NCBI RefSeq assembly: GCF_014203015.1
Contig: NZ_JACHIB010000018.1
Location: forward strand, 1-64,000
Length of the DNA stretch: 64,000 nucleotides
Source: Castellaniella defragrans
GTDB lineage: Bacteria; Pseudomonadota; Gammaproteobacteria; Burkholderiales; Burkholderiaceae_B
Direction: 5' to 3'
Under the pieces are notes generated by a model, which searched no databases, was not told where the DNA came from, and saw nothing but the letters and a program-made list of their open reading frames with translations. A program made the translations under genes and the position numbers. Shown here piece after piece: positions 1-64,000 of the stretch. Within the stretch, counting starts at the first letter, position 1, and every line of letters starts with the position of its first letter.

Positions 1-385
1 TTGATCCGGTGGGCTGCCTGCCCTATCGAAATCCGTGGCCTCGGATCGCCGGAAATTCGGCCTGAAACAGGACAAATGAATTTTTCAGGGACGACCAATT
101 CCATGGACAAACCCGGAGCATCTCGGGGTTTTCCCTGCGCCTCAAGCGCTTAGCGGCGGCGGTCGCAAATCGTCCAGGTGCGCCACAGCCTCCGGCTCTG
201 CGGGGGGCCACCTTCCCGCCGCGTGATGATGAGTATTGACGCGCGGGAATGTCCGGCGGTCCGGCGGACCGATATAGTGGCTGCGCGCATCGCCCCCGGC
301 GTCCGGCTCGCCGGCCCCCGTCCGGGCAAGCCCATAAATCGATAAAGACAGCGCCGGCCCGCGGGCCGCGTGCCGGAGACACGAC
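1..385. other. left-edge non-coding stretch
   Basis: I see no convincing gene here; the open frames are GC-rich shadows without recognisable protein features. A CATGGACAA motif at 102-110 is shared with the intergenic region after the first gene (1618-1626 and 1747-1755), so the two flanks of that gene carry related DnaA-box-like motifs. The promoter of the chemotaxis gene at 386 presumably lies in the last 100 bases, but I cannot place it. Confidence 0.5.
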
Positions 386-1546
<1,161 letters not shown>

Positions 1547-1591
1547 GAGCGGTTCCGGATGCCGCGGGCGCCCGGGCCGGAAATGACTGTT

Positions 1592-1755
1592 TTATCCACG
1601 CGGATTGTGGACAATCCCATGGACAAGTCCTGGGAGAGTCGTTTTCCTCTTTTCAGATCAATGGGATAGGTTCTCGGGCAGAAAAATGACCGTTCCATGA
1701 CGAAGGCCGGCCGCGCGAAATTATCCACCCCGTCTGTGGATAAGCCCATGGACAA
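1592..1755. promoter_or_regulatory. cluster of DnaA-box-like motifs in two inverted pairs
   Basis: TTATCCACG (1592-1600) and TGTGGACAA (1606-1614) form one inverted pair; TTATCCACC (1721-1729) and TGTGGATAA (1735-1743) form a second. The last is the exact reverse complement of the DnaA box TTATCCACA; the others are one base off. CATGGACAA follows each pair (1618-1626, 1747-1755). This could be a DnaA-titrating or regulatory site, or simply hairpins between two convergent genes. No dnaA, dnaN or other origin gene is in the window, so I do not call an origin. Confidence 0.45.
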
Positions 1756-1794
1756 GCCCAGGGCTTTCCCCGATTCCAGCGGCGTGACAAAGGC

Positions 1795-2862
1795 TTACGA
1801 TGGGTGGTTGATTTCCGTCCTCGGTTCCTCGTGGCCGCCAAAGCCCTTGCGCATCGCCGACAGGACCTTGTTTGCGAATTCCGCATTGCCGCGCGACTGG
1901 AAGCGCTCGAACAGCGCGGCGCTGAGCACCGGCACCGGCACGCCTTCGTCGATGGCCGCGTGCAGCGTCCAGCGCCCCTCGCCGGAATCGGACACCCGGC
2001 CCGCGTAGCCGTCCAGCCCCGGATCGGCCTGGAAGGCCCGCGCCGTCAAATCCAGCAGCCACGAACCGATCACGCTGCCGCGGCGCCAGAGCTCCGCGAT
2101 CTCCGGCAGGTCCATGTCGTACTGATAGAGCTGCGGATCGCGCATCGGCGCCGTCTCCGCGTCGGCGGCATGGCTGCCCTTGCCCACGTTCGCGTGGCGC
2201 AGCAGATTGAAGCCCTCGGCGTAGGCCTGCATGATCCCGTACTCGATGCCGTTGTGCACCATCTTCACGAAATGCCCCGCTCCGGCCGGGCCGCAATGCA
2301 GATAGCCATGCTCCGCCGTGCCCGTGCCCGTACTCGTACTCGTGTCCGTACCCGCGCCGTTGCTGTTGCCGCGGCCCGGCGTGGGCGGGGCGGCGTCCCG
2401 GCCCGGCGCCAGCGCCGCGAACACCGGATCCAGCCGCCCGACCGCGGCGGCGTCGCCGCCGATCATCAGGCAATAGCCCCGGGCCTGGCCATGCACGCCG
2501 CCGCTGGTGCCGACGTCCAGATAATGAACACCCCGGTCCGCCAGCGCCTTCGCCCGCCGGATGTCGTCGTGATAGCAGGAATTGCCGCCATCGATCACGA
2601 CGTCGTCCGCATCGAGCAGCGGCGCCAGCTGGTCCAGCACCCCGTCCACCAGGCTCGCCGGCACCATCAGCCACACCGCCCGGGGTCGCGGCAGCCGTTC
2701 GACCAGTTCGGCCAGCGAGGCCGCCCCGACGGCGCCGTCCGCCACCAGCCGGGCGACGGCGTCTTCCTGGGGGTCGTAGACAGCGCAACTCAGCCCCTTG
2801 TCCATGAGCCGCCGCGCCATCCCGGCGCCCATGCGTCCCAAACCTACCATGCCGATGTGCAT
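1795..2862 (-). CDS. gnd: 6-phosphogluconate dehydrogenase, decarboxylating (short type)
   Basis: Oxidative decarboxylation of 6-phosphogluconate to ribulose 5-phosphate in the cytoplasm (pentose phosphate or gluconate metabolism). The N-terminus is a Rossmann fold (MVGLGRMGAGMARRL), followed by VIDGGNS, a DVGTSGG motif and the catalytic helix with KMVHNGIEYG. At 355 aa it is of the short family (about 300-340 aa) and carries an insertion of roughly 30 residues rich in Gly, Thr and Ser (TDTSTSTGTGT) before GYLHCGP, encoded by six CGTRYY-type hexamers at 2317-2352. The start is the ATG giving MHIGMVGLG; GGAG lies about 9 nt upstream on the coding strand. Just upstream in the same orientation is the distal end of the CRISPR array, with a repeat remnant (2879-2906) only 16 nt from the ATG, so read-through from the pre-crRNA could feed this gene. 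Confidence 0.9.
   Translation of the reverse strand: MHIGMVGLGRMGAGMARRLMDKGLSCAVYDPQEDAVARLVADGAVGAASLAELVERLPRPRAVWLMVPASLVDGVLDQLAPLLDADDVVIDGGNSCYHDDIRRAKALADRGVHYLDVGTSGGVHGQARGYCLMIGGDAAAVGRLDPVFAALAPGRDAAPPTPGRGNSNGAGTDTSTSTGTGTAEHGYLHCGPAGAGHFVKMVHNGIEYGIMQAYAEGFNLLRHANVGKGSHAADAETAPMRDPQLYQYDMDLPEIAELWRRGSVIGSWLLDLTARAFQADPGLDGYAGRVSDSGEGRWTLHAAIDEGVPVPVLSAALFERFQSRGNAEFANKVLSAMRKGFGGHEEPRTEINHPS
2317..2352. repeat. hexanucleotide tandem repeat inside gnd
   Basis: Six consecutive 6-bp units on the plus strand: CGTGCC, CGTGCC, CGTACT, CGTACT, CGTGTC, CGTACC. Because the unit is 6 bp, copy-number change would keep the gnd frame and only lengthen or shorten a Gly/Ser-Thr linker. Confidence 0.85.
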
Positions 2863-2878
2863 TGGGTGGATCTCCGTG

Positions 2879-5800
2879 TTTCTCAGCTGCCTGCGCGGCA
2901 GCGTGCTTCTGCGAGATATTACCGTCATCGTCCAGGTTTTTCTTGGGAGGCCTGGGACCACGATGGGCGGGCGTCCAGCCAAGGAGGAGGGTGTTCCCGC
3001 TGTTCTGTGATTGCTTATGCGGGCGACGAGCTGATGGCAGCAGGGGTTCCGCTTCGGGCCAGGCTCTTCGGCTGCCTGCGCGGCAGTGAACCACGCCCAA
3101 GGGGTTTCAGCAGATGGGCGTCTGTTTCTCAACTGCCTGCGCGGCAGCGAACGATCTGTTCGAGCACGCCTGCGGCCGCCACCATTTCTCAGCTGCCTGC
3201 GCGGCAGCGAACCTCTGCCACGCGCGTCCGGTGAGCGCAGCCCATTTCTCAGCTGCCTGCGCGGCAGCGAACACCGAACGAGATCGTCTTGGGCACTCCG
3301 TCAATTTCTCAGCTGCCTGCGCGGCAGCGAACTTGCTGGCGGTTCACTGGTCCTCTCCGGGGTATTTCTCAGCTGCCTGCGCGGCAGCGAACTTCCCTTG
3401 CTGGCCATCGTGCTCACACTCGTCTTTCTCAGCTGCCTGCGCGGCAGCGAACAAGGCGAAAGCGCAGGCGCTGGCCCAGGCTTTTTTCTCAGCTGCCTGC
3501 GCGGCAGCGAACATGCATCGGGCCGGGAGCGGCACGTCGGCGAGTTTCTCAGCTGCCTGCGCGGCAGCGAACTGCACATACCTGCGCCACGCCCAAGACT
3601 TAGCTTTCTCAGCTGCCTGCGCGGCAGCGAACATAGCGCAGCGCATTGTTAACGGCGGCCAATTTTTCTCAGCTGCCTGCGCGGCAGCGAACTCTGTTCA
3701 TGCTTATTTTGTTTTCATTGTCGATTTCTCAGCTGCCTGCGCGGCAGCGAACACCTTTTGCCTGCCTGGGCGCTGGCCGGGCTTTTTCTCAGCTGCCTGC
3801 GCGGCAGCGAACGGACCAGGGCAGCGGGCAGGCCTGGCGGATCATTTCTCAGCTGCCTGCGCGGCAGCGAACGATGGAGTGGGCGCGAATCTTAAACGGC
3901 GGCATTTCTCAGCTGCCTGCGCGGCAGCGAACGATGTCGGCCAGGTCATCATCAATTCTGCGAATTTCTCAGCTGCCTGCGCGGCAGCGAACCGGCAGGC
4001 GGCCGATGATGTCAGACATTGGCGTTTCTCAGCTGCCTGCGCGGCAGCGAACGTTGGTGCCCAGCATCGCCAGCATCGAATTGATTTCTCAGCTGCCTGC
4101 GCGGCAGCGAACGCCTTGGCCGCATTGTGCGACCTGGCCCACCATTTCTCAGCTGCCTGCGCGGCAGCGAACTTCCCAGTCCCTTCGTGAAAGGCGTAGC
4201 CGACATTTCTCAGCTGCCTGCGCGGCAGCGAACACAAACGCGCCTGAACGCCGGGCGGGCGAAGTTTTCTCAGCTGCCTGCGCGGCAGCGAACTCGATCC
4301 TGGGCTACGGCAGCGCGATCTTCGCTTTCTCAGCTGCCTGCGCGGCAGCGAACCCGTCAGCGCGTTATTCCAGCGTCGCGCATCTTTTCTCAGCTGCCTG
4401 CGCGGCAGCGAACGTATCGCGTGATCGATGAAGGTGGCCTCGCGTTTTCTCAGCTGCCTGCGCGGCAGCGAACCTGGACCCTGGGCGAAAAACGGAGATC
4501 GTCGCTTTCTCAGCTGCCTGCGCGGCAGCGAACGACGATGCACTGCTGGACGCCGACGCGTCGAATTTCTCAGCTGCCTGCGCGGCAGCGAACCTGCCAT
4601 CCAGCAGCGTGACAGCAACGGGGAGTTTCTCAGCTGCCTGCGCGGCAGCGAACCTGCCATCCAGCAGCGTGACAGCAACGGGGAGTTTCTCAGCTGCCTG
4701 CGCGGCAGCGAACACCGGCCCGGCCGGTTTCGAGGGCGTGACAGGTTTCTCAGCTGCCTGCGCGGCAGCGAACCTGGGCACCAGCTACCAGCTTGCCGAC
4801 GTCGATTTCTCAGCTGTCTGCGCGGCAGCGAACGCATCAGCGCAACCTGGAGGCCATCGACAAACTTTCTCAGCTGCCTGCGCGGCAGCGAACCGCATTG
4901 GCACGAGGATCATCTGGCGGGGCTTTTTCTCAGCTGCCTGCGCGGCAGCGAACTCCCTGCGTCTGCGTAACGCCGAACTCACGAATTTCTCAGCTGCCTG
5001 CGCGGCAGCGAACGGCGGCGTGATCGCGCTGACCTGGTTCGACGATTTCTCAGCTGCCTGCGCGGCAGCGAACCCAACGGTCGCTGGCTTCCAGCGTGTC
5101 CAGCGTTTCTCAGCTGCCTGCGCGGCAGCGAACCTCCCGCAGCGCATCACGCTCTGCCGCGTACTTTTCTCAGCTGCCTGCGCGGCAGCGAACGTGGCTG
5201 CGGCACGCGCATTGGCCGACACACATTTCTCAGCTGCCTGCGCGGCAGCGAACAAAAACGCGAAGCTGGGGCTCCTGCCCCGCATTTTCTCAGCTGCCTG
5301 CGCGGCAGCGAACACGCGGGGCTTTTGTTGGGAGCGACTATGCCATTTCTCAGCTGCCTGCGCGGCAGCGAACTGGTATTGGCGCAACTACCTGCTGTCC
5401 GATGATTTCTCAGCTGCCTGCGCGGCAGCGAACTCGAAGCCCGCATAAATATTGGGGTGACCGATTTTCTCAGCTGCCTGCGCGGCAGCGAACGGCTGTC
5501 CGGATCGATTCGTCCACAAATAGACTTTCTCAGCTGCCTGCGCGGCAGCGAACTATCCAGGTCGGCATTCCGGCGGACTGGGGTTTTTCTCAGCTGCCTG
5601 CGCGGCAGCGAACGTACTGGATCGCGGCGTCCTCGGCGGCGTCCAGTTTCTCAGCTGCCTGCGCGGCAGCGAACCGCCTCGGCCACGGCAGCGCCCCGCG
5701 CAGTCATTTCTCAGCTGCCTGCGCGGCAGCGAACGAAGCCAACGTTGACCCGTTCGATGGCTTCATTTTCTCAGCTGCCTGCGCGGCAGCGAACCCTTGG

Positions 5801-6455
5801 CTGTGCTCAAGCGCCGCGAGGGGCAATTTCTCAGCTGCCTGCGCGGCAGCGAACAGATGAAACGCGGCGCTGATCCACATCGCATATTTCTCAGCTGCCT
5901 GCGCGGCAGCGAACCCGCGTTCCTGGCGCAGGTGGGGCATGAGTCGTTTCTCAGCTGCCTGCGCGGCAGCGAACGGATCGCATCTTGACGTCCCCCCCGC
6001 CCTAAATTTCTCAGCTGCCTGCGCGGCAGCGAACGCCGCCTTACCCGACTGCCGAATAGCGAAAAATTTCTCAGCTGCCTGCGCGGCAGCGAACTGTCCG
6101 GGCTCGTCCATGGCTACATCCAAATATTTCTCAGCTGCCTGCGCGGCAGCGAACGGCCCAGCATGGGCTCATGCACTGATGTGTCGGTTTCTCAGCTGCC
6201 TGCGCGGCAGCGAACGGTTATGGGGTGGCGGGCGGGGTGCAGGACTGTTTCTCAGCTGCCTGCGCGGCAGCGAACCTACCGCGCGATGCGTATTCGTCGT
6301 CGGGACTTTTCTCAGCTGCCTGCGCGGCAGCGAACACGAAGCGTCGGATTTTTCGTAAGTGCGTCTCTTTCTCAGCTGCCTGCGCGGCAGCGAACCGGGA
6401 TTTTCCTGGGCCGTGGGAGGAATGATGTTTCTCAGCTGCCTGCGCGGCAGCGAAC
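2879..6455 (-). CRISPR. type I-F CRISPR array, 56 intact repeats plus decayed distal repeats
   Basis: Fifty-six 28-bp repeats run from 3125 to 6455 with 55 spacers, nearly all 32 nt. Spacers at 4173-4205, 5614-5646 and 6155-6187 are 33 nt. In crRNA sense (minus strand) the repeat begins GTTCG, has a CTGCC/GGCAG stem around GCGCA, and ends in the handle CTGAGAAA, as in I-F repeats processed by Cas6f. Only two core repeats differ by a base (3125 and 4806). Two more repeats at the gnd end are degenerate: 3064-3091 (five mismatches) and 2879-2906 (terminal bases changed, stem intact); 2907-3063 probably holds further decayed units. Decay at this end and the leader at 6456-6585 agree on orientation. 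The spacers at 4594-4625 and 4654-4685 are identical. The array contains long but spurious open frames with a 20-residue period. Confidence 0.98.
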
Positions 6456-6585
6456 TAGAAACAAAAACTCCTAACCTATTGATTTGTTAAAGATCTCCAG
6501 CAGGAAAGCACGAAACACCCAATTTCTTGAGTGTTTCGTAACCTACTGATTGATAAGGGGATCGCAAGAACTCCTCAGAAAAGGG
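6456..6585 (-). promoter_or_regulatory. CRISPR leader with IHF-type sites
   Basis: AT-richer stretch between the last repeat and cas6f, where an I-F leader belongs. TAACCTATTGATT (6472-6484) is, on the minus strand, an exact match to the IHF consensus WATCAANNNNTTR, 16 nt from the first repeat. A near copy, TAACCTACTGATT, lies at 6539-6551. Between them is a 9-bp inverted repeat, ACGAAACAC (6510-6518) and GTGTTTCGT (6531-6539). IHF bending of leaders for spacer acquisition is established for type I-E and I-F systems; its use here is inferred. Confidence 0.7.
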
Positions 6586-7161
6586 TCAGAACCAGGGCAG
6601 TGTGGCCGTGCTGCTCAAGCCATAGGTATTGAACACACCGGCCACGGGCTGCGGTTCCGCGTCCCCCAAGGCCAGGAACAGGCAAAACCGCTGCGCCGTG
6701 CTGGCGCTGCGCAACTGCACATAGGGCAGGTCCGGCTGCCGTTCCACGCTGTCGGGGATGGCCTGCACCGCCTGCTCGTAGGTTTCCCCCTTTCTGCGCA
6801 TTCGTCGATGACGGAGACGCTCCGCACTGGTCTTGAACTGGCGGCGCAGCAGACGGCGATGCTGGACATCCTGTGGCACGGCAGACAAAGCCCCCAACTC
6901 TACATGGTCACGCATCCCTCGCAGCCAGTCGGTGGACAGCAAGGTACTCAAGGCACTGTCGCTGCCATGCACCCGCATGATCCGCCCCAGGGTGCGCGGC
7001 TGCATGCTGTACTGAGGGAAACTGACTCCGATTGCATCTGCACCCAAGCCCACCAAGGCGCGGTGAAACTTGGCATACAAGGCCCCCAGCAGGTGGGCCT
7101 GGCTGAATTCGGGATCAGGCAGCAACCTGACGTCGATGTAGTGGGTGATCATGGGCATCAC
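6586..7161 (-). CDS. cas6f: Cas6f (Csy4) crRNA endoribonuclease
   Basis: Processes the pre-crRNA within each repeat and stays on the crRNA 3' hairpin as part of the I-F Csy complex. The 191-aa length and the sequence fit Csy4: an N-terminal [13 protein letters not shown] strand, His33 in AKFHRAL matching the catalytic His29 of Pseudomonas Csy4, an Arg-rich helix ([12 protein letters not shown]) for binding the repeat stem-loop, RSASTAQRF with the conserved serines, a late Tyr-Gly, and a C-terminal PWF. The first codon is GTG at 7161, whose GTGA overlaps the cas7f stop; ATG codons at 7158 or 7152 are alternatives. It is the last gene of the cas8f-5f-7f-6f operon and lies next to the leader. 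Confidence 0.97.
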
Positions 7162-8186
7162 TTCCCGGCATCGCCGAACACGCCGCCCCGCACCAGCACC
7201 GCCATGACGAAATGCTGCTGCTCGATATCGGGGACCTTGTCCTTGAGCACCCAGTCATCGAACAGATTGTAGAAGTCGAGGCTCGGCTTGACCTTGGGCT
7301 GGCGATAAGCCTTGCCTTGCGTCGTGACGGAGCCATACGGCTCCACCGCGATGGGTCCCAGACCGTCCGCCCCGCTGTACCAATCATCGATGGTCCGGAT
7401 GGCATTGCCCAGTTTCTGGGAATGGATGGCGGCTACGCCACCCACATCGTAGAGCGTCTTGCTCTTGTCACCCCGGCCCCGCTCCAGCACCAGTTCCTGG
7501 GAGGGGAAGACTTCCTGCCCCGCCCCGATCCGGGCGAAAGCCGTAACCTGCAGCAGGACATGACGCTTGCCCGCCAGACCGTCCGCGATCAAGGCCGCCA
7601 CGGCATCCCGGTCCGCCTGCGCGCCACCCGCCTCGAAATTCCTCAGTCCCAAGGACAAGGCATCGAAAGTCCAGCTTTGCGTGACCCTCCCCCGCTCCAG
7701 CAGGGAGACGATCACGCTCACTTCTTCGGCACCGACCCGGTTGCGCCACAGGAAACGGCCATTGGCGAGGTTATGGGCATACCGGCGCGCCAGTTCGGTG
7801 AAGCCATTGGCCTCGATATAGCTACCTACCACCTGCGACAGTTTGGCCTCGTAATCCGCGTCATTGCAGGCCGAGGGCTTTCCGGTTCCCGGCAGCACGC
7901 GCAGCGTGAAGCTCACTTTCAGCGTATCGGCATCGGCCGGCAGAGCGGCCACGTCCACCGTCTGCGGATTCGGACTTTCAATCGCGGCATCCAGTTTGGC
8001 CTGATCCTGCTCGGCAGCCTTCAACCGATTGGAGATAGTGCCCCGCACGGACTTTTCTTTGATACCAACGGCAGGCCATTGCGCGGCAGCGTTGGCCTGA
8101 TCGTCCCACGAGCCTGCGGCGAACAAGGCATCGGACGGGTCCAGCTTGCGCTCAAAAGCAAGGACGGAAGCGGTTTTCAACGGCAT
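7158..8186 (-). CDS. cas7f: Cas7f (Csy3), Csy complex backbone
   Basis: RAMP-fold protein of which six copies line the crRNA spacer in I-F Cascade. The 342-aa product starts [22 protein letters not shown], typical of Csy3, and carries the conserved [12 protein letters not shown] and NGRFLWRNR segments and a late [13 protein letters not shown] motif. The stop overlaps the cas6f start and a 35-nt gap separates it from cas5f, indicating translational coupling in one operon. The backbone flips out every sixth guide base, which matters for the promoter match described at 10671-10703. Confidence 0.96.
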
Positions 8187-8221
8187 GGCAGTTCCTTTCC
8201 TGAGAAATTACTGGATTGCAT

Positions 8222-9265
8222 TCAAAGGGTTTCCGCGCTCACCGGCGGATAAGAGGGAGATTCGTCGTCCCCATCCGCTGATGGAGACTCATAGCCACTG
8301 CAGCAGCGGTAGAGGCCGTCTTCATGGTGTTCGCCCCACCACAGCAGGTCCTGGACGCGCCGCAGTCGATGCGGACCGATCCACTGGCCAATGGAATACA
8401 CGCCCTCCACGAACCGGAACGGTGTGGTCTGGTCGCGTGCATTGGCGACCTGCCCACCCGCGTATAGATCCGACAAAGCGGCATAGCCGACAGGTATGGG
8501 CACGATCCAGCCCGATCCCTCAGGCCGATCATGAGTCCAGATGACGCGATCTTTCTTGTCCCGACCACTACGGTAATTGAAACGTGACAGATCCAGCCAG
8601 GCGTCCAGCACGGTGACCTCCGGATCCTGCAGGCGCAGTTGCTCCAGACGCCGCTGCATCAGATCGTCCCGACCCACCAGGGTGAATCCCGGCAGCCACT
8701 GGCGACGCAAGCGCCGGAAAAGCGTGCGCTGATCCATTTCCTGATCCGGCCAGCCCATCAGCGCCGGCGTGACGCGGACGCCTGGCCCCGGTCTGGGCGG
8801 CAGCACCGTCCCCCCTGCAATCCGCATCGAGCCCACCAATTCCCGAATCATCCAGGCAGCTTTCCTGCGGAGGGATTCATCGCCGCAAAATAGCAGGTGG
8901 ACCTCGCCTTCCTGCATGATCGCGCGAATCTGAAACACGAGGGTCAGTTCCAGATGGATGCGGCCTTCTTCAACGATGGCGGCCGTACTGCCATCCTTGG
9001 CCACCGGATTGCGGGTCAGGTGGAAGGTCCGGACATAGCCTTCCTGGACCTGCTCTTGATGCCAATGGCAGATCACCCCGATCTTTTCCAACTGCAATGG
9101 GATGTCCGCCGCCTTCAGTTTGCGGTTCAGCGCCCACATGAAGCCCAGGAAGGCCGTCATGGAAGGGAAACCATGCGTCAGGGGACTGGAAATCGCATTG
9201 GCATTCTGGACGCGCACGTGCGGTAGGACCAACAGCCCGTCAAATTCCCGATCTGCGAGGCTCAT
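8222..9265 (-). CDS. cas5f: Cas5f (Csy2), crRNA handle-binding subunit
   Basis: The 347-aa Csy2 protein binds the crRNA 5' handle (here CUGAGAAA) together with Cas8f at the tail of the complex. The N-terminus (LLVLPHVRVQNANAISSPLT) and the following HGFPSMTAFLGF match the family's conserved opening. The start ATG overlaps the cas8f stop by 4 nt, giving a tightly coupled order of 8f-5f-7f-6f. No frameshift or missing segment is evident. Confidence 0.95.
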   Translation of the reverse strand: MSLADREFDGLLVLPHVRVQNANAISSPLTHGFPSMTAFLGFMWALNRKLKAADIPLQLEKIGVICHWHQEQVQEGYVRTFHLTRNPVAKDGSTAAIVEEGRIHLELTLVFQIRAIMQEGEVHLLFCGDESLRRKAAWMIRELVGSMRIAGGTVLPPRPGPGVRVTPALMGWPDQEMDQRTLFRRLRRQWLPGFTLVGRDDLMQRRLEQLRLQDPEVTVLDAWLDLSRFNYRSGRDKKDRVIWTHDRPEGSGWIVPIPVGYAALSDLYAGGQVANARDQTTPFRFVEGVYSIGQWIGPHRLRRVQDLLWWGEHHEDGLYRCCSGYESPSADGDDESPSYPPVSAETL

Positions 9266-10635
9266 ACGGTGCCCTCCCGCGTCGGAATGTAATGGGGCGC
9301 ATCCAGATCGGTTCTCAGATCATGCAAGGCGCGCGCCCAGCCTGCTTCGCCCTCGTCGAGCAGCAGTTCCTTTTTCCAATAGCGCTGCTCGACCTCTCCC
9401 ACGTACTTGAAATTCACCTCGAGCCGTTCATTCAGCCAGTTGCCAAAACGGTGACCGATACGGGCCGGCCAATCCATGTACAACCAGTCGCTGCGAAACT
9501 TGTCATCAGCCTCAGCACGCCAATGATCAAGCCAGAGCCGTTCCTCGTACACCAGCATACAGCGGGGGTCGGCTGTCCAGCCTTTGGGCTGGCCCCGACG
9601 GATTTCGCTGGCCATGGCCACCAGTTCGTCGATCAGATTGCCCACATAGGCATCCACTCGGTCACGGGTTTCCATATTGGATGGAGGATCCTTCTGCAAG
9701 AACCGCAGCAACGCCCTGACGTTCGCCCCCACATTCCCATACCTCATCAATACAGGGCCGAATACAGAGGTCACTCCCCAAAGTTGGCGAGGCACGTTCG
9801 GATCCCATTGAGGTGGCAGCGAACCCAGTAGGTAATTCATGCCATCACGCTTAGTATTTAAATAGGATACATTCTGTTTTTGTGCCCCGCCCAGTTTGCG
9901 CACAGCCAGCGCGGGATAGTGTCGAATGACGCTTTCGTGCTCCTTACCTTTCTGGCGCGCCTCGCGCGCCGCCTTGTTCGCATCACCAAGGTCTTCCTGC
10001 AAGGCTGTGTGGACGGACTGCGCCAATGACGTGGCATACAGGGGAGACAACAGATGGTACTGCGCATCATCGCCAGCATCCTCTCCCGTCAGCCAATACA
10101 CCTGCTTGGCCAGTGCATGACTCGCCACCGTCTCTTCGCGCGCCTGTGTCAGGCCGATGAATGCCGACTGCCACTCGCACGCCTTGGCTTCGTCATCGCT
10201 CAGTGCCCGCACAGCAGCCGGGTCATCCTCTGACAACCAATCCAGCAGCGTACGGCCATCGACCTCCAGTTTCAGGAATTTATAGACATCCAGCGCCGCC
10301 GCATTGCCAACCACGTCGCTGGCAAACCCGGCTCCCAGCAAATGACTGCCCACCACCGCGTGAGGCTTCATCCCGGATGGCTCCACGAACAGGTTGGTGC
10401 CTCGCGCGTCGGGATGCACCGCCTTCAGGGCATGCGTTACCGCCTGGATCTGGCGGACACGCCGGGCGGCATCTTCCAGCCAGGTGACGGGCTGGTATTG
10501 GGCGATCAGGTCCTCCCGCTTGGGATCGTCCGTTGGCAACTTCGACAGTTTGGCTTCCAGGCGGTCTTGCAGAAAAGCCGCGATCACTTCACGGATGTGA
10601 TGAATTTGTCTTGCGAGGTCTTGTGCTTTCGACAT
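9262..10635 (-). CDS. cas8f: Cas8f (Csy1), large subunit with PAM recognition
   Basis: Large subunit of the I-F Csy complex; family members read the CC PAM and recruit Cas2-3. I chose the ATG at 10635 (MSKAQDLARQIH, 457 aa) because GGGGGA lies 3-8 nt upstream on the coding strand. An upstream in-frame start at 10674 would run through the promoter region. Conserved features include HPDARGTNLFVEPS near residue 85 and a C-terminal KELLLDEGEAGWARALHDLR stretch. It is the first gene of the Csy operon. Its promoter (10665-10693) is the apparent target of the degenerate guide at 10697-10783. Confidence 0.94.
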   Translation of the reverse strand: MSKAQDLARQIHHIREVIAAFLQDRLEAKLSKLPTDDPKREDLIAQYQPVTWLEDAARRVRQIQAVTHALKAVHPDARGTNLFVEPSGMKPHAVVGSHLLGAGFASDVVGNAAALDVYKFLKLEVDGRTLLDWLSEDDPAAVRALSDDEAKACEWQSAFIGLTQAREETVASHALAKQVYWLTGEDAGDDAQYHLLSPLYATSLAQSVHTALQEDLGDANKAAREARQKGKEHESVIRHYPALAVRKLGGAQKQNVSYLNTKRDGMNYLLGSLPPQWDPNVPRQLWGVTSVFGPVLMRYGNVGANVRALLRFLQKDPPSNMETRDRVDAYVGNLIDELVAMASEIRRGQPKGWTADPRCMLVYEERLWLDHWRAEADDKFRSDWLYMDWPARIGHRFGNWLNERLEVNFKYVGEVEQRYWKKELLLDEGEAGWARALHDLRTDLDAPHYIPTREGTV

Positions 10636-10664
10636 GAATCCCCCAACATAGAACTGTTTTAGGT

Positions 10665-10693
10665 ACAATACCACTGTTTGTGAAACTTTTGAA
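10665..10693 (-). promoter_or_regulatory. predicted promoter of the cas8f-cas5f-cas7f-cas6f operon
   Basis: On the minus strand, TTCAAA (10693-10688) and TATTGT (10670-10665) are separated by 17 nt and lie about 30 nt upstream of the cas8f ATG. Both hexamers match four of six consensus positions. The CC PAM and guide-matching sequence (10671 onwards) fall between the two boxes. Confidence 0.55.
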
Positions 10694-10703
10694 TAGGTAA
10701 TCT
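10671..10703 (+). promoter_or_regulatory. partial protospacer with CC PAM in the csy promoter
   Basis: CC at 10671-10672 is followed by ACTGTTTGTGAAACTTT (10673-10689). The degenerate guide begins ACTGTTCGTGAGACTTT (10725-10741), so 15 of 17 bases agree and complementarity stops after about position 17. Mismatches fall at guide positions 7, 12 and 18; 12 and 18 are flipped-out positions in I-F complexes. A match limited to the seed-proximal half is expected to allow binding without Cas2-3 cleavage. Confidence 0.75.
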
Positions 10704-10783
10704 ACTGAGCAAGTAGCTGAGAAAACTGTTCGTGAGACTTTCTCGTAACAGTCATCCTTTCTGCCGCACAGGCAGCATCCCGA
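10697..10783 (+). CRISPR. degenerate two-repeat mini-CRISPR, candidate CreR-like cas-regulating RNA
   Basis: The first pseudo-repeat (10697-10724) matches the array repeat at 20 of 28 positions. Its stem is CTACT/AGTAG around GAGCA instead of CTGCC/GGCAG around GCGCA, which is two compensated base pairs, and it keeps the 8-nt handle CTGAGAAA exactly. The second (10756-10783) has CTGCC-GCACA-GGCAG, one base different from the array stem-loop, while its flanks have decayed. The 31-nt stretch between them would be the guide. The elements kept are those needed for one mature crRNA: handle from repeat 1, Cas6f hairpin from repeat 2. Transcription would be plus strand, towards higB; I cannot place its promoter confidently (a TACAAT at 10664-10669 lacks a good -35). 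The guide can itself fold as an imperfect hairpin, ACTGTT with AACAGT, which is an alternative reading. Confidence 0.8.
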
Positions 10784-10814
10784 ATCCCGGTAAACGGTAT
10801 AAAATGGTGCACAC

Positions 10815-11097
10815 ATGACCATCCAATCCTTCCTCTGCGAGGAAAGCCGGAGTCTGTTCATGACTGGCAGCACCCGCCGCTTCGCCAACATCCAACGGGC
10901 GGCTGAACGCAAGCTGGCACAGTTGGACGCCGCGGCCACATTGGACTTTTTTGCGCAGCCCGCCCGGCAACCGCCTGGAAAGGTTGGCGGGAGATCGATT
11001 GGGGCGCTACAGCATCCGGATCAATGCCCAGTGGCGCATCTGCTTCATCTGGACAGACGAAGGCCCGGCAGAGGTCGAGATCGTGGACTATCACTGA
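10815..11097 (+). pseudogene. higB: HigB-type RelE-family toxin, frameshifted
   Basis: HigB-like mRNA-interferase toxin next to its antitoxin. From the ATG at 10815 the frame gives MTIQSFLCEES...[10 protein letters not shown], a good HigB N-terminus, and then goes out of frame at a T6 run (10947-10952). Removing one T restores [19 protein letters not shown] and the typical end [10 protein letters not shown]...VEIVDYH, with stop at 11095-11097. So it is a one-base indel, not gross decay. It could be a real inactivation, a slippage-controlled gene, or a homopolymer sequencing error. A TATAAA at 10798-10803 may serve as -10. It sits between the two cas operons on the opposite strand. Confidence 0.9.
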
Positions 11098-11149
11098 CGG
11101 AATACCTCGATGGCAAATGACACGTCGACAGGAACAGGAGGACTCCGAC

Positions 11150-11461
11150 ATGATCAAAAACGGCATGCGCCCCGTACATCCCGGCGAGGTCCTGCGCGAG
11201 GACTATCTGATCCCCCTGGGAATGAGCGCCAATGCGCTGGCTCGCCACCTGCTCGTCCCCGCCTCCCGCATCAACGACATCCTGCTCGAACGGCGCGGCA
11301 TCACGGCAGATACCGCGCTGCGCCTGGCCCGTTATTTCGGCGGTGACGCGCAATCCTGGCTGAATCTCCAGGCCTCTTTCGATCTGCGAACCGCGGAACT
11401 GAACCCAGAGTTGCAGACGGCGCTGGCAACGCTCCGCCCCATGGAATCCGTTCCAGCATAA
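11150..11461 (+). CDS. higA: HigA-type antitoxin, XRE/VapI family
   Basis: Helix-turn-helix antitoxin expected to neutralise HigB and autorepress the pair. The 103-aa protein opens with MRPVHPGEVLREDYL, characteristic of HigA/VapI, followed by an HTH (SANALARHL...RINDILLERRGITADTALRLARYFG). The start is the ATG at 11150 with an AGGAGGA ribosome-binding site at 11136-11142; the same frame is open upstream but lacks this signal. The gene is intact while its toxin is frameshifted. It ends 32 nt before the cas2-3 stop and is convergent with it. Confidence 0.92.
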   Translation: MIKNGMRPVHPGEVLREDYLIPLGMSANALARHLLVPASRINDILLERRGITADTALRLARYFGGDAQSWLNLQASFDLRTAELNPELQTALATLRPMESVPA

Positions 11462-11493
11462 GCGGCGACCTGCCGATCCAGCTTCCAGTCCCG

Positions 11494-14400
11494 TCACCCC
11501 TTCACCGCAAACCCCAGCGCCGGATGCCAGAACCAGCCTTGCTCACTGGCGGGCAGCGTAGCGCGCGCATAGCGCTGGGCGAATGCGTCCAGGGACAGGC
11601 CCAGGGCCTCGGCCTGATCCGCCATGCAGCGCGCGAAATCCTCTTCCACACTCCAGCAACCGATCCCCTCGCCCCGAACCGCAGCGTCCGGCACATCCCA
11701 GCGCTGGCTGGCATCGATGCAAACATGAAGTTCCAGAAACCTCCGCTCGCCCTCCTCGACTCGGTACAGGCGGAGCACATCGTCCTCATCGGGCAACCAG
11801 ACCACCTCCACATCGGGCTGGGGCTGATCACGGAACGGCTGCGCCTGCTGCAGGAAAGCGGTCAGCCGCGCATGGTCCCGCAACCAGAAGCTGGTGGCGT
11901 TCAATGCATGCACCCGCTCCGGCGGCAGCATCTGATGCTCCATCCGGACATGTTCGAGATCGACCAGATTACCGGCGGGCAGGCGATCCGATCCGGCGCG
12001 CGCAACGATTCGCGGCCGCGCGTCGATGGGCATGCGCTGATCGCCATCCAGCCAGGGCGCCAGCAGCGCCGTCAGACGGTGCGGCCGCAGGGGATAGTCC
12101 GGACTCTCGAAACCCGGTCGGCAGAAAGCAGGCTGGCCCGGCCTGTCGAAATGCTTCAGATTGCTGTCGCACACCAGCAGATTGGGCTGTGACACGGCCT
12201 TGTCACGGCGATGACGCCACACCCGGCCCGCGAGCTGAATCAGCGACCGCATCGAAGAGGGCTCGACCACGGCCCAGTCATAGTCATGATCGCGCCCGAC
12301 TTCGGTCACGGGGGATCCCAGCACCACGAACAACTGATCCCGGGCCTCCACCGCGTCGATGCGCCGGCGCACGTCGGGCAGGTCGAACACGGCGGCCTCC
12401 TGACGCCGATCCAAGGCGGTATCCAACAAATGTTCGATCCGGGATCTCAGGAACAACGGAAACCGGGCGTGGTAGACGCACAGATGGACGTGCACTCCTG
12501 GAGGCGCCCCGAGGCGGAACAAAGCCAGGGCCACCTCGAACAACGGGTCGATATTCGCCATGCGGATCAGGCCGAAGCTGATCCGCTTGCCACTATGCGG
12601 GTCTTCGGTGCAATGCACGGCATGCAAATCCAAAGCGGCATCCCGCAGGAGGCCGGCAAAGGCGCCCCGACGGCTCGCCTGATCCAGCTTGCCCAATTCC
12701 CCAGGTAACGGCAGCAGGCGGACCATGCGACGTACCGCCTGCTCTCCCAGCCGCCGGGCACGGTCCGCAGCAAAAGTCTGGTGCGCCTGACCGAATCGTT
12801 CCGTATCCGGACAGTCCGCGTGGGTCTGCGCGAATTCATCGATCCAGAGGCAACACACGGAGGGCGCTTCCGACGGCCGGGCACCGCGATTGCGCTGGAA
12901 CCAGCGGCGGCCCTCCAGGTAAGCCATAAACAAGCCCTGGATCAGTGCGGGCGGCAAGGTCGCCGAGGACACCAGGACACGCGCACCCAGCAAGCCCGCC
13001 CAGTGCACGAGACGAGCCAGCGCCGGCAGGTCGGACAGATCGAAGTCGTCCGGCTCATCCAGCACCAGGTCTCCCGTCATCAAACGCAGCATGGGCACGA
13101 TCTGGCGGCCACCCCGCAAACCCTCCGTGGCCGGTGTCAGATGATCGACGGTGCAAACCAGCAGGGGCGCCGCCAGAAAGCGCCGGACCCCGGCATCCTT
13201 TCCCAGATGATCCAGCACCGGATGGCGGTCATCGCCGTCGTAGACGACATGGGTGGTCTCGTCCAGCAAGGATTGCCGGGAGGCGGAACCGCTGTCTTCG
13301 GCAAGCTGCGCGTAATACTCGAACAGCTCGCGGCTGGCCGCGCCCCCGACCCGGATGGCCAGTTCGTCATCCGGCAGGCCCAGGTCTTTCTGAAATACCC
13401 GGCCCGTCTGCAAGGTCAGGGTGCGCAGGCCGACGGCGAATGCGCAGCGCAGACCCAGCACGGGATCGGCCAGCGCATTCATGATCCGGGCGTTTCCCAG
13501 TGTCTTGCCGCAGCCGGTCGATGCCATGTTGACGATGAATGCACCCTGATCCGCCGCGCGCGAACGCACCCCGGCGGCGAGATCAGCCGCCTTGTCCTGC
13601 CAGCGGAACGCAGGATTCAGGCTGCGTTTTTTCAGCCCCTGGTGCCCGGCCAAATGGCGCAGATCCCGCGTCAGGACCGGCAGTGAATGCACGATCCGGC
13701 CCGCATGCAACTCGACGCCCAGCAGATGCTCGTCCAGCGGCTGCAACAATGCGCCGGTCTTGCGCCGGGTATTGGCGAACAAGGGAAAATCCTTCTCTCC
13801 CGTGGTTCGATCCTCTTCCGCTTCCAGGCTGGAATAGTGATGATCCCCCAGCATCAAGGCCAGGCGCGATACATGCATGATGTAGGGATCGCCCAGGCAG
13901 TCCTCGATCCCCGGCAAATCCCCCAGCAGATCCCGGGCGATGCGCGCGGCCCGCTTGCGCCATTTCAAGGTTCGCACCGGCAAGCCGTGGAGAAATTTCC
14001 AATAGGGTTCGATCTTCCTTTTGGATATTGCCGGCTGCTCGCCCCAAGGCTCGTTCCAGTCCGCGTCGATCTGGCTCAAGACGGCATCCAGGGTCCGGCC
14101 ATTCACCCCTCGAGGTGATCGGCCATGCCATAAACGGGTCGACTCGAGGGACTCGCTTGCGCTGTACGGCAGGGCGGGCAGGCGGTGGTGCGTCAGCACC
14201 AGCCAGGCCACCGCCCGAGCCAGGGGAGGCAGACCCTTGTCCGATGAAGCGAACGGCTTGTTGTCGCGCGCAGCCGCATCCAGGCCGTCACGCAACAGGC
14301 GGCCTTTCCTATGATCCAGCCAGGGAGCCTCGAAACGCTCTCCGTCGACGTTTTCCCCGCCCCCATCGATCAAGCGCCGCAGCCACCCTGCGTCATCATC

Positions 14401-14889
14401 CTGGCCGACAAATGCCTGGAACAGGCGCACGGAGACCCACTCATGGCGATAGCGGTTCCTTTCCTGGGGTGCTTTGTGCTGCAAACGCTCTTGAAAGGAC
14501 TGGGTCGCCTTGCCCAGGTCATGCAATAGCGCGGCCAGGGCGGCAATTCTGCGGATCGTCCGCAGGCTGTGCCAATCATTCTCGTCGTCGCGCCGCAGGA
14601 CGTCGCTTGCGGTCGTGTTCGTCGGCACGGCGCCTTCGGCGTTGAACTGCCGGGCATCGCCGACGATCCACAGCAGTTCGCTATGATCCCGGCCCCGGAT
14701 CCAGTGACAGGCCACGGCCGTGTTCTTGCGCGCCGTCTGGCGCAGCAGCTTCCTCAGGGTATCCAGACCTGCCCGGGTCATCGCGGTCTGCCAGGTCCGA
14801 TCGCCCCGCCGCTCGGCAAATTGATCCAGGATCCGGCGTGTTTCCGTCAAAGCCCGCTTGCTGCATTGGGAAACCAGCAGGACATTCAT
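11494..14889 (-). CDS. cas3f: Cas2-3 fusion nuclease-helicase (type I-F Cas3)
   Basis: Degrades DNA licensed by the Csy complex and acts with Cas1 in spacer acquisition. At 1131 aa it has the I-F architecture: an N-terminal Cas2-like domain (about 1-95, opening MNVLLVSQCSKRALTETRRILDQ), an HD nuclease domain (LLHDLGKA, His-Asp at 123-124), and an SF2 helicase with Walker A STGCGKT (about 457-463) and a Walker B-type LDEPDD near 610. A C-terminal domain follows. The start overlaps the cas1 stop by 4 nt. It is separated from the cas8f operon by higBA on the other strand, so cas1-cas2-3 and the Csy genes are two transcripts here. Confidence 0.96.
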   Translation of the reverse strand: MNVLLVSQCSKRALTETRRILDQFAERRGDRTWQTAMTRAGLDTLRKLLRQTARKNTAVACHWIRGRDHSELLWIVGDARQFNAEGAVPTNTTASDVLRRDDENDWHSLRTIRRIAALAALLHDLGKATQSFQERLQHKAPQERNRYRHEWVSVRLFQAFVGQDDDAGWLRRLIDGGGENVDGERFEAPWLDHRKGRLLRDGLDAAARDNKPFASSDKGLPPLARAVAWLVLTHHRLPALPYSASESLESTRLWHGRSPRGVNGRTLDAVLSQIDADWNEPWGEQPAISKRKIEPYWKFLHGLPVRTLKWRKRAARIARDLLGDLPGIEDCLGDPYIMHVSRLALMLGDHHYSSLEAEEDRTTGEKDFPLFANTRRKTGALLQPLDEHLLGVELHAGRIVHSLPVLTRDLRHLAGHQGLKKRSLNPAFRWQDKAADLAAGVRSRAADQGAFIVNMASTGCGKTLGNARIMNALADPVLGLRCAFAVGLRTLTLQTGRVFQKDLGLPDDELAIRVGGAASRELFEYYAQLAEDSGSASRQSLLDETTHVVYDGDDRHPVLDHLGKDAGVRRFLAAPLLVCTVDHLTPATEGLRGGRQIVPMLRLMTGDLVLDEPDDFDLSDLPALARLVHWAGLLGARVLVSSATLPPALIQGLFMAYLEGRRWFQRNRGARPSEAPSVCCLWIDEFAQTHADCPDTERFGQAHQTFAADRARRLGEQAVRRMVRLLPLPGELGKLDQASRRGAFAGLLRDAALDLHAVHCTEDPHSGKRISFGLIRMANIDPLFEVALALFRLGAPPGVHVHLCVYHARFPLFLRSRIEHLLDTALDRRQEAAVFDLPDVRRRIDAVEARDQLFVVLGSPVTEVGRDHDYDWAVVEPSSMRSLIQLAGRVWRHRRDKAVSQPNLLVCDSNLKHFDRPGQPAFCRPGFESPDYPLRPHRLTALLAPWLDGDQRMPIDARPRIVARAGSDRLPAGNLVDLEHVRMEHQMLPPERVHALNATSFWLRDHARLTAFLQQAQPFRDQPQPDVEVVWLPDEDDVLRLYRVEEGERRFLELHVCIDASQRWDVPDAAVRGEGIGCWSVEEDFARCMADQAEALGLSLDAFAQRYARATLPASEQGWFWHPALGFAVKG

Positions 14890-15893
14890 GCCTTGCCTTC
14901 ACGGCCCGAAGCGACTGGAGCAGCCTGGCGGGCGGCCGTCATGGCGATGTCCTTGACCGCATCGATCATGAAATCCAGGGACTCGCCGCGCGTCAGCGCC
15001 TCGATGCAGTTGCGGCGGAACTGCTGCTCATCATCGCCCCGCATGGCGGACAGGAAAGCCTGTGGCAGGATGCAGGCGTCCTTCACCAGATCCGCCACGT
15101 CGAACACCAGCCCACCGCGCCGTGTCTTGCCGTGCAGGACCGCCAGACCATGCGGCAAGCCCAGCACCCAGCATGCCGTGGCACCCAGCCCATAGGCAAG
15201 ATAATTGCCATGATCCAGGAAACGGTTGGCGGGATCGACGCCGGACCCGCGTTTGGCGCGCGTAAAATCCTCGCCATAGCCAACCGCATCGACGGCCAGC
15301 TTGAACAGCGCCTTGGTCAGTCTGGCTTCCTCGGTCAGCAGATCGACTGTTTCACCGGCCTGATCCACACGCCGCGCGCTCTGCGCCAGCAAGCCGTCCA
15401 GCCGCTCGACATTCACATTGAAGCCGGACTCCCGCAAACCCGCCTGGCGCCACTCTGCGCCCAGACGTCGGATGCGGGCCTGCTGCAGAGCCTTGGCGGC
15501 GACCAGCCGACGGGCATCATCGAACCAGAATTCCACCCATGCCTGCAGGTATTCCGTCGGCCGGTATTCACTTTGCGGACTGAGCCAGGCGACCTCGACG
15601 TCGACTTCGTTGGCGGAGAACAAAGGCGTCCCGCCGCCTCCGCAGAAGCCCACCAGCACGCCGGCCTTGGCCAGTTCCCGCATCGCGGCCTGGGTGATGG
15701 AAGTCCCTGTTCCCAGCAAAATGCTGGTGGTGTTGGCGATCGGTATGTTCCAGTACAGGGAACGCTTGCCCGCGTCCGTCACATACTCGACGCGGCCTCC
15801 GTTGACCAGCACCCGGCAATGCTCCAGGCAGTAGATATTGGCCCGCTTGGAGTGCAGGATCGTCTTGAGGTCGGAAGCCGCGATATCATCCAT
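14886..15893 (-). CDS. cas1: Cas1 integrase (type I-F)
   Basis: Integrates new spacers as a complex with Cas2-3. I chose the ATG at 15893 (MDDIAASDLKTILHSKRANIYCLEH, 335 aa), which matches the usual I-F Cas1 beginning and has AAAAGGATTC directly upstream; an earlier in-frame start would add about 30 unrelated residues. Metal-binding residues are visible: Glu in LTEEARLTKALFK, His in VLHGKTRRGG and the Asp pair in FDVADLVKDA. It is the first gene of the cas1-cas2-3 unit. The next gene upstream, an OPT transporter 114 nt away, reads in the same direction. Confidence 0.96.
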   Translation of the reverse strand: MDDIAASDLKTILHSKRANIYCLEHCRVLVNGGRVEYVTDAGKRSLYWNIPIANTTSILLGTGTSITQAAMRELAKAGVLVGFCGGGGTPLFSANEVDVEVAWLSPQSEYRPTEYLQAWVEFWFDDARRLVAAKALQQARIRRLGAEWRQAGLRESGFNVNVERLDGLLAQSARRVDQAGETVDLLTEEARLTKALFKLAVDAVGYGEDFTRAKRGSGVDPANRFLDHGNYLAYGLGATACWVLGLPHGLAVLHGKTRRGGLVFDVADLVKDACILPQAFLSAMRGDDEQQFRRNCIEALTRGESLDFMIDAVKDIAMTAARQAAPVASGREGKA

Positions 15894-16007
15894 GAATCCT
15901 TTTGTAACACAAAGGACGAGGGCCGCGTAGAAAACTCTGAGGGCCAGGCCATCCTGCAAGCGTCCGCGCAGCCTGCAGGCCAACGCGGCGTCCCTCCCTC
16001 CGACGCC

Positions 16008-18050
16008 TCACCCCCTCCCAACCGCCCCCGCCGCCCCCAGCACGCGCCGCACGAACACGACACACATGAGGACGAAAGCCAGCAGCCCGATGAGGGTGGC
16101 GATCGGCGCGAACCCGGGACCCGCCACGGCCAGTGGCGCATCGCCGCCGCCGGAGGCCATGGAACCGACGATCACGATGGCCAGCACCACGCCCACCAGG
16201 CTCTCGCCCACGATCAGCCCCGAGGCGAACAACGTCCCCGTGCGTTCGCTTGCCTGCTCGCAGCGGGCGCGGTCCGCACCGGCCTGCAGCGCCTGGGCGC
16301 GGACGCGGCCCCGCACGAACCACGAGATCAGGGCGCCGACGAACAGCGCCGTGGCCACCGTGGGCGGCAGGTAGACGCCCATGGCCACCGCCAGCGGCGG
16401 TACGCGAAACCGGCTGAACCGGCCGAGAATCCAGTCGAAGACGATCAGCGCGGCCCCCACCAGCACGCCGATGCGGATGTACGTCCAGTCGAGCGTATGG
16501 CTGAACAGGCCCTGCGCAATGGTGATCATGAGCGATGCCTGCGGCGCGGCCAGGGCCTGCGCGGGATCCATGCCCTCGCGCGGCAGGCTGCCGATGAAGC
16601 CGTACGCCTCGTAAAGCAGCCCCAGCACCGGCGGGATCGTCACCGCGCCGATCACGCAGCCGATGATCAGCGCCGCCTGCTGGCGCCACGGAGTCGCGTG
16701 CACCAGCCAGCCCGTCTTCAGGTCCTGCAGGTTGTCGTTGGAAATCGCCGCCACGGCCACGACGACCGAGGTGCAGAACAGCGCGAGCGCCGTCATGAAC
16801 CGTACGGATTCCGGCCTGCCCAGCAGGTCCTGCGCCTGGCCGATGCCGATGAAGATCATGGACGAGGCCAGGATGGCGATCACGGCGATGCCGGAGATCG
16901 GGCTGGCCGACGACCCGACGAGGCCTGCCATGTAGCCGCAGGCGGCCGCCACCAGGAAGCCGAAGACGAAGGCGAGCACGACACCGGCCACGACCAGGGT
17001 CCAGGCGGCCAGCGTGGGCAGGCCCGAGTCCGCCACGAAGGACTGGAAGGTCGCGCCCAGCAGCAGGATCATGAGCAGCGTCAGCTTCAGCAGCAGCCTG
17101 GGCGGCAGGTCGGCGTCGGTGCGGTCCAGCCCCGACTCGCCCGGCCCTTGCTTGAACACCGACAGGGAAATCCGCATGCCCTCGACCATCGGCCGGATCA
17201 GCGTCAACAGCGTCCAGACGGCCGCCACGGCGATCATGCCTGCACCGATCAGGCGCACCTTGGAGACCCAGACGCCGGTGGCAAAACTGGCCAGGCTGGC
17301 GCCCTCGGGCACGGACGAAAGCCACGTCAGCCAGGGAACGGCCACGCCCCAGGCCAGCACCACGCCCAGCAGCATCGCCACGCCGCCGACGATGCCGACG
17401 AGATAGCCCGCCCCGACCAGCGCGAAGGACAGGCCCAGGGGCAACTGGAACACGGCGCGCCCGATGCTGAACCAATGGCTCACGCTGTCGCCAGCCACGC
17501 GCAGGCCGCTCGTCAGCAGGCTGAAGCCGCCCGCCAGCACTCCGCCCAGCATGATCTCGCGCAAGCCGCCGGCCGGCCGGGTTTCGCTGCCATCCTCACC
17601 GCCCGGCTTCTGCCCGACTTTCAGGATCTCGGCCGCGGCCACGCCTTCCGGATACGGCAGTTCGCTGTTGACCACCAGCGCGCGCCGCAGCGGCACGGTG
17701 AACACCACGCCCAGAATCCCGCCGCAGGCGCAGATCATGGCGGTCTGCAGCAAGGGGAACCCCGTCCAGTATCCCATCATCAGCAGCGCCGGCAGCACGA
17801 AAATGACGGCGGACAAGGTGCCCGCCGCGGACGCCTGCGTCTGGACGATGTTGTTCTCCAGGATATTGGAGTCCCGGAACGCCCGCAGGACCGCCATGGA
17901 AATCACCGCCGCCGGGATCGAGGACGCGAAGGTCAGGCCCACTTTCAGGCCCAGGTAGACGTTGGAGGCGGTGAACACCAGGGTGATCAAGGCGCCCAGG
18001 ATCACCCCCCGCAGGGTGAGTTCCTTCAGCGATGCGTGCGACTTGGGCAT
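16008..18050 (-). CDS. OPT-family oligopeptide transporter
   Basis: Integral inner-membrane transporter of the OPT superfamily (peptides or metal-chelate complexes; substrate unknown here). The 680-aa start at 18050 gives MPKSHASLKELTLRGVILGA, the usual beginning of the bacterial family; an ATG at 18083 is an alternative. Many hydrophobic segments span the protein, with the conserved NVYLGLKVGLTFASSIPAAV early and repeated Gly/Pro-rich helices throughout. It lies between the cas genes and the HicAB module and has no obvious link to either. Confidence 0.88.
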   Translation of the reverse strand: MPKSHASLKELTLRGVILGALITLVFTASNVYLGLKVGLTFASSIPAAVISMAVLRAFRDSNILENNIVQTQASAAGTLSAVIFVLPALLMMGYWTGFPLLQTAMICACGGILGVVFTVPLRRALVVNSELPYPEGVAAAEILKVGQKPGGEDGSETRPAGGLREIMLGGVLAGGFSLLTSGLRVAGDSVSHWFSIGRAVFQLPLGLSFALVGAGYLVGIVGGVAMLLGVVLAWGVAVPWLTWLSSVPEGASLASFATGVWVSKVRLIGAGMIAVAAVWTLLTLIRPMVEGMRISLSVFKQGPGESGLDRTDADLPPRLLLKLTLLMILLLGATFQSFVADSGLPTLAAWTLVVAGVVLAFVFGFLVAAACGYMAGLVGSSASPISGIAVIAILASSMIFIGIGQAQDLLGRPESVRFMTALALFCTSVVVAVAAISNDNLQDLKTGWLVHATPWRQQAALIIGCVIGAVTIPPVLGLLYEAYGFIGSLPREGMDPAQALAAPQASLMITIAQGLFSHTLDWTYIRIGVLVGAALIVFDWILGRFSRFRVPPLAVAMGVYLPPTVATALFVGALISWFVRGRVRAQALQAGADRARCEQASERTGTLFASGLIVGESLVGVVLAIVIVGSMASGGGDAPLAVAGPGFAPIATLIGLLAFVLMCVVFVRRVLGAAGAVGRG

Positions 18051-18184
18051 GATGGTGTGCGATCCTCGGGGGAAAACAGTCATCCGCGCATTGTATCCAC
18101 CCGCAGCAACCCGCTGTGAAACAGCCCTTTCAAACCGCCACCCGATCTTTGTTGAATACCGGCTTTCTCCAGTGCCTATCATCA

Positions 18185-18219
18185 TTGTGTATTCTTGTGT
18201 GTTGTGTATAATTACACAA
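18185..18219 (+). promoter_or_regulatory. hicAB promoter with palindromic operator
   Basis: TTGTGT (18185-18190) and TATAAT (18207-18212) form a sigma-70-type promoter with a 16-bp spacer. The 18-bp palindrome TTGTGT-ATAATT-ACACAA (18202-18219) covers the -10 and ends at the base before the hicA ATG. HicB antitoxins are known autorepressors that bind such inverted repeats. The expected start site leaves a 5' leader of zero to a few bases. Confidence 0.75.
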
Positions 18220-18402
18220 ATGAACAGCACAGACCTTATCAAGCAACTGAAGGCCGACGGCTGGTATCTGGTGCATACCGTTGGGTCGCATCACCAGTTC
18301 AAGCATCCGACCAAGCCCGGCAAGGTCACGGTGCCCCACCCTAAGAAGGAACTGCCCCTACCGACACAACGCAGCATCCTCAAACAGGCCGGTCTCCGAT
18401 AA
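18220..18402 (+). CDS. hicA: HicA mRNA interferase toxin
   Basis: Small dsRBD-like toxin (60 aa) that cleaves mRNA in the family. It contains the conserved LIKQLKADGWYLVHTVGSHHQFKHP with catalytic His of the GSHHQF motif, then KVTVPHPKKELP and RSILKQAG. The start ATG at 18220 abuts the operator palindrome, with no room for a ribosome-binding site, so translation may be leaderless. HicB follows after 24 nt. It appears intact. Confidence 0.94.
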   Translation: MNSTDLIKQLKADGWYLVHTVGSHHQFKHPTKPGKVTVPHPKKELPLPTQRSILKQAGLR

Positions 18403-18426
18403 ACGACCCGGCCAGGAGAAACCCCC

Positions 18427-18816
18427 ATGCTCTATCCGATCCACGTGCACAAGGACCGCGACAGTGCCTACGGCGCGTCCTTCCCCGACTTCCCCGGCTG
18501 CTTTGCCGGCGCCGACGAATTGCAGGATCTGCCCCGCGCCGCCCAGGAAGCCGTCGAGGCGCACTTCCATGGCGAAACCGAAGCGATCCCCGGGCCCAGC
18601 GCACCCGAAGCCTGGAAAGGTCACGAGGACTTCGAGGGCGGCTTTTGGATGATGGTGGATATCGACCTGTCCAAGGTCAACACCAAGGCCGTTCGCCTGA
18701 ACATCAGCCTGCCGGAAAACCTGGTGCATCGCATCGATGCCATGGCCAAGGCCCAGCACTTATCGCGCTCCGCCTTCCTGGCAAAAGCAGCCGAGCGAGA
18801 AATGGCGGAAACTTGA
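18427..18816 (+). CDS. hicB: HicB antitoxin
   Basis: The 129-aa antitoxin has an N-terminal partial RNase-H-like fold (MLYPIHVHKDRDSAYGASFPDFPGCF) that masks HicA, and a C-terminal ribbon-helix-helix DNA-binding segment (AVRLNISLPENLVHRIDAMAK...LSRSAFLAKAA). An AGGAGAAA sequence precedes the ATG. It should neutralise HicA and repress from the palindrome at 18202-18219. The pair sits between the OPT gene and the vestigial CRISPR array. Confidence 0.94.
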   Translation: MLYPIHVHKDRDSAYGASFPDFPGCFAGADELQDLPRAAQEAVEAHFHGETEAIPGPSAPEAWKGHEDFEGGFWMMVDIDLSKVNTKAVRLNISLPENLVHRIDAMAKAQHLSRSAFLAKAAEREMAET

Positions 18817-18837
18817 AGTGAGGGCCCGAGTCCGGCA

Positions 18838-18988
18838 CTCCTTCGCTGCTTGCGCAACAACGCACATTACCGCCACAACCAGCGCTGTCGCGCCCCCTGT
18901 TTTCTCAGCTGCCTGCGCGGCAGCAAACGGCATCATCCAGATTGCGGACGGCCTGGCGCATTTCTAAGCTGCCTGCGCGGCAGCAAAC
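18838..18988 (-). CRISPR. vestigial second I-F array with one 32-nt spacer
   Basis: Two repeats nearly identical to the main array, 18901-18928 (one mismatch) and 18961-18988 (two mismatches), flank a 32-nt spacer (18929-18960). A third, decayed repeat (18838-18865, 19 of 28 matches) lies 35 nt further left. The crRNA sense is again the minus strand. The unit lies about 3 kb upstream of cas1 and 115 nt before mutS, with no leader like that at 6456-6585. Both good repeats share GCAAAC in place of GCGAAC, so they form their own lineage. Confidence 0.93.
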
Positions 18989-19103
18989 AAAGGGTCCCCG
19001 TGCCAGAACCATCGCTCACTGACACACCCCTCCCCCTGACACCCCCGCCCCATTGAACGATAATACGTACCTCCCCGTTCCACCCCCTGTCAGCATTCCG
19101 TCC

Positions 19104-21701
19104 ATGTCCACCCCCGATCTCTCCGGCCACACCCCCATGATGCAGCAGTACCTCCAGCTGAAGGCCCAGGCCGGGTCGCATCTGCTGTTCTACCGCATGG
19201 GCGACTTCTACGAGATGTTCTACGACGACGCGGAACGCGGGGCGCGGCTGCTGAACCTGACGCTGACCAAGCGCGGCACGTCCAACGGCGCGCCGATCCC
19301 GATGGCGGGCGTGCCGCACCATGCCATGGAAAGCTACCTGGCGCGGCTAGTGGCGATGGGTGAATCCATCGCCATCTGCGAGCAGATCGGCGACCCGGGC
19401 GCCAGCAAGGGGCCGGTCGAACGCCGGATCGTGCGGGTGGTGACGCCCGGCACGCTGACCGACGACGCGCTGCTGCCGGCCGACGACGACCGCCGGATCG
19501 CGGCCCTGATCACGGGGCGCGGCCACGGGCGCGAGACCGTGGGGCTGGCCTGGATGAACCTGGCCAACGGCGACTTCAAGGCCTGCGAATCGACGCCGGA
19601 GCTGCTGGACGCGGAGCTGGGCCGCATCGCGCCCGCCGAGCTGGTCTGCGCGGAGCAGGCGGACACCGGGACGCTGGAGGCCTGCGGCCTGGACGCGGCG
19701 ATCAGCCGGGTGCCGGACTGGCACTTCGAGGCCGACGGCGCGCGCGACACGCTGCTGCGCCATTTCGGCGTGAACGACGTGGGCGCCTTCGGACTGGACC
19801 ACCTGCCGCTGGCGACGCGGGCGGCGGGCGCGCTGCTGCGGTACGTCGGGGCGACGCAGGCCCAGGCGCTCAACCATGTGCACAGCCTGGCGGCGGACGC
19901 GGGCGGCGACTACGTGGTGCTGGACCCGGCCACGCGGCGCAACCTGGAAATCACGGACACGCTGAACGGCGGCGACGGTCCGACGCTGTTCAGCACACTG
20001 GACCACGCCCGCACGCCCATGGGCAGCCGTCAGCTGCGCCGCTGGCTGCAGGCGCCGCTGCGCGACAACCCGCAGGCGCGCGCCCGACAGGACGTGATCA
20101 CGCAGTTCCTGCGGGCGCCGGACGCCGATGGCGCGCTGCGCGCCCTGCGCGACGCGCTGCGGCCGCTGCCCGACCTGGAGCGCATGGCGACCCGCCTGGC
20201 GCTGGGCACGATCCGCCCGCGCGAACTCGCCAGCCTGCGCGAGGCGCTGGCGGGGCTGGACGCGCTGGCGCAGGCCACCGCATCCGCCTTCGGCGCCCGG
20301 GGGCTGCTGGCCGACTGCCTGCGCGACGTGCCCGTGGACCCGGCGCTGCACGCGCTGCTGGCGCGGGGCATCGCCGCCGAACCCGCCCCGATGGTGCGCG
20401 ACGGCGGGGTGATCGCCCCGGGCTACGATGCCGAACTGGATGAACTGCGCCAGCTGGCGGGCGACAACGGCGCCTTCCTGCTGGAAGTCGAGGCCCGCGA
20501 GCGGGAGCGCACCGGCATCGCCAACCTGCGGGTGGAATACAACCGCGTTCACGGCTTCTTCATCGAGGTCACGCGCGGCCAGGCCGACAAGGTGCCCGAC
20601 GACTACCGCCGCCGCCAGACGCTGAAGAACGCCGAGCGCTACATCACGCCGGAACTGAAGGCCTGGGAGGACAAGGTGCTGTCGGCCCGGGACCGCGGCC
20701 TGGCGCGCGAGAAACTGCTGTACGAGCGGATCCTGGCGCAGGCGGCGGAGCACGCCTCGGCCCTGGCGCGCAGTGCCGCCGCCCTGGCGCGGATCGACGC
20801 GCTGGCCGGGCTGGCCCACCACGCGCGCGCCCACGGCTGGGTGGCGCCGGAGCTGTCCGACGACGTCTGCCTGGACATCCAGGCGGGCCGCCATCCGGTG
20901 GTGGAACACAGCATCGAGTCCTTCACCCCGAACGACTGCCGCATGGACGAAGAGCGCCGCATGCTGCTCATCACGGGGCCGAACATGGGCGGCAAGTCCA
21001 CCTACATGCGCCAGGTGGCGCTGATCGCGCTGCTGGCGCGCGCCGGCAGCTACGTGCCCGCCGCGCGGGCGCGCATCGGTCCGGTGGACCGCATCTTCAC
21101 GCGCATCGGCGCGGCCGACGACCTGGCGGGCGGGCGCTCGACCTTCATGATGGAGATGATGGAGGCGGGCGTGATCCTGGGGGCGGCCACGCCGCGCAGC
21201 CTGGTGCTGATGGACGAGATCGGCCGGGGCACGTCCACCTACGACGGCCTGGCGCTGGCCTGGGCGATCGCCCACCGGCTGCTGACGCACAACCGCGCCC
21301 TGACGCTGTTCGCCACGCACTATTTCGAGATGACCCGGCTGCCGGAGACGGCCCACGGGGTGGTCAACGTCCACCTGGCGGCGGCCGACGCGCCCGACGG
21401 CGTGGTCTTCCTGCACGAGGTGCGCCCGGGGCCGGCCAGCCAGAGCTACGGCCTGCACGTGGCCCAGCGCGCGGGCATCCCGCCGGTGGTGATCCGCCAC
21501 GCGCGCAAGGAACTGGCCGAACTGGAGGCCCGCAACCGGGCGGGTTCCCAGCTGGCGCTGTTCGTGCAGCAGGCCGAGGACGAGTCCGGCGGCGACCCGG
21601 ACGCACCGCTGCGCGCCGCCTTGCAGGCGCTGGAGCCCGACAGCCTCAGCCCGCGCGAGGCGCTGGAGCTGATCTACCAGCTGCGCCGCGACTTTCTCTG
21701 A
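19104..21701 (+). CDS. mutS: DNA mismatch repair protein MutS
   Basis: Recognises mismatches and starts repair with MutL. The 865-aa protein begins [21 protein letters not shown] and reaches the mismatch-reading motif [15 protein letters not shown], in which the Phe-x-Glu of FYEMF contacts the mismatch. Connector, core and clamp domains follow, then the ABC-type ATPase with Walker [14 protein letters not shown] (about residue 624) and [14 protein letters not shown]. An upstream TTG at 19053 is in frame, but the ATG at 19104 matches the family start. Full length, no anomalies. Confidence 0.97.
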
Positions 21702-21804
21702 TGGATACGCGCGCGGCCCGGACCGGAATCCAGTCCGCCGCGCATGCGCGGTGCCCGGTCCGCCGGCCCGCCCGCCCCCCGAGGACACCCCAGGACACCC
21801 CGCC

Positions 21805-23016
21805 ATGCACACCCCGACCCCCGCTCCCGCGATCCCCGACATCGACCGGCCCACGCCGCTGCTGGGCGGCCTGACGCCGCAGGAATTCATGCGCGACTAC
21901 TGGCAGAAGAAGCCCCTGCTGGTGCGCCAGGCCATCCCCGGCTTCCGGCCCCCGGTCACGATCCGCGACGTGCAGACGCTGGCCCGCCGAGAAGAGGTCG
22001 AGTCCCGCCTGATCACCCACGGCGAGCGCGGCTGGTCGCTGAAGCATGGGCCGTTTCGCCGGCTGCCCCCCGCCACGCAGCCGAACTGGACGCTGCTGGT
22101 GCAGAGCGTGGACCTGCACGACGACGCCTCGGCCGCGCTGATGCGGCAATTCCGCTTCATTTCCGACGCCCGGCTGGACGACCTGATGATCAGCATCGCC
22201 ACCGACGGCGGCGGGGTCGGGCCCCATTACGACAGCTACGACGTGTTCCTGCTGCAGGGCCACGGCCGGCGCCGCTGGCGCACCAGCCGGCAGGCCGACC
22301 GCGCGCTGGTGCCGGGGCTGCCGCTGAAGATCCTGGCCGATTTCCAGCCGGACGCGGACGACGTCCTGGAACCGGGCGACATGCTGTACCTGCCCCCGCA
22401 CGTCTGCCACGACGGCGTGGCCATCGGCAACGACTGCATGACGCTGTCCATCGGCTTCCGCGTCCCCAGCCAGGCCACCCTGGCCCGCGGCCTGCTGGAA
22501 GCGGCCGCCGACCAGATTTCGGCCCAGCACCTGGGCGACCCGGGGCTGTACGGGCACCCCTGCCTGCCCGGCCCGGACCTGGCCGCGCTCTACACCGACG
22601 CCGGCGCGCCCGCCACGCGCACTCCGGCGGCCCTGCCCGACTCGCTGGTGCAGGCCACGCTGGACACCCTGTCCAGGATCCGCCTGGACCACGCGGTGGC
22701 GGCCCGGTTCCTGGGCCAATGGCTCACCTCGCTGCCCGACAGCGCCCTGTTCGATCCGGCCGACGAACCCCTTTCGCTGAGCGCCGGGGTGCCCGCGGCG
22801 GGCCGGCTGGTCCTGGACCGCTGCACGCGGCTGATGTACTGCGACCGGCAGCTCTTCATCAACGGCGAGGTCGCGCCCCTGGCGGCCGCACCCGGCCTGG
22901 AGGCGCTCGCCGACCAGCGCGCGCTGGAGGCCGACGCGGTGCGCCGCCTGGCCCCCGGGACCCTGGCCCTGCTCGACGAATGGCTGGCGGAAGGCTGGCT
23001 CCACTGGGAAGCGTGA
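21805..23016 (+). CDS. roxA: JmjC/cupin ribosomal protein oxygenase (RoxA/YcfD-like)
   Basis: Fe(II)/2-oxoglutarate-dependent hydroxylase; the E. coli homologue hydroxylates an arginine of ribosomal protein uL16. The 403-aa product contains the HxD...H iron triad: GPHYDSYDVF supplies His and Asp, and PPHVCHDGVAIG the distal His. The N-terminus (TPQEFMRDYWQKKPLLVRQA) is the usual cupin-4 opening. A C-terminal winged-helix-like domain follows, as in the YcfD family. The ATG at 21805 was chosen because the preceding in-frame part is Arg/Pro-rich and unlike the family. The substrate is inferred from homology. Confidence 0.88.
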   Translation: MHTPTPAPAIPDIDRPTPLLGGLTPQEFMRDYWQKKPLLVRQAIPGFRPPVTIRDVQTLARREEVESRLITHGERGWSLKHGPFRRLPPATQPNWTLLVQSVDLHDDASAALMRQFRFISDARLDDLMISIATDGGGVGPHYDSYDVFLLQGHGRRRWRTSRQADRALVPGLPLKILADFQPDADDVLEPGDMLYLPPHVCHDGVAIGNDCMTLSIGFRVPSQATLARGLLEAAADQISAQHLGDPGLYGHPCLPGPDLAALYTDAGAPATRTPAALPDSLVQATLDTLSRIRLDHAVAARFLGQWLTSLPDSALFDPADEPLSLSAGVPAAGRLVLDRCTRLMYCDRQLFINGEVAPLAAAPGLEALADQRALEADAVRRLAPGTLALLDEWLAEGWLHWEA

Positions 23017-23024
23017 ACCCGGTC

Positions 23025-23092
23025 CACGCCGCGCCTTGCAAGGCGCTCCTATTCGTCAGGCAATTTGCTTATGCCCGCATAAAAACATAAGC
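23025..23092. repeat. palindromic intergenic element, copy 1 (after roxA)
   Basis: A perfect 16-bp palindrome GCGCCTTGCAAGGCGC (23031-23046) is followed by ATTCGTCAGGCAA and a second hairpin, GCTTATG (23067-23073) with CATAAGC (23086-23092). The same layout is found after pstB and ppk, there with GCGGC/GCCGC stems, so the stem bases covary. Confidence 0.7.
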
Positions 23093-23111
23093 ATCGGTTC
23101 GTTCACGATAT

Positions 23112-23143
23112 GAAGGAAGCGTCCCAGAATGGACGCTTCCTTC
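23112..23143 (+). terminator. long hairpin between roxA and cysJ
   Basis: GAAGGAAGCGTCC (23112-23124) pairs perfectly with GGACGCTTCCTTC (23131-23143) around a 6-nt loop, followed by ATTTTC. It is a likely intrinsic terminator for roxA although the T-run is short. It lies only 19 nt before the cysJ ATG, so it could also act on cysJ translation. Confidence 0.55.
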
Positions 23144-23162
23144 ATTTTCACAAGACCGTGCC

Positions 23163-24965
23163 ATGCTCGCGCCGAACTACCTGCCCGAAGCCCATCATTC
23201 CCTGATCGCCGAACTGGCCGACACCCTGGAATCTTCCAGCCTGCACTGGCTCTCGGGCTATTTCGCGGGCGTCGCCCAGGCGCGCCAGCCCGCGCGGGAA
23301 ACCGCGCCCCCGCTGGCGGTGGCCGCCGCCGCGCCCGACGCGGCGCAGCGCCTGACCATCCTCTACGGCAGCCAGACGGGCAATGCCAGGCGCATCGCCA
23401 CCGCGCTGCACGAGCAGGTGCGCGCCCAGGGGCTGGAGGCGCGCCTGGTGCGGGCCGACCAGTACAAGACCAAGGAACTGAAGGACGAGCAGCTGCTCTA
23501 CGTGGTCATGAGCACCCAGGGCGACGGCGATCCGCCGGACGATTCCATCGCCTGGGTCGAATTCCTGCTGGGCAAGCGCGCGCCGAAGCTGCCGCGGCTG
23601 AAATACGCCGTGCTGGGCCTGGGCGATTCCAGCTATCCCTCGTTCTGCGGCATCTCGCAGAAGATCGACGCGCGCCTGGCCGAACTGGGCGCGCAGCGCC
23701 TGCAGGACGCGGGCGCGGCCGACCTGGACATCGAGACGGTCGCCGCGCCCTGGCAGGCCCGCGCCCTGGAACAGGCGCGCGAGGTCCTGAAATCCGCCGC
23801 GCCGGCCGCCTCCCAGGCCACCGTGACGCCGCTGCGCCCCCAGGCCGAGAAGTTCACCCGCGACCATCCGTTCCAGGCGGAAGTCCTGCTGAACCAGCCC
23901 ATCACCGGGCGCGACAGCGACAAGGACATCCGCCACCTGGAGCTGTCCCTGGACGGCAGCAAGCTGCAGTACGAGCCCGGCGACGCCCTGGGCGTCTGGC
24001 CCGTGCAGGACGACACCCTGGTCGCCCGCGTGCTGGAAGCCACCGGCCTGAACGCGATCGACCCCGTCGAGCACCAGGGCGTCCAGCGCCCGCTGGGCGA
24101 ATGGCTGGGCCGCTACCGCGAACTGACGGTGCTGACCCGTCCCTTCCTGGCCGCCCTGGCGGAACGCGCGCAGAGCGGCGAGCTGGCGGCGCTGCTGGCG
24201 CCGGACGCCCGCGAGCGCCTGGCCGCCTACCTGGGCACGCACCAGTTGATCGACGCGCTGCGCCAGTGGCCGGCGCGCTGGACCGGGCAGGCCCTGGTGG
24301 CGGCCCTGCGCCCGCTGACCCCGCGCCTGTATTCCATCGCCTCCTGCGCGGCGGTGGCCGAGGACGAGGTCCACCTGACGCTCGGGCACGTCGCCTTCGA
24401 GCTGGAAGGCGAATCCCGCTGGGGCGTGGCCTCGCACTTCCTGGCCGAACGGGCCGAGGGCGACACGATCCCGGTCTTCATCGAGGAAAACACGCGCTTC
24501 CGCCTGCCGGCCGACGCCTCGCGCGACATCATCATGATCGGCGCCGGGACCGGGGTGGCGCCGTTTCGCGCCTTCGTCCAGGCCCGCGCCGAGGCGGACG
24601 CCCCGGGCCGCAACTGGCTGTTCTTCGGCAACCCGCACTTCACCAGCGATTTCCTCTACCAGGTCGAATGGCAGCAGGCGCTGAAGGACGGCCACCTGGA
24701 TCGCATCGACCTGGCGTTCTCGCGCGACCAGGAGGAAAAGATCTACGTCCAGCACAAGCTGCTGGCCCAGGGCGCCGACGTGTACGACTGGATCCAGGCG
24801 GGCGCCCACGTCTACGTCTGCGGCGACGCCGACCGCATGGCCCGCGACGTGCACGCCGCCCTGCTGGAGATCGCCCGCGACCACGGCGGCCTGGACGAGG
24901 AAGGCGCCCGCCAGTGGCTGGACGACCTCGCCGCGCAAGGCCGCTACGCGCGCGACGTGTACTGA
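23163..24965 (+). CDS. cysJ: sulfite reductase flavoprotein alpha subunit
   Basis: NADPH-dependent flavoprotein that passes electrons to CysI for six-electron reduction of sulfite to sulfide. The 600-aa protein has an FMN flavodoxin domain (LTILYGSQTGNARRIA, STQGDGDPPDD, GLGDSSYPSFC), a connecting FAD domain with RLYSIASC, and an NADP-binding domain with GAGTGVAPFRAFVQ and a terminal RYARDVY, as is usual for CysJ. It is followed by cysI after a 76-nt gap and by cysG; together they make sulfite reductase and its siroheme. Confidence 0.95.
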   Translation: MLAPNYLPEAHHSLIAELADTLESSSLHWLSGYFAGVAQARQPARETAPPLAVAAAAPDAAQRLTILYGSQTGNARRIATALHEQVRAQGLEARLVRADQYKTKELKDEQLLYVVMSTQGDGDPPDDSIAWVEFLLGKRAPKLPRLKYAVLGLGDSSYPSFCGISQKIDARLAELGAQRLQDAGAADLDIETVAAPWQARALEQAREVLKSAAPAASQATVTPLRPQAEKFTRDHPFQAEVLLNQPITGRDSDKDIRHLELSLDGSKLQYEPGDALGVWPVQDDTLVARVLEATGLNAIDPVEHQGVQRPLGEWLGRYRELTVLTRPFLAALAERAQSGELAALLAPDARERLAAYLGTHQLIDALRQWPARWTGQALVAALRPLTPRLYSIASCAAVAEDEVHLTLGHVAFELEGESRWGVASHFLAERAEGDTIPVFIEENTRFRLPADASRDIIMIGAGTGVAPFRAFVQARAEADAPGRNWLFFGNPHFTSDFLYQVEWQQALKDGHLDRIDLAFSRDQEEKIYVQHKLLAQGADVYDWIQAGAHVYVCGDADRMARDVHAALLEIARDHGGLDEEGARQWLDDLAAQGRYARDVY

Positions 24966-25041
24966 ACGTCCCGCTCCCGTCCCATTCCCTGGCCGGGGTT
25001 CGCGCCCCGGCCAGTTTCCTATTCGACTCCGACACCACGAC

Positions 25042-26760
25042 ATGAGCATTTCCCCCCTGTCCCCCCTGGAAGACATCAAGACCCGCAGCCGGTTCCTGCG
25101 CGGCACCATCGCCAAGGAACTGGAAAACCCGGTCACCGGCGCCATCCCCGAAGCCGACACCAAGCTGCTGAAGTTCCACGGCAGCTACATGCAGGACGAC
25201 CGCGACATCCGCGACGAGCGGCGCAAGCAGAAGCTGGAGCCGGCCTACGCCTTCATGGTGCGCGCGCGTCTGCCGGGCGGCGTGATCAGCCCCGACCAGT
25301 GGCTGGCGCTGGACGAACTGGCGCAGAAATACGCCACGCGCGGCCTGCGCATCACCACGCGCCAGACCTTCCAGTGGCATGGCATCCTGAAGCGCAACCT
25401 GCGCGCCTTCATGCAGGGCATCCACGACGCCCGCGCCACCACCATCGCCGCCTGCGGCGACGTCAACCGTCAGGTGATCAGCTCGGTCAACCCGCACCTG
25501 TCCAGCCAGCACGCGCTGACGCAAGCCTGGGTGCAGCGCCTGTCCGACCACTTCCTGCCGCGCACCAGCGCCTACGCCGAGATCTGGCTGGGCGGCGAGC
25601 AGGTCGGCGAAGCGGTCGACGAGGAGCCCATCTACGGCAACGATTCGGCCTACCTGCCGCGCAAGTTCAAGATCGGCATCGCCATCCCGCCGACCAACGA
25701 CTGCGACGTCTTCGCCAACGACCTGGGGCTGGTCGCCATCATCGAGAACGGCGAACTGCAGGGCTTCAACGTCGCCGTGGGCGGCGGCATGGGCGCCACG
25801 GCGGGCGACCCGACCACCTACCCGCGCCTGGGCACGCTGATCGGCTTCACCCGGCCGGAACACGTGGTCGCCGTGGCCGAGGCCGTGGTCACCCTGCAGC
25901 GCGACCACGGCGACCGCAAGGAGCGCCAGCACGCGCGCCTGAAATACACCATCGACCGCCTGGGCGTGGACTGGTTCCGCGAACAGGTCGGCCTGCGCGC
26001 GGGCGTCCCCCTGGAGCCCCTGCGCCCCTATCGCTTCGCACACAACGGCGACCGTTACGGCTGGTCGCGCGGCGAGGACGGCCGCTGGCACCTGGGGCTG
26101 TACATCGCCTCCGGCCGCCTGTGGGACCAGGACGGCCTGCGCCTGCAGACCGGCATGCGCGAGATCGCCCGGGTGCTCCAGGGCGAATTCCGCCTGACCT
26201 GCAACCAGAACCTCGTGATCGCCAACGTGGACGAGGCCGACCGCGCCGCCATCGACGCCCTGGTCGAAGAATACGGGCTGGACGGCTACAAGGAACAGAG
26301 CGGCATCCGCCGCCACCACATCGCCTGCGTCGCCCTGCCCACCTGCGGCCTGGCCATGGCCGAGAGCGAGCGCTACGCCCCCGTCCTGCTGCCCAAGCTG
26401 GAGGCCCTGCTGGATGCGCACGGCCTGCGCGACGCGCCCATCCTGCTGCGCCTGTCGGGCTGCCCGAACGGCTGTTCGCGCCCCTACCTGGGCGAAATCG
26501 CCCTGGTGGGCCGCGCCCTGGGGCGCTACGACCTGCGCCTGGGCGCCGATTTCATCGGCGAGCGCCTGAACGTCCTGTACCGCGAAAACGTCGCCGAGGC
26601 GGAGATCCTGTCCAGCCTGGACGCCCTGTTCGGCCAGTACGCCCGCGAGCGCGTCGCGGACGAAGGCTTCGGCGACTTCCTGGTGCGCGTCGGCGTCATC
26701 CAGGCGGATCCGCGCGGCCCGCATGCCGCGGTTCCCGACCGCAAGGCGAGTGCCGCATGA
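25042..26760 (+). CDS. cysI: sulfite reductase hemoprotein beta subunit
   Basis: Binds siroheme and a 4Fe-4S cluster and reduces sulfite to sulfide. The 572-aa product has [11 protein letters not shown], the [11 protein letters not shown] segment, and the cluster ligands: Cys residues in [11 protein letters not shown] and in [13 protein letters not shown] (CxxxC). The length agrees with E. coli CysI (570 aa). The stop overlaps the cysG start (ATGA at 26757-26760), so translation is coupled to production of its cofactor. Confidence 0.96.
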
Positions 26761-28208
26761 ACCACTTCCCGCTGTTCGCCGACCTGAAGGAGCGCACCGC
26801 CGTCGTCGTCGGCGCGGGCCTGGTGGCCGAGCGCAAGATCGCCCTGCTGCGCGCGGCCGGCGCCCGGGTGATCGTCAGCGCCCGCGCGGCCCATCCCCAG
26901 GTGCTGGCGCGCGCCCGCGCGGGCGAGATCGAGCTGCGCCTGGGGGAATTCGATCCCGCCCTGCTCGACGAGGCCTGGCTGGCCGTCGCGGCCACCAGCG
27001 ACCGCGCGCAGAACCGGCGGGTGGCCGACGCCGCCGCGGCGCGGCGGCTGTTCTGCAACGTCGTGGACGATCCGGAGCTGTCCAGCGTCCAGGTGCCGGC
27101 CATCGTGGACCGGTCCCCCATCACCATCGCCATTTCCTCGGGGGGCGCGGCGCCGGTGATCGCCCGGCGCCTGCGCGAACGCATCGAATCGCTGTTCGAC
27201 CCGGCCCTGGGCGCGCTGGCCGCGCTGGCCCAGCGCAAGCGGCCGGCCATCCGCCAGGCCCGGCCGCAGTTGCGGCCGCGCCGGGATTTCTACGACTGGC
27301 TGCTGGACGGTCCCGTCCTGGGCGCTCTGCGGCGCGGCCGCGCCGGCGAAGCGGAAGCCCTGCTGGACCAGGCCCTGGCCGCGCGCAATCCGCCCCCGGC
27401 GGGCAAGGTGCTGCTGGTCGGCGCCGGCCCCGGCGACCCGGGCCTGCTGACCCTGCGCGGCCTGCGCGCCCTGAACGAGGCCGACGTGATCCTGGCCGAC
27501 CGGCTGGTGAGTCCCGCCGTCCTGGCGCTGGCGCGGCGCGACGCGCAGGTGATCGACGTGGGCAAGGCGCCCGGCGGCCCGCACGAATCCACCCAGGCGC
27601 GCATCCACGCCCTGATGGTGTCGCACGCCCGCCAGGGGCGCTGCGTGGTGCGCCTGAAGGGCGGCGACCCGATGGTCTTCGGGCGCGGCGGCGAAGAGCT
27701 GCAGCACCTGAAGCGCCACGGCATCGCCTACGAAGTCGTGCCCGGCATCACCGCCGCCCTGGCCTGCGGCGCCTACGCCGGCATCCCGCTGACGCACCGC
27801 GGCCACGCCCAGTCCCTGACCCTGGCCACGGCGCACCGGCAGGCGGGCGCATCCGGGCGGGACCGGCCCGCCGCTTCCGGGGACGGCGGCGACGGCCGGA
27901 CCCGGGTGTACTACATGGGCGTGGAACGCCTGCCCGAGCTCAGCGCCCGGCTGCTGGCCGAAGGCCACGCCCCCGGCCTGCCCTGCGCCCTGGTGGAAAA
28001 CGGCTCGCGCCCGGAACAGCGCACCCTGCACGCCACCCTGGGTTCGCTCGCGCACGCCGCGCAGCGCCACGCCATCCGGTCCCCCGCCCTGGTCATCGTC
28101 GGCGCAGTCGCCGCGCTGGGCCCGGACCTGGCGTGGTTCGGCGAAACCGTGCAGGCGGAGACGGCCTCGGCCGGCGATTCCGCCGCGCGGCAGCAGGCCG
28201 CCGCCTGA
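26757..28208 (+). CDS. cysG: siroheme synthase (trifunctional CysG)
   Basis: Makes siroheme from uroporphyrinogen III by methylation, oxidation and ferrochelation. The 483-aa protein has an N-terminal dehydrogenase/chelatase half ([36 protein letters not shown]) and a C-terminal SAM-dependent methyltransferase half ([48 protein letters not shown]). The loop after [12 protein letters not shown] is Gly/Asp-rich and reads TAH instead of the usual TGH. The coupled start with cysI and the cysJIG order give its role clearly. Confidence 0.94.
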
Positions 28209-28223
28209 GCATTCTTCTTGTGG

Positions 28224-28244
28224 CACGGCCCGTAGAGGGCCGTG
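28224..28244 (+). terminator. hairpin after cysG
   Basis: CACGGCCC (28224-28231) pairs with GGGCCGTG (28237-28244) around GTAGA, 15 nt after the cysG stop. There is no T-run, so termination is uncertain. Confidence 0.35.
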
Positions 28245-28326
28245 TCAGCCGTACGACGCGGGCTGGATCTTCGTAAAGCGATCCGTCAAATCCGGAAAGT
28301 TCGGGCTTTTTTCCACCGACCGCCGC

Positions 28327-28537
28327 CTACGCCCGTCCTTCGCCAGTCACGGCCTTCTTGAGAGCCTCATTCATCCTGGTCTGCCAGCCTGGGCCGCCCG
28401 CCTTGAAGGCATCGATCACCGCCTTGTCGTAGCGGATCGGTTCCCGGTTCGTAGGTATCCGGATCCGCGGCAATGCCGCGGTCGATCGCCGCGTCCTCCA
28501 CGGACGTCGGCAGGATCAGCTTACGTTTGCTCGACAT
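28327..28537 (-). pseudogene. brnA: BrnA-type antitoxin, frameshifted
   Basis: Antitoxin partner of the BrnT toxin upstream. From the ATG at 28537 the frame reads MSSKRKLILPTSVEDAAIDR, then GIAADPDTYEPGT, and loses homology. One frame over, the sequence continues REPIRYDKAVIDAFKAGGPGWQTRMNEALKK to a stop at 28327-28329, the typical BrnA C-terminus. A one-base indel near 28445-28460 therefore separates the halves. BrnA normally binds DNA and neutralises BrnT; loss of the second half would be expected to free the toxin, so either the toxin is inactive, the frame is bridged, or the base call is wrong. The start overlaps the brnT stop by 17 nt. Confidence 0.85.
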
Positions 28538-28790
28538 AGTTCCGTACCTCTCGTGAATCGGCCTTGCGCAGACTGATGACGTGCATCTTGTCTTCGCGCT
28601 GCGTGAACACCACGCAGTACAAGCGGTCGTCGATGACCGCATAGCCGATTTCCCGAACCTCGCCGTCATCCTGGCGCGTGTCGGGCTTGGCCATCACCTC
28701 CGGCCAGTCGATTCCCTGGGCCAGCGACAGCGAGATGCCATGCTTGCGCTGGTTGCTCTTGTCCTTGGCCGGATCGAAGGCGATTTCCAT
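28521..28790 (-). CDS. brnT: BrnT ribonuclease toxin
   Basis: RelE-like ribonuclease toxin of a type II system. The 89-aa protein has the family's DPAKDKSNQRKHGISL opening, then DDGEVREIGYAVIDDRLYCVVF and the final HVISLRKADSREVRNY with conserved Arg residues. It is intact, whereas its antitoxin is frameshifted. Upstream are two 13-bp direct repeats that look like operator sites. Confidence 0.92.
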   Translation of the reverse strand: MEIAFDPAKDKSNQRKHGISLSLAQGIDWPEVMAKPDTRQDDGEVREIGYAVIDDRLYCVVFTQREDKMHVISLRKADSREVRNYVEQT

Positions 28791-28800
28791 ATTATTGTTG

Positions 28801-28848
28801 TTGTAGTTACGAAAAATATGACGGGCAAGCTATTTTTGTAGCTACGAA
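28801..28848 (-). promoter_or_regulatory. brnTA operator-like direct repeats
   Basis: TTGTAGTTACGAA (28801-28813) and TTGTAGCTACGAA (28836-28848) are 12/13 identical; the second contains the palindrome GTAGCTAC. They flank a -35-like TTGCCC (minus strand, 28830-28825) upstream of brnT. BrnA is known to autorepress, so these are candidate binding sites. Confidence 0.5.
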
Positions 28849-28924
28849 TGCCTATTCGGGAACGGCGCAGGCGCGGCGGCGTCTTCCGGGTATCGAGGCT
28901 GAGGCATTGCATGGCGACCTCCGG

Positions 28925-30217
28925 CTACTTCAAGGCGTGCACCCCGGCCGCGGGCCGCCGACCCCGGGTTTTCCGGCCGCCGCGCTCGGCCTCTTCCAGG
29001 CCCGTCAGGGCCTGCTTGATCGCGCCGTAGGCGGGGCGCCCCTGCGCGGTGATCTTTTCCCGCACCGCCTCGAAGCGGCCGCGCCGCGCCAGGTCGAGGA
29101 TCTCGCCGCGCACCACGCGGTAGTTCCGCAGGGCCTCGGCGAACCGCTCCCGCGCCGCCGGGTCTCCCGAACGGCGCAGGTAGCGCGCCCAGGTCTCGTC
29201 CATGAGCTGGTCGATCTCGCCGATGCGCTCGATCACGGGCTTGATTTCCTCGTGGCTGTCGGCGTTCTTGATAAGGATGTTGCAGGCCCGCATTTCCTCG
29301 GCGCAGGTCGTCAGCACGTCGAGCTCCCTGCGCCCGGGCAGCAGTTGCGCGGTGCCGCGCTTGAGCTGGCCGATCTGCCCCTGGACCAGGCGCAGGTCGA
29401 CGTTGCTCTTGCCCACCCATTCGACGGACTGGCGCGCCGAGGCCGAGAGGGACTCGATGTCCTGGCCGATGCGGTGGCTCAGCCCGCTTTGCGTGCGCGC
29501 CGCTTCGGTCATCTGGCCGGAGGCTTCCAGCGTGCGGCTGGAATGCTGGCTGATGTCGGTCAGGGCCTGGCCGGCCTCCTGGGCGTGATCCACCCCCGCC
29601 TGGATGTCGGTCAGCACGGTGTCGAGGAATCCGCCGGCCTCGGCCGTGCTGGCCGAAATCGCCGAGATCATCTCGCGGATCTGCACGGTGGCCTCGTCGG
29701 TGCGGGCCGCCAGCTTGCGGACCTCGTCGGCCACGACGCCGAAGCCGCGCCCCTGCTCGCCCGCCCGGGCCGCCTCGACGGCCGCGTTCAGCGACAGCAG
29801 GTTGGTCTGCATGGCGACGTGCTGGATCAGCCCGAGGATGCCCTCGATCTCCTGGGTCCGGCGCACGACCTCGCGGAAGCGGTCGCTGAGGCTGTCGGCC
29901 GAACGCGCCAGCGCGGCGAGCCGCGCCGTGGTCTGGCCCAGCAGTTCGTCGCCCCGGCGCGCCAGCGCGTGCATGCTGTCCACGCCGTCGCGCGTGACCT
30001 CCGCCGACTGCACGACGGTCTCGACGCTGCGCGCCAGCGCGTCCATGCTTGCCCTCAGGCCGGCCAGGATGCCCGTCTGCTCGCGCGACAGGGTGACCAC
30101 GTTGGTGAAGGAGGACATCATGCTGGCGTTGTTGACGGTGATGTCCAGCGCCTGCCGGTCCAGGCTCTGGATGTCCTGGGCGACGCGCCCGCTCATCCAG
30201 CGTATCCGCATGCTCAT
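28925..30217 (-). CDS. soluble methyl-accepting chemotaxis protein
   Basis: A 430-aa chemoreceptor with no convincing transmembrane segment, so probably cytoplasmic. The signalling tip ([20 protein letters not shown]) lies near residues 140-160 and is followed by [20 protein letters not shown]-terminal helical region of about 180 residues ([25 protein letters not shown] onwards) replaces the usual membrane/HAMP input. Inferred: the sensing part is C-terminal and cytoplasmic. The C-terminus is Arg/Gly-rich. It is a lone gene upstream (on the minus strand) of brnTA. Confidence 0.85.
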
Positions 30218-30272
30218 CTTCGTCTCCTGTGTTTTACTAACATATTAGCTTGAGAGACGGATGGCAACAAGT

Positions 30273-30307
30273 AAAAAAGCCTCGCCGGTCGGTGTTCCGG
30301 CGAGGCT
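30273..30307 (-). terminator. strong intrinsic terminator of bamC
   Basis: AGCCTCGCCGG (30278-30288) pairs with CCGGCGAGGCT (30297-30307). On the minus strand the stem is followed by TTTTTT (30278-30273). It lies about 45 nt beyond the bamC stop and closes the dapA-bamC unit. Confidence 0.9.
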
Positions 30308-30352
30308 CGCGTCGCGTGGCGGACGGGCGGGCGGAGCCCGCGAGGGTCCGGC

Positions 30353-31483
30353 CTACTCGGTTTCCTTCAGGTTTTTCGCCAGCACCGAGAGGATGCGGCG
30401 CGCCGTGGCGTCGGTCTTGGGCTGGCCGGCGGCGTCGCGCACGCTGACCTCGGTGCCGCCGCCCTGCTGGGCCAGGTGGATGCGCAGTTTCTGCGGCTCG
30501 GCGGTGTTGCGCGTGCCGAAGACGCGGCCGAAGAAGGTCTGCTGCTCGATCTGCTCGCCCGTGTCGGTGTCCAGGTAGCGGATGTAATAATCGCCCTGCT
30601 CTCGATTGCGGTCCTCGACCGTGAAGCGCGCCGCATCGATGGCCACGCCCACGCGGCGCCACGCCCGGTCGAAGGGTTCGGCCACGGTCAGCGAGGTCTG
30701 GTCCTGAGCGAGCTGGGCGGCGGCGACCGTGCCGGCGCCGGTCTCGGCGGCCTTGACCTTCTGCGCGGCCTGCTGCTGGTCGGTGCCCAGGTAGACCATC
30801 AGGCGGGCCAGCATGGCGGCGTTCAGGCCCGGATCTTCCTTGCCGAAGACCCACTTGAACGCGGTGCCGTCGCCCGTGGGGGTTTCTTCCATGTGCTGGT
30901 GGCTGATGTAGACCTCGGTCTTGCCGTTGACGCGCTCCAGGCGGGTCGTGAAGCGGTCGCGCTCGCCGCTGTCGAAGACCTGGTCGAGCACGCTGCCCAG
31001 GGCGCTGCGCAGCCAGCCCTCGGGGATCTTGGCGCGGTTTTCCGCCCAGTCGGTCTCGATCAGGCCGGCCTGCGCGTTCTGCGAATGGATGGTGAAGCCC
31101 TGCTCGCCCCAGAATTCGATGATCTTCGGGTACAGGTTTTCGGCGGTCTCGTTGACGACCAGCCAGCGCAACGTGCCGTCGCGCATGACTTCGATGCCGG
31201 GCGCCCGGGGCAGCACGCGGTCGGCCGGGTTGACGCTCTGCACGCCCTGGCTGGCGCGGTAGTCGCTCAGGCGGGCGACGCCTTCGGGGGCCACGTAGTG
31301 CGTGTTCTTGTTGGCCTGGGTCAGGTCGGGCGGAATCGACAGGGGTTCGCCCGTGACGGTGCTCTTGTATTCGACGGACTCGGTCTGGCCGGTCAGCTGG
31401 CCGAGGGTCGAGCAGGCGGACAGGGACAGCAGACCCGCCAGCACCAGGCTGGTCCGGGCGAGCGGCATGCGTTTCATCATCAC
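30353..31483 (-). CDS. bamC: outer membrane assembly lipoprotein BamC
   Basis: Lipoprotein of the BAM complex that inserts outer-membrane beta-barrels. The signal peptide ends in the lipobox LSAC (Cys near residue 24). The following stretch with [21 protein letters not shown] is the BamC N-terminal segment that binds BamD. Two helix-grip domains follow ([21 protein letters not shown] and [19 protein letters not shown]). The start overlaps the dapA stop (TGATG), and dapA-bamC is a common pairing in proteobacteria. Three Met codons lie close together at the start. Confidence 0.93.
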
Positions 31484-32382
31484 AGGGAACCTGCCTCAAT
31501 CAGGGCTTGGCGCACGGCGGTGCGCAACGAGTCGGACAAGGGTGTCAGGGGCAGGCGGTAGCCGAGCTGGGTCAGGCCCATTTCGGCGACGGCCCACTTG
31601 ACGGGGATGGGGTTGGCTTCCAGGAACAGCACCTGGTTCAGGGCCGCCAGCCGGTTGTTCAGGCGGCGGGTTTCGGGCACGTCGCCGCGCAGCGCGGCGG
31701 CGCACAACTCGTGCATCAGGCGCGGCGCGACGTTGGCGGTGACGGAGATGTTGCCGCGTCCGCCCAGCAGGATCAGCGCGGCGGCGGTGGCGTCGTCGCC
31801 GCTGAAGACCTGGAAGCCTTCCGGCGCGGCCGCGATCAGCTGGGCGCCGCGGGCGATGTTGCCGGTGGCGTCCTTGACGCCGATGATGCCGGGCACCTGG
31901 GCCAGGCGCAGGATGGTCTCGTTGGACAGGTCCGCCACCGTGCGGCCCGGCACGTTGTACAGGATGCTGGGCAGGTCGCCGGACTCGGCGATGGCGCGGA
32001 AGTGCTGGTAGAGGCCTTCCTGGGTGGGCTTGTTGTAGTAGGGCACGACCGTCAGGCCGGCGGCCGCGCCGGCGGCATAGGCGTGGCGCTGCAGCTCGAT
32101 GGCCTCGGCGGTGGAATTGCCGCCGGTGCCCGCGATCACGGGGATGCGGCCGTCGGCGTGGCGCACGGCGAGCTCGATGAGCTCGGCCTGCTCCTGGACG
32201 GTGACGGTGGGCGATTCGCCCGAGGTGCCGACGACCACCAGGGCGTCGGTGCCCTGCGCGACGTGCCAGTCGATCAGTTTCCGGAAGGCCTCCAGGTCCA
32301 GTTGCCCGTCGGGATGCATGGGCGTGACCAGGGCGACCATGCTGCCCTGAAAGACTGGGGTCGATGAATCCGAGCCGGCCAT
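31480..32382 (-). CDS. dapA: 4-hydroxy-tetrahydrodipicolinate synthase
   Basis: First committed step of the lysine/diaminopimelate pathway: condensation of pyruvate with aspartate semialdehyde. The 300-aa protein starts [21 protein letters not shown] (ATG at 32382; an in-frame upstream ATG lacks homology). It has the conserved GTSGESPT, the Tyr of [18 protein letters not shown] and the Schiff-base Lys in GVKDATG. Translationally coupled to bamC. Confidence 0.96.
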
Positions 32383-32463
32383 GATGAGGAATGCCTCCGC
32401 AAGACGCCCGGGATAGGCCCGGGCGAAACAAAAAGCCAAGTTTACCGGATTCGGACCGCCGAT

Positions 32464-33117
32464 CTACAAAAATCCGCTGACGACCCACTGCCCCAGCTTC
32501 AGCAGCGGCAGCATCAGGGGCCAGAGCCAGCCGAGCATCATCAGCACGATCAGGATCACCAGGCCATAGGGCTCGATGCGGCCGTAGCGCCAGGCCAGCC
32601 GCGCGGGCAGCAGGCTGAAGACGATCCGCCCGCCGTCCAGCGGCGGCAGCGGCAGCAGGTTCAGCGCCATCAGGATCAGGTTGACCTGGACCCCGGCCTG
32701 GGCCATCAGCGCCCAGAAATCGCCCGGGCCGCCGATCAGGCCCAGCATCAGCATGGCGCGCAGGAACAGCACCCAGCCGATGGCCATCAGCAGGTTGGAG
32801 GCCGGCCCGGCGAGCGCCACCCACAGCATGTCGCGCTTGGGCCGGCGCAGGCGGCTCCAGTTCACCGGCACGGGCTTGGCCCAGCCGAACAGCAGCCCGC
32901 CGCCCATGAGCTTGGTGGCGAACAGCAGCACCAGCGGCACGACGATGGTGCCCATCGGGTCGATGTGCCGCAGGGGATTGAGGCTGATGCGGCCGGCCTG
33001 CTCGGCCGTGGGATCGCCGAAATGGCGCGCCACGTACCCGTGCGCCGCCTCGTGCAGGGTGATGGCGAACAGGACCGGCAGAGCGTAGACCGCGATGGTC
33101 TGGATCAGATTGTCCAC
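32464..33117 (-). CDS. site-2 protease family (M50) membrane metalloprotease
   Basis: Intramembrane zinc protease-like protein of 217 aa with about five or six hydrophobic helices. The zinc site HEAAH lies in FAITLHEAAHGYVARHFGD near residue 22, and the third ligand region NLLPLPPLDGGRI near residue 155. This compact group lacks PDZ domains; substrates are unknown. It lies upstream of dapA on the same strand with an 81-nt gap. Confidence 0.9.
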   Translation of the reverse strand: MDNLIQTIAVYALPVLFAITLHEAAHGYVARHFGDPTAEQAGRISLNPLRHIDPMGTIVVPLVLLFATKLMGGGLLFGWAKPVPVNWSRLRRPKRDMLWVALAGPASNLLMAIGWVLFLRAMLMLGLIGGPGDFWALMAQAGVQVNLILMALNLLPLPPLDGGRIVFSLLPARLAWRYGRIEPYGLVILIVLMMLGWLWPLMLPLLKLGQWVVSGFL

Positions 33118-33219
33118 GGGAACTCGGGCGAACGAAGCGCCGGCCGGCGGCCGGCAGATTCCGTAAGCATAACCGCTCGCCCGGATCGTCCGCGCCGCGC
33201 CATCGGCCGGCGCCCCCGC

Positions 33220-33846
33220 TCAGGCGATGCCGAGGGTGGCCGGGTCGCCGCGGCCCGCCCGCACGACCTTGGGCGGGTCTTCGGTGAGGTCGATGACCGT
33301 GGTGGGCTCGAAGGGGCAGGAGCCGCCATCGACGATGGCGGCCAGATCGTGCGCATAGCGGCCGACGATGTCCTGCGCGTCGTTCAACGGCAGGGTCTCG
33401 TCCTGGGGAATCAATGTGGTGGAAAGCAGCGGCGAGCCGGCGGCTTCGATCAGGGCGAGCGCCACCCGGTGGTCGGGCACGCGGATGCCGATGGTCTTGC
33501 GCGAGGGGTGCGAGACGCGCCGGGGGACTTCTTTCGTGGCTTCGAGGATGAAGGTCCAGGGGCCCGGCGTGGCCAGCTTCAGCAACCGGTACTGGGGATT
33601 GTCGACCTTGGCGAAGTGGCTGATTTCCGCCAGGTCGCGGCACAGCACCGTCAGGTGGTGGCGTTCGTCCAGGCCGCGCAGCCGGCGCAGGCGCCCGGCG
33701 GCGTCCTTGTCGTCCAGGCGCGCCACGACGGCGTAGCTGGAATCGGTGGGGACGGCGACCAGCCCTCCCTCGGCGAGGAGCTCGCCGGCTTGCTGGAGCA
33801 GCCTGGATTGCGGGTTTTCGGGATGGACGACGAAGATCTGTGCCAT
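33220..33846 (-). CDS. YrdC/Sua5-family L-threonylcarbamoyladenylate synthase-like protein
   Basis: Sua5/YrdC/YciO-type protein of 208 aa. The GGLVAVPTDSSYAVVARLDDKDA segment, a Lys/Arg-rich middle with SHPSRKTIGIRVPDH and a late SCPFEPTTVIDL are typical, closest in style to the YciO branch, so activity in tRNA t6A synthesis is likely but not certain. The ATG at 33846 (MAQIFVVHPENPQ) fits better than the one at 33852. Confidence 0.85.
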   Translation of the reverse strand: MAQIFVVHPENPQSRLLQQAGELLAEGGLVAVPTDSSYAVVARLDDKDAAGRLRRLRGLDERHHLTVLCRDLAEISHFAKVDNPQYRLLKLATPGPWTFILEATKEVPRRVSHPSRKTIGIRVPDHRVALALIEAAGSPLLSTTLIPQDETLPLNDAQDIVGRYAHDLAAIVDGGSCPFEPTTVIDLTEDPPKVVRAGRGDPATLGIA

Positions 33847-34039
33847 GAGCATTCCTTATGGGAGGGGTCCGGCCATCCCGGATCCGGCCCCGCCGGGGAG
33901 CCCGATCCCGGACGGCCCCGGTGAACCGCTGAAATCGAATCCGTAGCCGATAACATGACCTAAAACGCAGTGGCGATCAAGGGCCGGAGCGCCGCCTGCA
34001 AAAGGATTCCAGTCATGCTAGAATTCCCGTTCTTTGAGT

Positions 34040-34116
34040 GGTGACCGTAGCTCAGTTGGTAGAGTCCCGGATTGTGATTCCGGTTGTCGTGGGTTCGAGC
34101 CCCATCGGTCACCCCA
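34040..34116 (+). tRNA. tRNA-His(GTG)
   Basis: Cloverleaf with the extra 5' G typical of tRNA-His at 34040, anticodon GTG in the loop ATTGTGAT, T-arm GTTCGAG, matching acceptor stem GTGACC/GGTCAC, discriminator C and encoded CCA (34114-34116). Confidence 0.97.
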
Positions 34117-34285
34117 CCCCCCTTTCCCTGTGAAAAGCCGCGCCATGCGCGGGTTTTCACCGCGCGAAAGCCGGAACGGACTTCCGGACCTGGGGAGGCT
34201 TTGTCCCGGGTTCCCGGGCTGGCGGGGACGGCCCCGTCCGATCGCATCCACGCGGTGACGGCACCGCCGCAGCGAACCGCTTTCC

Positions 34286-34714
34286 ATGCAGATCCACGAC
34301 CGCCCGCTGGGCGAACGCGTCTTTCACGCACTGACGTTTGAAATCCTCGCCATCGGCATTTCCGCCCCCCTGGCCGCCTGGATCACCGGGCGCAGCATCT
34401 TCGACATGGGCGTGCTCACCGCCGTCGTCGCCACGATCGCGGTGCTCTGGAACATGCTCTACAACTGGCTGTTCGACCGCCTGCAGGCGCGCGTCGGCTT
34501 CGACCGCACCTATGGCGTGCGGGTGGCGCATGCCATCGGCTTCGAGGGCGGCCTGATCGTGATCGCCATTCCCTTCGTCGCCTGGTGGCTGGACATCTCC
34601 GTCTGGCACGCCCTGGTGCTGGACATCGGCTTCGTCCTGTTCTACCTGCCCTACGGCTTTCTTTTCAACCTGGGGTATGACAAGATTCGGCAGAATCTGA
34701 TCACAGCCGACTGA
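34286..34714 (+). CDS. PACE-family efflux transporter (AceI-like)
   Basis: Small inner-membrane protein of 142 aa with four predicted helices in two tandem bacterial transmembrane-pair halves. RVFHALTFEILAI near residue 12 contains the conserved intramembrane Glu, and a second RVAHAIGFEGGLIV repeats it. Family members such as AceI export biocides (chlorhexidine) or polyamines. No linked regulator is seen, although AceI genes often have one. Confidence 0.88.
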   Translation: MQIHDRPLGERVFHALTFEILAIGISAPLAAWITGRSIFDMGVLTAVVATIAVLWNMLYNWLFDRLQARVGFDRTYGVRVAHAIGFEGGLIVIAIPFVAWWLDISVWHALVLDIGFVLFYLPYGFLFNLGYDKIRQNLITAD

Positions 34715-34757
34715 CAGGCCCGGCAGCGCGTCCGGGCCCCCCCCCCCGGAACGCAGC

Positions 34758-35060
34758 ATGGACACCCCTTCCGACACGACCCCAGCGCCCCAGGCCCCCG
34801 AGTGGTCCCAGGCCCCCGACGGCTGGGACTGGTCCGCGCAGGACGCGGACGGGCGCTGGTACTGGTACCGCACCGAGCCCGTGCCCGGCATCGGCGGCGG
34901 CATCTGGCGCTCGAATTCCCGCAACCAGCAATTCGCCGCCGCCGGCCGGCCCAACCCGGACTGGCTCGAATCCCTGCGCCGCCGGCCCGGCGCGGCGCAG
35001 GCACCCGGCCCCGGCGGGCCGCCGCCCCCCGCCGATCCGGACACGCCGCCCCGGCCCTGA
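34758..35060 (+). CDS. small Pro/Trp-rich protein of unknown function
   Basis: 100 aa, not recognised. Proline-rich ends flank a Trp/Tyr/Asp-rich core (WSQAPDGWDWSAQDADGRWYWY) that resembles short repeats found in Burkholderiales hypotheticals. No signal peptide or membrane helix. It is preceded by a run of ten C and followed 4 nt later by the cardiolipin synthase gene, so it is probably co-transcribed with it. Confidence 0.55.
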   Translation: MDTPSDTTPAPQAPEWSQAPDGWDWSAQDADGRWYWYRTEPVPGIGGGIWRSNSRNQQFAAAGRPNPDWLESLRRRPGAAQAPGPGGPPPPADPDTPPRP

Positions 35061-35064
35061 GCCC

Positions 35065-36519
35065 ATGAGCGTCCTCACCGAGTTCCTGCGCGAATACTGG
35101 CCGCACCTGGCGGCCCTGCTGACGCTGGTCTTCAGCCTGGCCGTCGCGGCCCAGGCGGCCATGCAGAAGAACGACGTGCGCGCGGCCATCGCCTGGGTCG
35201 GCGTCATCCTGATGTCGCCGTTTCTGGGCGCCTTCCTGTACCTGGTCGCGGGCATCAACCGCATCCGCCACGACCAGATGTCCACCCACCGCAGCCGCCT
35301 GATCAAGGACTACGTCAACAGCGCGTACCCCGCCTTCGGCGACGTCGCCGCGGTGTCCGGCCCGCAGTTCGCCTCGCTGCGCGTGCTGTGCGACCAGGTC
35401 GGCCGGTTCCCGCTGCAAGGCGGCAACCACATCACCCTGCTCGACAGCGGCGACGAGGCCTATCCGGCCATGCTGCGGGCCATCGACGAGGCCCACCACT
35501 GCATCGCGCTGCAAAGCTACATCTTCGACCACGACCGCGCCGGCCTGCGCTTCGCCGACGCCCTGCGGCGCGCCCGCGAGCGCGGCGTCGAGATCCGGGT
35601 GCTGATCGACGCCGTGGGCGCGCGCTATTCCCACCCGCCCATCCTGCGCCTGCTGCAGCGCAACGGCATCCGCGCCGACCGCTACATGACCAATCCGCTG
35701 GGCCTGCGCTCGGCCTACGCCAACCTGCGCAGCCACCGCAAGATCCTGTTCGTCGACGGCCACCTGGGCTTCATGGGCGGCATGAACATCCGCGAGAGCT
35801 TCATGGCGTCCCTGGCGGGACGGCGCGCGGACAGCGACACGCACTTCCGCATCGAGGGTCCGCTGGCGACCCAGCTGTTCGCCGTCTTCGCCAACGACTG
35901 GGAATTCGCCACCAGCGAGCGCCTGCGCATCGAGGACTGGGTGCGCGTCTCGCCCCTGCCGCCGCCGCCCCGGGTGCCGGCGCGCTGCATCCGGACCGGC
36001 CCGGACCGCTTCATGGCGGCCACGCACCGCGTGCTGCTGGGCGCCCTGGCCGTAGCGCAGCATCACGTGCGCATCCAGTCGCCCTATTTCCTGCCCGACC
36101 AGATCCTGATCGGCGCGCTGAACACGGCGGCGCGGCGCGGCATCCAGGTGGACATCGTGATCCCCGGGCGCAACAACCTGCGCCTGGTGAACTACGCCAT
36201 GACCGCCCAGCTGAGCCAGGTGCTGGAAGGCGGCTGCCGCGTCTGGCGCTACCGCAGGAATTTCGACCACTCCAAGCTGTTCACCGTCGACGACGCCTGG
36301 TCCTACGTCGGCTCGTCGAACCTGGATCCGCGCAGCCTGCGGCTGAATTTCGAGCTGGACATGGAGGTCTACGACCGCGGCCTGGCCAGCCAGATCGGAC
36401 GGCGCATCGACGCGGCCATCGAGCAGTCCGAGCGCGTGACCCTGGACTCCCTGAACGCCATGCCCTACCTGAAGCAGCTGCGCAACCGGATCATCTGGCT
36501 GGCCAGCCCGTACCTCTGA
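35065..36519 (+). CDS. cls: cardiolipin synthase
   Basis: Phospholipase D-superfamily enzyme that joins two phosphatidylglycerols to cardiolipin at the inner membrane. The 484-aa protein has two N-terminal hydrophobic helices (about 10-32 and 40-62) and two HKD-type motifs: SHRKILFVDGHLGFMGGMN near residue 230 and DHSKLFTVDDAWSYVGSSN near residue 410. Length and layout match ClsA. Confidence 0.93.
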   Translation: MSVLTEFLREYWPHLAALLTLVFSLAVAAQAAMQKNDVRAAIAWVGVILMSPFLGAFLYLVAGINRIRHDQMSTHRSRLIKDYVNSAYPAFGDVAAVSGPQFASLRVLCDQVGRFPLQGGNHITLLDSGDEAYPAMLRAIDEAHHCIALQSYIFDHDRAGLRFADALRRARERGVEIRVLIDAVGARYSHPPILRLLQRNGIRADRYMTNPLGLRSAYANLRSHRKILFVDGHLGFMGGMNIRESFMASLAGRRADSDTHFRIEGPLATQLFAVFANDWEFATSERLRIEDWVRVSPLPPPPRVPARCIRTGPDRFMAATHRVLLGALAVAQHHVRIQSPYFLPDQILIGALNTAARRGIQVDIVIPGRNNLRLVNYAMTAQLSQVLEGGCRVWRYRRNFDHSKLFTVDDAWSYVGSSNLDPRSLRLNFELDMEVYDRGLASQIGRRIDAAIEQSERVTLDSLNAMPYLKQLRNRIIWLASPYL

Positions 36520-36597
36520 ATCCCCAAGGGCCCCGGGACCCCGCGCCCCGGGCGTATCATGGGCGCCTGTCCTCATTCCTGCGCAGGAGCCCGCTCC

Positions 36598-37830
36598 ATG
36601 AATCCCTCCCAGCCCGAAGCCCCCGAAGCCGCCCCCGACGCGCCCTGGCGCGAACAGACCCTGCTGCTGCACGGCGACGCCGTCTGCGGCCACGGGGCCG
36701 ACGTGGTCTCGCCGATCCACTACAGCGCCACCTTCCGCGCCGAAACCGCCGAGCAGTTCTCGGAAATGGCCACCACCGTGCGCCCGGCGGCCTTCTACAC
36801 GCGCCACGGCAATCCCGTGAACAAGCGCGTCGAGGCCATCCTGGCCGGCCTGGAAGGCACCGAAAGCGCGCTGCTGACGGGCTCGGGCATGGGCGCCATC
36901 TGCACCACCATCCTGGCGCTGCTCAAGGCCGGCGACCACGTCGTGGCCCAGCAGCGCCACTACATGAGCACCTCCAAGCTGTTCGCGGAAGTCCTCACCC
37001 GCTACGGCGTGCAGGTCAGCTTCTTCGACCAGACGGACCTGGACAGCCTGCGCGCCGCGCTGCGTCCGGACACGAAGCTGATCATGGTGGAAACGCCGGT
37101 GAACCCCAGCCTGTCCATCACGGACCTGGCGGCGGTGGCCGATATCGCCCGGGCGCGCGGCATCCTGACGGTGGCCGACAACACCTTCGCCTCGCCGCTG
37201 AACCAGCGCCCGCACGACCTGGGCATCGACATCGTGGTGCACAGCGCCACCAAGTACCTGGGCGGCCACCACGACCTGATGGCGGGCGCCATCTGCTGCA
37301 GCGACGCGCTGGCCGAGACCATCTGGAAGATGCACGTCACCCTGGGCGCGGTGCTCTCGCCCATGGACGCCTGGCTGCTGCTGCGCGGCCTGCGCACACT
37401 GTCGCTGCGCATGGAACGCATCAATGCCAACGCCCTGGCGCTGGCGCGGTGGCTGGAGGCCCGCCCGGAAGTCGAGCGGGTCTTCTACCCCGGCCTGGAA
37501 AGCCACCCGCAGCACGCCCTGGCGGCGCGCCAGATGCGCGGCTTCGGCGCGGTGGTGGCGTATTCGATCAAGGGCGGCTACGCCGCCACGCAGCGCTTCG
37601 TGACCGGGCTCAAGCTGGCCACCCAGGCGGTCAGCCTGGGCGGGGTCGAGACCCTGGCCGTGCACACCGCGTCCATGTGGGCCAGCTCCATGACCGAGGC
37701 CGACATGCAGGCCGCCGGCATCGAGCCCAATTTCGTCCGCATGTCGGTCGGCGTGGAGCACGTGGACGACCTGAAGGCCGACCTGGCCCAGGCGCTGGAA
37801 CGGTCGCAGGCGATCCGGGAACCCGCCTGA
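36598..37830 (+). CDS. PLP-dependent trans-sulfuration enzyme (cystathionine gamma-synthase / sulfhydrylase family)
   Basis: A 410-aa Cys/Met-metabolism PLP enzyme. The Schiff-base Lys is in SATKYLGGHHDL, the Tyr/Arg of TRHGNPVNKRVE bind phosphate, and ETPVNPSL and VADNTF are typical. It could be cystathionine gamma-synthase, O-succinylhomoserine sulfhydrylase or a gamma-lyase; the sequence alone does not decide. The ATG at 36598 is preferred over 36559. The cys operon is 8 kb away, not adjacent. Confidence 0.88.
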   Translation: MNPSQPEAPEAAPDAPWREQTLLLHGDAVCGHGADVVSPIHYSATFRAETAEQFSEMATTVRPAAFYTRHGNPVNKRVEAILAGLEGTESALLTGSGMGAICTTILALLKAGDHVVAQQRHYMSTSKLFAEVLTRYGVQVSFFDQTDLDSLRAALRPDTKLIMVETPVNPSLSITDLAAVADIARARGILTVADNTFASPLNQRPHDLGIDIVVHSATKYLGGHHDLMAGAICCSDALAETIWKMHVTLGAVLSPMDAWLLLRGLRTLSLRMERINANALALARWLEARPEVERVFYPGLESHPQHALAARQMRGFGAVVAYSIKGGYAATQRFVTGLKLATQAVSLGGVETLAVHTASMWASSMTEADMQAAGIEPNFVRMSVGVEHVDDLKADLAQALERSQAIREPA

Positions 37831-37837
37831 GCGCGGC

Positions 37838-38335
37838 TTACGCCGGCATCGGGGGGCGGTGGGGCACCGCCCGCTGGATGAACCGCTCGTGCGCGCGCCG
37901 GGCGGAGGCCGCCGCGGCCAGGGCCGCCAGGCCGCCCACCGCCGCGACGACCAGGGCGGCCAGTTCGGGGGACAGCTCCGTGGAACCCGCCCAGCGCTGC
38001 CAGAAGACGCCCGCCGACACCAGCACGCACAGCGCCGCGAGCGCGTTGCGCCCGCCCAGCCGCAGCCCGGCGCGCAGCGCGGCGCCCGGCGTCGCCGCCG
38101 TCCAGCCCCGGTAGCGGCGGAAATGCGTCAGGAACCGCGACAGGCTCAGGATCAGGGCGATCACCACGGCGGCCACCACCGCCAGCCCCATGGCCGACTC
38201 GACGGGCATCGAGATGCTATCGTGGGTCATCGGCATGGACTCCAGGTGCCGCCACTCCAGCCAGGCGGTGGTCGCCACGAAAGCCCCGGAGAACCCGGCC
38301 AGCTTCCAGTCAGATACAGAAATGTGTGCCGTCAT
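37838..38335 (-). CDS. hypothetical membrane protein
   Basis: 165 aa, not recognised. Two or more hydrophobic segments (AMGLAVVAAVVIALILSLS and ALAALCVLVSAGVFW) and an Ala-rich C-terminal helix suggest an inner-membrane protein. Its proposed ATG (38335-38333) shares two bases with the ATG of the divergent gene starting at 38334, so at least one of the two starts is probably further inside. Confidence 0.55.
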   Translation of the reverse strand: MTAHISVSDWKLAGFSGAFVATTAWLEWRHLESMPMTHDSISMPVESAMGLAVVAAVVIALILSLSRFLTHFRRYRGWTAATPGAALRAGLRLGGRNALAALCVLVSAGVFWQRWAGSTELSPELAALVVAAVGGLAALAAAASARRAHERFIQRAVPHRPPMPA

Positions 38336-39122
38336 GACATCCTCTCGTGAAAGACTCCCGCCTACCTTATCCGAAAGTCCGCCCGCCGCGACGCCGGACG
38401 GCGGCGATTCCGCCCAAAATGGGCGGACGGCGCGCGATCCCCGCTACGAGCGGGCCTTCGCCGCCCTCAGCTTCGTCATGAACCGGCACTTCATCGATCA
38501 CCTGCTGCGGGCCATGCGCGAACTCGACATGGACGCCGAATCCCTGATCCTTCTCGGACTGGTGTCCCACCTGGGCCTGGTGCGCCTGATGGCGCCGGGC
38601 GGCGCGGGCGCGGGCGCTGATGCGGGCGCTGATGCGGGCACGGATGCCGCCCCCGTCCGCGGGGAACCGCAGCCCGTCCGCCTGCGGGATCTGACGGTGG
38701 TCTCGCGGCTGCCCCGGGAAACCATCCGCCGCAAGCTGCTCGGACTGCGGGACGCCGGCTACCTCGAACAGCGGGGACGCGGCTGGGTGCTGATCCCCGG
38801 ACGCATCGACGAGCGGATGCGCGCGTTCAACTACCAGACCCTGCGGCGCCTGCTGGCGACGGTGCGCGAGCTGGAGGCCATCCTGGTGCAGGCGGGCAGG
38901 CGGCCCGCCGCGTTCGCGGGCGGGCTGGCCGGAAAGGCGGCGAGCCCGGAAGGCGCGGCGGGCCCAGGGCAGGGAATCGGCCGGCAAGAGACGGTCAGCC
39001 GGGGGGACGCGGCCGACCGGGGCGATGCGATCAGCTCAGGCCCGCCTTGTCCAGCCCGAACAGGGCGTCGGACGAACCCGGCACCGGCTGGAAGGCCACT
39101 CCCAGGCGGTTCCAGCCGTTGA
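38334..39122 (+). CDS. winged-helix-type DNA-binding protein, putative regulator
   Basis: About 262 aa. The centre (RLRDLTVVSRLPRETIRRKLLGLRDAGYLEQRGRGWVL) reads like a winged helix-turn-helix. A long helical N-terminal part precedes it, with a low-complexity GADAGADAGTDA linker between. The C-terminal 80 residues are Gly/Pro/Arg-rich, and the last 90 bases overlap the ahpD-like gene on the other strand, so the true stop region or frame may differ. Function not assigned; it may control the divergent membrane protein. Confidence 0.55.
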   Translation: MTSSRERLPPTLSESPPAATPDGGDSAQNGRTARDPRYERAFAALSFVMNRHFIDHLLRAMRELDMDAESLILLGLVSHLGLVRLMAPGGAGAGADAGADAGTDAAPVRGEPQPVRLRDLTVVSRLPRETIRRKLLGLRDAGYLEQRGRGWVLIPGRIDERMRAFNYQTLRRLLATVRELEAILVQAGRRPAAFAGGLAGKAASPEGAAGPGQGIGRQETVSRGDAADRGDAISSGPPCPARTGRRTNPAPAGRPLPGGSSR

Positions 39123-39510
39123 TCCCCACGATCAGGAAGCTCAGGTCGGCCAGCTCCTTTTCCGACAGCTGCTCGCGCACGCGCCGGAACAGCTCGTCGG
39201 ACACGCCCTCGGGCGGCAGCCGCGTCAGCGCCTCGGTCCATTCCAGAATGGCCTTTTCCTTGGCCGTGAACAGCGGCGATTCGCGCCACACCGCGACGTG
39301 ATGCAGGCGCAGTTCGCGTTCGCCCGCGATCTTGGCTTCCTTGACGTGCATGTCCACGCAGAAGGTGCAGCCGTTGAGCTGCGAGGCCCGCAGCGTCACC
39401 AGGTAGCCGATTTCCGCGAGGAAGGGATTGGCATGCAGCAGCTGGCTGAATTCGCCGTATTTGCGGGCGGCCTCGGGCGAGGCCTGGTAGTAGTTCAAGC
39501 GTTGTGTCAT
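39031..39510 (-). CDS. AhpD-like carboxymuconolactone decarboxylase family protein
   Basis: A 159-aa alkylhydroperoxidase-D-type protein with the redox motif CTFC in LNGCTFCVDMHVKEAKIAG, the conserved His two residues after the Asp, and LSEKELADLSFLIVGINGWNRLGV near the end. Family members use this Cys pair in peroxidase or disulfide chemistry. The start ATG is at 39510. Its upstream region runs into the terminator-like repeat at 39547-39750. Confidence 0.9.
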   Translation of the reverse strand: MTQRLNYYQASPEAARKYGEFSQLLHANPFLAEIGYLVTLRASQLNGCTFCVDMHVKEAKIAGERELRLHHVAVWRESPLFTAKEKAILEWTEALTRLPPEGVSDELFRRVREQLSEKELADLSFLIVGINGWNRLGVAFQPVPGSSDALFGLDKAGLS

Positions 39511-39546
39511 GGTGAATGAGATCCAGGAAAAACGTAATGAGCGGGC

Positions 39547-39750
39547 GCTTTTTGCCTTGGGACGGCCCGGCGGCAAAAAAAGGGCCCCACGCTGCGCAGC
39601 CTGCGGCCGCTTGCTGCCCCCCAAAGGGGGCTTTTTTGCCTTGGGGCGGCCCGGCGGCAAAAAAGGACCCCCACGCCGCGCAGCCTGCGGCCGCTTGCTG
39701 CCCCCCAAAGGGGGCCTTTTTGCCTTGGGACGGCCCGGCGGCAAAAAAAG
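39547..39750. repeat. triple tandem terminator-like repeat, about 84-bp unit
   Basis: A hairpin with TTTTTTGCC and GGCAAAAAA arms occurs three times (about 39549-39581, 39632-39664, 39717-39748). The copies are separated by near-identical GC-rich blocks containing GCGCAGCCTGCGGCCGCTTG and CCCCCCAAAGGGGG. Each hairpin would terminate transcription in both directions. The block lies between actP and the ahpD-like gene. Confidence 0.9.
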
Positions 39751-39874
39751 GAGCGCTTTCCATTGTGCACCGTTTTGGTACTGATTGTCAGGCGAACCAC
39801 GGTCGGCGAGCCACGGTCTGGTCCCGAGCCCGCCTCCGGCGCGGCGCGGCGCTTCCTGGCACAAAACCTGGCGC

Positions 39875-39916
39875 CAAAAAAGAACACCCCGGCGCCGGAT
39901 CACGGTCGCCGGGGTG
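39875..39916 (-). terminator. intrinsic terminator of actP
   Basis: CACCCCGGC (39885-39893) pairs with GCCGGGGTG (39908-39916). On the minus strand the stem is followed by TTCTTTTTT. It lies about 95 nt after the actP stop. Confidence 0.8.
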
Positions 39917-40010
39917 CGAGAGCACCCGGAAATCGCCGCAGGCTGCGCCTGTCGGCCTCGGGTCGGGTTGCGATGGCGGCGGCCGGATCGGACCGCCGTC
40001 CATCGCGGGA

Positions 40011-41732
40011 TCAGTGCGCGCTGGCCGCCGCCGCGCCGATCCCGGTTTCGCTGCGCACGGTCTGGGCCTCGAAGCCGGCCCGGTCGATGCGGGCGCGTTC
40101 GCTGTGGTCGGTGACCGAGAACAGCCAGATCGACACGAAACCGATCGTCATGGAGAACAGCGCCGGGGACGCGTAGGGGAACAGGGCCGAGCCCGCCGGG
40201 TTGCCCAGCGTGGCCTCCCAGACCGACGGCGACACCACCGTCAGGCCCACGGCGCTGATCAGGCCGGCGAAGCCGCCGATCATCGCGCCGCGCGTGGTGC
40301 AGCCCTTCCACAGCACCGACATGAACAGCACCGGGAAGTTCGCCGACGCCGCCACCGCGAAGGCCAGCGACACCATGAAAGCGATGTTCTGCTTCTCGAA
40401 GGCGATACCCAGCACCACGGCGACGATCCCGAGGACCACCGTGGTGATCTTGGCGACCTTCATTTCCTGCTCGCGGGTGGCATGGCCGTCCTTGACCAGG
40501 GTCGCATAGATGTCGTGCGACACCGCCGAGGTGCCAGACAGCGTCAGGCCGGCCACCACCGCCAGGATCGTGGCGAAGGCCACGGCCGACATGAAGCCCA
40601 GGAACACGTTGCCGCCCACGGCGTCGGCCAGGTGCACCGCCGCCATGTTGCCGCCGCCGATCAGGGCGCCGGCCGTGTCCAGAAACTGCGGGTTGGTGGA
40701 CACCAGCACGATCGCGCCGAAGCCGATGATGAAGGTCAGGATGTAGAAATAGCCGATCCAGGACGTGGCCCAGAACACGGACTTGCGGGCCTCGCGCGCA
40801 TCGGGCACCGTGAAGAAGCGCATCAGGATGTGCGGCAGGCCGGCCGTGCCGAACATCAGCGCCATGCCGAAGGAAATCGCGCTGATCGGGTCCTTGATGA
40901 AATTGCCCGGCCCCATGATGGACTGCCCCAGCGCGCCGGACTGGACGGCGTCCTTGCCCGCGTTCAGGGCGGCCAGCGTCTTGACCTCCACCGCGGCGGC
41001 GAACAGGCGCTCGGGCGAGAAGCCGTAATGCGCCAGCACCATCAGGGCCATGAAGGTCGCGCCGCCCAGCAGCAGGGCCGCCTTGATGATCTGCACCCAG
41101 GTGGTGGCCGTCATGCCGCCGAACAGCACGTAGACCATCATCAGCACGCCGACCACGACCACGGCGATCCAGTATTCCAGGCCGAACAGCAGCTTGATGA
41201 GCTGGCCGGCGCCGACCATCTGGGCGATCAGGTAGAACGCCACCACCACCAGGGTGCCCGAGGCCGCGAAGGCGCGGATCGGCCCCTGCTTGAAGCGGTA
41301 GGCCGCCACGTCGGCGAAGGTGAACTTGCCCAGGTTGCGCAGGCGCTCGGCCATCAGGAAGGTCAGGATGGGCCAGCCCACCAGGAAGCCGATGGAATAG
41401 ATCAGGCCGTCGTAGCCGTTGATCATCACGGCGGCGGAAATGCCCAGGAACGAGGCGGCGGACATGTAGTCCCCGGCGATCGCCAGGCCGTTCTGGAAGC
41501 CGGTGATGCCCCCGCCCGCGGTGTAGAAATCGGCGGCGGAACGGGTCCGGCCGGCGGCCCACTTCGTGATCCACAGGGTCAGGAGCACGAACAGGCCGAA
41601 CATCGCGATGGCGGTCCAGTTGGTGGGCTGCCGCTGCAGCTCGCCCAGGTCGCCGCCCGCCGCCTGCGCGGTCGAGGCCAGGCCCGCCGCCAGGGCCAGC
41701 GCGCCCAGCGCGCGTATGGTCATGCGGTTCAT
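40011..41732 (-). CDS. actP: cation/acetate symporter, SSS family
   Basis: Sodium:solute symporter of 573 aa, ActP type, for acetate and related short-chain acids. A cleavable-looking N-terminal segment ([16 protein letters not shown]) precedes about 13 helices. [25 protein letters not shown] is the conserved SSS signature region and [16 protein letters not shown] is typical of ActP. Its start overlaps the stop of the DUF485 gene by 4 nt, the usual YjcH-ActP pairing. Confidence 0.94.
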
Positions 41733-42037
41733 TGCCCTGCCTCCTGGACGATCTCGCGGGTCAGGCGGTCGAATTCGCTGTTGGCGCGGCGCACGTACAG
41801 GCCGGTGATCAGCACGCTGAACACGATCACGCCGAAGCCGACCGGGATGCCCCAGGTCATGACGCCTTCGCCCAGTTTCAGTGCGAAGAGTTCCTTGTCG
41901 AACGCGATCACGCCGATGAAGCTGTAGTACACCAGCAGCATGATCACGGCCAGCGTCCAGCCGTAGCGCAGCCGCGTCCGCCGCAGATGCTGGTATTTCG
42001 GGTTCGACACGATGGCTTGTGTCCGCTTGTCTCCCAT
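41729..42037 (-). CDS. DUF485 small membrane partner of ActP
   Basis: A 102-aa YjcH-like protein with two transmembrane helices ([19 protein letters not shown] and [20 protein letters not shown]) preceded by [16 protein letters not shown]. Start at 42037 ([10 protein letters not shown]); the upstream in-frame extension is not conserved-looking. First gene of the actP operon; exact role unknown. Confidence 0.92.
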
Positions 42038-42261
42038 GTCGGTCTCCTGATGGGTCGTATGATGCAGTGCAAGATAAAAACCCGACCTTACGAGGGCCTT
42101 ACAGGCGACTCGATCGATCGAACCATCAGGGAAAACACCGAGGCGCGGAATGCACGTTAGAATCCAGGGTTCGAGCACGCAACGCAGGCCCGCACGCAGC
42201 GCAGGCGAGCCGCCCCGGCCCGGACTGGGGCTACGCCCAGGTCCGCGGGCGCGCCACCCGA

Positions 42262-42338
42262 CCGCCCTTAGCTCAGCTGGATAGAGCAACGGCCTTCTAA
42301 GCCGTAGGTCACTGGTTCAAATCCAGTAGGGCGGGCCA
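42262..42338 (+). tRNA. tRNA-Arg(TCT)
   Basis: Acceptor stem CCGCCCT/AGGGCGG, D-arm GCTCAGCTGGATAGAGC, anticodon loop CTTCTAA with anticodon TCT, T-arm GTTCAAAT, discriminator G and encoded CCA (42336-42338). Confidence 0.97.
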
Positions 42339-42424
42339 AAACATTGATGGCGCAAGGGATGGCGCAAATCCAGGCGAGGCAGCGGCGCGCCGGTCGTTCA
42401 GCCTTCCAGAAGGGAGAACAAAGC

Positions 42425-43195
42425 ATGGCCTGGTCGGCAAGCCAATACACGATGTTCGAGGCCGAGCGCACCCGCCCGGTCAGGGATCTGCTGGCGGCGG
42501 TCCCGACGCGCGACCCAGCCCGGCTGGCCGACCTGGGCTGCGGCCCGGGCAATTCGACCGAAGTCCTGCGAGCGCGCTACCCGGGCGCCCGCATCACCGC
42601 CCTGGACAGCTCCGCCGACATGCTGGCGGCCGCCCGCAAGCGGCTGCCGGACATCGACTTCCTGCAGGACGACATCGCCGCCTGGACGCCCAGCGCGCCC
42701 CTCGACGTCATCCTGGCCAACGCCTCGCTGCAATGGATCCCGGATCATGCCGCCCTGTTCCCGCGGCTGGCCGGCTTCCTCGCGCCCGGCGGCAGCCTGG
42801 CCGTCCAGATGCCCGACAACCAGGACGATCCGGTCAAGACCCTGATGCGCAAGACGGCCGCCGATCCCCGCTGGGCGGACCGCGTCGGCGACGAGCGCAG
42901 CACCCGCTTTCCCAGCCACCCCGTCCCCTGGTACTACGACCTGCTCAAGCCGCATTGCGCGCGCGTGGACATCTGGCGCACCCGGTACTGGCATGTGCTG
43001 CCCGACGGCGTGGACGGCATCGTGGCCTGGTTCAAGGGCAGCGCCCTGCGCCCCTTTCTGGCGCCTCTGGACGCGGCCGAACAGGCGCTCTTCCTGGCGC
43101 AGTACCGCGACGAACTGGCGCGGGCCTACCCCACGCAGACCGACGGCTCGGTGCTGCTGCCCGTGCCCCGGCTGTTTCTCGTGGCGACCCGCTAG
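42425..43195 (+). CDS. tam: trans-aconitate 2-methyltransferase
   Basis: SAM-dependent methyltransferase of 256 aa that detoxifies trans-aconitate in E. coli. Class I motifs: LADLGCGPGNSTEVL (SAM loop), ITALDSSADML, and a DVILANASLQWIPDH segment strongly characteristic of Tam. The start MAWSASQYTMF resembles Tam N-termini (xWxPxxYxxF). It lies 87 nt downstream of tRNA-Arg. Confidence 0.92.
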   Translation: MAWSASQYTMFEAERTRPVRDLLAAVPTRDPARLADLGCGPGNSTEVLRARYPGARITALDSSADMLAAARKRLPDIDFLQDDIAAWTPSAPLDVILANASLQWIPDHAALFPRLAGFLAPGGSLAVQMPDNQDDPVKTLMRKTAADPRWADRVGDERSTRFPSHPVPWYYDLLKPHCARVDIWRTRYWHVLPDGVDGIVAWFKGSALRPFLAPLDAAEQALFLAQYRDELARAYPTQTDGSVLLPVPRLFLVATR

Positions 43196-43345
43196 GGCCG
43201 ATTCTCATGGCGACCCGCCAGGGCCGGTCCGCCCGGAGTTCCCGGCACGCCTGGACCCCGCGCCCAGCGCCGGGCAATTCCGATCCGGGACTCTTCCCGC
43301 CCATTCCCGACGGCGACACCGGGGCCGCGAGGCCCCGGAGCACGA

Positions 43346-44503
43346 TCAGAAGTCGATGCGCGCCACGCTCTCGGCGCTGTCCTTGGGCGCGTCCCGGCCG
43401 TTCTTGACGGTCACGAACACGGCGCCGGTGCGCGGATCCAGCGCCAGGCTGTTCGGATGGGCCGGCAATTCGACCGTCCGCAGCAGGGCGTGCGAGCCAC
43501 TGTCGAACACCGTCACCGTGCCCGATTCCCGGTTGGTGACGAACAGGCGCTGGCGCGGCGCGTCCAGCAGGAGGGCGACAGGGCCCTTGCCGGTCGGGAT
43601 GCCGGCCAGCCGCCTGCCGTCGGCCGGGTCGAGCACGACGACGCGGTTGCCCTCGCCCCGCTTGCGGTAATCCTTCAGCCCGCCCAGCTTCTCGCGCATG
43701 CCGTCCAGTCGCTCCATGCCCTCGTCGGTCGCCAGCACGCGGCCGGTCCGCGCATCGAACGCCAGGTTCAGCAACTGGTCGCCGCCCGCCTCGGCGACCT
43801 TTTCCCGGCGCAGCGAGGCGGTGTCCACCGTGAACAGCTGTCCCTGCAGGTTGGACACGTAGAGCTTGCCGCCCGCCGCGTCGAGCGCCGCGCCGGTGGC
43901 CACGAAGCCGAAGCCCGGCACGACCTTCTCGACCTTCAGCGAGCGCGTGTCGACGACATACAGCACGCTGTCGCGGAAAGCGAGGCCGGGGGCGTACAGG
44001 CGATGGCGGGCCGGATCCAGCACCAGTTCCCGCAGATTGTACGGATAGCGCTGCTTGCCGTCCGGCGCCTTGACCTTCTTCGACGTCAGCTGCACCAGGC
44101 CGACGACCTTGCCGGTGGCCGTGTCGATGACGGTGATGGAGGCGTCGTTCGCATTGCCGACGTACAGGCGGCCGGCCGCGTCGTCCAGCGCCAGGCCGAA
44201 GCCCTTGCGCTCCAGGGGGATCTCCGCCTGCACGGCCAGGGTGGCGGGATCCAGCCGCAGGATCCGGGGCGCCGCCGCCCCCTCGCCGAACCCGCCGGCG
44301 GCGGCCACGAACAGCGCGTTCTGGCGCGCCGAGTAGACCAGTTCGTAGATGCCCTGCCCCACGGCCTGGCGCTGCACCCGCGGCTGGGCCGGCTCGCTCG
44401 CGGCCGCCGGCGCCGACGCGGCGCGGTCGCCCGTCTGGGCGCACCCGGCCAGCGCCGCCGTCAGGACGAGGGCCAGGAAAGAAGCCGATTTGAAACGTCG
44501 CAT
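43346..44503 (-). CDS. lipoprotein with YncE-like beta-propeller
   Basis: A 385-aa secreted protein. The signal peptide ends in LAGC (lipobox, Cys about residue 21), so it is probably a lipoprotein facing the periplasm. The rest is a series of roughly 40-residue repeats (RLYVGNANDASITVIDTATG, KLYVSNLQG, RLFVTNRESGTVTVFDSGS) typical of seven-bladed YncE/YVTN propellers. Function unknown; the position beside iron-linked membrane genes allows a role in envelope metal handling, which is inference. Confidence 0.8.
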   Translation of the reverse strand: MRRFKSASFLALVLTAALAGCAQTGDRAASAPAAASEPAQPRVQRQAVGQGIYELVYSARQNALFVAAAGGFGEGAAAPRILRLDPATLAVQAEIPLERKGFGLALDDAAGRLYVGNANDASITVIDTATGKVVGLVQLTSKKVKAPDGKQRYPYNLRELVLDPARHRLYAPGLAFRDSVLYVVDTRSLKVEKVVPGFGFVATGAALDAAGGKLYVSNLQGQLFTVDTASLRREKVAEAGGDQLLNLAFDARTGRVLATDEGMERLDGMREKLGGLKDYRKRGEGNRVVVLDPADGRRLAGIPTGKGPVALLLDAPRQRLFVTNRESGTVTVFDSGSHALLRTVELPAHPNSLALDPRTGAVFVTVKNGRDAPKDSAESVARIDF

Positions 44504-44615
44504 ACGAAGTCCATCCCTGTGAATAAGCCAAAAGCAGGCAAAAGAAGAAACACCAGACAGCGGAAAAAACCGAAAACACGCAAAAACCGCCGCGCAAAAA
44601 AACGAACCGCGGCGC

Positions 44616-44942
44616 TCAACGATCTCCACCTCCCGGCCACCGCCAGCCGCGCCGATTCCATGCCACCAGCCCCAGGCAGACCAGCCCGGCGGCCAGGCTG
44701 GTGTGGCCGCTGTAGGCCGCCAGTCCGAATCCCCAGCCCATCCCGGCCACGGCCCGCCACAGGGCCGCGCCCAGCAGGCACCAGCCCGCGAACCGCAGGC
44801 GGCGGCGGGCGGCGGTCCGCAGGAGGCGGCCGAAGACGTCCCGCTGATGCCGCTCCATGGCCAGCGCCAGGCAGGCGAAACCCGCCCACGAGAGGCCGAG
44901 CAGCAGGCCATGCGCCCACAGCGGCGAGACGATCGTGTTCAT
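44616..44942 (-). CDS. DUF3325 small membrane protein
   Basis: 108 aa with three hydrophobic helices (LWAHGLLLGLSWAGFACLALAM, RLRFAGWCLLGAALWRAV and LAAGLVCLGLVAW). Its start overlaps the PepSY gene stop by 4 nt. DUF3649-PepSY-DUF3325 is a recurrent order next to siderophore receptor genes in Burkholderiales; no receptor is adjacent here. Confidence 0.8.
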   Translation of the reverse strand: MNTIVSPLWAHGLLLGLSWAGFACLALAMERHQRDVFGRLLRTAARRRLRFAGWCLLGAALWRAVAGMGWGFGLAAYSGHTSLAAGLVCLGLVAWNRRGWRWPGGGDR

Positions 44943-46696
44943 GCGCTTTCTCCAGCCGCCGGGACGCCCCCGCGGCGACGGGACGGCCGGACCGCCGGGC
45001 GATGCCGCGCGACCTGGAGTGCCATCCGGGCGTGCAGCGCCGCCAGGGCCAGCAGCGTCAGGTCGAGGCCGGCGAACAGCCAGTCGCCGGCGCGCAGGCT
45101 GTGCCACAGCGGCCGGTCCGTCACGCAGGCGTTCAGGACGGGCAGCAGGGCCAGCAGCGCGGCGGCCGCGGCCAGCAATTCGATCCAGGCGCGCCGGGCC
45201 GGCCTCAGGCAGGCCGCGGCCAACGCCAGCGCCCAGATGATGAAGAAGCCATGGATCTCCCAGTCGGCGCGCCCCGCCAGGTCTACCGGCAGCAGGCGGT
45301 TGAACCAGAAGAACGCCGCCATCGCCACCGACAGGCCCGCGATGGCCGCGATGTTCAGGCGCTCGACCAGCCGGAAGCCGAAATGAGGCTTCTGCGGATC
45401 CGGCAGGCCCGTCCGGCGCTTCACCGTCCACAGCACCAGCCCCGACCCGACCATGGCGGTCCCCGCCAGGCTGACGAGGAAATACAGCCAGCGCAGCGCG
45501 GGGTCGGCGTAGCGGCCCAGGTGCAGGCCGTATAGCACGCCCTGCGCCGTCGCCATCGGCCCGGACGCGTCCTTGGCCCGCAGCAGTTCGCCCGACACCC
45601 CGTCGAACAGCAGATAGCGCGGCGTGGTGGCGATCTGTCCGGATTGCCGGCGCACGACGGCCACCCGCGCCTGCGCATCGCCCGGATGGGCGACCTGCAC
45701 CCCGCCGACGCTGCCGGCGCCCCAGCGCCGCTCGGCCTGCGCCACCAGGGACTCGATCGACGCCAGGGCCGCCGGCTCCCGAGCGGGCTTGCCCGGCGGC
45801 AGGAAGAAGCGCATTTCGCTGGTCATCGCCGCCCGGTCCGCCGGCGTGGGCAGGGCCTGCATCGGCCAGGGCATGTACAGCACCATCAGGGTGATCAGGC
45901 CGCTCCAGGTGATCATGAAGTGGAACGGCAGGCCCAGCACCGACAGCGCGGCGTGCGCGTCCAGCCAGCTGCGCTGGCCCTTGCCCCAGCGGAAGGTGAA
46001 GAAATCCGTGAAGATCTTCTTGTGCGTGATCACCCCGCTGACGATGGCCACCAGCATGAACATGGCGCACAGGCCGGCGATCCACCGCCCCCACAGGGGC
46101 GGCATGTAGTGCAGGTTGAAGTGAAAGAAATAGAAGAAATCGCCGCCCCGGGTGTCGCGGGCCGACAGGCGCTCCCCGGTTTCGGCGTCGAACGTCTCCG
46201 TCCGGAAGCCGCGGCCGGCCGCATGCGGATCGCGCCAGAAGGCGAACGCCGCCGGATCGCGCGGCGAGGGCAGCGTCACGCTCAGTTGCGGCGTACCGGG
46301 CGTGCGGGCCAGGATGCCGCCGACGATGCGGGCGGCCGCCGCGCCCGCCGGCGGCGGGACCGCGGCTGCCTGCAGCTCCGGCCGCATGTAGCGGCTGATC
46401 TCGTCGCGGAAGAACGAGACGGTCCCGGTCAGGAACATGGCGTAGAGGATCCAGCCCGCCAGCAGCCCCGTCCAGATGTGCAGGTCGGACATGGTCTGGC
46501 GGATGCCGCGCGGCCTGGCGGCAGGCTTGATTGCAGGCTTCATCGCGGGCTTCATCGCGGGTTTCACCGCGGGCTGGAGTGCGGGTTTTATTGCAGGCTC
46601 GGCCGCGGGCTCGATGGCGGACTCGGCCGATGGCCGGGCGGCCCGCACCGGCATGCCTTCGGGCGATGCGCGGCCGTCCCGGAACAGGCCGCTCAT
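44939..46696 (-). CDS. PepSY-associated transmembrane protein, probable iron-uptake accessory
   Basis: A 585-aa inner-membrane protein of the PepSY-TM family (FsrB/PiuB-like reductase relatives). RQTMSDLHIWTGLLAGWILYAMFLTG starts the first helix. The conserved FHFNLHYMPPLWGRWIAG and a His-bearing LPFHFMITWSG suggest heme ligands. A large periplasmic PepSY part lies in the middle and several helices follow. The first 65 residues carry a degenerate repeat rich in KPA (IKPALQPAVKPAMKPAMKPA), unusual for the family. Coupled by 4-nt overlaps to its neighbours on both sides. Confidence 0.85.
   Translation of the reverse strand: MSGLFRDGRASPEGMPVRAARPSAESAIEPAAEPAIKPALQPAVKPAMKPAMKPAIKPAARPRGIRQTMSDLHIWTGLLAGWILYAMFLTGTVSFFRDEISRYMRPELQAAAVPPPAGAAAARIVGGILARTPGTPQLSVTLPSPRDPAAFAFWRDPHAAGRGFRTETFDAETGERLSARDTRGGDFFYFFHFNLHYMPPLWGRWIAGLCAMFMLVAIVSGVITHKKIFTDFFTFRWGKGQRSWLDAHAALSVLGLPFHFMITWSGLITLMVLYMPWPMQALPTPADRAAMTSEMRFFLPPGKPAREPAALASIESLVAQAERRWGAGSVGGVQVAHPGDAQARVAVVRRQSGQIATTPRYLLFDGVSGELLRAKDASGPMATAQGVLYGLHLGRYADPALRWLYFLVSLAGTAMVGSGLVLWTVKRRTGLPDPQKPHFGFRLVERLNIAAIAGLSVAMAAFFWFNRLLPVDLAGRADWEIHGFFIIWALALAAACLRPARRAWIELLAAAAALLALLPVLNACVTDRPLWHSLRAGDWLFAGLDLTLLALAALHARMALQVARHRPAVRPSRRRGGVPAAGESA
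46505..46625. repeat. 12-bp tandem repeat in the PepSY gene
   Basis: Degenerate units of 12 bp (GGCTTCATCGCG-type on the plus strand) run for about 120 bp and encode the KPAM/KPAI/KPAL series at the protein N-terminus. Confidence 0.75.
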
Positions 46697-46974
46697 GACG
46701 CGCCCCCCGCGGGCCAGGCATGCCAGGCCAGGGGCAGCAGGACGCAGGCCGCCGCCAGCAGGCCGGCCCAGGCTCGCCGGGCCGAGCGCACGGCGAAAAC
46801 CCAGACGACGGCTCCGGCATGGCACAGGAAGCTGAGCATCATGCCCAGGAAGGCCGCCTCGGACCGGGCCAGCGGCGCGGCCAGCACCGCAACGGAGCAC
46901 AGCGCCGCCAGCGCATAGCCGCCGCACACGGCCGCCACGACGCGGGAGATCACGGGAAGGGGGATGCGCGTCAT
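46693..46974 (-). CDS. DUF3649 small membrane protein
   Basis: 93 aa from the ATG at 46974 (MTRIPLPVISRVVAAVCGGYALAAL). Two or three hydrophobic helices; AEAAFLGMML-like and CHAGAVVWVFAVRSARRAWAG segments are typical. It is the first gene of the DUF3649-PepSY-DUF3325 operon. The Fur-box-like site at 47210-47228 lies about 236 nt upstream, beyond a degenerate repeat tract. Confidence 0.82.
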   Translation of the reverse strand: MTRIPLPVISRVVAAVCGGYALAALCSVAVLAAPLARSEAAFLGMMLSFLCHAGAVVWVFAVRSARRAWAGLLAAACVLLPLAWHAWPAGGAS

Positions 46975-46984
46975 CGCCTGGAGG

Positions 46985-47114
46985 TCCGCATCGGAAGCCC
47001 GCTCAAAAGTCGAATCAAAAACGAAAGTCGCATCAAAAGCCCCATCAGAAGCTCGACTCAAGAGTCCAATCGGAAGCCCCAATCAGAAGCCCGCATCAAA
47101 AACCCGAATCAGAA
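46985..47114. repeat. degenerate 12-13 bp tandem repeat upstream of DUF3649
   Basis: About ten units resembling CSMATCARAAGYC (for example CGCATCAAAAGCC, CCAATCAGAAGCC) fill the stretch between the DUF3649 start and the Fur-box region. They keep one frame open upstream of the likely start, giving a false extension. Confidence 0.75.
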
Positions 47115-47209
47115 GTCCACCGGGACCGACAGCACGCAGGGCGGCGGAGCGGAGCGGCGTGGCATGGCATGGGCGCGGCGGCGGACCGGTTGAACCTCCG
47201 GATTATATT

Positions 47210-47228
47210 GATAACGATTATCATTTGC
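47210..47228. promoter_or_regulatory. Fur-box-like site
   Basis: GATAACGATTATCATTTGC agrees with the 19-bp Fur consensus (GATAATGATAATCATTATC) at 15 positions, in an AT-rich island. It fits iron control of the minus-strand DUF3649-PepSY-DUF3325 operon; control of pldA on the plus strand is possible but more distant. Confidence 0.7.
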
Positions 47229-47261
47229 ATAGAACCAGGTTCAGATATTGGATTCAGCAGC

Positions 47262-47376
47262 CGGATCAGGTCCGGAGATCGGGTCCGGAGATCGGGTCCG
47301 GAGATCGGGTCCAGGAGATCGGATCCGGAGATCGGATCCGGAGATCAGATCCAGGAGATCAGGGTCAAGGATCCGG
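47262..47376. repeat. 12-13 bp tandem repeat rich in GATC
   Basis: About nine units of GGTCCGGAGATC or GGATCCGGAGATC follow one another in the intergenic region before pldA. This is non-coding, dense in GATC and GGATCC sites, and unrelated in sequence to the two repeat tracts to its left. Confidence 0.85.
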
Positions 47377-47522
47377 CTCGGGAATCGCCCGCCGGCCGGA
47401 TTCCGGGCAGCCGGGGGCGCGGCCCGCGGGCCGGCGGAACCGCCCCGGATACACCGAGAAACGTGTCCGCGGGCTGCAGATGCTAAAGTTCCGGGCAAGA
47501 ACTTGCCTTTGGTTTCAACATC

Positions 47523-48758
47523 ATGCCTTGTCTCCCTCATACAGGCTTGCGCCATGCCTTTTCCCTCGCCATCGGCTGCCTCTGCCTGACGGCCGGCAGC
47601 GCCCACGCGGGCCTGTCCTACCGCCTGACCAGCCCGCAGGCCAGCCCCGGCGCCGTGATCGAACTGGAAGGCCTGCTGACCAACGACACCGGCACGGCGC
47701 TCTCCAGCCCGGTCGCCCGCGAGCTGACCGGGCAGTGGGTGGATGCCCGGGGACGGGTCACGCCCGTGCGCTTCCAGCTGCGGACCTCGCCCGACGCCAT
47801 CGACCTGCCCGCCAACACCTTCACCCGCATGGCCTGGAGCGGGCGGGTGCCGGCAGGCGCGCACGGCCTGCTGACCCTGCGCCTGGACGGGGCGGCCGAT
47901 ACCCTGCTGGCGCTGCAGGTGGGCGCGACCGACCTGCCCGCCATGGCGTCCGCGGCACCCGCGGGCGCGGCCACGGCGGGGGCGGCGACCGAACCCGCGG
48001 CCGCGCCGGCGACGGCGGCGCCCGCCGGCCTGTCGCCCTTCGACACCTTCCGCAACGCGATCTCGTCCTACGAGCCGATCTATTTCGCGGTGGGCAACCG
48101 CGACGGCGCCAGCGCCCGCTTCCAGGTGAGCTTCAAATACCGCCTGTTCAGCCCGGACGACCCGGCCCGGCCGGGCTTCATGGACAACTGGTATTTCGGT
48201 TACACCCAGACCGCCCTGTGGGACCTGCATTCGGATTCCATTCCCTTCGTGGACACCACTTACAACCCCAGCCTGTTCTGGGCGCGCGACTCGATCTGGG
48301 CCACCGGCGACAAGCGCTGGTCCCTGGGGCTGAACACGGGCTTCGACCATCAATCCAACGGCAAGGAGGACGAGGCGTCGCGCTCGCTGAACGACCTCTA
48401 CGTGCAGCCGGAAGTCAACTACCGCTTCGACGGCGGCAGCACGCTCAGCTTCCGGCCGCGCTTCAAGTATTACGTCTGGACCGACCACGACATGGGCTAT
48501 CCGGATTCCCTGGGCTACGTCGACTGGAAACTGCGCTGGGCGCAGGACGACGGCCTGATCCTGTCGGGCCAATACCGCCAGGGCACGGCCGGGCGCCACT
48601 CCACCCAGCTCGAAGCCGCCTGGCCGCTCAAGCGCACCTTCCTGCACATGAACGGCCATCTGTACGTGCAGTATTTCCGGGGCTACGGCGAAACGCTGCT
48701 GGACTACAACAAGAAAGCCGACCCGCAACTGCGCATCGGCATCGCGTTCGTGCCCTGA
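47523..48758 (+). CDS. pldA: outer membrane phospholipase A (OMPLA)
   Basis: Outer-membrane beta-barrel phospholipase of 411 aa with a signal peptide (cleavage near GSAHA-GLSYR). The catalytic motif is intact: NTGFDHQSNG supplies His and Ser, and SRSLND follows. Barrel strands such as YFAVGNRDGASARFQVSFKYRLF and the terminal RIGIAFVP are typical. E. coli PldA is 289 aa; this one has an additional N-terminal domain of roughly 110-130 residues with a Pro/Ala-rich linker. The next gene starts 12 nt later. Confidence 0.9.
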   Translation: MPCLPHTGLRHAFSLAIGCLCLTAGSAHAGLSYRLTSPQASPGAVIELEGLLTNDTGTALSSPVARELTGQWVDARGRVTPVRFQLRTSPDAIDLPANTFTRMAWSGRVPAGAHGLLTLRLDGAADTLLALQVGATDLPAMASAAPAGAATAGAATEPAAAPATAAPAGLSPFDTFRNAISSYEPIYFAVGNRDGASARFQVSFKYRLFSPDDPARPGFMDNWYFGYTQTALWDLHSDSIPFVDTTYNPSLFWARDSIWATGDKRWSLGLNTGFDHQSNGKEDEASRSLNDLYVQPEVNYRFDGGSTLSFRPRFKYYVWTDHDMGYPDSLGYVDWKLRWAQDDGLILSGQYRQGTAGRHSTQLEAAWPLKRTFLHMNGHLYVQYFRGYGETLLDYNKKADPQLRIGIAFVP

Positions 48759-48770
48759 GGAATCCATTGC

Positions 48771-50663
48771 ATGCTCACCCAGATCGGGGTTTTCGTCCTC
48801 GCGTCCCTGGCGCTGCTGACGCTCAGCCGCCTGCTGCTGACCGCCTGGCTGTGGCCGCGGGTGCGGGCGGCCGGCGGGCCCTGGCCGATCCTGCGCTGGG
48901 GCCTGCGCATCGACCTCAACCAGATCGCCATGTGGGCCGGCATCCCGCTGCTGCTGGCGCCCTGGCTGGGCGACCGCCCCGCCGCCATCTTCCTGACGGG
49001 GCTGTGGCTGCAGGCCGTCTGGCTGCTGTTCGTGCTGCTGGAGGTGTCCACGCCCCAGTTCATCGCGGAATACGACAGCCGCCCCAACCGCCTCTACATC
49101 GAATACCTGAAATATCCCAAGGAAGTCTTCGGCATGCTGTGGAAGGGCTACAAGCCCGTGCTGCTGGGCGCCGCCCTGGGCCTGGGCCTGGCCGCCTGGC
49201 TCGGCCATGCGCTGTTCGCCCGGGCGCAGCCCGACGCCCTGCCCGCCTGGCCCTGGCGCGTCCTGGCCACGCTGGTCTTCGCCGCCGCCATCGCGCTGGC
49301 CATCCGCGGCACGCTGGGCCATCGCCCGATCAACCCGGCCTCGGTGGCCTGGTGCGGCGACAGCCTGCTCAACACCCTGCCCCTGACGTCCCTGTACAGC
49401 GTGCTGTTCGCCCTGTACGCCATCAAGAACGAGCGCTCGGCGGCCGACGTCTACGGCGACCTGCCCGATCCGGAGCTGCACGCGATCATCCGCGAGCAGG
49501 CCGGCATCCCGCCCGGCCCGCCCGAGATCCCCACGCTGCACCGCCAGCCCGCCAGCCAGCGGCCCGCGCGGCCGCGCAACCTGGTGCTGATCGTCGAGGA
49601 AAGCCTGGGCGCCCAGTACGTCGGCAACCTGGGCGGCGCGGGCCTGACGCCCTGCCTGGACGCCCTGGCCGCCGAGGGCTGGAACTTCGCCCGCGCCTAT
49701 GCCACCGGCACCCGCTCGGTGCGCGGCCTGGAGGCCGTCACGGCGGGCTTTCCCCCCACCCTGTCGGACGCCGCCCTGCGCCTGGGCGACGCCCAGAGCC
49801 GGTTCTTCACCCTGGCCCAGCTGCTGAAGCGGCACGGCTACCGCTCGCGCTTCATCTACGGCGGCGAGGCCCACTTCGACAACATGAAGAGCTTCTTCCT
49901 GGGCAACGGCTTCGACGAACTGCACGACCTGCCGACCTTCGAGTCGCCGGCCTTCGTCGGCACCTGGGGCGCCAGCGACGAGGACATGTTCGACAAGCTG
50001 CACGCGCTGCTGTCGCAGGGCGGCGGGCAGCCCACCCTGCACCTGGCCTTCTCCGTCAGCAACCACACGCCCTGGGAATATCCGGCCGGCCGCATCCCGG
50101 TGGACGGCGACCCCGCCACGGTGCAGAACACCGTGCGCTACGCGGACTGGGCCATCGGCCGCTTCTTCGAGCAGGCGCGCGCCAGCGCCTACTGGGACGA
50201 CACGGTCTTCCTGATCGTCGCCGACCACGACGCGCGCGTCGGCGGCGCCCAGCGCATCCCGCTGCGCCATTTCCACATCCCGGCCCTGATCCTGGGCGCG
50301 GGCGTCCAGGCGCGCCGCGACGAGCGCATCGTCAGCCAGATCGACCTGCCGACGACCCTGCTGTCGCTGATCGGCATCGACGACGCCCATCCCATGATCG
50401 GCCACGACCTGACGCGCGCGGACGCGGGCGGACGCGCCATGATGCAGTACGAGGAACACTACGGCTACCTGCGCGGCGACACCCTGGCGGTGCTGGAGCC
50501 GCACCAGTCCGCGCACTTCTACCGCTATGCCGCGCCGGACACCTACACGCCGCTGGATCCGGACGCGGAACTCGGCCGCATCGCCCTGGCCCATGCGCTC
50601 TGGCCCACCTGGGCCTACCGCCACCGCGCCCACACGCTGCCGGAACTGCGGCTGCCCGGCTAG
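48771..50663 (+). CDS. LTA-synthase-family membrane sulfatase
   Basis: A 630-aa inner-membrane protein with about five N-terminal helices and a periplasmic alkaline-phosphatase-like domain. NLVLIVEESLGAQYVG binds metal, Thr in YATGTRSVRGLEAV is the likely nucleophile, and VADHDARVGG and RHFHIPALIL hold further ligands. In Gram-negatives such enzymes transfer glycerol phosphate or phosphoethanolamine groups from phospholipids. The tight link to pldA suggests a shared envelope-lipid role, which is inference. Confidence 0.88.
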   Translation: MLTQIGVFVLASLALLTLSRLLLTAWLWPRVRAAGGPWPILRWGLRIDLNQIAMWAGIPLLLAPWLGDRPAAIFLTGLWLQAVWLLFVLLEVSTPQFIAEYDSRPNRLYIEYLKYPKEVFGMLWKGYKPVLLGAALGLGLAAWLGHALFARAQPDALPAWPWRVLATLVFAAAIALAIRGTLGHRPINPASVAWCGDSLLNTLPLTSLYSVLFALYAIKNERSAADVYGDLPDPELHAIIREQAGIPPGPPEIPTLHRQPASQRPARPRNLVLIVEESLGAQYVGNLGGAGLTPCLDALAAEGWNFARAYATGTRSVRGLEAVTAGFPPTLSDAALRLGDAQSRFFTLAQLLKRHGYRSRFIYGGEAHFDNMKSFFLGNGFDELHDLPTFESPAFVGTWGASDEDMFDKLHALLSQGGGQPTLHLAFSVSNHTPWEYPAGRIPVDGDPATVQNTVRYADWAIGRFFEQARASAYWDDTVFLIVADHDARVGGAQRIPLRHFHIPALILGAGVQARRDERIVSQIDLPTTLLSLIGIDDAHPMIGHDLTRADAGGRAMMQYEEHYGYLRGDTLAVLEPHQSAHFYRYAAPDTYTPLDPDAELGRIALAHALWPTWAYRHRAHTLPELRLPG

Positions 50664-50704
50664 GGATTTGCCCCTAGGCCCCATGGTAGAATTTGCGGTC
50701 CAGT

Positions 50705-50781
50705 CGGGGCGTAGCGCAGCCTGGTAGCGCATCTGCTTTGGGAGCAGAGGGTCGCATGTTCAAATCATGTCGCCCCGACCA
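50705..50781 (+). tRNA. tRNA-Pro(TGG)
   Basis: Acceptor CGGGGCG/CGCCCCG, D-arm GCGCAGCCTGGTAGCGC, anticodon loop TTTGGGA with anticodon TGG, T-arm GTTCAAAT, discriminator A and encoded CCA. Confidence 0.97.
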
Positions 50782-50802
50782 ACCACGATCAAGGAAACCG
50801 CC

Positions 50803-51213
50803 ATGTCTTCTTCCACGTACGACGACCTGGGCAAACTGATCCTGCGCCTGGGCCTGGGCATCCTGCTGTTGCTGCACGGTCTGTCCAAGCTGGACGGCGG
50901 CGTGGGCTGGCTCGTGGACATGCTGGGCCAGCGCGGCCTGCCCGGTTTCGTGGCCTATGGCGTCTACATCGGCGAAGTCCTCGCCCCGGTCCTGATCATC
51001 CTGGGCGTGTTCACCCGCCTCGGCGGCCTGATCGTCGTGATCAACATGCTGTTCGTCTTCGGCCTGGTCCACATGCACCAGCTCTTCGAGCTGGGCAAGA
51101 GCGGCGGCTGGGCACTGGAACTGCAGGGCATGTTCATGGTTGCCGCCATCGCCATCGCCCTGTTCGGCGCGGGCGCCTACAGCCTGGGCGGACGCAACGG
51201 CCGCTGGAACTGA
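50803..51213 (+). CDS. DoxX-family membrane protein
   Basis: A 136-aa inner-membrane protein with four helices. LGKLILRLGLGILLLLHGLSKL is the DoxX opening, and YIGEVLAPVLIILGVFTRLGGL the conserved second segment. Function in such stand-alone copies is not established. It begins 22 nt after tRNA-Pro, so it may be co-transcribed with it. Confidence 0.88.
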   Translation: MSSSTYDDLGKLILRLGLGILLLLHGLSKLDGGVGWLVDMLGQRGLPGFVAYGVYIGEVLAPVLIILGVFTRLGGLIVVINMLFVFGLVHMHQLFELGKSGGWALELQGMFMVAAIAIALFGAGAYSLGGRNGRWN

Positions 51214-51278
51214 TTCCCGCCGGCGCCCGGGCGGCCCGCCGGCCCCCGGATCACTGCAACCAACCTCCCATCCCCGCC

Positions 51279-52643
51279 TCAGGCGGCCGGCAGGGTGATC
51301 ACCACCCTCGCGCCGCCCAGGTCGCCGGCCTCGATCCGCGCCCAGCCGCCGTACAGGTCGGCCAGGTCGCGCACGATCCCCAGCCCCAGGCCCGAACCGG
51401 GCGTGCGCTCGTCCGCCCGCCGGCCGCGCTCGAAGACCATCTCGGCGCGCTCGGGGCTCAGGCCCGGGCCGTCGTCCTCCACCCGGATCGACAATTCCCC
51501 GTCCGTGCGTCGGGCCGTGACGCGCACCCGCCGGCGCGCCCATTTCCCGGCATTGTCCAGCACGTTGCCCAGCATTTCCTGGAAATCCTGCGCCTCGCCG
51601 CGAAACGCCAGCTCGGCGGGCACGCCGCTCAGGTCGTAGGCCAGCCCGCGCTCGGCGTGCACGCGGTCCATCACCCGCACCAGGCCCTGCAGCAGGGGCA
51701 GGATCGGACTGCGCAGGCCGGTCACGCGCACCGCCGCCGCGGCCCGGGCGCGGGCCAGGTGATAGTCCACCTGGCGCCGGGCGGCCTCGACCTGCTCGGC
51801 GACCAGGCGCGGCAGCGCCGGATCGCCCGCCTGGGCGGCGTTGGCCATGACCGCCAGCGGCGTCTTCAGGGCGTGCGCCAGGTTGCCGGCCTGCATGCGC
51901 GCCCGCTCCAGGCCTTGCGCGTTGCGGCTCAGCACCAGGTTGAAATCCTCGACCAGCGGCTGGACTTCCATCGGGAACTCGCCCTCGATGCGGTCTGCCC
52001 GGCCCTCGCGCAGGGCCGCCAGGCGCTCGCGCAGCCGCCCCAGGGGCCGCAGGCCGAAGCCCACCTGCATCCAGGCGGCCGCCACCATGCCCAGCGCCAG
52101 GATGCCCAGCGCCACGGCCAGCATGCGGTCGAAACGGCTGACCGGCTCGGCCCACAGGGCCTCGTCGGCCCCCACCGAAAGGATCAGCGTGTCGATCGGG
52201 CCTTCGGCGGGATGGACCTCGCGCAGCCGCATCTGCAGCGGCTTGCCGCCCGGGCCGGACACCTGCGCCACCGCGTCCTGCCCCGGTTCCACGTCGCCGG
52301 CCGCGGCCGGCAGGTGGGCGTCCCACAGCGAACGCGAACGCAGCAGCTGGGCGAACCGCGTGCCGTCCGAAGGCACGGAAATCTGCCAGTACAGGCCGGA
52401 GAAGGGATGGCCGAAGCGCGGGTCGGTCGGCAGGGCGGACAGCGACACCTGGCCCTGCTCGTCGACCTGCAGCGAGGCGGTCAGGTGGTTCAGGTGGATG
52501 TTCAGCTCGGACTGCAGCTGCGCCTGGATGTGCTGGCGGAACAGGCGCTGGATGCCCCAGCCGGCCAGCGCCACGCTCAGCAGCGTCCAGACCAGGGTGA
52601 CGGCCAGCAGGCGCAGGCGCAGCGACGGATGCGGCGCCGTCAT
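51279..52643 (-). CDS. two-component sensor histidine kinase
   Basis: A 454-aa inner-membrane kinase. Two transmembrane helices (about 9-30 and 170-192) bracket a periplasmic domain, followed by HAMP-like LRPLGRLRERLAALREG. The phospho-acceptor His is in GNLAHALKTPLAVM, the N box in GNVLDNAGKWARRRV and the G boxes in VEDDGPGLS and GSGLGLGIV. The H-box form LAHALKTPL resembles the PhoQ group. Start overlaps the regulator stop by 4 nt. Confidence 0.92.
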   Translation of the reverse strand: MTAPHPSLRLRLLAVTLVWTLLSVALAGWGIQRLFRQHIQAQLQSELNIHLNHLTASLQVDEQGQVSLSALPTDPRFGHPFSGLYWQISVPSDGTRFAQLLRSRSLWDAHLPAAAGDVEPGQDAVAQVSGPGGKPLQMRLREVHPAEGPIDTLILSVGADEALWAEPVSRFDRMLAVALGILALGMVAAAWMQVGFGLRPLGRLRERLAALREGRADRIEGEFPMEVQPLVEDFNLVLSRNAQGLERARMQAGNLAHALKTPLAVMANAAQAGDPALPRLVAEQVEAARRQVDYHLARARAAAAVRVTGLRSPILPLLQGLVRVMDRVHAERGLAYDLSGVPAELAFRGEAQDFQEMLGNVLDNAGKWARRRVRVTARRTDGELSIRVEDDGPGLSPERAEMVFERGRRADERTPGSGLGLGIVRDLADLYGGWARIEAGDLGGARVVITLPAA

Positions 52644-53305
52644 CGGGCGTCGGCGGACAGGCGGTAGCCCAGGCCGCGCACCGTCTGGATCAGGCCCGGG
52701 GGGATCTTGCGCCGCAGGCGGGCGACGAAGACCTCGATGGTGTTCGAGTCGCGGTCGAAATCCTGCGCGTAGATGTGCTCCACCAGCTGGCTGCGGGACA
52801 CGACTTCGTCCTGGTGCATCAGCAGGTAGGCCAGCACCCGGTATTCGTGGCTGGTCAGGTCCAGCGGCGCGTCGTCCAGCAGCACGCGGGACTGGCGCGT
52901 GTCCAGCAGCAGCGGCCCGCAGCGGATGTCGGCCGTGGCGTGTCCGCCGGCGCGGCGCAGCAGCGCGCGCACGCGGGCCTCGAGTTCTTCCTGGTGGAAG
53001 GGCTTGGTCAGGTAGTCGTCGGCGCCGGCGTCGATGCCGGCCACCTTGTCGTGCCAGTTGTCGCGCGCCGTCAGGATCAGCACGGGCATCCTCCGCCCCG
53101 CCTCGCGCCAGGCCCGCAGCACCGACAGGCCGTCGCGCCCCGGCAGGCCCAGGTCCAGCACGGCCAGATCGTAGGGCTCGCTCAGGCCCTGGTGCTCGGC
53201 GTCCAGGCCATCGGCCGCCACGTCGATCACGTAGCCGGATTTTTCCAGCGCCGCCTTCAGCTGCGCGGCCAGCACCGGCTCGTCCTCGGCCACCAGCAGC
53301 CTCAT
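52640..53305 (-). CDS. two-component response regulator, OmpR/PhoP type
   Basis: 221 aa. Receiver domain with acidic EDE (MRLLVAEDEPVLA), phospho-Asp in YDLAVLDLGLPGRDG, Thr in LILTARD and Lys in YLTKPF. The winged-helix effector domain has LTSHEYRVLAYLL and RDSNTIEVFVARLRRKI. Middle gene of the PepSY-regulator-kinase operon, with overlapping starts and stops on both sides. Confidence 0.95.
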   Translation of the reverse strand: MRLLVAEDEPVLAAQLKAALEKSGYVIDVAADGLDAEHQGLSEPYDLAVLDLGLPGRDGLSVLRAWREAGRRMPVLILTARDNWHDKVAGIDAGADDYLTKPFHQEELEARVRALLRRAGGHATADIRCGPLLLDTRQSRVLLDDAPLDLTSHEYRVLAYLLMHQDEVVSRSQLVEHIYAQDFDRDSNTIEVFVARLRRKIPPGLIQTVRGLGYRLSADAR

Positions 53306-53724
53306 GGGTGTCTCCCGTCGCGGTGCAGCGGGCGCGTGCCCACCCACAGCGTTTCGCCCGTGCGGGCGTCGATCTTCAGCTTGGTCAGCCGGCCCTGGTC
53401 CTGCAGGATCTTGAGTTCGTAGATCCAGCGGCCCTCGGACCCGCCCTTTTCGGACTTGCCGCTTTCGGTTTTGCCGCGGCCGGGGGCGCCGCCATCGCAT
53501 TCGCAGCGCTCGTCCTCCTGCTCGAACTCGACCTTCAGGACCTGGCCGGGATAGTCGCGCGCCGCCCGCTGCAGGACGTCCTGCAGCGGCAGCACTTCGC
53601 CCAGGGCCTGCAGCCGCTCGGCCATGTCCCGGTCGTGATTGTGCGCCCCGGCGCCCGCGGTCCAGAGCCCCAGGGCCAGCGCGCCCGCCAGCACCCAGCG
53701 GCGGCGCGTATCGGCAGACTGCAT
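53302..53724 (-). CDS. periplasmic PepSY-domain protein
   Basis: A 140-aa exported protein: signal peptide about 1-27, then LPLQDVLQRAARDYPGQVLKVEFE and WIYELKILQDQGRLTKLKIDARTG, the PepSY fold, with a Gly/Lys/Ser-rich insertion between the two halves. It overlaps the response regulator start by 4 nt, so it is the first gene of the signalling operon and may be an input or a reporter of its state (inference). Confidence 0.85.
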   Translation of the reverse strand: MQSADTRRRWVLAGALALGLWTAGAGAHNHDRDMAERLQALGEVLPLQDVLQRAARDYPGQVLKVEFEQEDERCECDGGAPGRGKTESGKSEKGGSEGRWIYELKILQDQGRLTKLKIDARTGETLWVGTRPLHRDGRHP

Positions 53725-53883
53725 ATCGGCAGACTCCTCGTTCGATCCACGGGCCTACGATATCAGGAAGCGCATGAACCGTGAATGAATGGCACGCGGG
53801 AGGGCGCCGCTGTACCATGGATTCCCAGGCCCCCGCCGGCGGCGCGGGGCGCGCAACGAAAAGACGGAAGACGAGGAGACATC

Positions 53884-55512
53884 ATGCTGCACGCGCAAGG
53901 CGACTATCGGCAGACCCGGGACGCATTCACCTGGGCCGTGCCGGAGCGCTACAACATCGGGGTGGACGTCTGCGACCGCTGGGCCGACGGCAGCGGCCGC
54001 CTGGCCCTGATCGTGGACCGCGGCGACGCTCCGGCGCGGCACTACACCTTCGACCAGCTCAAGCACTGGTCCGACCGGCTGGCGCGGGCCCTGCGCGCCC
54101 GGGGCGTGTCGCGGGGCGACCGGGTGGGCATCCTGCTGCCGCAGTCGCTGGAAACGGCGCTGGCGCATCTCGCCGCGTACAAGCTCGGCGCCATCGCCGT
54201 GCCCCTGTTCACGCTGTTCGGCACCGACGCCCTGCAGTACCGCCTGGGGAATTCGGGCGCCCGCGCGCTCGTCACCCACACCGAGGGCCTGGGCAAGATC
54301 GCCGCGATCCGCCAGGATCTGCCCCAGCTCGGCTGCGTGCTGGACGTGGACGCGGACGCGGGCGAGGCCTCGTTCTGGGCGGCGATCGAATCGCAGGACG
54401 GCCTGGGCTTCACGCCCGTGGACACCGCCGCCGACGATCCGGCGATCATCATCTACACTTCGGGCACCACCGGCAAGCCCAAGGGCGCGCTGCACGCCCA
54501 CCGCGTGCTGCTCGGCCACCTGCCGGGGGTGGAGATGTCGCACAATTTCTTTCCCGAGCGGGCCACCCTGATGTGGACCCCGGCCGACTGGGCCTGGATC
54601 GGCGGGCTGCTGGACGTCCTGATGCCATCCTGGCACCACGGCGTGCCCGTGCTGGCCTGCCGCTTCACGAAGTTCGATCCCGCCGTCGCCTGGCAGCTGA
54701 TGTCCAGGCACAAGGTCAGCCACACCTTCCTGCCGCCCACGGCGCTGAAGATGCTGCGCACGCTGCAGGATCCCGAACGCCCTGGCCGCCTGGGCCTGGC
54801 CTCGGTGGCCAGCGGCGGCGAATCCCTGGGGCCGCAGCTGATCGAATGGGGCCGCCGGGCGCTGGGCGTGACCATCAACGAGTTCTACGGCCAGACCGAA
54901 TGCAACATGATCGTCTCGTCCTGCGCCGCCCTGTTCGAGCCGCGCATCGGCGCCATGGGCCGGCCAGTGCCGGGCCACGAAGTGCGCATCATCGACGAGG
55001 CCGGCCGGGTCCAGCCGCCCGGGACCGAAGGCCACATCGCCGTGCGCCGGCCCGATCCGGTGATGTTCCTGCAATACTGGCAGAACCCCGAGGCCACCGC
55101 CGGCGCCTTCATCGGCGACTGGCTGGTGACGGGCGACCGCGGCCTGTGCGACGAGGACGGCTATCTCGGGTTCAAGGGCCGGGGCGACGACGTGATCACC
55201 AGCGCCGGCTACCGCATCGGCCCGGGGCCGATCGAGGACTGCCTGCTGGGCCACCCGGCCGTGCGCCTGGCGGCGGTGATCGGCGTGCCCGATCCGCAGC
55301 GCACGGAAATCGTCAAGGCCTGCATCGTGCTGAACGAAGGCTACACGGGCGACGCCGCGCTGGTCGCGGAGATCCAGGACTACGTGCGCCGCAAGGTCGC
55401 CGCGCACGAATACCCGCGGCTGATCGAGTTCATGGACAGCCTGCCCATGACGACCACGGGCAAGGTGCAGCGCGGGGTATTGCGGGCGCAGCATGATGAT
55501 TTCAAGCCGTAG
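53884..55512 (+). CDS. AMP-dependent acyl-CoA synthetase
   Basis: A 542-aa ANL-superfamily ligase that activates a carboxylic acid via acyl-AMP and CoA. P-loop-like motif IIIYTSGTTGKPKGALHAH, then MWTPADWAWIGGL, NEFYGQTECN and WLVTGDRGLCDEDGYLGFKGRGDD with the hinge Asp. The catalytic Lys is in TTTGKVQRG. It most resembles acetate/medium-chain CoA ligases; the substrate cannot be read from sequence. Start at 53884 follows an ACGAGGAGAC ribosome-binding site. Confidence 0.9.
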   Translation: MLHAQGDYRQTRDAFTWAVPERYNIGVDVCDRWADGSGRLALIVDRGDAPARHYTFDQLKHWSDRLARALRARGVSRGDRVGILLPQSLETALAHLAAYKLGAIAVPLFTLFGTDALQYRLGNSGARALVTHTEGLGKIAAIRQDLPQLGCVLDVDADAGEASFWAAIESQDGLGFTPVDTAADDPAIIIYTSGTTGKPKGALHAHRVLLGHLPGVEMSHNFFPERATLMWTPADWAWIGGLLDVLMPSWHHGVPVLACRFTKFDPAVAWQLMSRHKVSHTFLPPTALKMLRTLQDPERPGRLGLASVASGGESLGPQLIEWGRRALGVTINEFYGQTECNMIVSSCAALFEPRIGAMGRPVPGHEVRIIDEAGRVQPPGTEGHIAVRRPDPVMFLQYWQNPEATAGAFIGDWLVTGDRGLCDEDGYLGFKGRGDDVITSAGYRIGPGPIEDCLLGHPAVRLAAVIGVPDPQRTEIVKACIVLNEGYTGDAALVAEIQDYVRRKVAAHEYPRLIEFMDSLPMTTTGKVQRGVLRAQHDDFKP

Positions 55513-55623
55513 CAGCCCCCTCGTCGCTTGCAGCGACTCGGACTGTCCACCTCGCGGCTTGCAAGCCGCTCGGATTCGATCGGCTCAGGATGGTCCGCAG
55601 GGACCATCCTGAGTCCGATCTCA
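55513..55623. repeat. palindromic intergenic element, copy 2 (after pstB)
   Basis: GTCGCTTGCAGCGAC (55524-55538) and GCGGCTTGCAAGCCGC (55554-55569) are followed by GGATTCGAT and a 13-bp hairpin CTCAGGATGGTCC (55584-55596) / GGACCATCCTGAG (55601-55613) with loop GCAG. On the minus strand the element begins GGATGAGATCGGAC, whose TGA is the pstB stop codon. Confidence 0.8.
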
Positions 55624-56409
55624 TCCAAACCGTCCTGTGATGTAGTCCTCGGTTTCCTTGCGGGCGGGCTTGATGAAGACCTGGTCGGTGGGGCCGAATT
55701 CCATCAGCTCGCCCAGGTACATGTAGGCGGTGTAGTCCGAGCAGCGCGCCGCCTGCTGCATGTTGTGGGTGACGATGACCACGGTGTAGTCGGACTTCAG
55801 TTCCGCGATCAGTTCCTCGATCTTGGCCGTGGAGATCGGGTCCAGGGCGGAGCACGGCTCGTCCAGCAGCAGGACCTCGGGCTTGATCGCCACGCCGCGC
55901 GCGATGCACAGGCGCTGCTGCTGGCCGCCGGACAGGCTGTTGCCGCTCTGCCCGAGCTTGTCCTTGACCTCGTTCCACAGGGCCGCCTTGGTCAGGGCCC
56001 ATTCCACGCGCTCGTCCATCTCGCCCTTGCTCAGGCGCTCGAACAGCCGCACGCCGAAGGCGATGTTGTCGTAGATGCTCATGGGAAACGGCGTGGGCTT
56101 CTGGAACACCATGCCGACCTTGGCGCGGATCAGGGAGATGTCCAGCCGGGAATGGAGCAGGTCCTCGCCATCCAGCTCGATGGCGCCTTCGGCGCGCTGG
56201 CCGGGGTAGAGCTCGAACATGCGGTTGAAGGTGCGCAGCAGCGTGGACTTCCCGCAGCCCGACGGGCCGATGAAGGCCGTGACCTTGTTTTCCGCGATGT
56301 CCATGTTGATGTCGCGCAGGGCGTGGAAGCCGCCGTAGTAGAAGTTCAGGTTGCGCACGGCCAGCTTGGTGCGCTCCCGGGCGGCGGACGAAGACGGATT
56401 CAGGATCAT
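55621..56409 (-). CDS. pstB: phosphate ABC transporter ATP-binding protein
   Basis: A 262-aa ATPase that powers high-affinity phosphate import. Walker [13 protein letters not shown], signature LSGGQQQRL, Walker [14 protein letters not shown] and the His loop VIVTHNMQQ are all present, with PstB-typical [13 protein letters not shown]. Last gene of pstSCAB, 12 nt after pstA. phoU, often next, is absent: a palindromic element and a convergent gene follow. Confidence 0.97.
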
Positions 56410-56421
56410 GGTCGAAATCGT

Positions 56422-57282
56422 TTATTTGCGGAACAGGCTGCGCGCGGCGATGTTGATCCCCAGCACCAGCAGGGTGATCAGCGCGGCGCCCGCCCAGGCG
56501 AGCCGGTTCCAGTCCTCGAAGGGACTGGCGGCGTACTGGAAGATCACCACCGGCAGGTTGGCGATGGGGGCGTTCATGTTCAGCGACATGAACTGGTTGT
56601 TCAGGGCGGTGAAGAGCAGCGGCGCGGTTTCCCCGGCGATGCGGGCCACGGCCAGCAGGATGCCGGTGACGATGCCCGAGCGCGCCGCCCGGTAGCAGAT
56701 GAAGACGACGACGCGCCACTGCGGGCAGCCCAGGGCGGCGGCGGCCTCGCGCAGGCTGTTGGGCACCAGGCCGAGCATGTTGTCCGTGGACCGGACCACC
56801 ACCGGGATGACCAGGATCGCCAGGGCGAAGGCGCCCGCCCAGCCGGAATAATGGCCGACCTGGGCCACGTAGACGGCGTAGATGAACAGCCCGATGATGA
56901 TGGACGGCGCCGACAGCAGCACGTCGTTCAGGAAGCGCGTGGCCGGGGCCAGCCAGCCGCGGCGGCCGTACTCGGCCAGGTAGGTGCCCGCCAGCACGCC
57001 GATGGGCGTGCCGATCAGCGTGCCCACGGCCGACATCAGCACGCTGCCGACGATGGCGTTCAGCAGGCCGCCGTCGGCCCCGGGCGGCGGGGTGCTTTCC
57101 CACAGCAGCGCCGGCGACAGGGCGGAGCCGCCCTTGAGCAGCAGCGTGAGGATGATCCAGGCGAGCCAGAACAGGCCCGAGCCCAGCGTCAGGCCCGAGA
57201 GCCCCAGCATCAGGCGGTTGAACAGGCGCCGGCGCCGGTAGACCGGATTGTCGAGGGCGATGGGGGAGTCGGGGGCGGACAT
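56422..57282 (-). CDS. pstA: phosphate ABC transporter permease PstA
   Basis: A 286-aa inner-membrane permease with about six helices and the EAA-type loop in [39 protein letters not shown] is typical of PstA. Starts at the base where pstC stops. Confidence 0.95.
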
Positions 57283-58301
57283 CAGTGTTTGGCGCCTTCC
57301 TTGCGCGACAGTTGCAGCAGCATGAACTTCGACAGGGCCAGCACCACGGTGGTGATCAGGAACAGGATCAGGCCCAGCTCCAGCAGGGCCGATTTCTGCA
57401 GGCCGCCGGCCTCGTTGAATTCATTGGCCAGGGCGGAGGCGATGGAATTGGACGGCGAGAAGATCGAGGAAGGCAGGTTGAAGGCGTTGCCGATCACGAA
57501 GGTGACCGCCATGGTCTCGCCCAGCGCCCGGCCCAGGCCCAGCATGATGCCGCCGATGACGCCGTGCTTGGTGTAGGGCAGCATGATCTTCCAGACGACT
57601 TCCCAGGTGGTGCTGCCCAGGCCGTAGGCGGATTCCTTCAGCATGGGCGGCACCTGCTCGAACACGTCGCGCATCACCGCCGCGATGAAGGGGATGATCA
57701 TGATGGACAGGATCAGGCCCGCCGTGAACAGGCCGATGCCCATGGGCGGCCCGCCGAACAGGTGCTCCAGCACCGGCACGCCCTCGAAGAAGTCGACCAC
57801 GTACGGCTGGACGTACTCCTGGAACAGCGGCACGAACACGAACAGGCCCCACATGCCGTAGATGATGGACGGGATCGCGGCCAGCATCTCGATCGCCACG
57901 CCCAGCGGGCGGCGCAGCCAGACGGGCGCGAGTTCGGTCAGGAACATGGCGATGCCGAAGGACACCGGCACCGCGATCAGCAGCGCGAGAAAGGCGCTGA
58001 TCACCGTGCCCAGCATCGGCACCAGCGCGCCGTAGCTGTGGCGCACGGGATCCCAGTCGTTGGTCCAGAGGAACGGCAGGCCGTACCGGGCCAGGGATTC
58101 CCGGCTGCCGTAGATCAGGGAGACCATGATCGCGGCCAGCAGGATGAAGACGAAGAACGCAAACAGACGGGTCAGATACCGGAAGCCGGCATCCGCCAGG
58201 AGGCTGCGCTGCGTAGGGGCCATGAGGGACTCGTCCGTGGCGACGGGACCCCCGGCCGCGCCGGGGATCCGCATCGGAATGTGGGATTCGGAAACCGCCA
58301 T
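57282..58301 (-). CDS. pstC: phosphate ABC transporter permease PstC
   Basis: A 339-aa inner-membrane permease. A long cytoplasmic start precedes the first helix ([19 protein letters not shown]); [20 protein letters not shown] and the EAA loop [15 protein letters not shown] are diagnostic. Adjacent to pstA with a 1-nt overlap and 55 nt downstream of pstS. Confidence 0.95.
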
Positions 58302-58356
58302 TTTCCCACAGGCGGCGCGCGGCGGCGCCGCCCTGCCGGGGAAGCGGCGGCCGGGC

Positions 58357-59403
58357 TTACTTCCAGACCGCCGAGCCGTCCTCGCCGCGCACCTGCTCGG
58401 CCCAGACGCCGCGGATCCGGGCGGTCACGTCGTCGGGCAGCGGCACGTAGTCCAGTTCGCTGGCCATGGCGCCGCCTTCGCGCCAGGCCCAGTCGAAGAA
58501 GGCCAGGACTTCGCGGGCGCGCTTGGGGTCGGCCTGCTTGCCGTGCACCAGGATGAAGGTCGCCGCCGTGACCGGCCACGAATCCGCGCCCGGCTCGTTG
58601 TTCAGGACCAGGCCCATGCCCGGCGCCGAGTTCCAGTCGGCGTGCGAAGCCGCCGCGGCGAACGCCTGCTGCGAGGGCTGCACGAACCGGCCCTCGCGGT
58701 TCTGCAGCTGCGCCCAGGCCAGGCCGTTCTGGTGCGCGTAGGCGTATTCCACGTAGCCGATGGAATTGGCCAGCTGGCGCACGTAGGCGGCCACGCCTTC
58801 GTTGCCCTTGCCGCCCTGCCCGGTGGGCCACTTGACCGCCTTGCCCTGGCCGACCTGCTCCTTCCAGGCGGGCGATACCTGGGACAGGTAGTTGGTCCAG
58901 CCGAAGGTCGTGCCCGAGCCGTCCGAACGGTGCACCACCACGATGCCCTTGGCGGGCAGCTTCAGGTCCTTGTTCAGGTCGGCGATCGCCGGGTCGTTCC
59001 ACTTCTTGATCTTGCCGAGGAAGATGTCCGCCAGCACCGGACCGGTGAGCTTGAGCTGGCCTTCCTTGATGCCTTCGACGTTGACGACCGGCACGGTGCC
59101 GCCGATGACGGCGGGAAACTGGACCAGGCCGTGCTTGGCCAGGTCCTCCGGCTTCATCGGGTCGTCCGAGGCGCCGAAATCGACCGTCCTGGCGATGATC
59201 TGCTGCTGGCCGCCGCCCGAGCCGATGGACTGGTAGTTGACGCGGTTGCCGGTGACTTCCTGGTACTTGGCCGCCCACTTGGCGTAGATCGGATAGGGGA
59301 AGGAGGCGCCCGCCCCCGTCAGGTCGGCGGCGTGCGCCGCGACGCCCGCGGCGGCCATCATCGCCAGACCGGCGGCGCATTGCGTCAGAATCCGTTTGAG
59401 CAT
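58357..59403 (-). CDS. pstS: periplasmic phosphate-binding protein
   Basis: A 348-aa exported protein: signal peptide about 1-25 (AGVAAHA), then the phosphate-binding elements [31 protein letters not shown] and [16 protein letters not shown]. First gene of pstSCAB, with a Pho box about 84 nt upstream. Confidence 0.97.
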
Positions 59404-59486
59404 GTCGTAAACCCTTTGTGGTTTGCACTATTCGGCGGCCCGGAAGAATTCGCCGGACCGTCAGGACGACATGGTAGAGGGTTGAA

Positions 59487-59504
59487 GTGACAGTTTAATG
59501 ACAG
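59487..59504 (-). promoter_or_regulatory. Pho box upstream of pstS
   Basis: On the minus strand CTGTCATTAAACTGTCAC: two CTGTCA half-sites 11 bp apart, an almost exact match to the PhoB consensus. It indicates PhoB activation of pstSCAB at low phosphate. Confidence 0.93.
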
Positions 59505-59510
59505 ATCCCT

Positions 59511-59630
59511 CCACCTCGCGGCTTGCACGCCGCTCGGTCTGGGCGTCTCTCCCCCACCTCGCGGCTTGCACGCCGCTCGGATTCGACAGGCAAGAAATAG
59601 TCCGCAGGGACTATTTCGTGTCCTGTCTCA
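59511..59630. repeat. palindromic intergenic element, copy 3 (after ppk)
   Basis: GCGGCTTGCACGCCGC occurs twice (about 59519-59534 and 59561-59576), then GGATTCGACAGGCAA and a 10-bp hairpin GAAATAGTCC (59594-59603) / GGACTATTTC (59608-59617) with loop GCAG. On the minus strand it begins GGATGAGACAGGAC, whose TGA is the ppk stop. Confidence 0.8.
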
Positions 59631-61697
59631 TCCCAACCTCGCCATCAGGTGCTGGTGCAGGTTGAAGGCGGCGCGGCGGTTGCGCACGCGCAGGTAGCGG
59701 CCGTCGGGCTGGGCCGCCCAGGCGAGCTGGTTGTCCCGCCAGGCGAAGGTGAAGGCCTCGTCGATGACGCGGCGGCGCAGGGTCTTGTCCAGCACCGGGA
59801 AGGCGAGCTCGACCCGCCGCAGGAAATTGCGGTCCATCCAGTCGGCGGAGGACAGGTACAGGGGCTCGGCGCCGTCCTGGTAGAAATAGAACACCCGCGA
59901 ATGCTCCAGGAAGCGGCCGATGATGGAGCGCACCCGGATATGCTCGGACAGCCCCGGCACGCCGGCCTGCAGCGCGCAGGCACCGCGCACGATCAGGTCG
60001 ATGCGCACCCCCGCCTGGCTGGCCTCGTACAGCGCCCGGATCACCTCGGGCTCCAGCAGCGAATTCATCTTGGCGCGGATGCGCGCGCGCTTGCCCGCGC
60101 GGGCGAACTCGGTTTCCGAGCGGATCAGGCGCAGCACCGTCTCGTGCAGGGTGAAGGGCGACTGCAGCAGCAGCTTGAGCTCGCGGCGCGCGCCCAGGCC
60201 GGTCAGCAGGGAGAACACCTGGTCCATGTCCTCGCACATCTGCTGGTTGGCCGTCAGCAGGCCGAAATCGGTGTACAGCCGCGCCGTGCGCGGGTGGTAG
60301 TTGCCCGTGCCCAGGTGCCCGTAGCGGCGGATGCGGCCGTCCTCGCGGCGCAGCACCAGGGCCATCTTGGCGTGGGTCTTGTGGCCCACCACGCCGTAGC
60401 TGACGTGGGCGCCGACCTCTTCCAGGCGCGCGGCCCAGTTGATGTTGGTCTGCTCGTCGAAGCGCGCCATCAGCTCGACCACCACCGTGACTTCCTTGCC
60501 CGCCCGGGCCGCCGACAGCAGCAGCCCCATCAGCTCGGAGTCCTCGCCGGTGCGGTAGATGGTCTGCTTGATGGCCACGACCTGCGGGTCCAGCGCCGCG
60601 CTGCGCAGGAACATCAGCACGGGCTGGAAGGACTGGTAGGGATGGTGCAGCAGGTGGTCGCGCGCCGCGATGGCCGCGAACAGTTCCTCGGGCCGCTCCA
60701 GGCCGCCGTCGAAGGGCGCCGGCATGCGCGGCCGGAAGACCGGATATTCCAGGTCGGGGCGGTTGACCCGGTTGCACAGCTGCATCAGCCGGGCCAGGTT
60801 GACCGGACCGTTGACGCGGTAGGTGTCGGCCGCCCCCAGGCTGAATTCGCGCTGCAGGAACAGCTCCAGGTCGGGCGGCATGGCGTGCGCGATTTCCAGG
60901 CGCACCGAGGCGCCGAAATTGCGCTGGGAAAGTTCGCCCTGCAGGGCCTGGCGCAGGTTGGTGATTTCTTCCTCGTCCACGAACAGGTCGCTGTTGCGCG
61001 TCACCCGCCACTGGTAGCAGCCCTGGACGTTCATGCCCGGGAACAGGTCGCCGACGAAGGCGTTGATCAGGGTGGTGAGCAGCATGAAGCCGTCCGGGAT
61101 GCCGGCGATCTCGGCGGGCACCTTGATCATGCGCGGCAGCGCGCGCGGCGCCTGGACGATGGCGATGTGGCCCTCGCGGCCGAAGGCGTCCTCGCCGCTG
61201 AGCGCGACGATGAAGTTCAGGCTCTTGTTGTAGACGCGCGGAAAGGGGTGCGCCGGATCCAGGCCGATGGGGGTGAGCAGCGGCATCACGTCGCGGCGGA
61301 AGAGGCCGTAGGCCCATTCGCGCTGCAGGTCGGTCCAGCCCGTCGAATAGATCAGGCCCACCCCGTGTTCCATCAGCTTGGGCATGACCTCGCCGGTCAG
61401 CAGGCGGTTCTGCCGGTCCACCAGGGCGTGCGCGGCGCGCTGCACGCGGTCGAAGGCCTCGTCGGGCGTCATGCCGTCCACGCCGCGCAGTTCCGGCGTC
61501 TGGCGCTGCTGTTCCTTGAGGCTGGCCATGCGGATCTCGAAGAACTCGTCCAGGTTCGAGCCGACGATGCACAGGTAGCGCAGGCGCTCCAGCGGCGGCA
61601 CGTCCGTGCGCTCGGCCATGGAGAGCACCCGCTCGTTGAATTTCAGCACCGACAATTCCCGGTTCAGGAGAACCGGCATTTCCTCGACGGCCCGCAT
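59628..61697 (-). CDS. ppk1: polyphosphate kinase 1
   Basis: Reversibly makes polyphosphate from ATP. The 689-aa protein opens with NRELSVLKFNERVLSMAE, then the PPK1 signature KQTIYRTGEDSELMGLL, the autophosphorylated His regions (ARLEEVGAHVSYGVVGHKTHAKMAL and RYGHLGTGNYHPRTARLYTD) and the C-terminal PLD-like domain ending YLSSADWMDRNFLRRVE. Divergent from ppx and upstream of pstS on the same strand. Confidence 0.96.
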   Translation of the reverse strand: MRAVEEMPVLLNRELSVLKFNERVLSMAERTDVPPLERLRYLCIVGSNLDEFFEIRMASLKEQQRQTPELRGVDGMTPDEAFDRVQRAAHALVDRQNRLLTGEVMPKLMEHGVGLIYSTGWTDLQREWAYGLFRRDVMPLLTPIGLDPAHPFPRVYNKSLNFIVALSGEDAFGREGHIAIVQAPRALPRMIKVPAEIAGIPDGFMLLTTLINAFVGDLFPGMNVQGCYQWRVTRNSDLFVDEEEITNLRQALQGELSQRNFGASVRLEIAHAMPPDLELFLQREFSLGAADTYRVNGPVNLARLMQLCNRVNRPDLEYPVFRPRMPAPFDGGLERPEELFAAIAARDHLLHHPYQSFQPVLMFLRSAALDPQVVAIKQTIYRTGEDSELMGLLLSAARAGKEVTVVVELMARFDEQTNINWAARLEEVGAHVSYGVVGHKTHAKMALVLRREDGRIRRYGHLGTGNYHPRTARLYTDFGLLTANQQMCEDMDQVFSLLTGLGARRELKLLLQSPFTLHETVLRLIRSETEFARAGKRARIRAKMNSLLEPEVIRALYEASQAGVRIDLIVRGACALQAGVPGLSEHIRVRSIIGRFLEHSRVFYFYQDGAEPLYLSSADWMDRNFLRRVELAFPVLDKTLRRRVIDEAFTFAWRDNQLAWAAQPDGRYLRVRNRRAAFNLHQHLMARLG

Positions 61698-61730
61698 GCG
61701 CGCCTCACAATCCTGTCATGAACCGGCCAC

Positions 61731-61736
61731 TATAAT
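61731..61736 (+). promoter_or_regulatory. -10 element of the ppx promoter
   Basis: A consensus TATAAT lies 30 nt before the ppx ATG in the 68-bp divergent region shared with ppk. A CTGTCAT half Pho-box sits at 61712-61718, without a second half at the right spacing. Confidence 0.55.
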
Positions 61737-61765
61737 CGCACAGTGTGACATTTCCTGGTAAGGCC

Positions 61766-63256
61766 ATGGACAACCGGCTCGCTTCGATCGACCTGGGCTC
61801 GAACACCTTCCGGCTATCCATCGGCCGCGTCGTGCGCCACGGCGGCAGCGCCCAGATCTACGCCGAAGACAAGCTGCGCGAGCTGGTCGCCCTGGCCAAC
61901 GGCCTGGACGAGCACAAGCGCATCGACGCCGCCACGGTGGAGCAGGCCCTGGCGGCGCTGCGGCGCTTCGGCGAGCGGCTGCGCGGGTTCTCCCCCGCCA
62001 ACGTCCGCGCCGTGGCCACCAACACCTTCCGGGTGGCGCGCAACGCGGCCGAGATCCTGCCGGCGGCGGAGCGCGCCCTGGGCTTCCCGATCGAAATCAT
62101 CTCCGGCCAGGAAGAAGCCCGCCTGATCTACCTGGGCGTGATCCAGGACCTGCCGCCCTCGGACCACCGCAGGCTGGTGATCGACATCGGCGGCGGCTCC
62201 ACCGAATTCATCATCGGGCGGCGCGACCAGCCCCTGGAGCTGGCCTCGCTGGAGCTGGGCTGTACCACCTGGACGCGGCAGTTCTTCCCCCAGGGCCGCG
62301 TCACCGAAGCCCGCATGAGCCAGGCGGTGCTGGCGGCGCGCGGCGCCATCGAAACCATCGCCAGCCGCTACCGCGGCACGGGCTGGCAGGAAGCCTACGG
62401 CTCCTCGGGCACCGCCAAGGGCCTGCTGGCCGTCCTGGTCGAAAACGGCCTCAGTCCGCGCGACATCACCCTGGACGGCATGGAACGGCTGAGCGCCGCC
62501 CTGGCGCGCGCCGGCGAGGTCCGCCTGCAGGACTGGGCCGGCCTGAAGCCCGAGCGCGTGCCGGTGCTGCCCGGCGGCCTGGCCATCATGATCGCCGCGT
62601 TCCGGGAACTGGGCATCGAGCGGATGCGGGCGGGCGACGGCGCCCTGCGCATCGGCGTGCTGCACGACCTGCTGGGCCGCGATTCGCACCAGGACCGGCG
62701 CGACGAGACCGTGCGCCAGATGCGCGGCCGCTACCAGCTCGACACGGCCCAGGCCGGCTTCGTGCGCAGCCTGGCGCTGCAGCTGTTCGACCAGCTCGGA
62801 CTGGGCGACGAGCCCGACACGGCCGAGCTGCGGCGCGCGCTGGGCTGGACGGCCGAACTGCACGAAATCGGCCTGGCGATCGCCCGCAACGATTATCACA
62901 AGCACAGCGCCTACATCCTGGAACACGCCGACATGCCGGGCTTTTCGCACGACGACCAGCGGCTGCTGGCCTTTCTCGCGCTGGGCCACCAGGGGCGCCT
63001 GGCCAAGGTCCGCCGCTACGCGCCCGACCGCGCGCGCTGGCTGGCCCTGTGCTGCCTGCGCCTGGCGGTCCTGCTGCTGCGCCGCCGCGAGGCCCTGGGT
63101 CCCCTGGCGCTGCGCCTGCAGGCCCAGGACCTGCGCATCGCCCTGCGCATCCCGGCGGGCTGGCTGGCCGCCCGCCCCCTGAGCGGCTTCCAGTTGAAGA
63201 AGGAAGCGGCGATCTGGCGCAAGGCCGGTTTCGCGCTGGACATCATCGAAAGCTGA
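61766..63256 (+). CDS. ppx: exopolyphosphatase / guanosine pentaphosphatase
   Basis: A 496-aa ASKHA-fold hydrolase that removes terminal phosphate from polyphosphate. IDLGSNTFRLSIGRV is the phosphate-1 loop, ATNTFRVARNAAEIL and SGQEEARLIYLGV are conserved Ppx segments, and VIDIGGGSTEFIIG the phosphate-2 loop. A helical C-terminal HD-like domain follows (AELHEIGLAIARNDYHKHSAYIL). Start at 61766; an in-frame TTG/GTG-type extension upstream is less likely. Confidence 0.94.
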   Translation: MDNRLASIDLGSNTFRLSIGRVVRHGGSAQIYAEDKLRELVALANGLDEHKRIDAATVEQALAALRRFGERLRGFSPANVRAVATNTFRVARNAAEILPAAERALGFPIEIISGQEEARLIYLGVIQDLPPSDHRRLVIDIGGGSTEFIIGRRDQPLELASLELGCTTWTRQFFPQGRVTEARMSQAVLAARGAIETIASRYRGTGWQEAYGSSGTAKGLLAVLVENGLSPRDITLDGMERLSAALARAGEVRLQDWAGLKPERVPVLPGGLAIMIAAFRELGIERMRAGDGALRIGVLHDLLGRDSHQDRRDETVRQMRGRYQLDTAQAGFVRSLALQLFDQLGLGDEPDTAELRRALGWTAELHEIGLAIARNDYHKHSAYILEHADMPGFSHDDQRLLAFLALGHQGRLAKVRRYAPDRARWLALCCLRLAVLLLRRREALGPLALRLQAQDLRIALRIPAGWLAARPLSGFQLKKEAAIWRKAGFALDIIES

Positions 63257-63343
63257 ACGCGCCGGGCGCCGGAAAGCCGGGCCGGTCGCCCTGGCCGGGC
63301 GGGCAGCCGGCGCGCCGGTCTCGCCCGATCGGTCCCGAAATGC

Positions 63344-64000
63344 CTAATCGATCCCGAAATGCCGCCGGTAGCGGGCGTCCAGCCGTTCCAGATCCAGCAG
63401 GATCGGGAAATCGGCGGTGTGGAAATCCGGATCCCAGGCGGGCGCGCCGCAGATCGTCGCGCCCAGGGCCAGATAGCCCTTGATGAGCGGCGGCACCCGC
63501 GCCGGCAGGGCGCTGTCCAGCCGGTCCACCGGATAGGGATGCAGCGGGCGGATGCGCGGCACGTCGGGATTGCGCGCCATCAGGGCGCGCGCCCGGCGCC
63601 AGACCTCCGAGGCCGTGGCGCCGCCGTCGCGCAGGCTGACGCTGGCGCAGCCCAGCATGTAGCGGTAGCCCCCCCGCTTCATCACCTGGGCCAGTCCCGA
63701 CCACAGCAGCATGATGGCCGTGCCGTGCCGGAATCCGGCATCGATGCAGGAGCGGCCGACCTCGACCAGCCACGGACGCAGCGCCGCCAGCGGCTCCAGG
63801 TCGAATTCGGACTCGGAGTAATAGCCGCCCGCCTGGCGCGCGGCTTCGGGCGTGAGCAGCCGGTAGGTGCCCACCACCCGGCCGGTGCCCAGTTCGCGCA
63901 CCATGAAATGCACGCACCAGGGATCGAAGCGGTCCACGTCGCGGTCGCCCACGGCCTGGGGGAACACCGCGCCCATGTCCTCCGTGAACACCCGGAAGCG
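63344..64000 (-). CDS. OlsB-like ornithine acyltransferase, 5' end beyond window
   Basis: GNAT-type acyltransferase similar to OlsB, which N-acylates ornithine in ornithine-lipid synthesis. The visible part opens in frame with RFRVFTEDMGAVFP at the window edge and has DPWCVHFMVRE, VVGTYRLLTPEAAR, VEVGRSCID and LIKGYLALGATICGAPAWDPDF, all typical of this group. The start codon is not in the window. OlsA is not visible, so the pathway assignment is inferred. Confidence 0.85.
   Translation of the reverse strand, partial: RFRVFTEDMGAVFPQAVGDRDVDRFDPWCVHFMVRELGTGRVVGTYRLLTPEAARQAGGYYSESEFDLEPLAALRPWLVEVGRSCIDAGFRHGTAIMLLWSGLAQVMKRGGYRYMLGCASVSLRDGGATASEVWRRARALMARNPDVPRIRPLHPYPVDRLDSALPARVPPLIKGYLALGATICGAPAWDPDFHTADFPILLDLERLDARYRRHFGID

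What the first reader, a model, noticed from the sequence alone, without database searches (positions are those of the whole stretch)
10697..10783. A degenerate two-repeat mini-CRISPR next to cas8f that keeps exactly the parts needed for one crRNA
Seen: pseudo-repeat 1 has an intact handle CTGAGAAA and a stem with two compensated base pairs (CTACT/AGTAG for CTGCC/GGCAG); pseudo-repeat 2 keeps the Cas6f stem-loop with one loop change but has lost its flanks. The spacing is 31 nt against 32 in the array. Established: type I CreR and CreA RNAs are degenerate mini-CRISPRs that use Cascade for regulation. Inference: this is an I-F guide of that class, on the strand opposite to the cas genes and easily missed by CRISPR finders. 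I cannot tell whether this family member has been described.
Basis: partly seen in the sequence, partly recalled or inferred. Interest (0 to 1): 0.94.

Follow-up and report, generated by a model that had tools for sequence, protein, structure and literature searches.

The report
Self-regulating guide RNA in CRISPR locus
Beside its CRISPR immune genes this bacterium carries a tiny worn-down CRISPR whose predicted guide RNA matches the switch of those same immune genes, so the system probably turns itself down; guides of the same design sit in the same place in many related bacteria.

Summary
Two degenerate repeats (10697-10724, 10756-10783) flank a 31-nt pseudo-spacer on the strand opposite the cas genes of a complete type I-F locus. 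No other CC site in the 3.94-Mb genome comes within two mismatches. In related I-F loci a caller blind to the target finds such a mini-CRISPR in 40 of 68 upstream regions; 38 of these have a CC target there, matching at guide positions 1-5, 7-11 and 13-17 but near chance at 6, 12 and 18, the footprint of a Cascade guide. In 14 of 38 the target lies within 75 bp of cas8f, as in the window; in 24 it lies farther, as in the published Acinetobacter I-F CreTA. Best reading: a CreR-type autorepressor of the csy operon. Sources I could read name CreR for I-B, I-E and V-A (one says type I broadly); the CreR paper itself was not available. Against: mismatch at position 7, weak promoter, eroded copy in the sister species, no RNA data.

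The parts
10697..10724 (+). Pseudo-repeat 1 (psiR1): degenerate I-F repeat with compensated 5-bp stem and intact 8-nt 5' handle CTGAGAAA (10717-10724)
   Evidence: alignment to the array repeat; target-blind call
10725..10755 (+). Pseudo-spacer (31 nt), the guide
   Evidence: positions 1-17 match 10673-10689 except 7 and 12
10756..10783 (+). Pseudo-repeat 2 (psiR2): intact Cas6f-type stem-loop CTGCCGCACAGGCAG (10761-10775), flanks lost
10671..10689 (+). Target: CC PAM (10671-10672) and 17-nt core protospacer (10673-10689), 37 bp upstream of the cas8f start
   Evidence: 14 of 15 scored positions; the only CC site within 2 mismatches in the genome
10665..10693 (-). Predicted cas8f promoter: -35 TTCAAA (10693-10688), 17 nt, -10 TATTGT (10670-10665); 8 of 12 consensus matches, weak
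   Evidence: the stricter scan (9 of 12) does not list it
9262..10635 (-). cas8f (csy1), first gene of the presumed repressed operon
   Evidence: Pfam Cas_Csy1 PF09611, E 7e-131
8222..9265 (-). cas5f (csy2)
   Evidence: Pfam PF09614
7158..8186 (-). cas7f (csy3)
   Evidence: Pfam PF09615
6586..7161 (-). cas6f (csy4), presumed processor of the guide
   Evidence: Pfam PF09618
3064..6474 (-). Main I-F CRISPR array, repeat GTTCGCTGCCGCGCAGGCAGCTGAGAAA (ends approximate)
11494..14889 (-). cas2-3
   Evidence: Pfam Cas3_I-F_Cas2 and Cas3-like domains
14886..15983 (-). cas1
   Evidence: Pfam PF01867
10815..11098 (+). HigB-like toxin gene between the mini-CRISPR and cas2-3; reading frame broken here, intact in the sister species (end approximate)
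   Evidence: no Pfam match in the window; L003 homologue = HigB-like_toxin PF05015
11150..11461 (+). HigA-like antitoxin gene (helix-turn-helix)
   Evidence: Pfam HTH_3 PF01381

Best explanation
The element is a type I-F CreR-like gene, an RNA-guided autorepressor of the csy operon. A + strand transcript is cut by Cas6f after the two stem-loops (predicted product 10717-10775, about 59 nt: handle CUGAGAAA, 31-nt guide, 3' stem-loop). It loads into the Csy (Cascade) complex, which binds the CC-flanked site 10671-10689 in the cas8f promoter. Pairing covers about 17 nt without positions 7 and 12 and then stops, which should allow binding without destruction by Cas2-3, so cas8f-5f-7f-6f transcription is lowered when free Csy complex is plentiful. 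When array crRNAs or anti-CRISPRs occupy the complex, repression is relieved. Shown here: anatomy, target, PAM, uniqueness in the genome, recurrence and pairing pattern across I-F loci. Inferred: transcription, processing, loading, repression and its relief.
For: Window: guide positions 1-17 match the CC-flanked site at all but 7 and 12; it is the best match over the first 20 positions in the 64-kb window after the guide itself. Genome-wide the next CC sites have 3 mismatches. Of 20000 shuffled guides against the 90 nt upstream of cas8f none exceeds 12/15. Relatives: 40 of 68 loci give a target-blind mini-CRISPR call, 38 of 40 with a CC target of at least 11/15, against 34 calls and 1 call with target in 1360 shuffled regions, and 1.3% of 1560 non-cognate guide/region pairs. 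Position matches in the 38: 100% at 1-5, 89-97% at 7-11, 71-95% at 13-17, but 29, 21 and 29% at 6, 12 and 18, which were not scored. Guide and target change together between the related loci L068 and L069 at positions 11, 15, 16 and 20. The window's target starts 37 bp from cas8f, leaving no room for a toxin RNA; 14 of 38 loci share such a short distance (5-75 bp).
Against: No RNA or binding data. The window has a mismatch at guide position 7, matched in 95% of the 38 and required in the Acinetobacter CreA (PMC10097628 section 9). The predicted cas8f promoter is weak (8 of 12; not listed). Over all 32 positions the site scores 18, which four other sites in the window reach without a CC. The guide is predicted to fold on itself. 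In the only one of nine same-genus genomes with the system (L003) psiR1 is eroded, the homologous site has CT instead of CC and pairs at 9 of 15; the relaxed scan found there only an 11/15 site with 3 of 5 matches at positions 1-5. 28 of 68 loci gave no call; six of these gave a pair in a relaxed, target-guided scan, 22 did not. One further locus, dropped beforehand, gives a call without a target (L023/L028; with it 38 of 41).
Confidence: 0.73

Rival explanations
1. CreTA remnant: the mini-CRISPR is a creA whose toxin RNA creT has been lost; binding near cas8f is a leftover with little effect on cas expression.
For: The same slot (cas3-csy1 intergenic region, guide divergent from cas) holds the published I-F CreTA (PMC10097628; LoGeW2-3 recovered here as L112), and 24 of 38 loci have room for a creT between target and cas8f. 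The sister species shows erosion.
Against: 14 of 38 loci keep a strong guide/target pair (11-15 of 15) although they lack room for a creT, so the pair is kept without a toxin RNA. The window pair still matches 14/15.
Confidence: 0.13
2. The guide controls the adjacent protein toxin-antitoxin genes (a CrePA-like switch): read-through from the guide promoter feeds higBA, and Csy binding at 10671-10689 limits it.
For: higBA starts about 30 nt after psiR2 on the same strand, and one search lists no terminator-like site between them. Protein toxin-antitoxin genes recur in this interval in other I-F loci.
Against: The guide has no second CC target within 2 mismatches in the genome; the higB frame is broken in the window; mini-CRISPR loci such as L005, L017, L064, L093, L094 and L109 have gaps of only 214-360 bp; in L033, L083, L086 and L095 the toxin-antitoxin genes run on the cas strand.
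Confidence: 0.07
3. A dead CRISPR fragment with a chance match; no function.
For: Degenerate repeats, weak promoter, mismatch at position 7, erosion in the sister species.
Against: 0 of 2000 shuffles reach repeat anatomy plus target; compensated stem pairs; intact handle; the same pairing pattern in 38 of 40 calls.
Confidence: 0.05

Closest known systems
CreR, cas-regulating mini-CRISPR RNA (Liu et al. 2023, Cell Host Microbe: not held, title and abstract recalled; seen through passages of the reviews PMC12737573, PMC13131331 and PMC12948488)
   Same: Degenerate mini-CRISPR linked to cas genes; guide with limited complementarity to the cas promoter; no toxin RNA; expected relief by crRNAs or anti-CRISPRs.
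   Different: Named for I-B, I-E and V-A in PMC13131331, for type I and V-A broadly in PMC12737573. Here type I-F, guide gene divergent from and next to the csy operon, with a HigBA pair inserted behind it.
I-F CreTA of Acinetobacter sp. WCHA45, LoGeW2-3 and ANC3789 (PMC10097628; outline, passages and sections 6, 8, 9, 15 read)
   Same: Same position between cas3 and csy1, same divergent orientation, psiR1 more degenerate than psiR2, CC PAM, 17 of 20 guide positions paired (not 6, 11 and 18).
   Different: There the target controls creT, with a 33-bp mini-ORF between target and csy1, and lies downstream of the creT transcription start; here only 37 bp separate target and cas8f.
CreTA of Citrobacter rodentium type I-E (PMC12055562, passages)
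   Same: Divergent creA-like element in the cas3-casA intergenic region; PAM-flanked target at the UP element of a promoter.
   Different: Type I-E, with a translated 96-bp toxin.
CrePA (Shu et al. 2024, Nat Chem Biol: not held; seen through PMC12737573 section 3.3)
   Same: Cascade and a crRNA-like RNA repress a gene associated with the CRISPR system.
   Different: The repressed gene is a protein toxin with a KilA-N domain; here the target is next to cas8f.

Membership tests
CreR | Mini-CRISPR of degenerate repeats linked to its cas genes | tested here: met
CreR | Pseudo-spacer with partial complementarity to the cas promoter next to a proper PAM | tested here: met
   CC PAM, 14/15, 37 bp from cas8f; the promoter itself is a weak prediction
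CreR | No toxin RNA between target and cas genes | tested here: met
   35 nt between PAM and cas8f start, no unusual fold (z -0.25)
CreR | Conservation in related cas loci | tested here: inconclusive
   14 of 38 loci share the short-distance form, but the same-genus L003 copy is eroded
CreR | Processed RNA bound to the effector | not testable with these tools
   Needs small-RNA sequencing or pull-down
CreR | Repression of cas expression, relieved by crRNA or Acr | not testable with these tools
   Needs a reporter assay
CreTA (I-F) | creT toxin RNA between the guide's target and csy1 | tested here: not met
   Target only 37 bp from cas8f
CreTA (I-F) | Divergent mini-CRISPR in the cas3-csy1 region with a CC-flanked target | tested here: met
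CrePA | Guide target in the promoter of a protein toxin gene | tested here: not met
   No second CC target within 2 mismatches in the genome

The most novel reading that the evidence does not exclude
Type I-F loci share one slot between cas3 and cas8f in which a divergent mini-CRISPR, read by Csy as three 5-nt blocks, exists in two interchangeable states: guarding a toxin RNA (CreTA) or repressing cas8f directly (CreR). The split operon also recruits protein toxin-antitoxin pairs behind the guide, so that read-through from the guide promoter couples cas8f control with toxin-antitoxin expression when Csy is lost or inhibited.
Probability: 0.18. Interest if true: 0.82.

Novelty: new variant of a known kind. 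Interest (0 to 1): 0.63.

Why it matters
It would add type I-F, one of the best-studied CRISPR subtypes, to those that repress themselves by an RNA guide, and would explain how some split I-F operons keep Csy levels in check and respond to anti-CRISPRs. The 38 guide/target pairs give a concrete pairing rule (CC PAM, positions 1-5, 7-11, 13-17) and a distance criterion that may separate CreR from CreTA; both can be tested directly. It also suggests looking for such guides in every I-F locus with a gap between cas3 and cas8f.

Tried and rejected
Chance repeats: rejected. Single-locus curiosity: rejected (40 of 68 loci). CreTA for the window: disfavoured for lack of space. Phage-borne RNA anti-CRISPR (solitary repeat) origin: no similarity of 10630-10800 in 50,697 phage records, and the element has a target next to cas8f. 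The viral-contig scan with Cas8f gave no relative. Rfam gave only the weak psiR2 match. A search for a second target that would control higBA found none.

An argument that I weakened on checking: I first thought that the long intervals (24 loci) were marked by strongly folded, creT-like RNA. Raw energies suggest it, but against shuffles only 7 of 24 have z of -2 or lower, 1 of 12 short ones does too, and the published CreTA locus L112 has z -0.3. Likewise a -35-like TTG within three bases of the PAM is found in 9 of 13 short loci (window included, as TATTG) but also in 12 of 22 long ones, so it does not mark the short group.

Limits of the counts: L001 (copy of L002), L023 and L028 (halves of one locus), L059 (true array repeats) and L061 (second copy in one genome) were left out beforehand. 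L023/L028 and L059 would each give a call without a target (9 and 8 of 15), that is 38 of 41 with the first and 38 of 42 with both. In 13 of the 68 loci the cas3 end was not in the stretch and in 4 (L027, L091, L096, L102) the script failed to find it; there 1,300 nt were searched. L008 and L071 are the two of 40 calls without a target. Loci were capped, so one place (G767) and ten were not read. The seven plasmid loci came later and are not in the 68; two of 17 plasmid hits were not fetched. Start codons of cas8f were guessed by script, so distances may be off by tens of bases (L092: 30 bp by script; its near-identical L135: 66 bp by annotation). Of five pairs of loci with similar guides, four show co-changed positions and one (L094/L109) none; only L068/L069 are clearly close relatives.

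Full report
What is there. The window holds a complete type I-F locus on the minus strand: cas1, cas2-3, a gap of 858 bp, cas8f-cas5f-cas7f-cas6f, and an array of more than 50 repeats. Behind them come a HigB-like and a HigA-like gene (for the second); the HigB-like frame is broken in the window, while the homologue in the sister species L003 is intact and matches HigB-like_toxin.

The target. The pseudo-spacer matches 10673-10689, immediately preceded by CC, the I-F PAM: guide positions 1-6, 8-11 and 13-17 match, 7 and 12 do not. In the 3.94-Mb assembly the pattern of CC plus positions 1-5, 7-11 and 13-17 is found once with one mismatch, at this site; the guide itself has two, as it lacks the PAM; the next CC sites have three. 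Of 20000 shuffled guides none exceeds 12/15 against the 90 nt upstream of cas8f. Over all 32 positions the match is 18, no better than four other places in the window without CC: only the PAM-near 17 nt stand out. The site starts 37 bp from the cas8f start codon and fills the space between a weak -35 (TTCAAA) and -10 (TATTGT) of the predicted cas8f promoter; a stricter scan does not list that promoter.

Related loci. I collected I-F loci by Cas8f: 13 of 250 relatives, 18 of 399 genomes of the order, 32 of 369 of the class, 12 of 268 of the family, each count including the window's own genome, then 4 of 6, 4 of 11, 5 of 54, 16 of 85 and 37 of 201 in other groups, one named genome, Acidovorax benzenivorans, and plasmids, 17 records with a match, of which 8 entered the counts. 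These sets overlap. Of the 119 loci held, 68 had at least 130 nt upstream of cas8f to examine (up to cas3 where its end was found, otherwise up to 1,300 nt) after five entries were left out. A caller that uses only repeat stems, handle and spacing found a mini-CRISPR in 40 of 68; 38 of these 40 have a CC-flanked target with at least 11 of 15 matches in the same region. Shuffled regions give 34 calls in 1360 and one call with target in 1360. Left-out L023/L028 would add a call without a target (38 of 41), the true array of L059 another. A relaxed scan that does use the target added six pairs (L015, L049, L054, L060, L086, L114); 22 of 68 loci gave neither.

The pairing rule. In the 38 pairs positions 1-5 match in all, 7-11 in 89-97%, 13-17 in 71-95%; positions 6, 12 and 18, which did not enter the score, match in 29, 21 and 29%, that is near chance. 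This is the six-nucleotide rhythm of Cascade, whose crRNA turns out every sixth base (general knowledge, not from a call). Matching fades after position 17, so these guides look shaped for binding rather than for full interference (inference). L068 and L069 differ at positions 11, 15, 16 and 20 in both guide and target. In the sister species L003 psiR1 is eroded and the PAM is CT; positions 10 and 14 have changed together in guide and homologous site, but five other pairs are lost and only 9 of 15 remain, so that copy looks decayed.

CreR or CreTA. The distance from target to cas8f is 5-75 bp in 14 of 38 and 107-535 bp in 24 of 38. The published I-F CreTA of Acinetobacter LoGeW2-3, recovered here as L112, is in the long group at 203 bp. 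I could not separate the groups by RNA folding once composition was controlled (7 of 24 long and 1 of 12 short intervals at z -2 or lower), nor by the TTG that often follows the PAM (9 of 13 short, 12 of 22 long). The long group is therefore CreTA-like by position only. The window, at 37 bp, has no room for a toxin RNA, so a promoter at the target can serve only cas8f, or the guide itself. A named public example of the short form is the Methylobacter sp. YRD-M1 plasmid NZ_CP091425.1, 66 bp, 11/15.

What is known. PMC13131331 (one passage) names CreR for I-B, I-E and V-A; PMC12737573 (passages and section 3.3) speaks of type I and V-A broadly, so an I-F case may be covered by the CreR paper, which is not held. 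The I-F CreTA occupies the same slot (PMC10097628, sections 6, 8, 9, 15). My searches of the open library (listings capped at 20) showed no report of an I-F CreR. The window's element meets the sequence-level definition of CreR and fails one defining feature of CreTA; its action on cas8f is inference.

Doubts. Position 7 is mismatched in the window although in the Acinetobacter CreA its loss abolished repression. The sister copy is eroded. The guide may fold on itself. There is no transcript evidence. I therefore put the mechanism at about three in four.

A second pattern. Protein toxin-antitoxin genes recur in the cas3-cas8f interval: HigB (L003 by Pfam, window by homology), BrnT (L007), DUF6088/AbiEii (L008), ParE (L080, L095), CcdB (L034), HepT/nucleotidyltransferase (L069, L071), TacA or GNAT (L100, L105, and L137 by annotation), PIN (L083, L086, and VapC of L114 by annotation), RelE (L033), Gp49 (L106). 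For ten loci where cas3 lay outside the first stretch, longer stretches show cas3 and cas1 just beyond (this set includes L016 and L052, not counted here). Whether these genes are tied to the guide is open; I made no enrichment test against other intergenic regions.

Noticed in passing
cas3-cas8f interval of 17 loci: window, L003, L007, L008, L033, L034, L069, L071, L080, L083, L086, L095, L100, L105, L106, L114, L137: About ten different kinds of protein toxin-antitoxin genes sit in the same interval of I-F loci. It looks like a hotspot; no enrichment test was made.
   Followed up: partly
Long-distance loci, for example L016, L029, L034, L044, L076, L078, L081: Candidate further I-F CreTA modules: PAM-flanked target more than 100 bp from cas8f; these seven also fold better than their shuffles in the interval (z -2.7 to -3.8).
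   Followed up: partly
L010, L011, L013: Variant layouts: in L010 and L011 the guide lies on the cas strand; in L013 the target is on the strand opposite to the guide.
   Followed up: no
window, about 2879-2906 and 3068-3095: An orphan repeat (on the minus strand GCACGCTGCCGCGCAGGCAGCTGAGAAA) lies 185 nt beyond the degenerate terminal repeat of the main array.
   Followed up: no
window 4566-4685: Two adjacent array units carry the same spacer.
   Followed up: no
L016 (region upstream of cas8f): An Rpn-like nuclease gene (Pfam Transposase_31) lies behind the mini-CRISPR.
   Followed up: no
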